The translations under genes and the position numbers were made by a program. Of a stretch of 46,370 nt of DNA, positions 1 through 46,370 are shown piece after piece (the stretch's first letter is position 1; the number at the start of each line of letters is the position of its first letter). Source of the DNA: Oscillospiraceae bacterium. Its GTDB lineage: Bacteria; Bacillota; Clostridia; UMGS1810. The notes under the pieces are model-generated. The model ran no database searches and was not told where the DNA came from. It saw only the letters and a list, made by a program, of their open reading frames with translations. Where the stretch lies: assembly GCA_015069095.1 (NCBI GenBank), contig SVJH01000017.1, forward strand, positions 1 through 46,370, read 5' to 3'.

Positions 1-125
1 AGGTTACACACGAACACCGATATAAATAAAAGCAATAAACATATATCTTTTTTTCTATCAACTGCGAGGCACACACCAATCAAAAACAGCGATATGACGC
101 AGAGGATTCCATAAGCTATACTCAT
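1..125 (-). CDS. Membrane protein, N-terminal fragment cut by window edge
   Basis: An ATG at 125 is preceded by GGAGGA at the right distance and opens a frame of 41 codons without a stop up to the window edge. The peptide begins MSIAYGILCVISLFLIG and shows one hydrophobic helix, a short charged turn (DRKKD) and the start of a second helix. This looks like the beginning of a multi-helix sensory membrane domain, such as the 7TM input region found on some histidine kinases and diguanylate cyclases. That is a resemblance only, because too little is visible. It lies just downstream of the XRE gene on the same strand and probably shares its transcript. Confidence 0.5.
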   Translation of the reverse strand, partial: MSIAYGILCVISLFLIGVCLAVDRKKDICLLLLFISVFVCN

Positions 126-139
126 TTTTTATTCCTCCA

Positions 140-382
140 TCATATATTCGTATTATCAGATAAGTCTATTTCTATTCCGTTCCTTTGACAAAAGGAATAG
201 AACTTGCCGAGCAGAGCAAGCTGTGGCTTTCTGTTTTCTCGTTCCCATCTGCTTACAGTTGCAAAGGAGATACCCATTTGTCTTGCAAACTCCTCCTGAC
301 TGAGCTGCAAATGCATACGAACAAACTTTATCTGATCTTGAAAGTCCATTGTCTTAACTTTTAATAAACTTACGTTTTCCAC
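140..382 (-). CDS. XRE-family helix-turn-helix regulator
   Basis: An 80-residue protein made almost entirely of one HTH_XRE domain. The recognition region reads LSQEEFARQMGISFATVSRW (about residues 27-46), and the tail is short and polar. There is no sensor domain, so it is probably a DNA-binding regulator of nearby genes. The chosen GTG start at 382 has TAGGTG five bases upstream; an internal ATG at 349 has no clear ribosome binding site. A sigma-A-like promoter lies at 420-448. The membrane protein fragment follows 15 bases downstream and the truncated SLOG gene lies upstream, all on the same strand. The target is unknown. Confidence 0.8.
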   Translation of the reverse strand: MENVSLLKVKTMDFQDQIKFVRMHLQLSQEEFARQMGISFATVSRWERENRKPQLALLGKFYSFCQRNGIEIDLSDNTNI

Positions 383-419
383 AATAGCACCTACCCGAAT
401 AATTTTCCTAATATATCAC

Positions 420-448
420 ATTATAGCATAATTAGTCATAATTTTCAA
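420..448 (-). promoter_or_regulatory. Promoter of the XRE gene with heptamer direct repeat
   Basis: On the minus strand there is TTGAAA, a 17-base spacer and TATAAT. The spacer carries two CATAATT heptamers (plus strand 427-433 and 437-443) ten bases apart, one helical turn. That spacing would suit an autoregulatory operator for the XRE protein. The operator role is inference. Confidence 0.55.
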
Positions 449-486
449 TGATTTTGAGAAAATTTAGCGTTTTGACGGTGAGTTTC

Positions 487-906
487 TTACAAAGCTACAT
501 TTATAATTTCTGTTTTCTTTTTCACGGCATAGTCATAGGCAACGGCAGTTCCGCTTTTTGGTTGGTAGTCAAACAAATCTCGTTTGCTGTTTCTTCGTTT
601 TGGGGGAAGATAATTTTCATCGTAATAAACCACACAGTATTTGCTATGGTTAATCATTTCCTGATTGCGTTCCACATAGGAAGCTCTGCCTGCGTTCTCT
701 ATATGCTCCGGGAAGTATGTACCTTCATAATGATTTAGCAGACTTTTTTCATACCAATCGGGAATGTGTTGGTATGCAGACTTGACATATATCCGTTTAA
801 TGTGAGGAAATTTTTCTTTCAAGTCGGTAACGATTTTTTGGCAGTTGGGCATCGGGTACCGAAAGGCTTTGCCTTTGGGTCGATAAGCAGTAGAGATGCG
901 TAGCAT
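487..906 (-). pseudogene. SLOG-superfamily (DUF1273-like) protein, N-terminally truncated
   Basis: The C-terminal two thirds match what I know of DUF1273/SLOG proteins of Firmicutes. Visible blocks are KEKFPHIKRIYVKSAYQHIP, YFPEHIENAGRASYVERNQE, CVVYYDENYLPPKRRNSKRD and a final KSGTAVAYDYAVKKKTEIIN. SLOG domains are Rossmann-like folds that bind nucleotides or ADP-ribose-type ligands. The usual opening segment (a GHR-type glycine motif and the first strand) is missing. In its place are about 25 unrelated residues starting at ATG 906 (TTG 930 is also possible). The frame begins only 30 bases after the terminator of the gene on its right, leaving little room for a promoter. I read it as a 5'-truncated relic, possibly still translated because AGAAGG sits before ATG 906. 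Confidence 0.55.
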
Positions 907-935
907 ATCTGTGCCTTCTGCCCCTGCCAAAAATT

Positions 936-965
936 AAAAGCACTGACTTTTGTCAGTGCTTTTTT
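936..965 (-). terminator. Rho-independent terminator of the 969-2819 gene
   Basis: The stem AAAAGCACTGAC/GTCAGTGCTTTT has a TTT loop and lies directly downstream of the minus-strand stop at 969. It also marks the edge of the shortened SLOG gene. Confidence 0.75.
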
Positions 966-968
966 ATG

Positions 969-2819
969 TTATCTAAATAGTTCCCAATCGTCAAATTCGT
1001 CAAGAACGTTCTGCCTGAATGCTCCCGGCCAACTAACGAGCCATTCTGATACAATAAAGTATTTATTATCCATTCTGCCCCATCTTGTAGTACGTGCAGA
1101 TTCATCCTGACTTCCTGCAGGACGGACCTTTCCTCTTATAACAAGTGTTCCGTCAGAAAGAAGTTGTATTCCGTTATACCAAAGTGCACGGGCACGGCTT
1201 AGCCATATATCATTTTTTGTAAGAGATGCAAGACGGATAAAATCAGGAATAAAGTATATTCCCCAAGGATCAATTCCGCCATTTGCTATTGATACTGTTG
1301 TTCCGCCGTATGTATCATAACCAACACTTGCAAGTTCTGAATCATCAGGGAATTTAACAGAAAAGCAATACTGCCATGTTGCAAGATAATATCCGATATC
1401 TTCTGCCGCTGTAACGTATTTTTTGTCGTTTGTAACATCATAAAGCATAAGTGCACTTCTAAGAATTGGTGCTGCTGATTCTTTATCGATACAACAAGTA
1501 TCCATTGCACCTGCTGTTGTATATCCTGTTCGTAAAAATTCACTGTAATATCTGTCAAATGCCTTTATTGCAGCATCTAAATATTTCTTTTCGCCTGTCA
1601 TTTCATAAGCAGTAATCATACCCGGAATCAAAAATCCGCCAACAGTTCCGCTTGGCATAGATAAACTTCCGTCAATACGCCATGTTCTTCCAAATTCGCC
1701 ATTTTCCTGCTGATGTTCAACCATAAAATCACAAATACCAAGTCCGGCTTTTTTATATTCAGGGCGGTCAATATTGCATTTTTGTGTAAGTTTATATGCC
1801 TGAAGCATATAGAAAGAGCCATAACCTAAGTTACATGCATCAATTATAGGTGCAATTTCCCCGTTTGGATATGATTCTGTATTCATTGGGTCGGCTTTCA
1901 TAAATGACAACATAAGTCCGTTTGGTAAAAATCCGTATTTAACCCAACTGTCCAAAGTAGAGATTGCCTTGTTTTTAAGGTCTTCTTCGCCCGTTTTAAT
2001 ATATTCACGAAGTAGTGCACACGCAATCGTTCCGTTTTGCCCAACAAATCCCATACCAAACATCTGATGTTTATGATACGATAAAGTATCAATGTTCCAG
2101 TTTATACCAGCAGCAAAACCGCAAACCTTGTGGTCAAGAACATGATAAAGACTTCTGAAAAATACCAAATCAAGTTTTTTGATATGTTCAGGTGTTTTTT
2201 CCATAGTAACAGGGCGTTCAAAATATTTCCACGCAAAATCTAAAAGTTCTCTGAATGAAAACTTTGGTCTTTTAACTTCTATAGGTTTAATGATACACGC
2301 AAAACGTGTTCTTGGCTCTTTTTCAACACGTACAGGGTTCCACCAGCAGTATTTACTCAAAACCTTAGGGCCTTCCTGTTCAGGCCAGATAATAGACTGA
2401 CGTGCCATGTCGTCTTCCATTTCTATCATACACGAATTTTCGCCTTCTTCCTCGCCAAAAAGACCAATTGCATGCTCTCCGCTTTCAACATATGTGCAAG
2501 CAGGAATCGGAATACGGTGCCATGCCCATTTCCAAGGCTCGCCATCACATTCCCAACCGGTATACGAAAGTCCTGTTCCCCAACCATTTCCGTTAAAGTT
2601 AATTGCAGGCGCTAAATAATATGTTGTTTTTTCTCTGCGTGAAACTGTCATCTTCATATCACAAAGAGGAACACTGCTTTCACGTACCCATCTCCATGCA
2701 CCACCATCAAGTTCTTCTAAATGGTCTGTGCATCCATCTTGTTTTGGTAGTATAGCAATTTCTTTATCGTCGCAAAGAATCACTATACCCTCATCTGACA
2801 TTTTATACGAAAAATTCAT
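969..2819 (-). CDS. Six-hairpin-type carbohydrate-active enzyme of unknown family
   Basis: A 616-residue protein with no signal peptide. The first ~200 residues are beta-rich. From about residue 220 the sequence looks like an (alpha/alpha)6 barrel: repeated helix pairs such as TIACALLREYIKTGEEDLKN and EKKYLDAAIKAFDRYYSEFL, and aromatic or acidic patches including NWNID. This is the fold of many glycosidases and polysaccharide lyases, but I cannot assign a family or a catalytic pair. The start is the ATG at 2819, which has AGGAAG upstream; an in-frame ATG at 2882 has none. The CocE-like hydrolase lies 137 bases upstream on the same strand, so co-transcription is likely. A weak TTGTTT-17-TAAAAT match between them could be an internal promoter. 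Confidence 0.6.
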   Translation of the reverse strand: MNFSYKMSDEGIVILCDDKEIAILPKQDGCTDHLEELDGGAWRWVRESSVPLCDMKMTVSRREKTTYYLAPAINFNGNGWGTGLSYTGWECDGEPWKWAWHRIPIPACTYVESGEHAIGLFGEEEGENSCMIEMEDDMARQSIIWPEQEGPKVLSKYCWWNPVRVEKEPRTRFACIIKPIEVKRPKFSFRELLDFAWKYFERPVTMEKTPEHIKKLDLVFFRSLYHVLDHKVCGFAAGINWNIDTLSYHKHQMFGMGFVGQNGTIACALLREYIKTGEEDLKNKAISTLDSWVKYGFLPNGLMLSFMKADPMNTESYPNGEIAPIIDACNLGYGSFYMLQAYKLTQKCNIDRPEYKKAGLGICDFMVEHQQENGEFGRTWRIDGSLSMPSGTVGGFLIPGMITAYEMTGEKKYLDAAIKAFDRYYSEFLRTGYTTAGAMDTCCIDKESAAPILRSALMLYDVTNDKKYVTAAEDIGYYLATWQYCFSVKFPDDSELASVGYDTYGGTTVSIANGGIDPWGIYFIPDFIRLASLTKNDIWLSRARALWYNGIQLLSDGTLVIRGKVRPAGSQDESARTTRWGRMDNKYFIVSEWLVSWPGAFRQNVLDEFDDWELFR

Positions 2820-2955
2820 TACATATCTTCCTTTCTGTCCATGCCACAAAGTACAGATTATTAATTTGATGTATTTTAACATCTACAATTTTATTTTAAT
2901 ATCTTTTCATATAAAAAACAAGTAGTTATTTTAATCAATTTAGGGGGGGATTTTA

Positions 2956-4521
2956 TTATTCTATTGACAAAACAATAAACGAATCTTTTAGATTTACCGT
3001 ATTATGTGCAACACGTGCTGTTGTCTGAGTGCTGTAAAGTCCTTTGTTATTTGTATGTCTTACGTAGTGCGCATTGTCGGCAGATGAAATATCAATTCTT
3101 AATCTTTCGCCCTTTTTAATCAAAAATGCGTGTTCATCAAAAGAAAAGTCAAGATCAACATATTCATTTGGTGTATAATTTCCTTTTTGATATATGATAG
3201 ATGTAATGTCATCTCGAAGGCCGTAATCGCCTTTTTCTTTTTCGATGCTTATACGCACATAAAAACAAGTATCTTCACAGTCACTTTTTACATTTAATTT
3301 TGCTTTCATTTTGCCTTTAACAAATGTATCTTTTTCGAATTTTTCTGTATAAATTGAAATAATATCATAACGCGAGTTTGGTGCTTCCTGAAAAACAGAT
3401 CCGCCGAAATTACACGAAAGTCCCCCTTTAAACGAAGGCGGGTCAAATGGATTATATACATAAGTGATTTCATCATTTCCAAGTGTAAGTTTTATTTCGT
3501 TTTCTTCCTTTTTGAATGTATCTGTTTTCCATACATTTTCAAACAGTCTGTAATATGTTACTTCGCCTTGCTTAAACGGTGGCTCGCTTCTTTTTCCAAG
3601 TACGTAATCAAACCACCAAACGTCATAATCTTCGCCAAATTTTTCGCATCTTTTCCCGCACGGAAATTCAATTCCTTCATCTAAATTAACTCTGTCACCA
3701 TGGTCATAAGGCGAAACTACAAGGGCAGATTTTGATTTGTCTTCCATTTTGTTCCACATATCAAATACACCGCCGGTGTATATATCATAAAATGCAGTTT
3801 CAAAAAGAACGGGAAATTTTACATTTTTCATTGCATCTTTTGCTTCAACACCGCCATCAGGTGTTTTCCAGAATTCGTCGTTTGGATTTGGTGATTTTAG
3901 CATATTATCGAAATCAGGTACGCTTTCGCCAAAAACAGTTTTTGTAAAACTTAAAAGCGGTAAAAGATTAAAAGAATCTGTTGTATGATTCTTTTTAATA
4001 TGCGATTTTTTCTTATACATTCCAACATACCAATTTCCGTGGAGTGCTTTTTTCAAAAAACCATTTCGATAGCATATATTATATCTTTCACTGTCCTGAT
4101 TTAAAAGAATAGCGCCCTTTATATCGTCTGCATATGGTGCTATTGTGTACCATACACTTGCCAAATAACTTCTGCCTTTTAAAAGAATGGTGCCATTGTA
4201 AAACGGTTGTTTTCTTATAAAATCTAAAAGATTTAATCCGTCTTTTCTCTCATTTATGTATGGAACACAGTCGCCCTCGCTTTTTCCGCGTCCTCTGCAG
4301 TGCTGAACAACAACTGCATATCCGTTTTTAAGCCATTTTTTATTTTGGGCTGCACATTCAACTACAACATCGTTTTCGTCTTCGTTTTCAAATACATCGA
4401 CATACGGTGCACGAACTAAAACAACAGGAAATTTTCCTTCTTTTTCAGGTAGCATAATACATGTAAAAAGTTTTACGCCGTCAGACTCTACATATTCATA
4501 ATAAGTATGATATTTAATCAT
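2956..4521 (-). CDS. CocE/NonD-family alpha/beta hydrolase (X-Pro dipeptidyl-peptidase S15-like)
   Basis: A 521-residue cytosolic hydrolase. The N-terminal alpha/beta part has PVVLVRAPYVD, then HCRGRGKSEGD (oxyanion region) and a nucleophile elbow in LLKGRSYLASVWY, with Ser in the G-x-S-Y context typical of CocE-like enzymes. A lid region follows. The last ~150 residues form the jelly-roll domain of S15 proteins (VYNPFDPPSFKGG and GERLRIDISSADNAHYVRHT). Family members are peptidases or esterases, so the substrate here is open. The neighbourhood suggests deacylation of glycans, which is inference. The ATG at 4521 has GGAG upstream. It is transcribed divergently from galT. Confidence 0.75.
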   Translation of the reverse strand: MIKYHTYYEYVESDGVKLFTCIMLPEKEGKFPVVLVRAPYVDVFENEDENDVVVECAAQNKKWLKNGYAVVVQHCRGRGKSEGDCVPYINERKDGLNLLDFIRKQPFYNGTILLKGRSYLASVWYTIAPYADDIKGAILLNQDSERYNICYRNGFLKKALHGNWYVGMYKKKSHIKKNHTTDSFNLLPLLSFTKTVFGESVPDFDNMLKSPNPNDEFWKTPDGGVEAKDAMKNVKFPVLFETAFYDIYTGGVFDMWNKMEDKSKSALVVSPYDHGDRVNLDEGIEFPCGKRCEKFGEDYDVWWFDYVLGKRSEPPFKQGEVTYYRLFENVWKTDTFKKEENEIKLTLGNDEITYVYNPFDPPSFKGGLSCNFGGSVFQEAPNSRYDIISIYTEKFEKDTFVKGKMKAKLNVKSDCEDTCFYVRISIEKEKGDYGLRDDITSIIYQKGNYTPNEYVDLDFSFDEHAFLIKKGERLRIDISSADNAHYVRHTNNKGLYSTQTTARVAHNTVNLKDSFIVLSIE

Positions 4522-4550
4522 AAAACCACTCCTTAAAACTTATTTATCTC

Positions 4551-4579
4551 ATTGTAACACAGAAAAATATTTTTTTCAA
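4551..4579 (-). promoter_or_regulatory. Promoter of the CocE-like hydrolase operon
   Basis: On the minus strand there is TTGAAA, a 17-base spacer and TACAAT, about 30 bases before the ATG at 4521. It is back-to-back with the galT promoter, with 27 bases between the two -35 boxes. Confidence 0.6.
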
Positions 4580-4606
4580 TATTTGGAAATTTGAGTCTTA
4601 AAAATG

Positions 4607-4635
4607 TTGACGAAATTCCCAAAAGAGTATATAAT
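4607..4635 (+). promoter_or_regulatory. Sigma-A promoter of galT-galK
   Basis: TTGACG, a 17-base spacer and TATAAT lie 40 bases before the galT start. This is near-consensus. I see no obvious operator palindrome around it. Confidence 0.75.
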
Positions 4636-4675
4636 ATAAAATGTATTGTTATATACTTACAAGGAGGAAATTAAC

Positions 4676-5653
4676 ATGGCAGAACTAAGATTTAATCCAC
4701 TAACAAAAGACTGGGTAATGATAGCATCTCATCGTCAAAACAGACCGCAGATGCCTAAAGACTGGTGTCCGTTTTGTCCGGGCTCAGGAAAAGTACCAGA
4801 TGAATTTGAAGTTTTAAAATATGATAATGATTTTCCGGCACTTTCACAAAATCCGCCAATTCCGGACGATGTTGAAACAAATATTTACAAAACAAAACCA
4901 TCGTATGGAAAGTGCGAAGTTATTTTGTATTCGCCAAATCATACAATTACACTGCCCGAGCTTAGTACAAGCCATGTAAGAAAACTTGTAGACCTTTGGA
5001 CAGAACGTTTTTGTGAAATTAAAAAAGACGAAAATATTAAATATGTGTTTATATTTGAAAACAGAGGCGATGTTGTTGGTGTTACAATGCCACATCCGCA
5101 CGGGCAGATTTACGGATATTCATACATACCTAAAAAAATTGAACTTGAACTTGAAAGTGCAAAAGAACATCTTGAAAAAACAGGAAACTGTCTTTTCTGC
5201 GATATGCTAAAAGACGAAATTGAAGCAAAACAGAGAATTATTTTTGAAAACGACAGTTTTATTGTATTTTTACCGTTCTTTAGTGAATATCCATACGGAA
5301 TTTACGTTGCGGCAAAAAATCACAAACAAAACTTAGAACAGTTTACAGATAAAGAAAAAGACGATTTGGCAAGTGCTCTTAAAGCAGCATCAGGTACGCT
5401 TGATAATCTTTTCGATTATCCATTCCCATATATGATGTGTATGTATCAAAATCCTGTTAACAGCGGAGATTTAAACGATATTTGCCACTTTCATATTGCT
5501 TTTTATCCACCAATGCGTTCAAAAGATAAACAGAAATTCAACGCATCAAGCGAAACAGGCGCATGGGCACATTGTAACCCTACTGCTCCGGAAGAAAAAG
5601 CAGTTGAACTTAGAGAAGCTTACGAAAGATATTTAAGTAAAAGTAAGGAGTAA
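4676..5653 (+). CDS. galT: Galactose-1-phosphate uridylyltransferase
   Basis: Leloir-pathway enzyme that exchanges UMP between UDP-glucose and galactose-1-phosphate. The 325 residues fit the class I, HIT-fold GalT. The N-terminal metal-binding pair CPFC is at residues 31-34. The active-site HPHGQ motif is at about 140-144, with the middle His as uridylylated nucleophile. A second CLFCD pair lies near 175 and an HFHIAF strand near 275. The start is the ATG at 4676, which follows AAGGAGG; a frame-open ATG at 4646 would lie within the leader and lacks a ribosome binding site. galK begins five bases after the stop, and its ribosome binding site overlaps the galT stop, so the two are an operon. 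No galE or transporter gene is adjacent. Confidence 0.95.
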   Translation: MAELRFNPLTKDWVMIASHRQNRPQMPKDWCPFCPGSGKVPDEFEVLKYDNDFPALSQNPPIPDDVETNIYKTKPSYGKCEVILYSPNHTITLPELSTSHVRKLVDLWTERFCEIKKDENIKYVFIFENRGDVVGVTMPHPHGQIYGYSYIPKKIELELESAKEHLEKTGNCLFCDMLKDEIEAKQRIIFENDSFIVFLPFFSEYPYGIYVAAKNHKQNLEQFTDKEKDDLASALKAASGTLDNLFDYPFPYMMCMYQNPVNSGDLNDICHFHIAFYPPMRSKDKQKFNASSETGAWAHCNPTAPEEKAVELREAYERYLSKSKE

Positions 5654-5658
5654 AGAGA

Positions 5659-6846
5659 ATGGAACTAAATCAGATTATTGATAGATTCTTAGAAATTTAT
5701 GGTGGAGATAAAAGCGATATAAGAGTTTTTGCATCTCCCGGAAGAGTAAATATGATAGGCGAACACACAGACTACAATGGAGGGTTTGTTTTTCCTGCAG
5801 CACTTACTATGAAAACAACTATTGTATGCAGAAAAAGAAACGATAACAAAATTGTTCTTCGTGCAACTGACCTTCCTGATGTTGTTGAAGCAGATATTTC
5901 AAACCTTGAAAATTACAAAGATTTAAAATGGGGAGATTATCAGCTTGGTGTTGCATATGAACTTCAAAAAAGAGGTTATAACATCGTTGGCGCAGATATG
6001 CTTTACGATGACTCAGTACCGCACGGAAGCGGACTTTCATCATCTGCTGCAATTGAAGTTGCAACAGCAATTTGTTTTGCTACATTTTCTAACGAGAAAA
6101 ACGGCATAAAAAAAGAACTTGATATGGTAGAAATGGCACTTATCGGTCAGGCGGCAGAAAACAACTATGTTGGTGTTAACTGCGGTATTATGGACCAATT
6201 TGCATCTGCAATGGGCAAAAAAGACTGTGCTATTTTCCTTGATTGTAAAAATCTTGAATATAAATACGCTAAACTTGATTTAAAAGGCAAAAAAATCTTG
6301 CTTTCAAACACAAACAAAAAGCATAAACTTGGAGAATCTAAATACAACGAAAGAAGAAGCGAATGTGAAAGAGGATTTGAATATCTTAAACAAGGATTAC
6401 CAGATAAAAAATGCCTTGGAGATATTAGTGTTGAAGAATTTGAGGCAAATAAGCATCTTATAAAAGATGAAATTGTACTTAAAAGAATTACTCACGTTAT
6501 TTACGAAGATGACAGAGTACTTAAATCTATTGATGCGCTAAACAACGGTGATATTGAACTTTTTGCCAAATATATAAATCAATCGCACGATTCACTTCGC
6601 GACCTTTATGAAGTTACAGGAAACGAACTTGACACATTAGTTGACGAGGCAAGAAAAATTGATGGCGTACTTGGTTCAAGAATGACAGGTGCCGGCTTTG
6701 GCGGAAGCACTGTTACTATTATTGAAGAAGGCGCGATTGACGAGTTTATAGAAAAAGTTGGTAAGAACTATACTGAAAAAACAGGACTTGTTGCGCAGTT
6801 TTATGTATCTGACATCGGCGACGGCGGAAGAGAAATTTTATTATAA
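5659..6846 (+). CDS. galK: Galactokinase
   Basis: Phosphorylates alpha-D-galactose with ATP. A 395-residue GHMP kinase with all family marks. The galactokinase signature GRVNMIGEHTDYNGG is at residues 29-43. The ATP-binding loop PHGSGLSSSAA is near 121-131, the catalytic Asp lies in GIMDQFAS, and the C-terminal GHMP motif MTGAGFGGS is near 343-351. The ribosome binding site TAAGGAG overlaps the galT stop codon. It is the last gene of the galT-galK operon. The region just after its stop holds the palindrome block described separately rather than one clean terminator. Confidence 0.96.
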   Translation: MELNQIIDRFLEIYGGDKSDIRVFASPGRVNMIGEHTDYNGGFVFPAALTMKTTIVCRKRNDNKIVLRATDLPDVVEADISNLENYKDLKWGDYQLGVAYELQKRGYNIVGADMLYDDSVPHGSGLSSSAAIEVATAICFATFSNEKNGIKKELDMVEMALIGQAAENNYVGVNCGIMDQFASAMGKKDCAIFLDCKNLEYKYAKLDLKGKKILLSNTNKKHKLGESKYNERRSECERGFEYLKQGLPDKKCLGDISVEEFEANKHLIKDEIVLKRITHVIYEDDRVLKSIDALNNGDIELFAKYINQSHDSLRDLYEVTGNELDTLVDEARKIDGVLGSRMTGAGFGGSTVTIIEEGAIDEFIEKVGKNYTEKTGLVAQFYVSDIGDGGREILL

Positions 6847-7080
6847 TTCTTCTTTTTAAAAAAGAAGCAAAATCGTACTTTTTTGAAAAAAAGTACACAA
6901 AAAACTTACAATGCAAAGCATACGCTTTGCAAAAGTGAGAAAAGTATACTTTTAAAGATGTAGGGGTCGGCGTCCCCGACGACCTGTTTACATAGTTTTC
7001 AAAAACGAATGTTTTTGAATAAGTAAAGTTTTTGCATCGCTTTTTTCAAAAAGCGATCGGGTTTTAGGGCAGCGCCCTAT
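6847..7080. repeat. Block of small palindromes between galK and rdgB
   Basis: This non-coding block is made of consecutive hairpins. They are TTCTTCTTTTTAAAAAAGAAG, TACTTTTTTGAAAAAAAGTA, GCAAAGCATACGCTTTGC (6913-6930), a GC-rich GGGGTCGGCGTCCCCGACGACC, GCATCGC...GCGATCGG around a T/A run, and AGGGCAGCGCCCT. The first three recur in the same order after the sugar kinase at 29.35 kb, so the left part belongs to a dispersed repeat family. Some of these hairpins could also terminate galK transcription. No coding frame is evident. Confidence 0.6.
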
Positions 7081-7104
7081 AAAATACACATAAGGAGTTT
7101 TAGT

Positions 7105-7692
7105 ATGAAACTTGTTGTTGCAACGGGCAATCAGGGAAAACTTAGAGAAATAAAAGCAATCCTTCCTGAACACGAAGTAGTATGCCTTAAAGATTTAGAC
7201 ATCGACATAGACATTGTAGAAGACGGAAAAACGTTTGAAGAAAATGCCATAATAAAAGCAGAAACAATATCAAAAATGACAAATATGATAACAATTGCCG
7301 ACGACTCAGGCCTTGTTGTTGACTACCTTGGCGGTGCACCTGGGATTTACTCTGCACGCTACGCAGGAGAGGACGCAACAGACGAAGAAAGAAACGCAAA
7401 ATTATTAAAAGAACTTAAAGGCGTTCCTTTTGAAAAACGAACAGCACGATTTGCGTGCGCTATTGCAATTTCGTACCCGAACGGAAAAACTCACACATTT
7501 TTTAGCACCTGCGAAGGCAAAATAACATTTGAACCACTTGGCAAAAACGGATTTGGCTATGATCCGCTTTTCTACTTTGAAGAATTTGATACTACACTTG
7601 CAAATGTAGAATCCGAAAGGAAAAACAAGGTAAGCCACAGATATAAATCACTTGTCAAACTTAAAAATTTCCTTGATGAAAATAAGGAGTAA
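7105..7692 (+). CDS. rdgB: RdgB/HAM1-family XTP/dITP pyrophosphatase
   Basis: Hydrolyses non-canonical purine nucleoside triphosphates (dITP, XTP) to monophosphates, cleaning the nucleotide pool. The 195 residues are the normal family length. Signatures are VVATGNQGKLREIKAIL at the N-terminus, FEENAIIKAE, the catalytic-region ADDSGLVVDYLGGAPGIYSA, and GKNGFGYDPLF followed by KNKVSHR at the C-terminus. TAAGGAG precedes the ATG. thyA follows five bases after the stop and folA eleven bases after that, giving a compact nucleotide-metabolism operon. Confidence 0.95.
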   Translation: MKLVVATGNQGKLREIKAILPEHEVVCLKDLDIDIDIVEDGKTFEENAIIKAETISKMTNMITIADDSGLVVDYLGGAPGIYSARYAGEDATDEERNAKLLKELKGVPFEKRTARFACAIAISYPNGKTHTFFSTCEGKITFEPLGKNGFGYDPLFYFEEFDTTLANVESERKNKVSHRYKSLVKLKNFLDENKE

Positions 7693-7697
7693 TTAAA

Positions 7698-8531
7698 ATG
7701 AGCAAAGCAGATATAATTTTTAAAGAAAATATGAAAGATATCCTTGAAAATGGATTCTGGGATACAGATTACGATGTTCGTCCTGTATGGGCAGACGATG
7801 GAAAAAAAGCACATACCGTTAAAAAATTCTGCATCACAAACAGATACGACCTATCAGAAGAATTCCCTATTTTAACACTTAGAAAAACTAACTTTAAAGC
7901 AGCAATAGACGAAATATTCTGGATATGGCAGAAAAAATCAAACAACGTAAACGATTTAAACAGTAAAATCTGGGACGCATGGGCAGACGAAACAGGAAGC
8001 ATCGGTGCCGCTTACGGTTATCAACTTGGTATAAAACACAAATACAAAGAAGGCGAATTCGACCAGGTAGACAGAGTGCTTTTCGACCTTAAAAACAATC
8101 CACTTAGCAGAAGAATTATGACTAACATATACACTCATCAGGATTTGCACAAAATGAATCTTTACCCTTGCGCATACAGTATGACATTTAACGTTACAGG
8201 TAACAAACTTAACGCTATACTTAATCAGCGCTCTCAAGATATGCTTGTTGCAAACAACTGGAACGTTTGTCAGTATGCCGCACTCGTTCATATGTTTGCG
8301 CAGGTTTCAGGCCTTGAAGCAGGCGAACTTGTTCACGTTATTGCAGACGCTCACATTTATGACAGACATATTCCAATCGTAGAAGAACTTCTTAAAAAAG
8401 AACCGATGGAAGCACCAAAACTTGTAATTGACAAATCAATTGACGATTTTTATAAATTCACAGTAGATTCTTTAAAACTTGAAAACTATAACCATCACGA
8501 ATTTAAAATAAAAATTCCTGTGGCGGTATAA
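7698..8531 (+). CDS. thyA: Thymidylate synthase (ThyA type)
   Basis: Makes dTMP from dUMP using methylene-tetrahydrofolate and releases dihydrofolate. 277 residues. The nucleophile is Cys158 in LYPCAYS, the phosphate-binding QRSQDM is at 178-183, and the nucleotide-contacting HIYDRHIP lies near the C-terminus. The LG-PFN stretch of E. coli ThyA is replaced by ANNWNVCQYA, a variation I associate with clostridial homologues. It sits between rdgB and folA. The dihydrofolate produced is the substrate of the next gene product, so the pairing is functional. Confidence 0.95.
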   Translation: MSKADIIFKENMKDILENGFWDTDYDVRPVWADDGKKAHTVKKFCITNRYDLSEEFPILTLRKTNFKAAIDEIFWIWQKKSNNVNDLNSKIWDAWADETGSIGAAYGYQLGIKHKYKEGEFDQVDRVLFDLKNNPLSRRIMTNIYTHQDLHKMNLYPCAYSMTFNVTGNKLNAILNQRSQDMLVANNWNVCQYAALVHMFAQVSGLEAGELVHVIADAHIYDRHIPIVEELLKKEPMEAPKLVIDKSIDDFYKFTVDSLKLENYNHHEFKIKIPVAV

Positions 8532-8541
8532 GGAGATAAAA

Positions 8542-9030
8542 ATGAATTTAATAGCAGCAGTAGATAAAAACTGGGCAATAGGAAAAAATAACGACCTTTT
8601 ATACAGCATAAAAGAAGATATGCAGTTTTTTAGAAGTACAACTCTTAACAAAATTGTTGTTATGGGCAGAAAAACGCTTGAATCCTTCCCTAATGCAAAA
8701 CCGCTTAAAAACAGAATTAACATTGTTTTATCGAGTGATAAAAACTTAAAAATTGAAGGTGCAACCATTGTGAATGACCTTCAAATGCTGTTTGATGAAC
8801 TTAAAAAATATGACACAAACGAAGTTTTTGTTATTGGCGGCGGTGCAATTTATAAAATGCTTGAGCCGTACTGCGATACGGCTTATATAACAGAAATAAA
8901 TGCCGAAAAAGATGCAGATATATTTTTTCCTAACCTTTCCAAAATGGAAGAGTGGAAACTAATAGAGTCATCAGATAAAAAAGAAGATAACGGCATAGAA
9001 TTTGTATTTAACAAATATATAAGAAAATAA
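8542..9030 (+). CDS. folA: Dihydrofolate reductase
   Basis: Reduces dihydrofolate to tetrahydrofolate with NADPH. 162 residues. MNLIAAVDKNWAIGKNNDLL holds the Met20-type loop and substrate pocket. The pocket acid is in SIKEDMQFF, VVMGRKTLES binds NADPH, and FVIGGGAIYKMLEPYCD is the second cofactor loop. The ribosome binding site AAGGAG is seven bases ahead. It is the last gene of rdgB-thyA-folA and is followed by a strong hairpin terminator. Confidence 0.95.
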   Translation: MNLIAAVDKNWAIGKNNDLLYSIKEDMQFFRSTTLNKIVVMGRKTLESFPNAKPLKNRINIVLSSDKNLKIEGATIVNDLQMLFDELKKYDTNEVFVIGGGAIYKMLEPYCDTAYITEINAEKDADIFFPNLSKMEEWKLIESSDKKEDNGIEFVFNKYIRK

Positions 9031-9051
9031 GAACATTGTTGTATTCATAAC

Positions 9052-9084
9052 AAAAAGTCGGTTGAAAAATCAACCGACTTTTTT
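9052..9084. terminator. Bidirectional terminator between folA and the MBL gene
   Basis: The stem AAAAAGTCGGTTG/CAACCGACTTTTT has a short A-rich loop and lies between converging genes. Its right edge touches the stop codon of the minus-strand gene. Confidence 0.8.
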
Positions 9085-9868
9085 ATATAACTTCCACAGT
9101 ACTATTTGGAAGTGCTATTTTTAAATTAACATCTTTATCTACTTCAAACCCATTTTTTGTAAGCATACTGTATGATGCCTCATACGCTTTTTCATATGTA
9201 TTATTTTCTTTACTAAGGTGCCCAAGTATAATGTTTTTTGTGCCCCATTTAGCAAGTTGGGTTACAAGCCATGACGCTTTATCGTTTGAAAGATGCCCTA
9301 CATCAGAAAGTATTCTCTTTTTTAAATAGTACGGATAACTTCCTTCGTTTAGCATTTTTATATCGTGATTTGATTCAAGAAGTATTGTATCACTTTTGCA
9401 AAGGCTCTTTAAAAGCGAGTCTGAAATATGCCCTATATCAGTTGCAACAGTATATTTTTTATCGTTATAAAAAACACTGTATCCCATTGGAGATACTGCA
9501 TCGTGCGGAATTGAAAAAGGACAAATCACAAATTCTCTTATTTCAAAATGCTTCTTCGCCTGAACACTTCTTAAATTGTGTTCATAAACATCGCCAACAA
9601 TTTTTACTGTTTCAGAAAGTGTTTTTTCGCTCGCATAAAGCGGTATGTTGTACTTTCTTGAAAGTGCTCCTGCGCCGTATATGTGGTCTCTATGTTCGTG
9701 TGTAATAAGTATTCCGTCAAGTTCATTCGGCGAAATTCCGACATCTTTAAGTGCAACATTAAGTCTTGCCATACTTACCCCGGCATCAACAAGTATATTT
9801 GTTTCTCCGGTAGATATGAGAGTAGAATTTCCGCTTGACGAACTAAATAATGTATAAAACTTAATCAT
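9083..9868 (-). CDS. MBL-fold metallo-hydrolase (YycJ/WalJ-like)
   Basis: A 261-residue single-domain metallo-beta-lactamase-fold protein. Metal ligands are visible in [12 protein letters not shown] (residues 56-67), in VATDIGH and in the late GHLSKENN. The opening [12 protein letters not shown] and the overall length match the YycJ/WalJ group. Its members are associated with the WalKR cell-wall regulon or with exonuclease activity, so the substrate remains uncertain. Its ATG overlaps the end of murA by eight bases, so the two are translationally coupled. Confidence 0.8.
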
Positions 9869-11117
9869 CTATCCTCTTTATATCTGCACCAAGTGCACCA
9901 AATTTTTCTTCTACGTCTTCGTAACCTCTGTCGATGTATTTTATTTCCGAAATATGTGTCTCGCCACTTGCGCAAAGTCCTGCGATAATCATACCTGCAC
10001 CTGCTCTAAGGTCAGTTGCAACAACTTCTGCACCCAAAAGAGGTGTTCCGCCTTCAATTACGGCAACACGGCCATCAACTGTAATTTGTGCACCCATTTT
10101 TCCAAGTTCAGATACATACTGATATCTTGAATCCCAAACACTTTCTGTAACAATACTTGTTCCGCTAACTGTTGTCAAAAGTGCAACCATCGGCGGTTGA
10201 AGGTCTGTTGGAAATCCCGGATAAGGCAGTGTTTTTACATTTATTTTTTTAAGTTCTTTTGTTGCAATAACTCTTACTTCGTCATCGCCTTCAATTACTT
10301 CTACACCCATTTCAACAAATTTTGATGTTATTGCATCAAGGTGTTTTGGAATTACATTTTTTATTGTTACATCGCCACGTGTAGCAGCAGCCGCAAACAT
10401 ATATGTTCCTGCTTCTATCTGGTCAGGAATAACGCCGTAAGTTCCACCGTGAAGTTTTTCCACACCTGTTATTTTAATTGTATCTGTACCTGCACCTTTA
10501 ATATTTGCACCCATCGAATTTAAAAAGTTTGCAACGTCTACAACGTGAGGTTCTCTCGCAGCATTTTCAAGTACCGTTACGCCCGGAGCTTTTGCCGCCG
10601 CTATCATAATATTTATTGTTGCGCCAACACTTACTTTATCAAAATAAATATGTCCTGCACTAAGAAGCGAAGCATCAACTTCTACACTTCCGCTTTTTAT
10701 ACCTATCTTGCAGTTTAATGCTTCAAATCCTTTAATATGCTGGTCGATAGGTCTTATACCAAAATTACATCCGCCCGGTAGTGCAACACTTGCTTTTTTA
10801 AATCTTCCGCAAAGCGCTCCTAAAAGATAGTAAGAAGCTCTCATTTTAGATGCAAGGTCTTTTTCTACAATATATGTATGAAGATTTGTCGCATTTATTT
10901 TTACTGTATTCTTGTCTATTCTTTCAACAACTGCACCAAGGCAAGAAAGCATATCAAGTATTATATTAACGTCTTTTATATCTGGAATATTTTCAAGTAT
11001 ACATTCGTCTTCAACTAAAAGTGTTGCAGGAATTATAGCAATAGCCGCATTTTTTGCGCCCGAAATATTAACAACACCTTTTAATGGAGTTCCACCGGTA
11101 ATAACGAATTTTTCCAC
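9861..11117 (-). CDS. murA: UDP-N-acetylglucosamine 1-carboxyvinyltransferase
   Basis: First committed step of peptidoglycan synthesis: transfers enolpyruvate from PEP to UDP-GlcNAc. About 418 residues with the two inside-out barrel halves of the EPT family. The PEP-reactive Cys is present in [13 protein letters not shown], so the fosfomycin-sensitive form is expected. [10 protein letters not shown] and the late [13 protein letters not shown] are also typical. I chose the GTG at 11117 because homologues begin at this point (VEKFVITGG), AAGTAGG lies seven bases ahead, and the only good -10 box (TATACT, 11160-11165) would start transcription at about 11153. That is exactly where the alternative upstream ATG lies. 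It overlaps the MBL gene downstream. Confidence 0.93.
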
Positions 11118-11222
11118 TTTAACGCCTACTTTCTGATTTCGTTTTACACACACATCAATAGTATATCACTTTTTACCAAAAAATAAAAGACTTTTTTTAA
11201 AAAATATCAAATAAAATTGCAT

Positions 11223-11252
11223 AAAAAAACCTCGCCCAAAAGCGAGGTTTTG
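11223..11252 (-). terminator. Terminator of the ABC ATPase gene
   Basis: The stem AAACCTCGC/GCGAGGTTT is followed on the minus strand by a run of T. It lies 12 bases after the stop of the ATPase gene. Confidence 0.8.
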
Positions 11253-11263
11253 TAATTATTAAA

Positions 11264-12376
11264 TTAGTTTGTGATTGTTGTCTGTGTTTCTTTATCAAAC
11301 ACGTGAATTTTTGTAGCATCAAGACCAATTTTGATGTCATCGCCCATTTTAGCAGTTGTTCTTGGGTTAACTCTTGCGATAAATGGTGTATTTTCAATTT
11401 TTAGATATAGGTAAGTTTCAGCACCCATAGATTCTGTAATATCAACGTGTGCACCAATTACTGTGTCAGGGCTCATAGCAAGGAAGTTTTCTTCATCATG
11501 CATATCTTCAGGTCTGATACCCATAACTACTTCTTTACCAATGTAACCTTGTTCTTCAACAGCTTTTGCTTTTGCAGCTTCAAGTTTAACTTTGTCATCA
11601 CCAAATACAAGGTAAATACCATCTTCTTTCTTTTCAACCATAGCATCGATAAAGTTCATCTGAGGGCTTCCGATAAATCCTGCAACGAACATATTGCAAG
11701 GGTAGTTGTAAAGGTTCATTGGTGTGTCAACCTGCTGCATGAAACCATCTTTCATAACAACGATTCTTGAACCCATTGTCATAGCTTCTGTCTGGTCATG
11801 AGTAACGTAGATGAATGTTGTTTCAAGTCTTTTGTGTAGTTTACCGATTTCTGTTCTCATCTGTACTCTAAGTTTAGCATCAAGGTTAGATAGAGGTTCG
11901 TCCATAAGGAAAACTTTAGGTTCACGAACGATAGCACGTCCAAGAGCAACCCTCTGTCTCTGACCACCTGATAATGCTTTAGGTTTTCTATCTAATAAAT
12001 GTTCAATATCAAGAATTTTAGCAGCTGCTGTAACACGTTTTTTGATTTCTTCCTTTGGAGTTTTTCTAAGTTTTAAACCAAAAGCCATGTTATCATAAAC
12101 TGACATATGAGGATACAAAGCATAGTTCTGGAAAACCATTGCGATGTCTCTATCTTTTGGAGCAACGTCATTTACAATTTTATCGTCGATGTAAAGTGAA
12201 CCTTCAGAAATTTCTTCAAGACCGGCAATCATTCTAAGTGTAGTAGATTTACCACAACCTGAAGGACCTACCAAAACGATAAATTCTTTGTCTTCAATAT
12301 CTAAGCAGATATCTGAAACCGCAACAACGTTACCTGCGTATTTTTTATAAATATGATCCAATTTTAAACTTGACAT
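11264..12376 (-). CDS. Sugar ABC transporter ATP-binding protein (UgpC/MsmX type)
   Basis: A 370-residue ATPase of the CUT1 sugar-importer class. Walker A GPSGCGKST is at 37-45, Q-loop VFQNYALYP near 81-89, signature LSGGQRQR at 135-142, Walker B FLMDEP at 156-161 and H-loop YVTHDQ near 190. A C-terminal TOBE/regulatory domain begins at about 235. The strong ribosome binding site TAGGAGG precedes the ATG. No permease or solute-binding gene is adjacent, and it stands alone between terminators. That is the arrangement of MsmX/MsmK, one shared ATPase energising several importers encoded elsewhere; this role is inferred from family and context. The -10 TATAAT is at 12414-12419 without a good -35. 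Confidence 0.9.
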   Translation of the reverse strand: MSSLKLDHIYKKYAGNVVAVSDICLDIEDKEFIVLVGPSGCGKSTTLRMIAGLEEISEGSLYIDDKIVNDVAPKDRDIAMVFQNYALYPHMSVYDNMAFGLKLRKTPKEEIKKRVTAAAKILDIEHLLDRKPKALSGGQRQRVALGRAIVREPKVFLMDEPLSNLDAKLRVQMRTEIGKLHKRLETTFIYVTHDQTEAMTMGSRIVVMKDGFMQQVDTPMNLYNYPCNMFVAGFIGSPQMNFIDAMVEKKEDGIYLVFGDDKVKLEAAKAKAVEEQGYIGKEVVMGIRPEDMHDEENFLAMSPDTVIGAHVDITESMGAETYLYLKIENTPFIARVNPRTTAKMGDDIKIGLDATKIHVFDKETQTTITN

Positions 12377-12424
12377 TTAAATATACCTCCTAAAAAATTT
12401 AAAAATAATTTTCATTATAGTATA

Positions 12425-12434
12425 TATGATATCA
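12425..12434. promoter_or_regulatory. TATGATATCA palindrome in the ABC ATPase promoter
   Basis: The sequence TATGATATCA lies just upstream of the -10 box (minus-strand TATAAT, 12414-12419) of the ATPase gene, where a good -35 is missing. The same ten bases recur at 31680-31689 between the DMT and AraC promoters. It is a possible activator or repressor site; the short AT-rich core makes chance possible. The rest of the 305-base gap between the ATPase and tex genes holds the tex terminator and nothing else I can recognise. Confidence 0.3.
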
Positions 12435-12573
12435 CAAAATTTTAAATTTTAATATTAGTTAAATACACAAAATATACCCTCAATATTTGGTAAGTTTGCA
12501 TAAAAAATGCCCATTAGACCAAAAAAACAGCATAAAAATACAGTTTGAATAGGACTTTTGCACAATTTACAAC

Positions 12574-12628
12574 AAAAAAATGCGGTTTTATTTGACATTT
12601 TTGGCATCGTGTCAAAAAATACCGCATA
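12574..12628 (-). terminator. Long hairpin terminator of tex
   Basis: ATGCGGT/ACCGCAT arms extend through an imperfect TTTATTTGACA/TGTCAAAAAATA stem, followed on the minus strand by a T-run. It lies about 55 bases after the tex stop. Confidence 0.65.
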
Positions 12629-12681
12629 ATTTTTGTTTAATTTGCTAAAAAACAGTGTTGTTTATTGTATAAAAATAAGTA

Positions 12682-14835
12682 TTATTGTACATCTTTCATA
12701 GATAATGATATTCTGTTTTTGACTTCGTCTATGTCAAGAACCTTAACTTTTACTATATCTCCAACAGAAAGAACTTCTGTAGGATGTTTAATATATTTAT
12801 TGCTTATTTGTGATATATGAACAAGTCCGTCCTGATGAACACCGATATCTACAAATGCGCCAAAGTCAATTACATTTCTTACAGTGCCTGTAAGTACCAT
12901 TCCGCTTTTTAAATCTTTTATGCTCATAATGTCTTTTAAAAGTACAGGCGGAGTAAAATCATCACGAATATCTCTTCCCGGTTTTAAAAGTGCTTCGACA
13001 ATATCTGTAAGTGTAATTTTACCTATATTATTGTTTTCGCAAAATACATCAACGTTCATATCTTTCATACGAAGTTTTATATCGGAAAGTCCAAAATTTT
13101 TAACGTCATCTTCCGTATAACCAAGTTCTTTTAAAAGCATTCTTGCGCCTTCATAACTTTCAGGGTGCACGCTTGTATTATCTAAAACATTTTTTCCATC
13201 TGAAATTCTCAAAAATCCTGCGCATTGAGTGTACGCTTTAGGGCCGAGTTTTGCTACTTTCAAAAGTTCTTTTCTTTCTTTGAATGCTCCGTTTTCCTCA
13301 CGGTGCGCAACAATATTTTTTGCAATACCAAGGTTTATTCCCGCAACGTATGACAAAAGTGCTGCTGATGCGGTATTTAAGTCTACGCCAACGCTGTTAA
13401 CACAGTCTTCTACAACACCGCCAAGTGCTTCTGAAAGACGTTTTTGGTTCATATCGTGCTGATATTGTCCTACACCGATTGAGCGAGGATCGATTTTTAC
13501 AAATTCAACAAGCGGGTCTTGGCATCTTCTTGCTATTGAAACTGCACTTCTTTGTTCAACCGTATAATCAGGGAATTCCTCTGCCCCTTCTTTAGATGCA
13601 GAATATACAGACGCGCCTGACTCATTAACTATAAGGTAAGAAACATCTTTTGAAGCCATTTTTATTGTATCGGAAATGAACATTTCTGTTTCTTTTGATG
13701 CAGTACCGTTTCCAATTGCAATAATATCTATACCATACTTTTTAATAAGGTTAAGAACTGTAATTCTTGATTTTTCACTATCGTGATTTGGAAGCGTACA
13801 GTATATAATCCCTGTATCGCACACTTTCCCGGTACTGTCTATAACTGCAATTTTACAACCTGTTCTGTATCCCGGGTCAACACCTAAAATTGTTTTTCCT
13901 TTTATAGGCGATTGCATTAAAAGTGCATGAAGGTTTTTAGAGAAAAGTTTAATTGCCCTTTCAGATGCATCTTCTGTAAGTGATGAGCGGATTTCACGTT
14001 CAATTGATGGTGCAATAAGACGTTTATATGCATCTTCCGATGTTGATTTTAAATATTCTGTAAATATGCTTTTTGAATTTGTTATTACATTATCACAAAG
14101 ATATTTTACAACTTCTTCATCGTCAACTTCAATTTTAACACTTAAGAAATCTTCTTTTTCGCCACGGTTTATTGCAAGAATTCTATGGTCGGCAATTTGT
14201 TTTACGCCTTGCGAAAACTCGTAGTACATATCGTAAACGCTGCTTTCTTCTTTTGAATTCTTGCTTTTTATAATACCTGTTTCAAATGTATAACGGCGTA
14301 TAAATTTTCTATAATCTGCATTATCGGAAATTATTTCTGCAATAATATCGCACGCACCTAAAACTGCATCTTCCCAGGTTTCGACACCTTTTTCTGTATC
14401 AATAAATGCAGATGCAATTTCTTCAACCGATTTTCCTTCTTCGTTTTGTGCAAGTATGATTTCAGAAAGAGGTTCTAAACCTTTTTCTTTTGCTATTGTT
14501 GCTCTTGTACGTTTTTTCTGTTTATAAGGGCGGTATAAATCTTCAAGTTCCTGAAGAATTTTTGCTTTTTCAATATCGGCTAAAAGCTCATCTGTCATTT
14601 TGCCCTGCTCTGTTATAAGACGGATTATTTCTTCTCTTCTTTCTTCAAGTGAGCGAAGATAATTTAATCTGTCTGAAAGTTCACGCATTTTCGCATCGTC
14701 AAGTGAACCTGTTGCTTCTTTTCTGTAACGTGAAATAAATGCGATAGTGTTGCCTTCGTCTAAAAGTTTAACGGCGTTTTCTACCTGATTTACTCTTAAA
14801 CCGAGTTCTTCGCTTAAAGTTTTAATAATATCCAT
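12682..14835 (-). CDS. tex: Tex-family S1 RNA-binding protein
   Basis: A 717-residue full-length Tex/YqgF-type nucleic-acid-binding protein. Order: N-terminal helical Tex domain (1-190), a YqgF/RNase H-like domain starting at GVDPGYRTGCKIAVIDSTG (about 320), helix-hairpin-helix repeats around LSYVAGINLGIAKNIVAHRE, and a C-terminal S1 domain (about 640-715; GMVLTGTVRNVIDFGAFVDI, DGLVHISQIS). Tex proteins associate with RNA polymerase and nucleic acids and affect transcription and stress survival in several bacteria; the exact reaction is unsettled. The ATG is preceded by GGAG. It begins two bases after the rsuA stop, so they form an operon. Confidence 0.95.
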   Translation of the reverse strand: MDIIKTLSEELGLRVNQVENAVKLLDEGNTIAFISRYRKEATGSLDDAKMRELSDRLNYLRSLEERREEIIRLITEQGKMTDELLADIEKAKILQELEDLYRPYKQKKRTRATIAKEKGLEPLSEIILAQNEEGKSVEEIASAFIDTEKGVETWEDAVLGACDIIAEIISDNADYRKFIRRYTFETGIIKSKNSKEESSVYDMYYEFSQGVKQIADHRILAINRGEKEDFLSVKIEVDDEEVVKYLCDNVITNSKSIFTEYLKSTSEDAYKRLIAPSIEREIRSSLTEDASERAIKLFSKNLHALLMQSPIKGKTILGVDPGYRTGCKIAVIDSTGKVCDTGIIYCTLPNHDSEKSRITVLNLIKKYGIDIIAIGNGTASKETEMFISDTIKMASKDVSYLIVNESGASVYSASKEGAEEFPDYTVEQRSAVSIARRCQDPLVEFVKIDPRSIGVGQYQHDMNQKRLSEALGGVVEDCVNSVGVDLNTASAALLSYVAGINLGIAKNIVAHREENGAFKERKELLKVAKLGPKAYTQCAGFLRISDGKNVLDNTSVHPESYEGARMLLKELGYTEDDVKNFGLSDIKLRMKDMNVDVFCENNNIGKITLTDIVEALLKPGRDIRDDFTPPVLLKDIMSIKDLKSGMVLTGTVRNVIDFGAFVDIGVHQDGLVHISQISNKYIKHPTEVLSVGDIVKVKVLDIDEVKNRISLSMKDVQ

Positions 14836-14837
14836 TT

Positions 14838-15563
14838 TTATTCTCCTTTGTATCTGTCATCTTCTATTTTTTTAATATCCTCGGCTGTAAGTTTTTTTAT
14901 TTCGCCTTTTTTTAAAGTTTCATCTAAAAAAAGTTTACCCATTGCAATACGTTTTAAATATGTAACGCGAGTGCCAAGTGCCTCAAACATTCTTTTTACC
15001 TGATGAAATTTCCCTTCATATATAGTAAGTTCTATTTCGCTTTTTTCATCGCTTTTTAGAATTTTAAGTTTTGCAGGGAGTGCTTTATATCCGTCCTCAA
15101 GTACAATTCCATCTTCAAACATTTTAACATGTTTTTCTTCTACTTTTCCGTCAACGAACGCAAAATACGTTTTTGAAACGTGTTTTTTCGGAGAAAGTAT
15201 GTTATGTGCAAAAACACCGTCATCTGTAAGAAGCAAAAAGCCTTCTGTATCTATATCGAGTCTTCCTGCCGGAAAAAGATTGTAGTACTTAAACTCATCG
15301 GGCAGAAGATTTAAAACAGTATTTTTATATTTATCTTCCGTTGCACTTATATATCCTTTAGGTTTATTCATCATAAAATAGACAAACTTTTCGTAAACTA
15401 CTTTTTCTCCGTTTAAGGTAACGGTATTTTTTTCTTCGTCTATTTTCATATCAAAGTTTTTTGCGACTAATCCGTCAACTTTTATCTTGCCTTCTTTGAT
15501 AAGTTTTTTTACATCTTTTCTTGTGCCGATATGCGCATCGCACAGAAATTTATCAAGACGCAT
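14838..15563 (-). CDS. rsuA: 16S rRNA pseudouridine synthase, RsuA family
   Basis: Isomerises a uridine in 16S rRNA (U516 in E. coli). 241 residues. The S4 RNA-binding domain is at 1-60 (MRLDKFLCDAHIGTRKDVKK). The catalytic domain has the RsuA/RluB/RluE motif AGRLDIDTEGFLLLTDDG near 100-117 with the catalytic Asp, and EGKFHQVKRMFEALG near the C-terminus. Specificity within the family (RsuA against RluB) is the only doubt. AAAGGAAA precedes the ATG, and the start overlaps the DUF4830 gene by 11 bases. Confidence 0.88.
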   Translation of the reverse strand: MRLDKFLCDAHIGTRKDVKKLIKEGKIKVDGLVAKNFDMKIDEEKNTVTLNGEKVVYEKFVYFMMNKPKGYISATEDKYKNTVLNLLPDEFKYYNLFPAGRLDIDTEGFLLLTDDGVFAHNILSPKKHVSKTYFAFVDGKVEEKHVKMFEDGIVLEDGYKALPAKLKILKSDEKSEIELTIYEGKFHQVKRMFEALGTRVTYLKRIAMGKLFLDETLKKGEIKKLTAEDIKKIEDDRYKGE

Positions 15564-15951
15564 TTTTATATTTCCTTTCGTTTATGTTATGCATATATCC
15601 ATCAAGCCGTGTTATTATTATATCGGAAAATGCAATTTTTCTTTTATATGTAAAAACATTTATATACGCATCTTTGTCAATATGATTTAAAAGTTTATAT
15701 GTATATTTTGTAACTGTTTTTCCCTTGTAAGTATCAAGATTAAACCCTGCTTTTGAAAGCATTTCTTTATATGAATTTATGCTTTCATCAAATTGTGTGG
15801 GAATTCTTACCTTTTCTATTATAACACTTTTTTTGTCAATAATCCAGCCGTATTTTGAAATAAATTCTGTTATGTACTTATTTTTATTAAAAGATATAAA
15901 AAAAGTAACGCAAACAGATATGATTAGAACTAAAATACATATTTTTTTCAT
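15553..15951 (-). CDS. DUF4830-like membrane-anchored protein
   Basis: A 132-residue protein with one N-terminal hydrophobic segment (MKKICILVLIISVCVTFFIS). It then has a small domain with EFISKYGWIIDKKS, RIPTQFDESINSYKEMLSKA, LDTYKGKTVTKYTYK and IIITRLDGYMHNI. This pattern fits DUF4830, an uncharacterised family of Firmicutes. It is probably held outside the membrane by its uncleaved anchor. The start is the ATG at 15951, which follows GGTGAT; the longer frame to 16044 has no ribosome binding site. It is the first gene of the DUF4830-rsuA-tex run. Function is unknown. Confidence 0.7.
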   Translation of the reverse strand: MKKICILVLIISVCVTFFISFNKNKYITEFISKYGWIIDKKSVIIEKVRIPTQFDESINSYKEMLSKAGFNLDTYKGKTVTKYTYKLLNHIDKDAYINVFTYKRKIAFSDIIITRLDGYMHNINERKYKNAS

Positions 15952-16101
15952 AATTATCACCAAAATATAATATGAGTATATCTTGGCAGATATTATAGTA
16001 AAAATAAACAAAAATTCTTTTTTTAAAATGCTTTTTATTGTCAAAATGACGGATTTTTTTATTATTTTTCACAAAATTAACTTTTTAAAACAAACATATT
16101 A

Positions 16102-16130
16102 TTGAAATTGAGTTTTGTGTATAATATAAT
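16102..16130 (+). promoter_or_regulatory. Promoter of the phosphofructokinase gene
   Basis: TTGAAA, a 17-base spacer and TATAAT lie 40 bases before the ATG at 16170. Confidence 0.65.
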
Positions 16131-16169
16131 TAAATTATACACTTTATACATAGCGAGAGGATGATTTAT

Positions 16170-17462
16170 ATGGGCGAAGCAAAAAATGTTGTAATTTGTC
16201 AAAGTGGAGGACCGACATCAGTTATTAACAACTCACTTAGGGCAGTTATTGAAACTTGCAGAGAATACCCTGAAGTTTTTGGCACAGTTTACGGTGCTTT
16301 TCATGGCGTTGAGGGTATTATGACAGAAAACCTTGTAAACTTAAGTGAACAACCAAAAGAAGAGGTTGCACTTTTACGTACTACACCAACAGCAGGTTAC
16401 ATTGGCTCTTGCCGATATAAACTTAAAGAACACAATACAGAAGATTTTGACAGAGTTCTTGACGTACTTACAGCACACGATGTAGGATATCTTTTCTATA
16501 TTGGCGGTAACGATACAATGGATACTGCAAACAAAATCAGTATACTTGCACGTGAAAGAGGACACGGACTTGTTGCAACAGGTGTTCCAAAAACAATAGA
16601 TAACGATGTTGGCGATAGCGAATTTACACTAATTGACCATACACCAGGCTACGGCAGTGTTGCAAGATACTGGGCAAATATGGTAAGTATGGTTAACGAA
16701 GAAAACAAAGGTACTTACGGATTTGGTCCTGTTCTTGTTCTTCAGGCGATGGGAAGAAAAATCGGTTACATTACTGCCGCTGCACGTCTTGCAGACCCAA
16801 ATAGAGAAATTCCGATGAGAATATATATGGCGGAATCAAATTACACACTCGACGAAATAGCAGATGACGTTAACGATCTTTTAAAAGAAAGAAAAAGAGC
16901 AATTGTTGTTGTAAGCGAAGGTCTTAACGTTGGCGACCTTGGAGCATCAATCGACCAGTTCGGACATCCGCAGTTTGGTGCAAGTCAGATGACAGTTGCA
17001 CAAAAAATTGTAAATCACTTAAACGATGTAGGTCTTGTAACAAAAGGCAAAGCAAAAGGTCAGGTTCCGGGAACAGACCAGAGAGGAAATATAATTTCTG
17101 CATCTAACGTTGACCTTGACGAAGCGTACGCATTAGGACAACAAGCAGTTAAAATTGCAATGGAAAATGGTAACGGGTATATGTCTACAATCCTTAGAAA
17201 TCCAACAAGATATTATTCTATCCGCTACGATAAAGTTGCGCTTTCACTTGTTGCAAACTCTGAAAGAACATTCCCTACCGAGTGGCTAAGCGAAAAGAAA
17301 AACGACGTAACAGACGAATTTATAAAATATGCAAAACCGCTTCTTGGTAATGACTGGGTATCTATCCCTCTTGAAAACGGAATGATGCGTTTTGCAAGAC
17401 TAAGCCCTATCTTTGCAGAAAAGAAATTAAAACCGTATATTCCACAAGATTACAGAAAATAA
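16170..17462 (+). CDS. pfp: Pyrophosphate-type 6-phosphofructokinase
   Basis: A 430-residue phosphofructokinase. The N-terminal phosphate-donor loop is QSGGPTSVINNSLRAV. The second donor-site motif is YIGGNDTMDT and the substrate motif is GVPKTIDNDVGDSEFT. The Lys in PKTIDND and the Asp in GGND are the marks of pyrophosphate-dependent enzymes (ATP enzymes have GTIDND with GGDG), so PPi is the likely donor and the reaction is probably reversible. GGND in place of the commoner GGDD occurs in one PPi-type subgroup. I chose the ATG at 16170 because GAGAGG lies nine bases ahead; the ATG at 16161 overlaps that site. It is monocistronic, with its own promoter and terminator. Confidence 0.9.
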   Translation: MGEAKNVVICQSGGPTSVINNSLRAVIETCREYPEVFGTVYGAFHGVEGIMTENLVNLSEQPKEEVALLRTTPTAGYIGSCRYKLKEHNTEDFDRVLDVLTAHDVGYLFYIGGNDTMDTANKISILARERGHGLVATGVPKTIDNDVGDSEFTLIDHTPGYGSVARYWANMVSMVNEENKGTYGFGPVLVLQAMGRKIGYITAAARLADPNREIPMRIYMAESNYTLDEIADDVNDLLKERKRAIVVVSEGLNVGDLGASIDQFGHPQFGASQMTVAQKIVNHLNDVGLVTKGKAKGQVPGTDQRGNIISASNVDLDEAYALGQQAVKIAMENGNGYMSTILRNPTRYYSIRYDKVALSLVANSERTFPTEWLSEKKNDVTDEFIKYAKPLLGNDWVSIPLENGMMRFARLSPIFAEKKLKPYIPQDYRK

Positions 17463-17473
17463 GAAGAATAAAT

Positions 17474-17506
17474 AAAAAATGACTGAACGAAAATCAGTCA
17501 TTTTTT
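17474..17506 (+). terminator. Terminator of pfp
   Basis: The stem AAAAAATGACTGA/TCAGTCATTTTTT lies 11 bases after the pfp stop. Confidence 0.8.
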
Positions 17507-17514
17507 ATTTGTTA

Positions 17515-17600
17515 AGTTTCGCGACCTCCGAAGTATGCACGAAGTCATTGCATTAAAAAATGCGCCGCACAAAGCGACGCATGAAAAACGCAACGCTTTG
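17515..17600. other. GC-richer intergenic block with short hairpins
   Basis: This stretch is visibly richer in GC than its surroundings. It contains GCATT/AATGC and TGCGCCGC/GCGACGCA hairpins (17550-17582) and repeated GCGAC/GTCGC words. There is no coding frame or known RNA motif that I recognise. It runs directly into the nested hairpin at 17608-17715 and may be part of the same element. Confidence 0.35.
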
Positions 17601-17607
17601 TTATGTC

Positions 17608-17715
17608 GCTAAACAAATCTAATTCCACAACGCAAGGTATGCAGAAATAAAGCATGCGTTTTTACCGAAAGTAAAAAACATACCTACGTTACCAGAATAT
17701 TTAGATTTGTTTAGC
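17608..17715. repeat. Nested inverted-repeat element (possible structured RNA or MITE-like)
   Basis: The outer arms are a perfect 15-base inverted repeat, GCTAAACAAATCTAA (17608-17622) and its complement (17701-17715). Inside, AACG and AGGTATG (17629-17641) pair with CATACCT and CGTT (17679-17690). The centre is a TTTTTAC/GTAAAAA hairpin with a CGAAA loop (17659-17677). The three nested stems would fold into one long rod. There is no terminal T-run on either strand, so it does not look like a plain terminator. Confidence 0.55.
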
Positions 17716-17867
17716 ATAATCATTATATCATCAAAAATAATACTTGTCCAGTATTTTGTTGATAAGTTAAATTTAGCAAAAAAGAAACACCAATTTTACC
17801 AAAAAATTTACAATTTTTAGCAAAATAAAAAATTAAGATTTTTATACTTTTTACATTTCAAAGGTTG

Positions 17868-18037
17868 AGTTTACATAATATTTTCAAAAAGTATTTTAAA
17901 AATTAAAAAATATCCACATATCCACTCGGTTATCCACTATTATCCCCGATATTCTATGCAGAAAACTTGAGTTATCCACATATAAAAAGAATTTTTCGTA
18001 AAAAAATGCGTAGGTTTACCTCAGTTTACATAATTAA
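17868..18037. other. AT-rich stretch with cluster of DnaA-box-like 9-mers
   Basis: Five same-direction matches to the DnaA box TTATCCACA lie within 71 bases: ATATCCACA (17910), ATATCCACT (17918), TTATCCACT (17930), TTATCCCCG (17940) and a perfect TTATCCACA (17972). They are flanked by a repeated AGTTTACATAAT, once on each side (near 17868 and 18024), and embedded in extremely AT-rich DNA free of genes from 17463 to 18125. This is the look of a DnaA-binding locus. No replication gene is nearby, so I do not call it oriC. Confidence 0.55.
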
Positions 18038-18125
18038 AATTGTAACAATTATTTAACATATTTTTTCGTTTTTTTGCATTTTTTTATAGCAAAAAATGAC
18101 TAAAAATGGGTAAAAATTGACAACT

Positions 18126-20027
18126 TTATTTTAACGCATCATTTATCACCTTAAAAATGTCTTCTGTTTCAAATCCGCGACGCCACGATGCAACTCCCGA
18201 AAGATTATATTTTTTGATTAAATTCATTCTGTTATTTATAGAAAACGCATCTTCAAGGTATATCGAAAAATTATATCCGTCCTTTTGCCATAACGCAACA
18301 TACTGACCATCTTTTATAACCTTTTTTGCATTATTTTCTTTTATAATTTCATTTGCTCGTTGCATAGAAATTGCACTTGTTTTAATAACATTCCCGTCCT
18401 TTTCCTGCCAATATCTTACATAAAAAGGAACTCCAAGAACAAGTTTTGTATTCTCAACTTCTTTAAGTGTTGTTTTTATACTCTCCTCTGTCCACGAAAG
18501 CGATGCTGCACTTCCGCTTGTTTTTGAATGAACGCCATATTCGTCGTATGCCATAAGCATTACATAATCACACAGTTTTGCAATATAATCTCTGTCAAAG
18601 CACATCGACCACGAATAAGAATACTTATCATATTTTGTAATATCAGCGCTCACTAAAAGCCCAAGCGAATGAGCAGCAAGTGTAACTTCTTTTACATGGC
18701 GTGCATAATCGTATTTATCAGTCATATTTTCAAAATCAAGATTTATTCCGTCCGATTTACTTTTCAAAACACCTTCTATTACAAGATTAAGTGACTTTTT
18801 TCTTGACAAATCATTTTTCAAAAATTTTTCGGTATTTGATTTATTAAAATCATTTCTGTATACAGCCCACAAATCGTAACCGTTTTTCTTTGCATAGTCG
18901 ACGTAATTTTTAGTGGCTTTATCTGTAAGATACAACTTCAAGTTGTTATCTGAGTGCACCAAAGTCGTATTTTTGTAACTGTTATCCGTAGTAAGTTCGT
19001 ACCACACAGGCGAAATTACATTCACACCTTCAGGTGCATAAGATGGCGAATTTATAAAAACTTCCCACGTTAAGTTTACTTTTTCTTTCAATGAAAAATT
19101 TTCATTTGTTAAATAAACATTCCATTTTCCGTCTTTTCTTAAAAGGTATATATCGCACTTTGCGTTATACGCCTTTTCTTTTTTTGTCATATCAGAATAT
19201 GTTGTTATAAAATTTACATCATATATTGCTTTTATATGCGCAGTATTACTTGTTATAAGCACAGTTTCAAAATTCTCATTTGATATTTTCTTTTCCACGC
19301 TCACGCCAAGCGATTTTGCTTGATTTACATATTCATTTTTGAAAATAGCGTCTTCTTTTTCTGTTCCTATTGCACCGTCCAAAGTCCAAAAGTAATTTTT
19401 TGCGACCTTGAGCACTTTCGATTCATCATCTTTTTCGCCGTATTTTTCTAAAACCTTAAGTATTATTTTGGCACTTTCGCTTCGTTTTAAATTCTTATAA
19501 GGGTCAAAATTTCCATTTGGATTACCTTCAATGATACCTAAATCAACCACTCTGTCAAGTTCATTTTTATAAGTATAGTTTTCTTTAATATCAAAAAAAT
19601 AATGAGATTTATAATTTTTATGATAATCAAAAAGTCTGGAAATAATTATAACCGCTTCTTCTCTGGTTATGTTATCATTAACACCGAAATATCCGTTTTG
19701 TTTACCTTTAATAAGGCCTTTTTCTGTGGCGATTGAAATTTCGTAAAAAAACATATGATTTTTATTTACATCTTTAAAATAGTAACTGGGGATGTAATTT
19801 GAAAGATTAAAAATACTTCTTGAAATTAAAGAAATAAATTCTCCGCGAGTAATACTTTGCTGGGGATTGAATTTTGAAAATGAGCCCTTTACAATTCCCA
19901 TATCATAAAGGGTTTGAACGTATGATTCTGACCAGTGCTCGTCGATGTCTGTTAAAATGCTGACTGAATAAGCGGGCACTAAAGAGAGTAAAAGTGTAAA
20001 AATTATGAAAAAACATATATATTTCAT
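18126..20027 (-). CDS. Secreted SLH-domain protein with GH18 catalytic domain
   Basis: A 633-residue exported protein. A signal peptide (MKYICFFIIFTLLLSLVPA) is followed by three SLH repeats (about 25-195), e.g. HWSESYVQTLYDMGIVKGSF and NPNGNFDPYKNLKRSESAKI. These anchor proteins to cell-wall polymers. A linker domain (about 200-330) precedes a GH18 TIM barrel (about 335-630). The GH18 motif DGINLDFENM carries the catalytic Glu, and VMLMAYDEYG and VLGVPFYVRYW match later strands. The layout resembles YaaH/SleL-like enzymes that act on peptidoglycan or chitin-like glycans; which one is open. AGGAGG precedes the ATG. A promoter TTGATA-18-TATACT is at 20052-20081. Confidence 0.85.
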   Translation of the reverse strand: MKYICFFIIFTLLLSLVPAYSVSILTDIDEHWSESYVQTLYDMGIVKGSFSKFNPQQSITRGEFISLISRSIFNLSNYIPSYYFKDVNKNHMFFYEISIATEKGLIKGKQNGYFGVNDNITREEAVIIISRLFDYHKNYKSHYFFDIKENYTYKNELDRVVDLGIIEGNPNGNFDPYKNLKRSESAKIILKVLEKYGEKDDESKVLKVAKNYFWTLDGAIGTEKEDAIFKNEYVNQAKSLGVSVEKKISNENFETVLITSNTAHIKAIYDVNFITTYSDMTKKEKAYNAKCDIYLLRKDGKWNVYLTNENFSLKEKVNLTWEVFINSPSYAPEGVNVISPVWYELTTDNSYKNTTLVHSDNNLKLYLTDKATKNYVDYAKKNGYDLWAVYRNDFNKSNTEKFLKNDLSRKKSLNLVIEGVLKSKSDGINLDFENMTDKYDYARHVKEVTLAAHSLGLLVSADITKYDKYSYSWSMCFDRDYIAKLCDYVMLMAYDEYGVHSKTSGSAASLSWTEESIKTTLKEVENTKLVLGVPFYVRYWQEKDGNVIKTSAISMQRANEIIKENNAKKVIKDGQYVALWQKDGYNFSIYLEDAFSINNRMNLIKKYNLSGVASWRRGFETEDIFKVINDALK

Positions 20028-20051
20028 AATGCCCCTCCTTATATATACAAA

Positions 20052-20081
20052 AGTATATCATACAAAAAGGGACACTATCAA
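20052..20081 (-). promoter_or_regulatory. Promoter of the SLH-GH18 gene
   Basis: On the minus strand there is TTGATA, an 18-base spacer and TATACT, about 25 bases before the ATG. It lies immediately after the stop codon of the small DUF3006-like gene. Confidence 0.5.
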
Positions 20082-20098
20082 TGGCAAAAATATGGCAA

Positions 20099-20263
20099 CT
20101 ATTCCACTATTTCGTACTCAAACATAAAGCATTTTAATCGCATTCCTTCATCTATGCCATGCGGAAGCAGTGCTATAGCAACCTGATTTTCAATTCCCTC
20201 ATCACTTACAAGTAATGCATAATCACCGCTTATTTGTTTTACTGTGTAAAATACTTCTTCCAT
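20099..20263 (-). CDS. Small DUF3006-like protein
   Basis: A 54-residue gene below usual length cut-offs. The ATG at 20263 is preceded by GAGGT seven bases ahead. The peptide contains QISGDYALLVSDEG and ALLPHGIDEGMRLKCF. That is the layout of DUF3006 proteins: a short strand, a G-(D/E)-Y-A-L-L core, then LP and an EG turn. DUF3006 is a small uncharacterised family common in Firmicutes. No signal peptide or membrane helix is present. It lies between the SLH-GH18 gene and bofA and points toward the former, but that gene has its own promoter. Confidence 0.6.
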   Translation of the reverse strand: MEEVFYTVKQISGDYALLVSDEGIENQVAIALLPHGIDEGMRLKCFMFEYEIVE

Positions 20264-20380
20264 TTTATTACCTCATTTTATTATTTTTAGATATTCTATC
20301 ATATTTTTTACATTTAGTAAAGTAATAAAAAACTTATCTTTCAAATATACTTATAATAAACAAGCATAGGATGTGAAAAT

Positions 20381-20641
20381 ATGAATTTTACTTTAATTGT
20401 CGGATATCTTCTTGGAATACTTATTGCGTACATATCGGCAAAAATTCTTTTAAAACCTTTTAAGTCAATATTTAAAATCTTACTAAACAGCATTATAGCG
20501 TTTTTTCTTATTATTTTAATAAATAAATTCTCTCCGTATACCGCAATTTACATAGGTGCAAACCCCTTAACAGCGCTGACTGTGGGCATATTAGGACTTC
20601 CGGGACTTTGCCTTATACTCATTCTTCAGATATTATTTTAA
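20381..20641 (+). CDS. bofA: BofA-family sporulation membrane protein
   Basis: An 86-residue protein with two or three membrane helices and the family's C-terminal signature: IGANPLTALTVGILGLPGLC followed by a hydrophobic end. In Bacillus, BofA holds the SpoIVFB protease inactive in the outer forespore membrane until sigma-K is needed. Its presence suggests a spore-forming lineage, although BofA-like genes persist in some non-sporulating relatives. AGGATG lies before the ATG. It is a single gene, with a shared terminator toward rplL. Confidence 0.82.
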   Translation: MNFTLIVGYLLGILIAYISAKILLKPFKSIFKILLNSIIAFFLIILINKFSPYTAIYIGANPLTALTVGILGLPGLCLILILQILF

Positions 20642-20651
20642 GACAAATAAA

Positions 20652-20682
20652 AAAACGGTACTTTAAAAGTACCGTTTCTTGT
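20652..20682. terminator. Bidirectional terminator between bofA and rplL
   Basis: The stem AAACGGTACTTT/AAAGTACCGTTT has T-rich sequence on both sides and lies between converging genes. Confidence 0.75.
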
Positions 20683-20694
20683 TTTTAAGTAAAA

Positions 20695-21072
20695 TTATTT
20701 AAGTTCTACTTTTGCGCCTGCTTCTTCAAGATCAGCTTTCATTTTTTCAGCTTCTTCTTTAGCTACAGCTTCTTTAACTGTTTTTGGAGCACCATCAACG
20801 ATGTCTTTTGCTTCTTTAAGACCAAGACCTGTGATTTCTCTAACAGCTTTAACAACTTTAAGTTTAGCAGCACCAGCGTCTACTAATACAACGTCGAATT
20901 CAGATTTTTCAGCAGCAGCACCAGCATCTGCAGCACCTGCAGCACCTGGAACAGCAACTACTGCAGCAGCAGCGCTTACACCAAATTCTTCTTCCATAGC
21001 TTTAACAAGTTCAGCTACTTCTAAAAGTTTTAATTCTTTAATATCAGCAATGATTTGTTCAATTTTACTCAT
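20695..21072 (-). CDS. rplL: 50S ribosomal protein L7/L12
   Basis: A 125-residue stalk protein that recruits translation GTPases. It has an N-terminal dimerisation helix pair ([20 protein letters not shown]), an Ala/Gly-rich hinge (about 40-55) and the C-terminal factor-binding domain with [20 protein letters not shown] and [16 protein letters not shown]. It follows rplJ by 36 bases with a strong ribosome binding site. It should be co-transcribed with rplJ and controlled through the L10 leader. Confidence 0.97.
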
Positions 21073-21108
21073 TATAATTTACCTCCTTGGGTTAGTTTAT
21101 AAAATTTA

Positions 21109-21777
21109 TTATTCTTCTGTAGCAGGAGCTTCTGCAGCTTCTTCTACAACTTCTTCTGCAACAGGTGCAGTTTCTTCTGCTACTTCTTCTGCAACAGGTG
21201 CAGTTTCTTCTGCTACTTCTTCAGCAGCTTCTACTGGAGCCTCTACTGCAGCTGGAGCATCCATATCTGCAAATTCAACACCTTTATCAACAATTGCCTG
21301 AAGTACTCTTGCAAGTGATGATACTGGAGAGTTAAGGCTACCCATAAGTTTAGCAAGAAGAACGTCTTTAGACGGTGTGCTTGCTAAAGTTTTAATTTCA
21401 TCAAGTGAAATTACTTTTCCATCAAGAAAACCTGATTTAATTTCGATTTTATCGTTACTTTTTGCAAATTCAGCAATAACCTTTGCAGGAGCGATCGGAT
21501 CATCGTAGCTGATTGCAAGAGATGTAGGTCCGTTTAAAATCGAATCAAGTTCATCATATCCAACTTCTTTAGCAGCAAATCTTGTAAGAGTGTTTTTAAC
21601 AACTTTGTATTCAACACCGGCTGCACGAAGTTTGTTTCTAAGATCTGTATCTTCGCTAACAGTTAAACCGATATAGTCTACAAATACACCAGCCTGAGCC
21701 TTCTGTAATTTTTCAACCATCTGAGCAACTGCTTGCTTTTTTTCGTTTAAAACTTTTGCGCTTGGCATAAATTTCAC
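21109..21777 (-). CDS. rplJ: 50S ribosomal protein L10 with acidic repeat tail
   Basis: Stalk base protein that anchors L7/L12 dimers to 23S rRNA. 222 residues, against the usual ~165-175. The first ~175 residues are a normal L10 (AQMVEKLQKAQAGVFVDYIG, YKVVKNTLTRFAAKE, then NSPVSSLARVLQAIVDKGVE). The last ~45 are a Glu/Ala/Val/Thr/Pro low-complexity tail built from an 11-residue unit (EEVAEETAPVA). At DNA level the unit is an exact 33-base tandem repeat (21149-21181 and 21182-21214) plus a degenerate part. Such tails occur on ribosomal proteins of some Clostridia; any function is unknown. Confidence 0.95.
   Translation of the reverse strand: MKFMPSAKVLNEKKQAVAQMVEKLQKAQAGVFVDYIGLTVSEDTDLRNKLRAAGVEYKVVKNTLTRFAAKEVGYDELDSILNGPTSLAISYDDPIAPAKVIAEFAKSNDKIEIKSGFLDGKVISLDEIKTLASTPSKDVLLAKLMGSLNSPVSSLARVLQAIVDKGVEFADMDAPAAVEAPVEAAEEVAEETAPVAEEVAEETAPVAEEVVEEAAEAPATEE
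21149..21214 (-). repeat. Exact 33-base tandem duplication in the rplJ 3' end
   Basis: Two identical adjacent 33-base units code for EEVAEETAPVA twice. A third, diverged unit follows. Exact identity suggests recent slippage or duplication. Confidence 0.9.
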
Positions 21778-21787
21778 CTCCTAAAAT

Positions 21788-21898
21788 ATTAAAAAGGTTT
21801 CCCGAAAGACACACGAGAAACCTATAATCAACATAAAAATATATCAATTTTAGTCCTCGGCAGGATTTACCTTTGTACCTGCTGTCTTTGGAGCACTT
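21788..21898 (-). ncRNA. Ribosomal protein L10 leader (autoregulatory mRNA leader)
   Basis: Between the rplJ promoter and its start the transcript carries the conserved L10-leader words. They are GTGCTCCAAAGACAGCAGGT and, a few bases on, AATCCTGCCGAGG (44 bases, 21852-21895). A terminator-like hairpin AGGTTTC...GGAAACCT with a T-run follows (21791-21824). In Firmicutes this leader is bound by L10 (with L12) and represses its own operon, here rplJ-rplL. The downstream hairpin suggests control by transcription attenuation. Confidence 0.88.
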
Positions 21899-21902
21899 TT
21901 AT

Positions 21903-21931
21903 TTTATACCATATTTTTTATTGTTTGTCAA
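21903..21931 (-). promoter_or_regulatory. Promoter of rplJ-rplL
   Basis: On the minus strand a consensus TTGACA, a 17-base spacer and TATAAA lie directly upstream of the L10 leader and just after the rplA stop. rplJ-rplL can therefore be transcribed independently of the upstream operon. Confidence 0.75.
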
Positions 21932-21945
21932 CCTTTTTTTAAAAA

Positions 21946-22638
21946 TTAACCAATTTTTGCAGGGTTAATTTTAACGCCAGGGCCCATTGTTGATGCCACA
22001 GCAATAGATTTTAGGTACTGACCTTTAGCAGCAGCAGGTTTTGCTTTAACAACTGCAGCCATAAGAGTGTTAAAGTTTTCTTCAAGTTTCTGCGCACCGA
22101 AAGAAACTTTACCAATAGGACAGTGAATAATGTTTGTTTTATCTAAACGATATTCAATTTTACCTGCTTTAATGTCGCTAATTGCTTTTGCAACGTCCAT
22201 TGTAACTGTACCTGCTTTAGGGTTAGGCATAAGACCTTTAGGACCTAAAACTCTACCGATACGACCTACAACACCCATCATATCAGGTGTAGCAACTACA
22301 ACATCAAATTCAAACCAGTTTTCGCCCTGAATTTTAGCAACTAATTCTTCGCCGCCTACATAATCTGCACCGGCATCTTCAGCGATTTTTACATTGTCGC
22401 CTTTAGCAAATACTAAAACTCTAACAGTTTTACCTGTACCGTGTGGAAGAACTACTGCGCCTCTAACCTGCTGGTCAGCATGACGAGAGTCAACACCTAA
22501 TTTAATATGAGCTTCAACTGTTTCATCAAATTTAGCTTTACCTGTTTTTACAACGATATCTAAAGCTTCATTTGTATCATATAATTTTGTTCTTTCAATC
22601 AATTTTGCACTTTCGATATATTTTTTACCTCTATGCAC
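21946..22638 (-). CDS. rplA: 50S ribosomal protein L1
   Basis: A 230-residue L1, the usual length, with RNA-binding blocks [33 protein letters not shown] and [16 protein letters not shown] chose the GTG at 22638: AAGGAGG lies seven bases ahead and the protein then starts [12 protein letters not shown] like its relatives. The longer frame to 22680 runs back across that ribosome binding site. It forms the mobile L1 stalk and in many bacteria represses its own operon. It is the last gene of rpmG-secE-nusG-rplK-rplA. Confidence 0.96.
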
Positions 22639-22695
22639 TTTACTTCCTCCTTCTGTGGTTAATCGGAAATTTCCTCCCACTAAACTAAAAACAAA

Positions 22696-23121
22696 TTATT
22701 CTTCTACTGTAATACCCATGCTTCTTGCTGTACCTGCGATCATACTCATTGCAGCTTCAACACTTGCAGCATTAAGGTCAGGCATTTTCTGCTCTGCAAT
22801 CTGTCTTAGAGCATCTTTGCTGATAGAAGCAACTTTTGTTTTGTTTGGAACACCACTGCCACTTTCAATTTTACATGCTTTTTTAAGAAGAACAGCAGCT
22901 GGTGGAGTTTTTGTAATGAATGAGAAAGAACGATCCTGATATACTGTAATAACTACTGGAATAACAAGACCTGCATCTTTAGCTGTTTTTTCATTAAACT
23001 CTTTGCAGAACTGCATAATATTTACACCGTGCTGACCCAAAGCAGGACCTACTGGGGGAGCTGGTGTAGCCTTACCGGCGCCGATTTGTAACTTAATGTA
23101 ACCCATTACTTTTTGTGCCAT
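22696..23121 (-). CDS. rplK: 50S ribosomal protein L11
   Basis: A 141-residue L11 with the N-terminal methylated-region signature [20 protein letters not shown], then [14 protein letters not shown], and the C-terminal rRNA-binding domain ending in [12 protein letters not shown]. It forms the GTPase-associated centre with 23S rRNA and the L10-L12 stalk. A clear AAGGAGG lies before the ATG. It sits between nusG and rplA in the conserved order. Confidence 0.97.
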
Positions 23122-23217
23122 TTAGAACACCTCCTTACAAATATGTGGTATGGCGGAATTTTAAAATTCCTCCCACTCTATAACAAAAGGACAAAACTTG
23201 TCCGATTATTATTAAAC

Positions 23218-23736
23218 TTAAAGTGCTTCAAGTTGATCGGCTTCAAGTTCCAAAACTGTTTTTCTGCCGAACATAACAACACTTACGTCTATTTTTCCTG
23301 TTGAAAAATCTATATTTTCAATAATACCAATTTGGTCTGCAAAAGGTCCTTTAACAATTTTAACACTGTCGCCATTTGCGAAGTTGATAACAATTTCTTT
23401 TGTATCTACACCAAGAGCCTCAACTTCTTCATCAGTAAGAGGAACCGGTTTTGATCCAGGACCAACAAATCCCGTAACACCTGTTGTGTTTCTTATAACA
23501 TACCAAGTATCGTCTGTCATAATCATTTTAATTAAAACATAGCCGGGGAAAACCTTTCTGGTAACTACTTTTTCAACATCGTCTTTTTTCTCAATAACTT
23601 CTTCCAAAGGCACTTTAACATCTAAAATAAGTTCTTCAAGGCCTCTGTTTTCGATTATTTTTTCAAGATTTGTTTTAACTTTGTTTTCATAACCTGAATA
23701 GGTATGAACAACGTACCATTTTGCGTTATCGATCAT
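23218..23736 (-). CDS. nusG: Transcription termination/antitermination protein NusG
   Basis: A 172-residue protein with the NGN domain (AKWYVVHTYSGYENKVKTNL; FPGYVLIKMIMTDDTWYVIR; TGVTGFVGPGSKPVPL). The C-terminal KOW domain starts near GDSVKIVKGPFADQIGIIEN. It binds RNA polymerase and couples it to Rho or ribosomes. It has conserved neighbours secE upstream and rplK downstream. Confidence 0.97.
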   Translation of the reverse strand: MIDNAKWYVVHTYSGYENKVKTNLEKIIENRGLEELILDVKVPLEEVIEKKDDVEKVVTRKVFPGYVLIKMIMTDDTWYVIRNTTGVTGFVGPGSKPVPLTDEEVEALGVDTKEIVINFANGDSVKIVKGPFADQIGIIENIDFSTGKIDVSVVMFGRKTVLELEADQLEAL

Positions 23737-23760
23737 AACTTCAAAGGCTTCCTTTCTGAA

Positions 23761-23976
23761 TTATTTTAAGAAATTGAATAATCCGAATTGGAATATTGTG
23801 TCTAAAGCATATATAAGTACACCAACTATGATAACAATTGCGAGAACTATAAGGGCGTTATTTATAACTTGCTTTCTTGTAGGCCAAACTACCTTTTTAA
23901 GTTCAGATTTAACTTCTCTGAAGAATTTAAAGCAACGTTTGAAAATATTAGGCTTTTTTTCTTTTGCCTCTGCCAT
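23761..23976 (-). CDS. secE: Preprotein translocase subunit SecE
   Basis: A 71-residue single-helix SecE. The amphipathic motif FKFFREVKSELKKVVWPTRK is followed by one membrane span (ALIVLAIVIIVGVLIYALDT). I chose the ATG at 23976 because GAGGTGA lies directly upstream; the in-frame ATG at 23985 touches that site. It stabilises SecY in the translocon. Only 45 bases separate it from rpmG, so no tRNA gene is present there. Confidence 0.95.
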   Translation of the reverse strand: MAEAKEKKPNIFKRCFKFFREVKSELKKVVWPTRKQVINNALIVLAIVIIVGVLIYALDTIFQFGLFNFLK

Positions 23977-24021
23977 AACATTCACCTCATTTTAGTATAT
24001 AAATTTTATACTGCCAACAAA

Positions 24022-24171
24022 TTATTTTGTTTCTTTGTGTATTGTGTGTTTTCTGCAGAAACGGCAGTATTTTTTCATTTCCAATCTGTCTGGATCGTTT
24101 TTCTTGTTTTTCATTGTATTGTAATTTCTCTGTTTGCAATCACTGCAAGCTAATGTAATTCTAACTCTCAT
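24022..24171 (-). CDS. rpmG: 50S ribosomal protein L33
   Basis: A 49-residue gene that is too short for most cut-offs. The peptide starts [20 protein letters not shown] and has the zinc-binding form of L33, with paired cysteines CSDC and CRFC. AAGGAGGTG precedes the ATG at 24171. It is the first gene of rpmG-secE-nusG-rplK-rplA, a common order in Firmicutes. Confidence 0.95.
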
Positions 24172-24277
24172 CGTGATTTACACCTCCTTAAAATCATGCA
24201 GGAATCTATGTAGAATTATGTGCATATCTAAAAATGAGCACATAAAAAAAAGACCTACTAAATGTCCCAGTATAGAA

Positions 24278-24306
24278 ACTATACCACAAGGGAGGAGCAA
24301 TGTCAA
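24278..24306 (-). promoter_or_regulatory. Promoter of the rpmG-secE-nusG-rplK-rplA operon
   Basis: On the minus strand there is consensus TTGACA, a 17-base spacer and TATAGT. The transcribed leader of about 100 bases has no clear known RNA motif. Confidence 0.75.
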
Positions 24307-24333
24307 GAATTTTTTTTATTTTTTTATATAAAG

Positions 24334-24362
24334 TTGACAATACGCGTCTCTTGGTATAAAAT
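24334..24362 (+). promoter_or_regulatory. Promoter of trmR-trhP
   Basis: TTGACA with TAAAAT at 17 bases (or TATAAA at 15). It is back-to-back with the ribosomal operon promoter. Confidence 0.55.
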
Positions 24363-24422
24363 AGTAAGGAATTTATGTATTATATTATATAATAAGGAAG
24401 AAAATTTTTCAAGGAGAATTAT

Positions 24423-25067
24423 ATGAATATCAGCTACGATTATATAACTGAATATTTAAACGAAACACTTCCTCAAAGTACTGGGCTTTTAAAGGAAATG
24501 GAAGAATACGCAAAAAAACACTACGTTCCTATTATTCAAAAAGAAACAATGTGGTTTTTAAGAACTCTTTTAACAATGAAAAAGCCTGAAAAAATACTGG
24601 AAATAGGAACTGCAATAGGATATTCTTCACTTGTTTTTTCTGAATACCTTAAAGAAGGCGGAAAAATAATTACCGTTGAACTTAACGAAGAAACGGCACT
24701 TATCGCACAAAAAAACTTCGAAAAAGCAGGTAATACATCTATAAAACTTATCGTCGGCGACGGCGAAGACGTGCTTAAAAACAGCAACGAAAAATTTGAC
24801 ATTATTTTCCTTGATGCAAATAAATCACTTTATACAAGATGCATGTATGACGTTAAACGCTTGCTTAACAAAGGCGGACTTTTAATTGCAGACAATGTAT
24901 TATATAAAGGTATGGTTGCAAACGATGACCTTGAAACAAGAAGAAAAAGAACGCTTGTAAACAATTTAAGGTCTTTTTTATATGACCTTGCTCACGATGA
25001 GGATTTTACCACATCAATAATCCCTATCGGCGATGGCATGACAGTTTCGGTTTTTAAAGAAGATTGA
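24423..25067 (+). CDS. trmR: SAM-dependent O-methyltransferase, TrmR-like (tRNA 5-hydroxyuridine methylation)
   Basis: A 214-residue class I methyltransferase of the catechol/caffeoyl-CoA O-methyltransferase fold. The SAM-binding motif is LEIGTAIGYSSLVFSEYL (about 58-75), the acidic motif is IITVELNEE, the metal/substrate site is FDIIFLDANK, and LLIADNVLYKG follows. In B. subtilis the homologous gene (yrrM/trmR) sits before U32 peptidase-like genes and methylates 5-hydroxyuridine at tRNA position 34. The next gene here is exactly such a U32 protein, which supports this role. AAGGAG lies ahead of the ATG. Confidence 0.8.
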   Translation: MNISYDYITEYLNETLPQSTGLLKEMEEYAKKHYVPIIQKETMWFLRTLLTMKKPEKILEIGTAIGYSSLVFSEYLKEGGKIITVELNEETALIAQKNFEKAGNTSIKLIVGDGEDVLKNSNEKFDIIFLDANKSLYTRCMYDVKRLLNKGGLLIADNVLYKGMVANDDLETRRKRTLVNNLRSFLYDLAHDEDFTTSIIPIGDGMTVSVFKED

Positions 25068-25084
25068 AAGGAAAGATTTTTACA

Positions 25085-26329
25085 ATGAATAAAGTTGAAC
25101 TTTTGGCACCTGCAGGAAGTTTGGAAAAACTTAAAGTAGCACTTATTTACGGTGCAGATGCGGTATATATTGGCGGCGAAGAGTTTTCTCTTAGAGTTGC
25201 TGCTAAAAACTTTACAAATGACGAAATAAAAGAAGGCATTGATTTTGCTCATAAAATGGGCAAAAAAGTATATATTACAGCAAATATTATAGGACACAAT
25301 GACGATATTAAAAAATTTCCCGAATTTGTTAAAGAAGTAGAAAAAATGGATGCTGATGCAATAATTATTTCTGACCTTGGAATGTTTTCTATTGCAAGAG
25401 AAGTTGCACCAAATCTTGAAATTCACGTAAGTACACAGGCAAACAATGTAAACTATGCAACCGCAAATATGTGGAATAGCCTTGGCGCAAAAAGAATTGT
25501 ACTTGGACGTGATTTATCACTCGAAGAAATTAAAGAAATCCGAAAGAACATAAAAGACGATTTTGAAATTGAATGTTTCGTTCATGGTGCTATGTGTATT
25601 TCATACTCAGGAAGATGTCTTTTAAGTAATTTTATGGCATCAAGAGACGCAAATATGGGTGCTTGTGCGCATCCTTGCAGATGGAAATATTCACTTGTTG
25701 AAGAAAAACGTCCCGGAGAATATATGCCTGTTTTCGAAAACGAAAGAGGAACATTTATATTCAATTCAAAAGATTTATGCATGATTGAGCATATTCCAGA
25801 GCTTATAGAAGCCGGAATTACAAGTTTTAAAGTAGAAGGCAGAGTTAAAAACGAACTTTATATAGCAACAGTTATAGGTGCATACCGACGTGCAATAGAT
25901 GCTTACTATGCCGACAGAGAAAACTATAAACTTGACAAAGAACTTACAGATGAACTTACAAAAATCAGTTACAGACGATACACAACAGGATTTTTCTTTG
26001 GAAAACCTTCAAGCGAAGATCAGGTATACGATCGAAGCACTTACATTCAGGAATACAAAACTGCAGGCGTTGTATTAGATTACAACAGCGAAACAAAACA
26101 GGCAACCATTGAGCAAAGAAACAGATTTTTTGTCGGCGATGAAATTGAAGTAATAACTCCAAACAAAAGAGTATACACATTTAAAATAGACAAAATGATA
26201 AATGAAAACGATGAAGAAATTTCAGTAGCTCCTCATCCTCAGATGATTGTAAAAATGAAAATTGACTACCCTGTTGAAAAATACAGTATACTCAGAAAAA
26301 AAGAAGATATACAAGAAGGAGAAAACTAA
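25085..26329 (+). CDS. trhP: U32-family protein, TrhP-like (tRNA U34 hydroxylation)
   Basis: A 414-residue U32 protein. The N-terminal TIM-like part has KVELLAPAGSLEKLKVALIY, GADAVYIGGEEFSLR and EIHVSTQANNVN. It is followed by the cysteine block with CFVHGAMC, SGRC and GACAHPC, and by KVEGRVKNELY. Members once called peptidases include TrhP, which makes 5-hydroxyuridine in tRNA with prephenate as a factor. The conserved cysteines suggest an Fe-S site. It overlaps the region just behind trmR. The chosen ATG at 25085 gives the usual N-terminus. B. subtilis has two tandem copies; here there is one. Confidence 0.82.
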   Translation: MNKVELLAPAGSLEKLKVALIYGADAVYIGGEEFSLRVAAKNFTNDEIKEGIDFAHKMGKKVYITANIIGHNDDIKKFPEFVKEVEKMDADAIIISDLGMFSIAREVAPNLEIHVSTQANNVNYATANMWNSLGAKRIVLGRDLSLEEIKEIRKNIKDDFEIECFVHGAMCISYSGRCLLSNFMASRDANMGACAHPCRWKYSLVEEKRPGEYMPVFENERGTFIFNSKDLCMIEHIPELIEAGITSFKVEGRVKNELYIATVIGAYRRAIDAYYADRENYKLDKELTDELTKISYRRYTTGFFFGKPSSEDQVYDRSTYIQEYKTAGVVLDYNSETKQATIEQRNRFFVGDEIEVITPNKRVYTFKIDKMINENDEEISVAPHPQMIVKMKIDYPVEKYSILRKKEDIQEGEN

Positions 26330-26330
26330 A

Positions 26331-26957
26331 ATGAAAACGATTCTATTTCAAGGCGATTCAATAACAGATTCTCAAAGAATTAAAGATGACTTAGCCGATA
26401 TGGGAAAAGGCTATGCAAGATTTGTAAATGCAGATTTGGGATTTGAATTTCCAAACGAATATAAATTTATAAACAAAGGCGTTTCGGGCAACACAGTTGT
26501 TGGTGTTTATTCAAGAATAAAAAAAGATATAATCAACTTAAAGCCTGATTATATGAGCATTTTAATTGGTGTCAATGATGTATGGCACGAATTTAAATAC
26601 CAAGATGGTGTAGACAACGAAAAATTCGAAAAAATTTACACAATGCTTATCGAAGAAATTTTAGAAGAACTCCCAAATTTAAAAATTATGATTATGGCGC
26701 CTTATGTTTTAAAAGGAACTGCTACAGAAGAAAACTGGGACGGCTTTAAAAAAGAAGTAGCCCTCAGAGCCGAAAGTGCAAAAAGAGTTGCCGAAAAATT
26801 CAATCTTAAATTTATAACATTACAGGATAAATTTGACGTGGCAACCTTAAAAACAAACAATCCTGCATACTGGGCTTATGATGGTGTTCATCCTACAATT
26901 GAAGGACACAGACTTATTGCAAATGAATGGAAAAAAGCATTTGAAGAAATAAAATAA
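26331..26957 (+). CDS. SGNH/GDSL-family esterase
   Basis: A 208-residue cytosolic SGNH hydrolase. Block I has the nucleophile Ser in FQGDSITDSQR. Block II glycine is in GVSGNTVVGV, block III is GVNDVWHEF, and block V is DGVHPTIEGHRLIANEW with catalytic Asp and His. Closely similar proteins include carbohydrate acetyl esterases and lysophospholipase-like enzymes; given the sugar genes in this window, deacetylation of oligosaccharides is plausible but unproven. It starts two bases after the trhP stop with AAGGAG ahead, so it is in the same operon. The longer frame from 26262 lies inside trhP and is rejected. Confidence 0.85.
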   Translation: MKTILFQGDSITDSQRIKDDLADMGKGYARFVNADLGFEFPNEYKFINKGVSGNTVVGVYSRIKKDIINLKPDYMSILIGVNDVWHEFKYQDGVDNEKFEKIYTMLIEEILEELPNLKIMIMAPYVLKGTATEENWDGFKKEVALRAESAKRVAEKFNLKFITLQDKFDVATLKTNNPAYWAYDGVHPTIEGHRLIANEWKKAFEEIK

Positions 26958-26975
26958 TATTTATTAAAAATTTAC

Positions 26976-27004
26976 TTGTATTATGTCAAAAATTGTGTTA
27001 TAAT
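26976..27004 (+). promoter_or_regulatory. Promoter of rsmE
   Basis: TTGTAT, a 17-base spacer and TATAAT lie 36 bases before the ATG. Confidence 0.5.
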
Positions 27005-27039
27005 CTATTGTGTACAGTTTTAAGTAAGCGGGTGTAAAA

Positions 27040-27765
27040 ATGCAAAGGTTTTATATAACCCAAGATATGATAAACGGCGAAAATATAACCGTTTTTGGCG
27101 ATGATGCCAATCATATACTTAAAGTTTTAAGATATAAAGAAGGCGACACTCTTCTTTTTTGCGACGGAGAGGCAACAGATTATTTTTGCACAATTGTTTC
27201 CACATCTAAAGGCGAGGTAGTTGCAAAAATAGACAAAACAGAAAAAAACAACACCGAACCGCCAATTTCAATTACACTTTATCAGTCAATTCCAAAGGGC
27301 GATAAAATGGAATATATCATTCAAAAATGTGTTGAACTTGGTGTTGCAAACATAGTTCCTGTTGAATCAAAAAGATGTGTTGCAAAGTTAAAAGATGACA
27401 AAAAACTTTTAAGATGGCAAAAAATTGCAGATGAAGCGGCAAAACAGTGTGGCAGAGGAAAATTAGTTAAAGTATGCGAGCCCGTTTCGTTTAAAGATGC
27501 CGTAAAACTTCCGAATGATAATACACATAAAATTATACCTTACGAAAACGAAAAAGATGGAAAACTTAAAGAAGTTTTAAAAAACAACAAAACGAATGAA
27601 ATTTCTGTATATATAGGTCCTGAAGGCGGATTTAGTGATGAGGAAATTGACATTGCGCTTAAAAACAATGTTCATTCTGTAACGCTCGGTCCGAGAATAC
27701 TTAGAACCGAAACAGCACCACTTGCGGTAATTTCGGCAATAATGTACGAACTTGGGGACTGGTAA
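27040..27765 (+). CDS. rsmE: 16S rRNA m3U1498 methyltransferase
   Basis: A 241-residue SPOUT-class RsmE. The N-terminal PUA-like part contains DANHILKVLRYKEGD. The knot region has IQKCVELGVANIVPVESKR, then IYIGPEGGFSDEEI-type sequence (YIGPEGGFSDEEID) and LGPRILRTETAPLAVISAI, which bind SAM. It methylates N3 of U1498 in 16S rRNA. GGGTG lies ahead of the ATG; a promoter is just upstream. Confidence 0.94.
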   Translation: MQRFYITQDMINGENITVFGDDANHILKVLRYKEGDTLLFCDGEATDYFCTIVSTSKGEVVAKIDKTEKNNTEPPISITLYQSIPKGDKMEYIIQKCVELGVANIVPVESKRCVAKLKDDKKLLRWQKIADEAAKQCGRGKLVKVCEPVSFKDAVKLPNDNTHKIIPYENEKDGKLKEVLKNNKTNEISVYIGPEGGFSDEEIDIALKNNVHSVTLGPRILRTETAPLAVISAIMYELGDW

Positions 27766-27782
27766 AATTAGGAGGATTATAA

Positions 27783-28283
27783 ATGAAAAACAATAAAAAA
27801 GCAACGAGAATTGATGAATTGCATTCAAATATGGCACTTGTTACATCCATGTTGTCGCTTATTGCGCTTACATTCGTAACATTTTTGTACAATGCATTCT
27901 ATCAACTTTTCCCAAATAATTTGCTTCTTGTATCATCTGTAATCTCATGGGTAATAGGTGTTCTTCTTATTTTCCCTATGAATAAAAAAGATGTATTTTA
28001 CTTTGAATATGCAATTTTCTTTGTGGGACTTGCACTTGGACTTTATGCACTTCACGGAATAAGCCTTTTGTCAATAACATATTCATTCTATATAACAATG
28101 GCTTTCCTTGTTGCATATTGGATTTATACACTTATCATTCATTGCTTTGTACTTCCTTCTAAATTGTATTCAAAAGTACTTGCAAACATTTTAGTAATTG
28201 CTTTGGCTATTGCGTTGCCGGCTATTATGGCATATGTATATTCGCTAAATGCAAATATCCCTGGATATTCAATCTGGATGTAA
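27783..28283 (+). CDS. Membrane protein with about five helices, unknown function
   Basis: A 166-residue hydrophobic protein. A polar N-terminus (MKNNKKATRIDELHSN) is followed by five likely membrane segments (about 17-38, 46-66, 72-92, 96-120, 132-155). There are no motifs I recognise. It has a strong AGGAGG and lies 17 bases after rsmE on the same strand, so it is probably co-transcribed. The only clear charged residues are at the N-terminus and the first cytosolic loop (NKKD). Confidence 0.7.
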   Translation: MKNNKKATRIDELHSNMALVTSMLSLIALTFVTFLYNAFYQLFPNNLLLVSSVISWVIGVLLIFPMNKKDVFYFEYAIFFVGLALGLYALHGISLLSITYSFYITMAFLVAYWIYTLIIHCFVLPSKLYSKVLANILVIALAIALPAIMAYVYSLNANIPGYSIWM

Positions 28284-28328
28284 TGAAAAACTAACATAAA
28301 CATTTTATTTTGAAAGGATATGAAAAAG

Positions 28329-29348
28329 ATGAAATTTGTATGTTTCGGAGAAATTATGGGTAGAATAAATCCTCTTGGTTATCAGAGATTTGTTCAGGCT
28401 GATACATATGAAATCTCATACGGCGGTGGCGAAGCAAACGTTGCAGTTTCTCTTGCTAACTATGGCAAAGATGCTTCTTTTGTAACAAAAGTTCCTGACA
28501 ATGACATTTCAAAATCAGCACTTAGAGGTCTTAAAGCACACGATGTTGACGTTTCTGACGTTGTATTCGGCGGCGACAGACTTGGTCTTTATTTTGTAGA
28601 AAAAGGTGCTTCTCAGCGTCCATCTAAAGTTATTTATGACAGAAAATATTCTTCAATCTCTATGGCTGAAAAAGGCGATTTTGACTGGAAGAAAATTCTT
28701 GACGGTGCTTGCTGGTTCCACTTTACAGGTATTACTCCTGCACTAAGCGACAATGCAGCTGAAATTTGTCTTGATGCTTTAAAAACAGCAAAAGAAATGG
28801 GCGTTAAAGTAAGTTGCGACTTAAACTTTAGAAAAAATCTTTGGACAAGTGAAAAAGCAGGAAAAGTTATGGGCGAGCTTATGCCTTACGTTGATGTAGC
28901 AATCGCTAACGAAGAAGACTGTGAAAAAGTTTTCGGCATTAAAGCAGAAAACACAGATATCACAGGCGGTTCACTTTCACACGAAGGTTACAAACAGGTT
29001 GCTAAAACTCTTTCTGAAAAATTTGATATTCCAACAGTTGCAATCACACTTAGAGGAAGTATTTCTGCAAATGACAACAACTGGGCTGCTATGCTTTATA
29101 AAGATGGCGAATACTACTTCTCTAAAAACTATCTTATCCACATTGTAGACAGAGTTGGCGGTGGCGATAGTTTTGGTGGCGGACTTATCTACGCGTTAAC
29201 AGAAGGATATTCAAATCAGGATGTTATTGAATTTGCAGTTGCTGCAAGTGCACTTAAACACACAATTGAACATGACTTTAATGAAGTTACAGTTGCTGAA
29301 GTTAAAACTCTTATGAGCGGTGACGGAAGCGGACGTGTTCAGAGATAA
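28329..29348 (+). CDS. kdgK: PfkB-family sugar kinase, 2-keto-3-deoxygluconate kinase-like
   Basis: A 339-residue ribokinase-fold enzyme. The N-terminal substrate region is FGEIMGRINPLGYQRF with ISYGGGEANVAVSLANYG. The C-terminal PfkB signature is DRVGGGDSFGGGLIYAL, holding the catalytic Asp and anion hole. The overall pattern is that of KDG kinases, which make 2-keto-3-deoxy-6-phosphogluconate from uronate breakdown; another ketose or hexose is possible. I chose the ATG at 28329, ten bases after AAAGGA; the ATG at 28320 is too close. It is followed by a palindromic repeat and a terminator. Confidence 0.78.
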   Translation: MKFVCFGEIMGRINPLGYQRFVQADTYEISYGGGEANVAVSLANYGKDASFVTKVPDNDISKSALRGLKAHDVDVSDVVFGGDRLGLYFVEKGASQRPSKVIYDRKYSSISMAEKGDFDWKKILDGACWFHFTGITPALSDNAAEICLDALKTAKEMGVKVSCDLNFRKNLWTSEKAGKVMGELMPYVDVAIANEEDCEKVFGIKAENTDITGGSLSHEGYKQVAKTLSEKFDIPTVAITLRGSISANDNNWAAMLYKDGEYYFSKNYLIHIVDRVGGGDSFGGGLIYALTEGYSNQDVIEFAVAASALKHTIEHDFNEVTVAEVKTLMSGDGSGRVQR

Positions 29349-29369
29349 GTTTAGTTTTAAAAAGTAATT

Positions 29370-29446
29370 AAAATACTTCTTTTTTGAAAAAAAGAAGCAA
29401 AAAACTTTACATATGCAAAAATTACATTTTTGCAAAGAATAAAAAA
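29370..29446. repeat. Second copy of the palindromic repeat found after galK
   Basis: ACTTCTTTTTTGAAAAAAAGA, then CAAAAAACTTTACAT, then a TGCAAAAATTACATTTTTGCA hairpin. The order and spacing match 6877-6945: TACTTTTTTGAAAAAAAGTA, CAAAAAACTTACAAT, GCAAAGCATACGCTTTGC. Where arm bases differ, both arms change together. Confidence 0.55.
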
Positions 29447-29451
29447 ATAAA

Positions 29452-29479
29452 CTCGGGTATTTAAAAGTACCCGAGTTTT
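29452..29479. terminator. Bidirectional terminator between kdgK and the oxidoreductase gene
   Basis: The stem ACTCGGGTA/TACCCGAGT has T-runs on both strands and lies between converging genes. Confidence 0.8.
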
Positions 29480-29481
29480 TA

Positions 29482-30729
29482 TTATTCTTCTTCAAGTGAT
29501 TTTTTGTATAACTCAATCTGTTTTTCTGTCGGTACATATGTTGTATTTGAACAGCACGGAATATTTGGCTTACTTCCATCTCCACTGTAAAACGGCGACA
29601 AACGGTCGTTTTCATACTGTTTTCTACTTTCTTCTTTTCTAAAATCGGGAATGTCATAAGGCACTCCGCCTTCAAGCATTGAACGATGCGAAAGTATAGC
29701 AACAGATGACATATTTACAGCCGAGTAAATATCAAATGGATGCTCCGGTTGTTTGCCTGTGCGTATGCAGTCTATAAACATTCTTGCCGTTACAAAATCT
29801 GCACCATCATGATCGCTTGTTTTTATAAGTTCTTCGTCTTTATCGTTCCACTGTGGTTCGTACATATTTATTTCTTCAAGTCCTTCAGGAATTGACCACG
29901 AATTATAACGAAGCATTACTTTGTTTGTTCCTCTTAAATTTTCAATTTGCCCTTCTGTACCGCATACACGATAAGAATTATGATGTGCTCCAAAGCCAGC
30001 ACAACCTGTTACTCTGAAAATTGAACCATCATCATTTTGTGTTGTAACAACTGCCACACGGTCTCCACCTCTTGCTGCACTTGGTGCATCCTCCTTTACA
30101 GGAGCAAAAGAAGCAAATGCTGTTACTTTTATAGGTGTTGCACCTGTTGCATGCATTATCGGACCTAATGAATGTGTTATATAATAAGTTCTTGGAAGAT
30201 AGTTACGCCAATGTTCTTCAAAATAGTTATAACGTTTTCTAAATCCAGTATTATAAGGATTGCCAGGGTGATTATACTCACCTTCGGCATAAAGAATTTT
30301 TCCAAGAGTTTTAGTATCGCATACTCTTTTAATTTCTCGGTTAAATATCATTTGCGGATAGTTTTCAGCAAGAAAGTAAATACTGCTGCTTTTTTCTGCC
30401 GCGCGCAAAAGTTCAACACCTTCTGCCATTGTTCCGTTACTTATACATTCGCAGAAAATATGAATACCTTTTTCCATACATTTTATTGCATATTTACTAT
30501 GTTCGTGGAAAAAGTTTGCAATTATTACAGCATCCATATTATGTTTTAAAAATTCATCAAAATCATCATATATGGCAATAGATTGATCATTAAGTTTTTC
30601 CATTGCCCAGTCTATTCTTTCTTTACGGTTATCACACAGTGCAACAATATCACAATTTAAAAGTTTAAAATTCTGCGCTAACGTAGCACCTCTCCCACCA
30701 CCAAATACACCAATTTTTAATCTTTTCAT
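29482..30729 (-). CDS. Gfo/Idh/MocA-family oxidoreductase
   Basis: A 415-residue NAD(P)-dependent dehydrogenase-fold protein. The Rossmann dinucleotide motif IGVFGGGRGATLAQ is at the N-terminus. Next come the family's ALxKGxHxxxE-like region (MEKGIHIFCECI) and a C-terminal beta-sheet substrate domain with HATGATPIKVTAF and CAGFGAHHNSYRVCGTEGQI. The usual catalytic Lys of the EKP motif reads CISNG here, so a standard dehydrogenase reaction is not certain. Some family members act on glycosides by transient oxidation. GGGAGG lies ahead. The gene begins 19 bases after the DMT transporter stop, so they form an operon. Confidence 0.83.
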   Translation of the reverse strand: MKRLKIGVFGGGRGATLAQNFKLLNCDIVALCDNRKERIDWAMEKLNDQSIAIYDDFDEFLKHNMDAVIIANFFHEHSKYAIKCMEKGIHIFCECISNGTMAEGVELLRAAEKSSSIYFLAENYPQMIFNREIKRVCDTKTLGKILYAEGEYNHPGNPYNTGFRKRYNYFEEHWRNYLPRTYYITHSLGPIMHATGATPIKVTAFASFAPVKEDAPSAARGGDRVAVVTTQNDDGSIFRVTGCAGFGAHHNSYRVCGTEGQIENLRGTNKVMLRYNSWSIPEGLEEINMYEPQWNDKDEELIKTSDHDGADFVTARMFIDCIRTGKQPEHPFDIYSAVNMSSVAILSHRSMLEGGVPYDIPDFRKEESRKQYENDRLSPFYSGDGSKPNIPCCSNTTYVPTEKQIELYKKSLEEE

Positions 30730-30748
30730 TTTTTATTCCTCCCTTACA

Positions 30749-31612
30749 TTATGTACGAACTAAAAACAAAATAAGTAATCCTATAAACGAAATTATTACA
30801 GATGCCACTTCTTTTTTTGACGGTTTTCTTTCACCAAAGAAACATGCAAGTGTTGATACAATCATTACACCGCCCGTAACCATTGGATACTGCACCGAAG
30901 AATCAACGTGATTAAGTGCTATTATAAGAAGAAAATTGCCAATTCTATTTACCAGACCTGACATTGCTCCCACTATTACAGAAACAGGTTTCGGTTTTTC
31001 ATCGTCAGTTTTTTTCCTTGAAATAATAAGTAGAATAATCAGCGATAAAATGAGTGAGCAAAGTGCAGTAAGTATGGAATACCCTGCAGAACTTACCTTT
31101 TCAAACGGTGCAGAAACAAATATTTTTGATAGTACCCCTGACATTCCGTTTAAAACAAATACACCCGTGTAATAAATACTCCCCTTTTTATTTTGCCCTT
31201 TTTCTTTCGTTAAAAGTAATGCCAATGTTATAAGCAGAACACATATAATTTTGGCAAAAGTAATACTTTCTCCAAAGAATATAATTCCCTGAAGAAAAGG
31301 AAGCATCATTCCGCCAAGCATAGAAAAAATTGAATATAGTGAAAGATTTATCCTTCCAAGTGCCTTAAAAGAAAAATATGTAAATGCAAATCCGTTAATG
31401 GTACTTATAAGCGCCATAATAAGCGAAAACAGAGTATATTCAAATTTAATTCCGTTAATTATAAGAAGTGCTATAAGTCCCACAATCGAACCGATAAACG
31501 AAAACTCTATGCTTATTTTAAAACTGTTTCCGCGCATTTGCCTATATATATCTTTAAAATAAAAACTCGCTCCGAAAAGCAATACGGATATAATTATAAT
31601 TGCATGATACAC
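30749..31612 (-). CDS. EamA/DMT-superfamily transporter
   Basis: About 287 residues with ten membrane helices in two repeats of five, the DMT layout. Examples are AIIIISVLLFGASFYFKDIY, LLFLVRT at the end, and FMLGGM-like bends (YSIFSMLGGMMLPFLQGIIF). The substrate is unknown; the adjacent oxidoreductase and AraC regulator suggest a sugar or sugar-derived metabolite. Start choice: GGAGG at 31620-31624 fits the GTG at 31612, whereas the ATG at 31627 would lie only about six bases after the transcription start predicted from the promoter at 31640-31668 and has no ribosome binding site of its own. Confidence 0.78.
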   Translation of the reverse strand: MYHAIIIISVLLFGASFYFKDIYRQMRGNSFKISIEFSFIGSIVGLIALLIINGIKFEYTLFSLIMALISTINGFAFTYFSFKALGRINLSLYSIFSMLGGMMLPFLQGIIFFGESITFAKIICVLLITLALLLTKEKGQNKKGSIYYTGVFVLNGMSGVLSKIFVSAPFEKVSSAGYSILTALCSLILSLIILLIISRKKTDDEKPKPVSVIVGAMSGLVNRIGNFLLIIALNHVDSSVQYPMVTGGVMIVSTLACFFGERKPSKKEVASVIISFIGLLILFLVRT

Positions 31613-31639
31613 CACATTTTCCTCCATCGTTTTTTCTTT

Positions 31640-31668
31640 ATTATACAAATACAATCTAAAAAACTCAA
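31640..31668 (-). promoter_or_regulatory. Promoter of the DMT transporter-oxidoreductase operon
   Basis: On the minus strand there is TTGAGT, a 17-base spacer and TATAAT. It is divergent from the AraC promoter. Confidence 0.6.
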
Positions 31669-31679
31669 TAACAATATTC

Positions 31680-31691
31680 TATGATATCATA
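31680..31691. promoter_or_regulatory. TATGATATCATA palindrome between divergent promoters
   Basis: A perfect 12-base palindrome lies 11 bases upstream of the leftward -35 and 19 bases upstream of the rightward -35. This is a natural site for the AraC-type regulator, although AraC proteins usually prefer direct repeats. Confidence 0.35.
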
Positions 31692-31710
31692 TAAAATAGT
31701 TAGTTTTTGC

Positions 31711-31739
31711 TTGTTTTTACACATTAAATGTATTATAAT
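31711..31739 (+). promoter_or_regulatory. Promoter of the AraC-family gene
   Basis: TTGTTT, a 17-base spacer and TATAAT lie about 30 bases before the ATG. Confidence 0.55.
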
Positions 31740-31768
31740 AAATAAAAAATAACTTTGAGGTAAGAATA

Positions 31769-32560
31769 ATGAAAACCAAAAACATATGTAAATTTATATA
31801 TGAACCTTCTTTCGATAAACTTGATACACACTGTTTTATATACGAAACAGAAATAAGTGCGATGAATAAACCAAACATTTTAAAATTCAACAGAATAATT
31901 CTTGTAAAAAATGGCGAATTTACGTTTTTTATAAATAACAGGCAATTTAAAGCAGAAACAGGCCGTGTTATTTTTGCATTTGCAGGCGAAAGTTTTTATG
32001 CAAATACAAAACTACACAATGAATATTTGTATATCGACTTTGACGGAAACCGCGCAGATATTCTTTTTAAACGTCTTGGAATAAATGCATCAAACAGGAT
32101 TTTTGACGGATTAAAAGGACTTATTCCTTTTTGGCACAATGCACTTACAAGTGCCTGCGAAGGAAACATTGACCTTGCTGCAGAAAGTGCACTTCTTTAC
32201 ACATTATCAAAATTAAACGCTATTCCAAATAAAGAGAATATTCTTATCCAGCAAATAATAGACATAACAGAAGATGACTTTATGAACCCAAATCTTTCAA
32301 TCACAACGATTGCAGAAAAACTTTCGTATAATTCAAAGTATTTATCTCACCTTTTTAAAGTGAAAATGAATATTTCCTATACAGAATATCTTAGAATGCA
32401 TCGCATTAAATATGCAACTTTTCTTATTGAACACGGCATAGATTCTGTAAAGAGCATTGCATCGCTTTGCGGTTTTTCAAATCCGTTTTATTTTTCTTCT
32501 GTATTCAAAAAAACTGTAGGAATTCCTCCTACTGAGTATAATAAGGACAAAAACAAATAA
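31769..32560 (+). CDS. AraC-family transcriptional regulator
   Basis: A 263-residue regulator. The N-terminal cupin-like ligand domain (about 15-140) contains RIILVKNGEFTFFINNRQF and GRVIFAFAGESFYAN. The C-terminal double HTH (about 165-260) contains LSITTIAEKLSYNSKYLSHL and SIASLCGFSNPFYFSSVFKK, ending in GIPPTEY. This is the typical layout for sugar-responsive activators. It is divergent from the DMT-Gfo/Idh operon, its likely target. GAGGTAAG lies ahead of the ATG. Confidence 0.9.
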   Translation: MKTKNICKFIYEPSFDKLDTHCFIYETEISAMNKPNILKFNRIILVKNGEFTFFINNRQFKAETGRVIFAFAGESFYANTKLHNEYLYIDFDGNRADILFKRLGINASNRIFDGLKGLIPFWHNALTSACEGNIDLAAESALLYTLSKLNAIPNKENILIQQIIDITEDDFMNPNLSITTIAEKLSYNSKYLSHLFKVKMNISYTEYLRMHRIKYATFLIEHGIDSVKSIASLCGFSNPFYFSSVFKKTVGIPPTEYNKDKNK

Positions 32561-32588
32561 AAGACCGAGAAAACTCGGTCTTTTTTAT
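32559..32588. terminator. Bidirectional terminator between the AraC gene and the hydrolase gene
   Basis: The stem AAAAGACCGAG/CTCGGTCTTTT has an AAAA loop and lies between converging genes. Confidence 0.8.
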
Positions 32589-33772
32589 TTATCAAAAAAT
32601 ACTTTTCTTAAAAATTTCATCGATACATCTTTTCTATATGAATGGTCAGGTGCATCGCAGTTATTTATATCAAGATACTCCTTCATACTTAAAGAATGGT
32701 CAGGCAAAGAAAAACTATTTTCTCTTGTTTTTTCATCCTGATATTTTGGATAGTGCGTAATCTGAAGATTATTTATAGCATCATTTAATTTATATGCGCA
32801 TCGTATTTTTTCAAGATTATACTCTGCTCCGCCTTCATTTAGTGCAAGCGGTTTTGGAGATAGCGCGCAAAGGATATCTGTATGCGAAAAATATTTATAA
32901 ATCCCAGGGACTTCGTGCCATACTCCGTCGCTGTTTTTCATCTCGGTTTCATCATACTCTGTAAGTGATACAAATTTTTTTCGCGAATCGGATACAAAAT
33001 CGTTAAACACAATTGCTTTTATTTCGTCGCAAAATAGAGCAAGGTACATGGCATCGTTTGTTCCGAGTGAGTGAGATGAAACGCCTATTTTATCCTGATT
33101 TATAAAATCAAGTGTTTTTAAAAATTCTAAAAATACAAGTTTTTGAAAAACTGAAAGTCCAAAATAACAAAATCCGCTTTGCATAATGCCATGGCACATT
33201 TGAAGACGTGTCATATGTCCGCCATCTTTTTTGTCGGTTTCAACTGCCACTTCGCCTGTTCCAAGATTATCAAAAACAATTGCAACCATACCCTCTTTTA
33301 CTGCATAAAGTGCCATTTTGTTTCTTTCGGGATATTTTTCAACCTGACAAACATTTCTGTCAAGATTTTTTTCTCCTGCAATAAATTCTTTAGGATGAAC
33401 AGATCCCGGGAAACATAAAAGAGCAGGTGCTTTATTTTTATCATTTACGCCATCAGGAATAAGCATTAAAAATGGTACTGCGCTATACGGGTCGGGATAA
33501 AACTCCCATTTTTCAACAGTATAAGTATCTCTTTTTTCGCTTAAAAGTTTTTTTGGCGAGGGCTGATTTGTAAACGGCGGCATACAAAGAAGTTCTTTTG
33601 CTTTTTCTTTTATGCCTTTTTGCCATATTAAAAATTCTTCTTTTGTAAAATCTTTTTTAAATTCAAATTCAGGTTTTAAATCTCTAAGATATGCCATAAG
33701 CGAAGCCATTGTAGAAGAATATCTTCCATCTTCTCTTTGAGATTTATAATGAGTTTCGTAACTTATTTTCAA
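32585..33772 (-). CDS. Alpha/beta hydrolase, acetyl-xylan esterase/dienelactone hydrolase-like
   Basis: About 395 residues, no signal peptide. Oxyanion-side strand ALLCFPGSVHPKE is followed by GMVAIVFDNLGTGE and the nucleophile elbow GVSSHSLGTNDAMYLALF (Ser-His-Ser-Leu-Gly). The acid is likely in the strand near LCALSPKPLALNEG and the His in LPDHSLSMKEY. It resembles large alpha/beta esterases found with glycan-degrading genes; the substrate is not known. Start choice: AAGGTG fits a TTG at 33772 at six bases. The in-frame GTG at 33781 is part of that ribosome binding site. Confidence 0.72.
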   Translation of the reverse strand: MKISYETHYKSQREDGRYSSTMASLMAYLRDLKPEFEFKKDFTKEEFLIWQKGIKEKAKELLCMPPFTNQPSPKKLLSEKRDTYTVEKWEFYPDPYSAVPFLMLIPDGVNDKNKAPALLCFPGSVHPKEFIAGEKNLDRNVCQVEKYPERNKMALYAVKEGMVAIVFDNLGTGEVAVETDKKDGGHMTRLQMCHGIMQSGFCYFGLSVFQKLVFLEFLKTLDFINQDKIGVSSHSLGTNDAMYLALFCDEIKAIVFNDFVSDSRKKFVSLTEYDETEMKNSDGVWHEVPGIYKYFSHTDILCALSPKPLALNEGGAEYNLEKIRCAYKLNDAINNLQITHYPKYQDEKTRENSFSLPDHSLSMKEYLDINNCDAPDHSYRKDVSMKFLRKVFFDK

Positions 33773-33863
33773 AACTTTCACCTTCTTTTGAAATTATTTT
33801 AACTTAATTAAAATATCAAATCAATACCCTTTTAAGACACTTTTGTTAACCTTTTTTACTTTA

Positions 33864-34001
33864 TTATATTTCTTTAATTAAAACACAAGAATGTACTTTT
33901 AAATTAAATGTTAAATCGCCTGCCATTTTTATATATTCCATCGCCTCAAGCTGTGAATGTGTGTATTCTTCAAAATCGCCTGTCGTTGTAGCAAGTTTTA
34001 T
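33864..34001 (-). pseudogene. Chimeric remnant: sugar isomerase/epimerase N-terminus joined to GH39 C-terminus
   Basis: A 45-codon frame opens like a TIM-barrel sugar-phosphate isomerase/epimerase (KLATTTGDFEEYTHSQ, then EAMEYIKMAGD). It then continues as DLTFNLKVHSCVLIKEI plus stop, the exact last 17 residues of the GH39-like protein at 36211-37524. The DNA matches there too, with only a few differences. The codon at the expected start is ATA (33999-34001), where a sister remnant at 36073-36075 has ATG. AAAGGAG lies at the right distance upstream, so the start appears to have mutated. I read this as the scar of a deletion that fused two neighbouring genes at a shared GD-coding site. The rest of 33782-34087 shows nothing more. 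Confidence 0.65.
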
Positions 34002-34087
34002 TTTAATAACTCCTTTTTAAAAATATTTTCTTCTACTTTAAATTATACTATAATTTTACATTTATTCTAAGCATAATTTTTTTGTTT

Positions 34088-36031
34088 TTAATGCTTTAAT
34101 GTGCGTTTTCCGTAGTAATCAAAAAGCATATCAAGCACTCTTCCGTTTGCACTGGCATTCGGCATCCAAGGTGCTGTATAGGCATCGTGATCATCATATC
34201 TTTCTGCTTGATAGTACTCATTTGTAACATTATATTTTAAAAGTGCATCTATAATTTTTTTGCATTCAGCACTATTTCCGCTTTTTTTGTAATATGTATA
34301 TCTGGAATGTTCTGCCCATGTTGTATACCACGTTCTGCCCATTCCGCTTGTAGACTGATACACAGGATATATAAAACCGTTTTTCGACTGTCCACCGTGT
34401 GAATATGTATAAATAACTTTTTCGGCGTCTTCTGTTCCGTATCCGCCAAGCCCCACAGCCAATGCTTCGTTTGGAAACATATAATAAAATGGATCATTGT
34501 TTAAAATTGCTTCTATTTCTGGATCATTTTTTGCATCACGCGGAAGATATAAAAACTTGCTTTCTTTTTGCTCACTCGCAAATTTTTCAAAAATTTCTTT
34601 CATTATTCCGAAATAATCATCATATGCCGTTTGCACTTCATTTGTGTATGGGCTGTTTTTTTCTTTTAATACTTCTAAAAAACATTCATATGCCCTAAGC
34701 ATTGCTACATCTGAAAAAGTCCACTGTTGTGCGCCTTCAAAGTGATTATCCGTTGATATTCCCGGTGGAAATAACCCCGGTATTGCTCCATCAATTTTTA
34801 AAGATTTAGAACGTTCTTTTTCAATCCAACAAAAACCGAGCATTGCATTTTCAATGTACTTATCATAAAAAGATTCATCACTTTTTGTGGCGTACGAAAA
34901 CATTTCAAGTCCCGCTGCAGTACGTGAATTCCAAGGTACATTTTCATAATGAATACGTCCCTTATTATCGCCAGTTTTCTCCTGCAAATCATTAAAATAA
35001 TGTGAAATTCCCGCTTCAATATATTTTGAATATCCGCCAATATGCGAAAGAGATTTAATTATTTCCTTTGCTTCCGGCCAGTGATAACGCTGAAGCGCTC
35101 CCTGACGCATAATTGTGTAATTTTCGCCCTTTACACAAGCAAACATTTGAAGTTGTTGTACCAACAAATTATAAAATAAAGGCTCTATCCCTTTTTTTTC
35201 TGGAATGTTTTTAGCGGATGCAAGTTCATTTTTCCAAAACGATATAGTTTCTTTCTTCGCTTTGTTATACGATTTCGGCTTTTTGTTATTTCGTGTAAAT
35301 ACAAATGTAAAGCTACGTTTTTCATATGGTTTCAACTCTAAAACGATGTTTAAATTCTTTTCTTTATCAAAAACAAAATTTTCTTTTTTATCAAAATAAA
35401 GTCTGTAAGTTCCATCGGTTAAATAATCATCTTGCTCGCTATAACGCGTCATTTCATCTGAATCCCAGCGCATACGAGTTGGATTATATCCCGGATATCC
35501 GTCTAAATCTTTGCATCCCGTAAATAAAAATTCATGCCCGGTTCTCGTAAGTACACCAAGTTCAACCGTTTGTGATATGCCAAAACAATTTTCTACAACT
35601 ACTTTTATATAGGCAGAAGGCACGCGTTCATTGTCGCAAAAAGCTTCCTCGTGAAATTTTACGACATCAAAATCTTTAGTAAATGAATGAACAGGTATTC
35701 CATCTTTACGCGTTTTGTATTGTGTTTTATTTTGGGGCATAAGCTCACTTGACCACATATATCCGTTATACTTTGAGCTTCTTCGCTGTCTTAAAATCAA
35801 GTCACTATCTCTTTTAAGAGTAAAAACAACCCCCGCCGACGGTGTTTGATACACACAACCTTTTCCTATTTTTTCAAAATCTTTCCACATAGGTTTTTCT
35901 GTGGTAATTTCACTAATCAAAATCGTTGAATTAGGCCACATTGTGATAATATTTTCCGAAAAAGGCGGATGCAGATATCTTTTATTGGTAAATGCCTTTC
36001 CCCATGGTTGTTCTGGCGAACTTATATGCAT
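34088..36031 (-). CDS. Six-hairpin glycosidase-like protein
   Basis: A 647-residue cytosolic protein. The first ~260 residues form a beta-sandwich-like region (KGCVYQTPSAGVVFTLKRDS and ELKPYEKRSFTFVFTRN). The rest looks like an (alpha/alpha)6 barrel with WPEAKEIIKSLSHIGGYSKY, VPWNSRTAAGLEMFSYATKS, HFEGAQQWTFSDVAMLRAYE and a late MGRTWYTTWAEHSRYTYYKK. Glycogen-debranching-like and GH78/GH95-like enzymes share this two-part plan, but I cannot choose a family. Candidate acids lie in PWPEA-type loops (HWPEAKE) and DDHDAYTAPW. I chose the ATG at 36031: AAAGGA lies eight bases ahead, while the ATG at 36040 overlaps that site. It is flanked on both sides by remnants beginning KLATTT. Confidence 0.65.
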   Translation of the reverse strand: MHISSPEQPWGKAFTNKRYLHPPFSENIITMWPNSTILISEITTEKPMWKDFEKIGKGCVYQTPSAGVVFTLKRDSDLILRQRRSSKYNGYMWSSELMPQNKTQYKTRKDGIPVHSFTKDFDVVKFHEEAFCDNERVPSAYIKVVVENCFGISQTVELGVLTRTGHEFLFTGCKDLDGYPGYNPTRMRWDSDEMTRYSEQDDYLTDGTYRLYFDKKENFVFDKEKNLNIVLELKPYEKRSFTFVFTRNNKKPKSYNKAKKETISFWKNELASAKNIPEKKGIEPLFYNLLVQQLQMFACVKGENYTIMRQGALQRYHWPEAKEIIKSLSHIGGYSKYIEAGISHYFNDLQEKTGDNKGRIHYENVPWNSRTAAGLEMFSYATKSDESFYDKYIENAMLGFCWIEKERSKSLKIDGAIPGLFPPGISTDNHFEGAQQWTFSDVAMLRAYECFLEVLKEKNSPYTNEVQTAYDDYFGIMKEIFEKFASEQKESKFLYLPRDAKNDPEIEAILNNDPFYYMFPNEALAVGLGGYGTEDAEKVIYTYSHGGQSKNGFIYPVYQSTSGMGRTWYTTWAEHSRYTYYKKSGNSAECKKIIDALLKYNVTNEYYQAERYDDHDAYTAPWMPNASANGRVLDMLFDYYGKRTLKH

Positions 36032-36036
36032 AATTA

Positions 36037-36075
36037 TCATCCTTTCAATGCGTCTGTTGTTGTAGCAAGTTTCAT
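36037..36075 (-). pseudogene. Twelve-codon remnant beginning MKLATTT, upstream of the six-hairpin gene
   Basis: The short frame MKLATTTDALKG ends in TGA at 36037-36039, overlapping the in-frame ATG at 36040 and sitting just before the real start at 36031. Its first seven codons match the sugar isomerase-like start seen in the remnant at 33999-34001, and the upstream leader bases are also alike. It is probably the stump of the same kind of gene, cut off when the present gene was placed behind its leader. It may now act as a translated upstream ORF. Confidence 0.5.
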
Positions 36076-36105
36076 TTTTAATCTTTCTTTTTTTCGTGTT
36101 TTTTC

Positions 36106-36134
36106 ATTCTAACATAAAGCATATTGCATGTCAA
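36106..36134 (-). promoter_or_regulatory. Promoter upstream of the MKLATTT remnant and six-hairpin gene
   Basis: On the minus strand there is consensus TTGACA, a 17-base spacer and TAGAAT. It appears inherited from the lost isomerase gene. Confidence 0.6.
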
Positions 36135-36210
36135 ATAAAAAAGAACTACAGTGTTTGGTGTGCACCTAAATAGAAAACCCAAGTAACTTTTAAGTTGCCT
36201 GATTTTTCTG

Positions 36211-37524
36211 TTATATTTCTTTAATTAAAACACAAGAATGTACTTTTAAATTAAATGTTAAATCGCCTGTTGTTTTTATATATTCGCCGTTATGGTCTTT
36301 ATCAAGAAGATAAATTTCGTATTTCCCTTCTTTTCCAAAATCGACTTTAACCTCTTTGTCGGGTGCATCATCATTTTCCGAATAATATGTAATTACGCTA
36401 AGTGATTTTCCATCTTTATCAACACCGCAAAGTGAATAAATATTTTCAATATTCGTTTCACTTTTTACATACGCATCCATATCGTAAAACATTCCGTACC
36501 AGTAAAGCGGATAATATCCTTTAAGTGGCTCATATGTATAATAATCAAACACACCGCAAAATACCGATGGTCTTGTATCGTAATACATAAGCATATCAAT
36601 TGTATCTACTCTTTGCGATTCAGATATACACGCCATTGTAAAAGCAGCACCTTTTATGCCTATTATAGATTTTATAGAGTAAACAAAATTTTCTTGCCAG
36701 TTTCTTATATAGTTCCATTCATTGCAATTACTTTCTGTATTTTCATATCCGCATCTTACAAGACATTCTTTAATTTTTCCGGCTCTGTATATCATCTGTT
36801 CAGGTTCGTTGCAGTAAACGTGCCACGAGAAGAAATCAATAGGAACATTACGTTTTGACATTTCTTCAATAAATTCTTCGCACCATTCAACTCTTCCACA
36901 ACTTGCAGGACCGCCTATTTTAAGATTTGGAAAACACTCTTTAAGATATTTTGCGCAAACTTCGTAAAAATCAAAAAACTGCATCTTTGTGCCTGTCCAT
37001 GTGCGTTTGTATGGATTATCTTCTCTGTCAAGGTCGGGTTCGTTCCATATTTCCCAGTACTGAATATTTAATTTATATCCATTTGCCCATCCTTCGTTAT
37101 AATGGCGGATTATATGTTCACAAACCTTCGCCCATTTTTTAAAATCTTTCGGCGGAAATATTGCGTGTTTTTTAATCTGATGTTCAATTGTCTGTCCTAA
37201 TCTGAAAAATGTTTCTGTTCCAGCGTCAAGACAGCAAAGAATTGATTCGTCTGTACATTCAAAATCATACGATTTTGGGTCGTCTACATCAGCATCAAAA
37301 TTTGGGAAAATACAGCTTATATCGTGGCTGTAAGGACCGCCATATTCCTGAAATAAAGCCGAATCGTGATTTCTTGAATATGGAATTCTTGCCGCTTTGT
37401 AATCTTCTAAGTTGCTTCTTGCCTGGTCATTTGCGTGTCGTTTATGCCATGGACCGCCATTTGTGGCATTAAGTATTTTAAATTTTCCGCTTTTTTTAGT
37501 TAAATCAAACTTTAAAGTTTCCAT
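36211..37524 (-). CDS. GH39-like glycoside hydrolase
   Basis: A 437-residue cytosolic clan-A type (beta/alpha)8 glycosidase. The acid/base Glu is in YWEIWNEPD (E162) and the nucleophile Glu in SNCNEWNYI (E267). The motif pair and the N-terminal GGPWHKRH-like region fit GH39 (beta-xylosidase, alpha-L-iduronidase group) or a close relative. A small C-terminal beta domain ends in DLTFNLKVHSCVLIKEI, the sequence copied in the remnant at 33.9 kb. The ribosome binding site is weak (GAGTGTG). The downstream gap of 135 bases holds the promoter of the next gene. Confidence 0.75.
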   Translation of the reverse strand: METLKFDLTKKSGKFKILNATNGGPWHKRHANDQARSNLEDYKAARIPYSRNHDSALFQEYGGPYSHDISCIFPNFDADVDDPKSYDFECTDESILCCLDAGTETFFRLGQTIEHQIKKHAIFPPKDFKKWAKVCEHIIRHYNEGWANGYKLNIQYWEIWNEPDLDREDNPYKRTWTGTKMQFFDFYEVCAKYLKECFPNLKIGGPASCGRVEWCEEFIEEMSKRNVPIDFFSWHVYCNEPEQMIYRAGKIKECLVRCGYENTESNCNEWNYIRNWQENFVYSIKSIIGIKGAAFTMACISESQRVDTIDMLMYYDTRPSVFCGVFDYYTYEPLKGYYPLYWYGMFYDMDAYVKSETNIENIYSLCGVDKDGKSLSVITYYSENDDAPDKEVKVDFGKEGKYEIYLLDKDHNGEYIKTTGDLTFNLKVHSCVLIKEI

Positions 37525-37662
37525 TTTTTCACACTCTAAATATATTTCAATGCGTTAATTTTATAATACTAAATTGTATAAGTCAATAGAGTATTTAACG
37601 AAACTTTTTCGAATTTTTTATAGCTGTCCAAAAGCATATTGAGCATGTATAAAAACAGACCT

Positions 37663-38346
37663 TTATTTAATCTTCACTTTTAAAGTGCGAAGATATTTTT
37701 TATCATCATCGCTTATTCTAAAACTTTCTATTGCCTTTTGAATAGTTTTGTTATGTACCCAGATTGGAAGATTTTTTTCTTCTAAATACGGAAGCGTTTT
37801 TTCGTACTGTTTTGCAAGTGATGTAGCAAAAAGCCACGAAATCATCATATTTATGTAGTATTTATCTGATTTTATTTTTGATGCCATTTTAAGATATTTT
37901 TCGTCAAAATTTTTATCAAGATAAAATACCATTATCATCTCGAGAGCAAAACGGATAGTATATTCCTCATTAGATTTTAGCCATCTTTTTATATCAAAAA
38001 TAAGTTTATCGGTATTATTTTTAAAACATTTAGGTCTTATGCCGTCGCAAGTTGCCCAGTTATCAACGTGCGGTAAAAATTCATCAAGCATTTTTATGCA
38101 TTTGTCATAATCTTTCATTTCGTTTATCAAAAATGCGTGTAAATTGTTTTCTTCGTAGTATTTATGCGGTAATTTCGAAAGAAAAAGTGCATCATCGCCT
38201 TCTTTTATTACCATTTTTGCAAGTTTTTTAACTAAAGGTGTACGCACGCCGATTATTAAATCACTGTTTACATTTGGTATTAGTTTTTTGTGGAATTCTT
38301 TATATTTTTCATCTTTTAAACTAAAAAGTTCTTTTAAAATATCCAT
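37663..38346 (-). CDS. DNA alkylation repair protein, AlkD-like
   Basis: A 227-residue all-helical HEAT-repeat-like protein. It begins LKDEKYKEFHKKLIPN with GVRTPLVKKLAKMV (AlkD family opening), then KYYEENNLHAFLINEM, HVDNWATCDGIRPKCF and an MMISWLFATSLAKQYE helix. The VDNWATCD segment carries the Trp/Asp that flip-free AlkD glycosylases use around alkylated bases. It should remove N3- or N7-alkylpurines. GGGATGA precedes the ATG. It is a single gene. Confidence 0.85.
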   Translation of the reverse strand: MDILKELFSLKDEKYKEFHKKLIPNVNSDLIIGVRTPLVKKLAKMVIKEGDDALFLSKLPHKYYEENNLHAFLINEMKDYDKCIKMLDEFLPHVDNWATCDGIRPKCFKNNTDKLIFDIKRWLKSNEEYTIRFALEMIMVFYLDKNFDEKYLKMASKIKSDKYYINMMISWLFATSLAKQYEKTLPYLEEKNLPIWVHNKTIQKAIESFRISDDDKKYLRTLKVKIK

Positions 38347-38405
38347 AAAATCATCCCTTTTAGTGCAATTATATCACGGCAAAAATTGTATTTCAACAAA
38401 GATAT

Positions 38406-38440
38406 AAAAAAATCCAAGTGAACTTCACTTGGATTTTTTT
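38406..38440 (-). terminator. Terminator of the paaK-ACT operon
   Basis: A perfect 17-base-arm hairpin, AAAAAAATCCAAGTGAA and its complement, five bases before the stop of the ACT gene on the plus-strand scale. Confidence 0.85.
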
Positions 38441-38444
38441 GGTA

Positions 38445-38876
38445 TTATAATTTATCGATATCTTTTTCTGTAATTAAATGGAACCCTGCTTTTTCAAGTG
38501 ATTTTTCTGCCTGTGCATTATCTTCAACTCTTAAAACTACATAAGCGTGTTTTTCTGTACGCGCCATAAAAGCGTAAAGATATTCAACATTTATTCCTTC
38601 TTTATCAAGAACGGAAAGTGCACTTGTAAGTTTGCCTGGTTCGTCGCCTATTTTAACACCGACAACATCAATAACTTTAATAAGATATCCTGCATCTTCA
38701 AGTGTTTTTTCTGCTTTCTTTTCATCATTTACAATAAGACGTAAAATACCGAAATCTTCTGTTTCTGCAATTGAAAGTGCTCTTATGTTTATATCATTTT
38801 TAGCAAGTATGTCTGTTACAGAAACAATTGAGCCCTGCTTATTCTGAACAAAAATAGTTAACTGTTTTATTGCCAT
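38445..38876 (-). CDS. Tandem ACT-domain protein
   Basis: A 143-residue protein made of two ACT domains (about 1-66 and 70-140). The first reads KQLTIFVQNKQGSIVSVTDI with NDINIRALSIAETEDFGILR. The second has VVGVKIGDEPGKLTSALSVL and GINVEYLYAFMAR. ACT pairs bind amino acids and modulate partner enzymes. It sits 19 bases after paaK and shares its T-box, so it is probably the amino-acid sensor of that ligase. GAGGG lies ahead of the ATG. Confidence 0.88.
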   Translation of the reverse strand: MAIKQLTIFVQNKQGSIVSVTDILAKNDINIRALSIAETEDFGILRLIVNDEKKAEKTLEDAGYLIKVIDVVGVKIGDEPGKLTSALSVLDKEGINVEYLYAFMARTEKHAYVVLRVEDNAQAEKSLEKAGFHLITEKDIDKL

Positions 38877-38895
38877 TTTTAAAACCCTCTTTCCA

Positions 38896-40203
38896 TTATA
38901 TTAGTTTACGTTTATCAACAACACGAACAGCTTTACCTTCACTACGCGCAATGCTTTTTGGAGCAACAAGATGAACTGTAGGATTGATTCCAAGCATTGT
39001 TTTTATTGCATTTGCAAGTGATTTTTCCATTGCAAGAACTTCACTTACTTTATCTGTAAACTGTTCTGCGCTCATTTCAACATTTACTTCAAATGTATCA
39101 GTATTGTTTACTCTGTCAACAACAATCTGATAGTTAGGCTGATAACCTTCGTTTAGAAGAACTGTTTCAATCTGGCTTGGGAATACATTTACGCCACGGA
39201 TGATAAGCATATCATCACTTCTTCCCATAGGTTTAGCCATTTTAATAAGTGTACGTCCGCAACTGCATTTCTTTCTTGAAAGTACACAAATATCGCGTGT
39301 ACGGTAACGTAAAAGCGGGAACGCTTCTTTATCAAGTGATGTAAATACAAGTTCGCCTTTTTCACCTTCAGGAAGAACTTCTCCTGTATCAGGGTCGATA
39401 ATTTCTGCAAGGAAGTGGTCTTCGTTTATGTGCATACCTGTTTGTTCTGAGCATTCAAACGCTACCCCAGGACCAGAAGTTTCTGTTAAACCGTAAATAT
39501 CGTATGCTTTAATACCAAGTGTATCCTGAATATTCTGGCGCATTTCTTCTGTCCAAGGTTCTGCACCGAAAATACCTGCTTTTAGAGGAATATCTTCCGG
39601 TTTGTATCCTTTTTCTTTTAAAGTTTCGCCGATGTACGCCGCATAAGAAGGTGTACAGCAAAGAATTGTAGCACTAAGGTCTGTCATAAATTGAATTTGT
39701 CTGTCAGTATTTCCTGATGACATAGGAAGTGTTAAACATCCAACCTTATGTGAACCGCCATTAAGCCCAGGACCACCTGTGAAAAGTCCGTAGCCGTATG
39801 CTACCTGACATACGTCTTTATTTGTTCCGCCAGCCGCAACAATTGCACGAGCACAGCAGTCTTCCCACAAATCAACGTCTTTTTGAGTATAAAAAGCAAC
39901 AACACGTCTTCCTGTTGTACCTGATGTAGACTGAATGCGTACACATTCGTCAAGTGGTTTTGCCAAAAGTCCGTAAGGATAAGCATCACGAAGGTCTGCT
40001 TTTGTTAAAAACGGAAGTTTATGTAAATCTTCAATTCCTTTAATATCTTCAGGTTTTACGCCTTTTTCGTCCATAAGTTTACGATAGTATTCTACATTTT
40101 CATAAACGTGTTTTACCTGTTTTACAAGTTTTTCAGATTGAAGTTTTTTCATTTCGCTAACAGACATTGTTTCGATTTCTTTTTGATAATAATTTTGTTG
40201 CAT
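38896..40203 (-). CDS. paaK: Phenylacetate-CoA ligase (aryl-acetate CoA ligase)
   Basis: A 435-residue adenylate-forming enzyme of the PaaK group. The AMP-binding loop is IQSTSGTTGRRVVAFYTQKD (about 93-112). Core motifs are AGIFGAEPWTEEMR and YDIYGLTETSGPGVAFEC. The C-terminal AMP_C domain has GRSDDMLIIRGVNVFPSQIE. It makes the CoA thioester of phenylacetate or a related aryl acetate. AAGGAAG precedes the ATG. A T-box leader controls it and the ACT-domain gene, pointing to amino acid supply rather than catabolism. Confidence 0.9.
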   Translation of the reverse strand: MQQNYYQKEIETMSVSEMKKLQSEKLVKQVKHVYENVEYYRKLMDEKGVKPEDIKGIEDLHKLPFLTKADLRDAYPYGLLAKPLDECVRIQSTSGTTGRRVVAFYTQKDVDLWEDCCARAIVAAGGTNKDVCQVAYGYGLFTGGPGLNGGSHKVGCLTLPMSSGNTDRQIQFMTDLSATILCCTPSYAAYIGETLKEKGYKPEDIPLKAGIFGAEPWTEEMRQNIQDTLGIKAYDIYGLTETSGPGVAFECSEQTGMHINEDHFLAEIIDPDTGEVLPEGEKGELVFTSLDKEAFPLLRYRTRDICVLSRKKCSCGRTLIKMAKPMGRSDDMLIIRGVNVFPSQIETVLLNEGYQPNYQIVVDRVNNTDTFEVNVEMSAEQFTDKVSEVLAMEKSLANAIKTMLGINPTVHLVAPKSIARSEGKAVRVVDKRKLI

Positions 40204-40257
40204 CTTTCATCTTCCTTTTTTAAAATAATGAGTTTTGAATTGGAGAACTTAATTTTT

Positions 40258-40545
40258 TGTAAAAAAATACGCCCTCCGTCTTCTTTGGTAAGAATACAGA
40301 GGACGAGATATCTCCCGTGGTACCACCTCATTTTACCGCACTCTCACGATTGCGGCCTTAAAAAGTGTCCGACAACACTTTTGTTCTGTAACGGGAACAC
40401 CCGTTGCATCCTACTTAAGACAAGTCTTGTTCAGCGCACTGCTAACAGAAGGAATTCGAGAAGGATTCTACCATTGTCTTGCACCACCCGACAACTCTCT
40501 TTTTGGGTCATCTCCAACCTACTAGTTTCTGCTCAAACGCATTTA
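40258..40545 (-). ncRNA. T-box riboswitch leader of paaK-ACT (probable Phe specifier)
   Basis: On the minus strand the leader has a stem I whose CAGAA/TTCTG base frames a specifier loop: AGTA on the 5' side and GAA-TTC-C on the 3' side. The distal TTGTC/GACAA hairpin carries GGTGCAA. The T-box core is GAGGTGGTACCACGGGAGAT (40309-40328), followed by a terminator hairpin CCTCTGT/ACGGAGG and a T-run at 40258-40267. The antiterminator would pair T-box bases with the tRNA acceptor end. Read by analogy with glyQS, the specifier codon is UUC, i.e. tRNA-Phe. The T-box call is firm; the codon is an inference from manual folding. Confidence 0.9.
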
Positions 40546-40555
40546 CTATAGAATA

Positions 40556-40584
40556 AGTTTATCACTTTAAATAAATAAAGTCAA
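40556..40584 (-). promoter_or_regulatory. Promoter of the T-box-paaK-ACT operon
   Basis: On the minus strand there is TTGACT, a 17-base spacer and TAAACT, directly upstream of the T-box stem I. Confidence 0.65.
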
Positions 40585-40644
40585 GAAATTTTTTAAAAAA
40601 TATGATTATATAACCGATATATGTAAAAGAATGGTGTAATTGTA

Positions 40645-40677
40645 AAAACCTTGGACATATTATTGCCCAAGGTTTAT
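40645..40677 (-). terminator. Terminator of the 40679-41032 gene
   Basis: The stem AAACCTTGG/CCAAGGTTT lies immediately downstream of the minus-strand stop and ends in T-rich sequence. Confidence 0.6.
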
Positions 40678-40678
40678 T

Positions 40679-41032
40679 TTATTCTGCTTTATTTATTTTA
40701 CTCTGTTTGCTGTATCCAACAAAACCTAAAATCAAAATCGGCACGCCAAACATTGCGTAAACCATAAAAAGTACAGTTCCGACAGCATATAAAATTGCGC
40801 CAACTAAAGCCGCCCAGCCTTTTCTTAAAAAAACACCTAACCAACCAAAAGCTGCCCCGATTAAAAACATCATCATATGTGGCATTACTATTGCTGTTGC
40901 AATAGACGCACCAACTGCCTCTGCTGAAGATGTTGCATCAGATACTCCGCCAAAAAAGTGCGAAAATAAATAGATTACATACAGTGTTGCTAATATAGTT
41001 GCAACTAATAATGTTTTGCTTCTTTTTTCCAT
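40679..41032 (-). CDS. Small four-helix membrane protein
   Basis: A 117-residue protein with about four membrane segments (9-28, 43-62, 65-84, 87-107) and a short charged tail. I do not recognise a family. It is divergent from the XRE gene at 41119. Its strong promoter (TTGACA-17-TATAAT, 41078-41106) is covered by two copies of one operator-like sequence, so it is probably repressed by that XRE protein. AAAGGAG lies before the ATG. Confidence 0.7.
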   Translation of the reverse strand: MEKRSKTLLVATILATLYVIYLFSHFFGGVSDATSSAEAVGASIATAIVMPHMMMFLIGAAFGWLGVFLRKGWAALVGAILYAVGTVLFMVYAMFGVPILILGFVGYSKQSKINKAE

Positions 41033-41056
41033 AATTTTTACTCCTTTGTTTAAAAT

Positions 41057-41098
41057 ATACCGTTTCGGGATATTTTTATTATACCATTATGGGATAAT
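41057..41098. promoter_or_regulatory. Two operator copies between membrane protein gene and XRE gene
   Basis: ATACCGTTTCGGGATATT (41057-41074) and ATACCATTATGGGATAAT (41081-41098) share the frame ATACC-N5-GGGATA. Each copy is an imperfect palindrome, and their starts are 24 bases apart. The second lies between the -10 and -35 of the leftward promoter, the first at its start site. This is the classic arrangement for an XRE repressor. Confidence 0.6.
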
Positions 41099-41106
41099 AA
41101 TGTCAA
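41078..41106 (-). promoter_or_regulatory. Consensus promoter of the small membrane protein gene
   Basis: On the minus strand there is TTGACA, a 17-base spacer and TATAAT. Its -35 abuts the ribosome binding site (GAGGTG) of the divergent XRE gene. Confidence 0.75.
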
Positions 41107-41118
41107 GAGGTGATTATT

Positions 41119-41322
41119 TTGCGATTAAAAATGCTCCGAAAAGAAAAAGGTATTTCCCAACTGAAATTAGCAATGGATTTAAATACAAATCAAAATACAA
41201 TAAGCCGTTATGAAACCGGCGAAAGAGAACCCGGCATAAATGAATTGATAAAAATTGCCGATTATTTTAATGTTTCAATTGATTATCTGTTAGAACAAAC
41301 AAATAATCCAAAAAGAAATTAA
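41119..41322 (+). CDS. XRE-family repressor-like regulator
   Basis: A 67-residue single HTH_XRE domain: LRKEKGISQLKLAMDLNTNQ, then NTISRYETGEREPGINELIK and ADYFNVSIDYLLEQ. I chose the TTG at 41119: GAGGTG lies six bases ahead and the protein then starts MRLKMLRKEKG like its relatives. The GTG at 41110 is part of the ribosome binding site. It most likely represses the divergent membrane protein gene, and itself, through the paired operators. Confidence 0.85.
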   Translation: MRLKMLRKEKGISQLKLAMDLNTNQNTISRYETGEREPGINELIKIADYFNVSIDYLLEQTNNPKRN

Positions 41323-41332
41323 AATTATTTTA

Positions 41333-41366
41333 AAAAAGGGTGCCACATATGTGGCACCCTTTTTTA
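41333..41366. terminator. Bidirectional terminator between the XRE gene and thiD
   Basis: The palindrome AAAAAAGGGTGCCACAT and its complement lie between converging genes; the right arm overlaps the end of the thi operon. Confidence 0.8.
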
Positions 41367-42791
41367 TTCATTTAGAAAAAACATATGATTTAAAGGTCCT
41401 AAGCCTTTTCCTAAATCAAGTCCGTCTAAAAGTGCATTATATACGTAATCTTTTGCTTTTTTTACTGATTCTTCAAGCGAATATCCTTTTGCAAGATTTG
41501 ATGCAATTGCACTTGACAATGTACATCCAGTTCCATGAGCATTTGGATTGTCTATTCTTTCACCTTCAAACCACATATGCATTCCATTTTCATATAAAAT
41601 GTCATTTGCGTTATTTTTACTATGTCCCCCTTTTAAAAGAACACTGCATCCGTACATTTCGTTAATGATTTTCGCTGCCTTTATCATATCTTTATCATCG
41701 CAAATTTTAATGCCCGACAAAACCTCGGCTTCAAATATATTTGGCGTAACAACTGTTGCAATTGGAAAAATTTTATCCGCAAGCACCTTTATGGCATCAG
41801 TTTTTATTAGTGTTGAACCGCTTGTTGCCACCATTACAGGATCTACAACTATGTTTTTTGCATTGTAAAATTTTAGTCTGTCGTAAATTACTTCTGCAAG
41901 TTCTTTTGAAGATACCATTCCTATTTTTACACTATCGGGAAATATGTCTTCAAATACTGCATCAAGTTGTTCTTTTAAAAAGTCAGGTGAAGAAGGAAAA
42001 ATACTCCTTACACCAAGTGTATTTTGTGCAGTAAGTGCCGTAATTGCACTCATAGCATACACTCCATGAGCACACATTGTTTTAATATCTGCCTGAATAC
42101 CTGCTCCGCCGCTTGAGTCGCTTCCTGCAATAGTTAATGATGTTTTCATTTTAGGTTTGAATGAAAAATTTTCAAAATCTGTTATGTAATAATCTGAAAA
42201 TTCCTTCATTTCATCTTGCTTAATTTCGTACTTATCGTAAACTGCTGCAACTTTAAATCCGTCATCCTTCGCAGTTTTAAGAGCGTGCAGTGCATCTTCA
42301 AACACAATAGTTTCACTTTTTTCAGTACCAAGATGTTTTTGTGCTTCGCGATAAATTTTTGGATTTTCTTTTCCGCAACGCACACTTTCGCATGTGAAAA
42401 TTTTTGAAAAATACTTTTCAACTCCGCATCTTTTTAGTGCTGCCCTTGCAAGATGCTCATCTGTTACTGTGGCAATACACATTTTAACGCCTTTTTCTTT
42501 GAGTTTTTCCAGAAATTTATGTACACCTTTCTTCAACTGTATTTTTTCAACATAATACTCTTCCACCATTTTATTTACGCCGTTTATAATTTCATCTACC
42601 GATAAAGTAATGCCATAATTATCTATATAATATTTTGCAGATTCTTCCAAAGTAAATGTTTTAAAAGTTTCTTTTAAATTCTCTTTTGGTTCTTTTCCAA
42701 GAGAGCGAAGATAATCTTCGCCTATACTGTCCCATATAAACATAGAATCAAGAATTGTTCCGTCAAGGTCAAATATTGCACCTTTAATCAC
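41364..42791 (-). CDS. thiD: HAD phosphatase-HMP(-P) kinase fusion (ThiD domain)
   Basis: A 475-residue fusion. Residues 1-212 are a HAD hydrolase: motif I FDLDGTILDS at 7-16, motif II near IATVTDEH, motif III Lys in CGKENPKIY, motif IV VFEDALHAL. Residues 215-475 are a full ThiD: SLTIAGSDSSGGAGIQADIK at 218-237, VDPVMVATSG, and NAHGTGCTLSSAIASNLAKG. ThiD phosphorylates HMP and HMP-P. The HAD part could supply the thiamine-phosphate phosphatase step or clean up side products. The GTG start at 42791 has AGGTGAT ahead and overlaps thiE by eight bases. It is under the TPP riboswitch. Confidence 0.9.
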   Translation of the reverse strand: MIKGAIFDLDGTILDSMFIWDSIGEDYLRSLGKEPKENLKETFKTFTLEESAKYYIDNYGITLSVDEIINGVNKMVEEYYVEKIQLKKGVHKFLEKLKEKGVKMCIATVTDEHLARAALKRCGVEKYFSKIFTCESVRCGKENPKIYREAQKHLGTEKSETIVFEDALHALKTAKDDGFKVAAVYDKYEIKQDEMKEFSDYYITDFENFSFKPKMKTSLTIAGSDSSGGAGIQADIKTMCAHGVYAMSAITALTAQNTLGVRSIFPSSPDFLKEQLDAVFEDIFPDSVKIGMVSSKELAEVIYDRLKFYNAKNIVVDPVMVATSGSTLIKTDAIKVLADKIFPIATVVTPNIFEAEVLSGIKICDDKDMIKAAKIINEMYGCSVLLKGGHSKNNANDILYENGMHMWFEGERIDNPNAHGTGCTLSSAIASNLAKGYSLEESVKKAKDYVYNALLDGLDLGKGLGPLNHMFFLNE

Positions 42792-43428
42792 TTTTTATCA
42801 CCTGCTTAGTCAGTTTTTTAAGTTCTTTTGTGGCTTTTTCTATATCATCAGCAGCAAAAATTGCGCTAATAACTGCAACACCGCAAATACCCGTACCTTT
42901 AAGTTTTAAAACATTACCTTTTCCAATTCCGCCAATTGCAACAACAGGAATACTTACGGCATCACATATTTCTTTAAGTGTATTTAAACTTACATCATCT
43001 GCATCGTCCTTTGAAGTTGTACCAAATACAGCACCAACGCCCAAATAAGTAGCACCCATTTTTTCGGCAAGAACAGCCTGCTCTACCGTCTGTGCAGACA
43101 CACCAAGAATTTTATCTTTGCCAATAAGATTTCTTACAAATCCCGCTTCCATATCTTTTTGACCTATATGTACTCCGTCGGCATCTGATTTTATACAAAC
43201 ATTTACATTATCGTTTATAACAAAAGGCACGTTATATTTTTTGCAAAGCGACTTAATCTCAAGTGCTTCTTTTAAAAAAGTTTCATCATCCATATCTTTT
43301 TCACGAAGTTGAATAAATGTTGCACCGCCTTGAAGCGCCTTTTCAACCTGGTTATAAAGCGAATTTCCGTTTAGCCATGTTCTATCTGTAACCGCATAAA
43401 GAATTAAATCTTTTTTATCGCACTTCAT
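42784..43428 (-). CDS. thiE: Thiamine phosphate synthase
   Basis: Joins HMP-PP and thiazole phosphate to thiamine phosphate. A 214-residue TIM barrel with GGATFIQLREKDMDDETFLK (pyrophosphate-binding Arg/Lys), FVINDNVNVCIKSDADGVHI, GATYLGVGAVFGTTSKDDAD and PVVAIGGIGKGNVL. It overlaps thiM upstream by 14 bases and the HAD-ThiD gene downstream by eight, so translation is coupled. AAAGGAG lies ahead of the ATG. Confidence 0.96.
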   Translation of the reverse strand: MKCDKKDLILYAVTDRTWLNGNSLYNQVEKALQGGATFIQLREKDMDDETFLKEALEIKSLCKKYNVPFVINDNVNVCIKSDADGVHIGQKDMEAGFVRNLIGKDKILGVSAQTVEQAVLAEKMGATYLGVGAVFGTTSKDDADDVSLNTLKEICDAVSIPVVAIGGIGKGNVLKLKGTGICGVAVISAIFAADDIEKATKELKKLTKQVIKSD

Positions 43429-44236
43429 ATTTTGCTCCTTTATTTAAAGAATCTGCATCCATATTATAAATAGCATCGATAATGCGGTTTCTTAAAGTAG
43501 AATTGCCTTCGCCCACCTTTAAATTTTTATATCCTATCTCGCCTGCAAGGCCCATCATACAAACTGCCGCTGCAACCGCTTTTAACTTATCTAAAGGATT
43601 TGCTATTGCAAAAGCAGTTGCAACAGATGAAAGTTGACATCCTGTTCCTGTAATACGGCTCATCTGGGGCACTCCGTTATAAATTACATAACATTTTTCA
43701 CTATCTGCTACAAGGTCGATTGCCCCTGTTATTGCAATAATTGAACTTGTTTTTTTAGAAAACCCTTTTGCAAAATCAATCATTTTGTCGAGATTTTCTT
43801 TTGTTACTGTGTCGGCTTCATCTGCATCAACACCTTTTGTTGTTCCGTATCCAAGTGATAATGTTTTAATTTCCGAAATATTCCCACGGATGATGTCAAA
43901 CTTAATTTCATTCATAAGTTTTATCGCTGTATCGGTACGAAGCTTACTTGCACCTGCACCAACAGGATCAAGCAATACTACGTGTCCAAGTTCATTTGAT
44001 TTTTTGCCTGCAATAAACATACCTTCAATACTGTTTTTATTAAGAGTGCCGATGTTGATGTTAAGACCGCCACAAATTGATGTGATATCTTCAACATCAC
44101 AAGGCTCATCCGACATAATAGGACTTCCACCGCAAGCAAGCAGTGCATTTGCCACATCGTTTACAGTAACATAATTTGTAATGTTATGCACAAGTGGCGA
44201 TTTTTCCCTCACATTTTCTAGACAGTTTCCAAGCAT
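43415..44236 (-). CDS. thiM: Hydroxyethylthiazole kinase
   Basis: Phosphorylates the thiazole moiety of thiamine for salvage. A 273-residue ribokinase-fold enzyme with SPLVHNITNYVTVNDVANAL, GGSPIMSDEP, VLLDPVGAGASKLR and the anion-hole/catalytic RITGTGCQLSSVATAFA. It is the first gene behind the TPP riboswitch. With thiE and ThiD it makes a salvage route (thiazole plus pyrimidine). No thiC, thiG or thiH is seen, so de novo synthesis is not shown here. GAGGT lies ahead of the ATG. Confidence 0.96.
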   Translation of the reverse strand: MLGNCLENVREKSPLVHNITNYVTVNDVANALLACGGSPIMSDEPCDVEDITSICGGLNINIGTLNKNSIEGMFIAGKKSNELGHVVLLDPVGAGASKLRTDTAIKLMNEIKFDIIRGNISEIKTLSLGYGTTKGVDADEADTVTKENLDKMIDFAKGFSKKTSSIIAITGAIDLVADSEKCYVIYNGVPQMSRITGTGCQLSSVATAFAIANPLDKLKAVAAAVCMMGLAGEIGYKNLKVGEGNSTLRNRIIDAIYNMDADSLNKGAKYEVR

Positions 44237-44302
44237 AATTTTTACCTCTTTCTCCGAATTTTCGGTTTAAATTCAATTATCCAGCGGAAACTTGTGAGTA
44301 AA

Positions 44303-44445
44303 TAAAAAGCGGAAATTATCGATTGTGATAACTTCCGCAAAAATATACTATGTATAAGGCATCCCTACGTTGGCATTATCCAAATCAGGTTATCGGTCGA
44401 AGGTTATACCTTCCTCTCAGCCTGTAATACAAGCTCCCGTCTGTT
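44303..44445 (-). ncRNA. TPP riboswitch with terminator (thi operon leader)
   Basis: The minus strand carries the conserved aptamer words: ACGGGAGCTTG, CTGAGAGGAAGG, ACCGATAACCTGATTTGGAT, AATGCCAACGTAGGGATG (44359-44443). A GCGGAAGTTATC/GATAATTTCCGC hairpin with a T-run follows (44304-44338), a transcription terminator. TPP binding should stop transcription before thiM. A second TTTCCGC word lies just beyond the terminator (44282-44292) and may take part in alternative pairing. Confidence 0.95.
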
Positions 44446-44569
44446 TAATTGTTAAGTATATTATAATCTAATTCTTTACAAAAATCAAGATAAAATTTTA
44501 AGATACACCAAGGTATATATTATAGAGTTCGCATGAAATAAATACAGATTTATTCATATTTCTATCTTA

Positions 44570-45979
44570 TCATTTTAATAAAAAGTCACCTAACATTAGT
44601 AAAAGCGGCGTATCCTTAACCGGAAGTCCATCAATTCTGTATACACCATCACCTTTATCAGTAATCATATTATCAGGAATACGATATATTGAACCATCCA
44701 TAACATCAATAAGTTTAATGTCGCTATATTCTGAAAAAAATTCAATACTGATTGATGATTCAAAATTAGTAGTCATAATGTTTGAAGGATACCAATATGT
44801 AAATATCTTACCATTTTCCTTTTCAAATCCACCAGTAATTAACTGTCGTCTTGAAGGTTGTATATCATAAATTCTTCTATTATATTCCGGATAAATAAAT
44901 GTAGGAATAACACACGGTTTGTACTCCTCACTAAATATTGAACATATATTCTGCAAAGCATAAAATGAAGGTTTTCTGTAATATTCACCTGTCGACTTAC
45001 CATCTTCGTCAAAATCAGCTCCAAGCACGCCAAAATATCCATAATCAAGATAAGTTGATTTATTATTTACTTCACCTCTTAACGCTTCAATCATATCTAA
45101 ACATGAAAAATAAGAAGTAAAATGTACATTGCAAATCAAATCAGCAATTATATGTCTTGCAAGTTGTTTTGCCTGTTTTGTTTCTGTCCATCCTCCATCT
45201 TTTAGTGCTCCGTGACCACCACTCTTAGACTGAGAACCACTTTCACCCTGAATTAGTTGAATTTCAGGATTATATAGTTTGGCAAGTGATAAATAACTTT
45301 CAACCTTTTCAAAAACATCAGTTTCATCAGATGTGTATTCGTGATATGAAATAAAATCAAGATATTTTCCCATTCCGGTTTTAAGCGCACTATTTAAGAA
45401 ATCAAGTTTACGCAGACACACAACGCCACCAATGGTTTTTGCATCAGGGTTTACTTCTTTTACTGCTTTTGCTGTTACTAATGTAAACTTACCAAGTTCT
45501 GTCGCATTGGGACCATGTTTCCAACACCATTGGCCATCTGGCTCATTCCATATCTCATAATAATTAACCTTGCCTTTATAACGCTCTACAGTTGCCTTGG
45601 TATAATTTATCCATGCTGTTTTTTCCTCCTCTGTAAAAATGGGAGGACATCCAACTGCACCAAAAACTTGTTTGGCAGTTTCGGTATAAATTGGATTTCC
45701 ATAGCAAAGACAAATCCAAGGTTCTATTCCTCTTTCGATTAAATTGTCAACAATAGAATCAAGCCATTCAAAATCATAAACACCTTTTTCTTTTTCACAT
45801 TTTGCCCATCCGGATTGAATTCTTGCTTTTTTTACACCAATTTCAGCAACCTTATCATATGCTTTTTCAGGATTGAAAACATCTCTGTCAAGTTTTTCAA
45901 ATCCAATACCTATTTTGGAAAATTTTATCTCTTTAGAATTTTTTGCTTTAATATTCCCTATTTTAACTAATCGTTCCAT
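44570..45979 (-). CDS. GH39-like glycoside hydrolase (second copy type)
   Basis: A 469-residue cytosolic (beta/alpha)8 glycosidase. The acid/base Glu lies in YEIWNEPDGQW (E146) and the likely nucleophile in LIQGESGSQS (E246). The N-terminal FSKIGIGFEKLDRDVFNPEK leads into the barrel, and a beta-rich C-terminal domain starts near 390. It is related in plan to the 36211-37524 enzyme but clearly not a recent duplicate. Substrate is unknown; beta-xyloside or uronide-type linkages fit the family. AGGAAT lies before the ATG. It stands alone. Confidence 0.7.
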   Translation of the reverse strand: MERLVKIGNIKAKNSKEIKFSKIGIGFEKLDRDVFNPEKAYDKVAEIGVKKARIQSGWAKCEKEKGVYDFEWLDSIVDNLIERGIEPWICLCYGNPIYTETAKQVFGAVGCPPIFTEEEKTAWINYTKATVERYKGKVNYYEIWNEPDGQWCWKHGPNATELGKFTLVTAKAVKEVNPDAKTIGGVVCLRKLDFLNSALKTGMGKYLDFISYHEYTSDETDVFEKVESYLSLAKLYNPEIQLIQGESGSQSKSGGHGALKDGGWTETKQAKQLARHIIADLICNVHFTSYFSCLDMIEALRGEVNNKSTYLDYGYFGVLGADFDEDGKSTGEYYRKPSFYALQNICSIFSEEYKPCVIPTFIYPEYNRRIYDIQPSRRQLITGGFEKENGKIFTYWYPSNIMTTNFESSISIEFFSEYSDIKLIDVMDGSIYRIPDNMITDKGDGVYRIDGLPVKDTPLLLMLGDFLLK

Positions 45980-46132
45980 TTTTAATTATTCCTTTACTAA
46001 ACTTTCATACTTATACAAAAATCTATACTACTAAAAATAGCATATCACATTTACAAAATAAATTCAATAAAACCTTCTATTACTATTCGGCTGTTAACCT
46101 CGTTACATAGCAAACTTATATTTTTAAGCAAC

Positions 46133-46164
46133 AAAAAAGGACACCTTTATAGGTGTTCTTTTTT
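46133..46164 (-). terminator. Terminator of the GGDEF gene
   Basis: The stem AAAAAAGGACACCT/AGGTGTTCTTTTTT lies about 15 bases after the minus-strand stop at 46180. The remaining 150 bases up to the GH39-like start show no other recognisable feature. Confidence 0.7.
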
Positions 46165-46179
46165 GAAGAGCCGAACGGT

Positions 46180-46370
46180 TTAGATGTCATCTGATTCAGA
46201 TGAAACCTTCTCACCATTTAATTCTTTTTCACTATTATGCCAATTCAAATAATATTGCTCTTTATTAGAATACATAATTGCATCAGCTTTTTTCAAAGCG
46301 ACGTGAAAAGGTTTTGCGTTATTGAAGTCCACCTCTGAACAACCGTGAGATAATGTAACATTAATTAAAT
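46180..46370 (-). CDS. GGDEF-domain protein, C-terminal fragment cut by window edge
   Basis: An open minus-strand frame from the window end to TAA at 46180, 62 codons. It contains INVTLSHGCSEVDFNN, then HVALKKADAIMYSNKEQYY. That is the final strand and helix of GGDEF diguanylate cyclase domains (usually LSIGxA..., then A(L/D)xALYxAKxxG), followed by a polar tail. The active-site GGDEF itself lies outside the window, so activity cannot be judged. Confidence 0.65.
   Translation of the reverse strand, partial: LINVTLSHGCSEVDFNNAKPFHVALKKADAIMYSNKEQYYLNWHNSEKELNGEKVSSESDDI

Follow-up and report, generated by a model that had tools for sequence, protein, structure and literature searches.

Organization of the Locus

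The window, i.e., the whole stretch of 46,370 nucleotides analyzed here, is an entire contig (C25) of a genome of 2.06 Mb in 46 contigs, which encodes a standard DnaA, the initiator protein of chromosome replication. The pfp gene for a diphosphate-dependent phosphofructokinase (16161-17462, plus strand) and an SLH-GH18 gene on the minus strand converge on a gap of 663 bases without genes, which lies between the end of pfp at 17462 and the end of the SLH-GH18 gene at 18126 and which holds a cluster of DnaA boxes. The complete element (17868-18035, plus strand) comprises four conserved boxes of a single direction flanked by two GTTTACATAAT motifs. These are box P1 (ATATCCACA, one mismatch) at 17910-17918, which sets register 0, box P2 (ATATCCACT, two mismatches) at 17918-17926 and register +8, box P3 (TTATCCACT, one mismatch) at 17930-17938 and register +20, and the perfect box P4 (TTATCCACA) at 17972-17980 and register +62, 42 bp past P3, all on the plus strand and with start-to-start steps of 8, 12, and 42 bp. 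An earlier note on this DNA had described a cluster of five 9-mers of the same direction at 17910, 17918, 17930, 17940, and 17972, and all five are located as claimed, on the plus strand; four of them stand in the conserved register, whereas the degenerate fifth box (TTATCCCCG, 17940-17948, plus strand, two mismatches) is not conserved and is absent from the register of the relatives. As two of the four register boxes of the window carry changes of the last base and P2 at 17918 carries two mismatches, the affinity of this copy could be below that of its relatives. The flanking copies of AGTTTACATAAT pointed out in the same note are real, begin at 17868 and 18023, and belong to a conserved companion motif, GTTTACATAA, which occupies 17869-17878 upstream and 18024-18033 downstream of the boxes (both plus strand) and which occurs at these two places only within the 46 kb window.

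Ahead of the element, a strong hairpin-forming stretch extends over 17515-17720 (z -4.1; arms 17608-17622 and 17701-17715). Copies of 17552-17614 with 83-93% identity are found at three places on contig C30, and the stretch looks like a dispersed repeat. Other features of the window, all on the minus strand, are ordinary Rfam matches, namely an L10 leader (21781-21909), a T-box leader (40296-40546), and a TPP riboswitch (44345-44450).

Conservation of the Element Within the Family

Fifteen further genomes of the family, all drafts and none of the window's own genus, were sampled. The arrangement of the window was first revealed in a relative (G010) by a triple-box pattern, and paired patterns added more genomes. 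In the aligned family copies P1 is followed rigidly and in a single direction by P2 at +8, P3 at +20, and P4 at +62. When the spacing was left free, steps of 8/12/42 gave the best fit in 10 of 12 family copies, the window included; the remaining two are 8/12/43 in G013 and a copy with the first three boxes only, without P4, in G007. Besides the window, ten family genomes hold the four-box element and an eleventh, G007, the three boxes. Conservation of the boxes in relatives, on which the earlier proposal depended, is thus found at a shared register. The three family genomes in which the model R1 described below gave no match are all incomplete assemblies.

The gene neighborhoods of these copies differ. 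In G001, G003, and G008 the element is placed between rpsB and the DUF4830-rlu-tex genes, which diverge there. The same tex, rlu, and DUF4830 genes are syntenic neighbors in the window, where they lie outside the element at 12682-16044 on the minus strand, and the window copy retains this old neighborhood with pfp intervening. In eight other genomes (G002, G005, G007, G010, G012, G013, G014, and G015) the element lies upstream of ctsR-mcsA-mcsB-clpC, several hundred bases ahead of the gene start, and a ninth (G009) shows a rearranged form of this location. In G003, ctsR and the element share one contig at a distance of approximately 5.5 kb. No boxes were found upstream of the window genome's own ctsR. 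The pfp gene, named as a neighbor in the earlier note, is incidental to the element: none of the family genomes sampled has a close homologue, for which reason the gene looks like a later insertion, and the best match in any other sampled genome, from another family, reaches 55%. A public genome scan with pfp returned distant contigs only, the nearest being a Firmicutes MAG (73%), followed by MAGs of Spirochaetota, Planctomycetes, and Kiritimatiellae (60-62%), which suggests that the gene was acquired by horizontal transfer.

Further box clusters were observed in the family. G001 carries, in addition to its rpsB-linked element, a cluster directly upstream of mraZ whose boxes follow each other at 8 and 12 bp (L112 near 7090; C10:13564-13590). 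Genus g5 has a second conserved cluster type next to a patatin-like phospholipase gene (L077 1488-1530, L096 1490-1530, and L098 1488-1520; G004, G012, and G013), in which tandem TTATCCAC boxes are followed about 50 bases on by ATGTAAAC, the reverse complement of GTTTACAT. Box pairs 21 bp apart lie upstream of a 4-alpha-glucanotransferase gene in two genomes of the same genus (L114 near 2430 and L115 near 2400; G004 and G010) and are alike in both.

Relatives Throughout the Class

The model R1 was built from the sequences of nine family copies without any information on tsaD and was used to search 391 genomes of the class, 177 of which matched at E <= 0.001. Beyond the family, 58 of the best matches were inspected for their gene context: 32 adjoin tsaD (gcp), six adjoin dnaA, and three, all from one family, adjoin mutS2, while one is situated on a short contig matching a tsaD-adjacent gene and 16 lie elsewhere. 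All 32 tsaD-linked copies lie downstream of tsaD in antiparallel orientation. In fits that left the spacing free, their first steps are 9/12 in 29 of 32, P4 follows after 42-44, and a fifth box is often present about 9-10 bp beyond P4. A reciprocal model, R2, derived solely from tsaD copies, matches the window's genome at one place only, the window element (E 4.9e-5, weaker than in the relatives), and among the 13 family genomes in which R2 has a match, 12 have the family element as the top one. Matches of both models are biased by construction toward the modelled register, and the weight is therefore carried by the free-spacing fits and by the association with tsaD.

Unlike its 32 relatives in the class, the window copy does not adjoin tsaD/gcp at the 3' end, and no box cluster was found at tsaD in any of 13 genomes of the family. 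The window element is best read as a relocated family form of the class-wide cluster. In the simplest history, the module would have left tsaD in the family ancestor and would have become shorter by one base between P1 and P2; a possible alternative to relocation from tsaD is that the register was assembled repeatedly and independently under the constraints of DnaA itself. In the three mutS2-linked genomes (family f29; L168, L171, and L173) the register is 8/12/41; mutS2 is a third site of the module. A partial literature search returned nothing relevant on gcp clusters in Clostridia or on ctsR with DnaA boxes, and no published description of a register of the 8/12/42 type was found, although the partial coverage leaves its absence unproven. 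The suggestion that the cluster is an undescribed locus of this lineage has to be modified in this light: a conserved off-origin cluster stands, but its architecture is class-wide and mostly found 3' of tsaD/gcp, the place of a published DnaA cluster of Bacillus subtilis (PMC4447404).

The Companion Motif

Within 200 bases on either side of the boxes, TTACATAA is the top enriched 8-mer both in the family (8 of 12 copies versus 0.6 expected) and in the copies outside of it (14 of 36 versus 1.45 expected), and GTTTACATAA with up to one mismatch lies near 14 of 36 outside copies compared to about three expected (background 0.084 per 700 bp); these enrichments overstate the significance, as the genomes are related and not independent. 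The motif takes a near-constant place in family f53, and in the four copies of the rpsB/tex type, including the window, the downstream GTTTACATAA is found at +114 to +120. As dnaA loci show no general enrichment of GTTTACATAA, it is more than a motif of oriC. The literature search yielded nothing relevant on it.

A Putative Role in DnaA Control and Alternative Explanations

As the register stays constant while the adjoining genes are unrelated among genera, the element most likely binds DnaA rather than controlling a neighbor: the genes converge on it in the window, diverge from it between rpsB and DUF4830, follow it at ctsR, and precede it at tsaD. We consider it fairly likely that the element belongs with the off-origin DnaA-box clusters called DBC in B. 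subtilis, acts by DnaA binding, and thereby restrains or times initiation, and it probably titrates DnaA. In this mechanism, DnaA-ATP would fill P1, P2, and P3 as an ordered oligomer, and P4, four helical turns (42 bp) off P3, would join the oligomer across a bend, perhaps assisted by a protein binding GTTTACATAA. DnaA bound at the element would be kept away from oriC, by which initiation would be restrained or timed. The assignment to off-origin clusters of the DBC, datA, or DARS type, already made in the earlier note, is supported in kind by the register, the conservation, and the off-origin place.

Going further, the element might be a class-wide DnaA-control element, composed of a register of 8-9, 12, and 42-44 bp together with a partner site GTTTACATAA and moved as a unit from one chromosomal location to another, in which a looped DnaA-ATP complex actively lowers DnaA activity as an IHF-free counterpart of datA; we put this forward tentatively and rate it as rather unlikely in this full form. 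More doubtful still is a function like that of datA or DARS, in which a fixed DnaA complex with a bending protein at GTTTACATAA alters the nucleotide state by ATP hydrolysis or ADP release instead of titrating passively. The rigid spacing, the four-turn gap of 42 bp, and the conserved flank motifs resemble such a structured complex, and DnaA-ATP is preferred by the gcp cluster of B. subtilis (PMC4447404), an organism that is, however, said to be without IHF and without datA and DARS loci (PMC13220808).

It is improbable that the role of DnaA at this site is that of a transcription factor and that the boxes form the operator of a neighbor such as ctsR-clpC, comparable to sda or ywlC in B. subtilis. 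Gene regulation by DnaA is known in that species (PMC4447404), and the element lies upstream of ctsR in many family genomes, but even there several hundred bases separate it from the gene start, it lies 3' of genes at tsaD and between two converging genes in the window, and the register persists while the neighbors change.

A chance cluster, or a repeated site of a protein other than DnaA, is very unlikely. Single boxes with up to one mismatch are indeed scattered over the window at chance level (16 seen versus 14.8 expected), but DnaA-box clustering outside oriC is far beyond chance. In 1 Mb of order-3 Markov sequence, the span of the cluster held at most two boxes on one strand when a single mismatch was allowed, whereas the real cluster holds three, and the real number of five boxes with up to two mismatches was never reached when this intergenic DNA itself was simulated 2000 times; the cluster thus withstands the objection that AT-rich intergenic DNA would yield equally dense clusters. 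Genome-wide, the window cluster is the sole place of a triple-TATCC pattern overlapping itself, and single TTATCCNC sites are uninformative, as they are rarer than a reversed-pattern control; what is said here of the whole genome is based on searches with patterns and models. Chance or another protein would also leave unexplained the register conserved within the family and, at tsaD, throughout the class, as well as the DnaA occupancy published for gcp in B. subtilis (PMC4447404).

The weakest candidate, a chromosomal or second origin, has several boxes within AT-rich DNA and a minority of outside-family R1 matches at dnaA in its favor, but it is scarcely credible and was dropped because of the skew pattern and the position of dnaA, in agreement with the earlier argument against the main origin: both flanks of the window cluster have a negative skew without a switch, dnaA and dnaN lie with boxes of their own on contig C30, and no skew switch is seen at the clusters of G002, G005, and G007, that of G005 being near dnaA and about 45 kb from its cluster. 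The 8/12/42 register was not seen in the oriC regions of the family. In four one-contig chromosomes that start at dnaA (G201, G228, G146, and G282), the tsaD-linked element is 12 to 23% of the length away from dnaA.

Comparison With Known Systems

Few bacteria have off-origin DnaA clusters that are known in detail. The class-wide register and its companion motif provide a comparison set for DnaA-ATP preference and predict which spacings matter, and the 3' end of tsaD is one specific place at which the question of titration becomes directly testable outside B. subtilis, in tractable laboratory strains of Clostridia. In B. subtilis, deletion of six off-origin clusters led to early initiation, which was partially relieved by the return of one of them (PMC5295017). 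Its gcp cluster, at position 627,955 of 4.2 Mb (PMC4447404), resembles the window element in having several boxes between converging genes at a large distance from oriC. The relatives found across the class share its place at the 3' end of tsaD, and these tsaD elements correspond to it by position and make-up. To the tsaD elements of the class, in turn, the window element corresponds by architecture. It differs from the B. subtilis gcp cluster in lying elsewhere, next to its old neighbors DUF4830-rlu-tex, and in having four register boxes, with a P1-P2 step of 8 instead of 9, and companion motifs.

Firmicutes oriC regions at dnaA/dnaN use the same 9-mer, and some weakly match the model, but the window element is neither beside dnaA nor accompanied by a skew switch. 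The datA locus of Escherichia coli is likewise off-origin and non-coding, with about five boxes and an adjoining conserved companion site; it differs in that it needs IHF and promotes hydrolysis of DnaA-ATP (PMC5295017), whereas the companion motif of the window is GTTTACATAA. E. coli DARS1 and DARS2 also carry off-origin boxes in a fixed arrangement, yet they work by exchanging the nucleotide of DnaA, and IHF and Fis shape them (PMC5295017).
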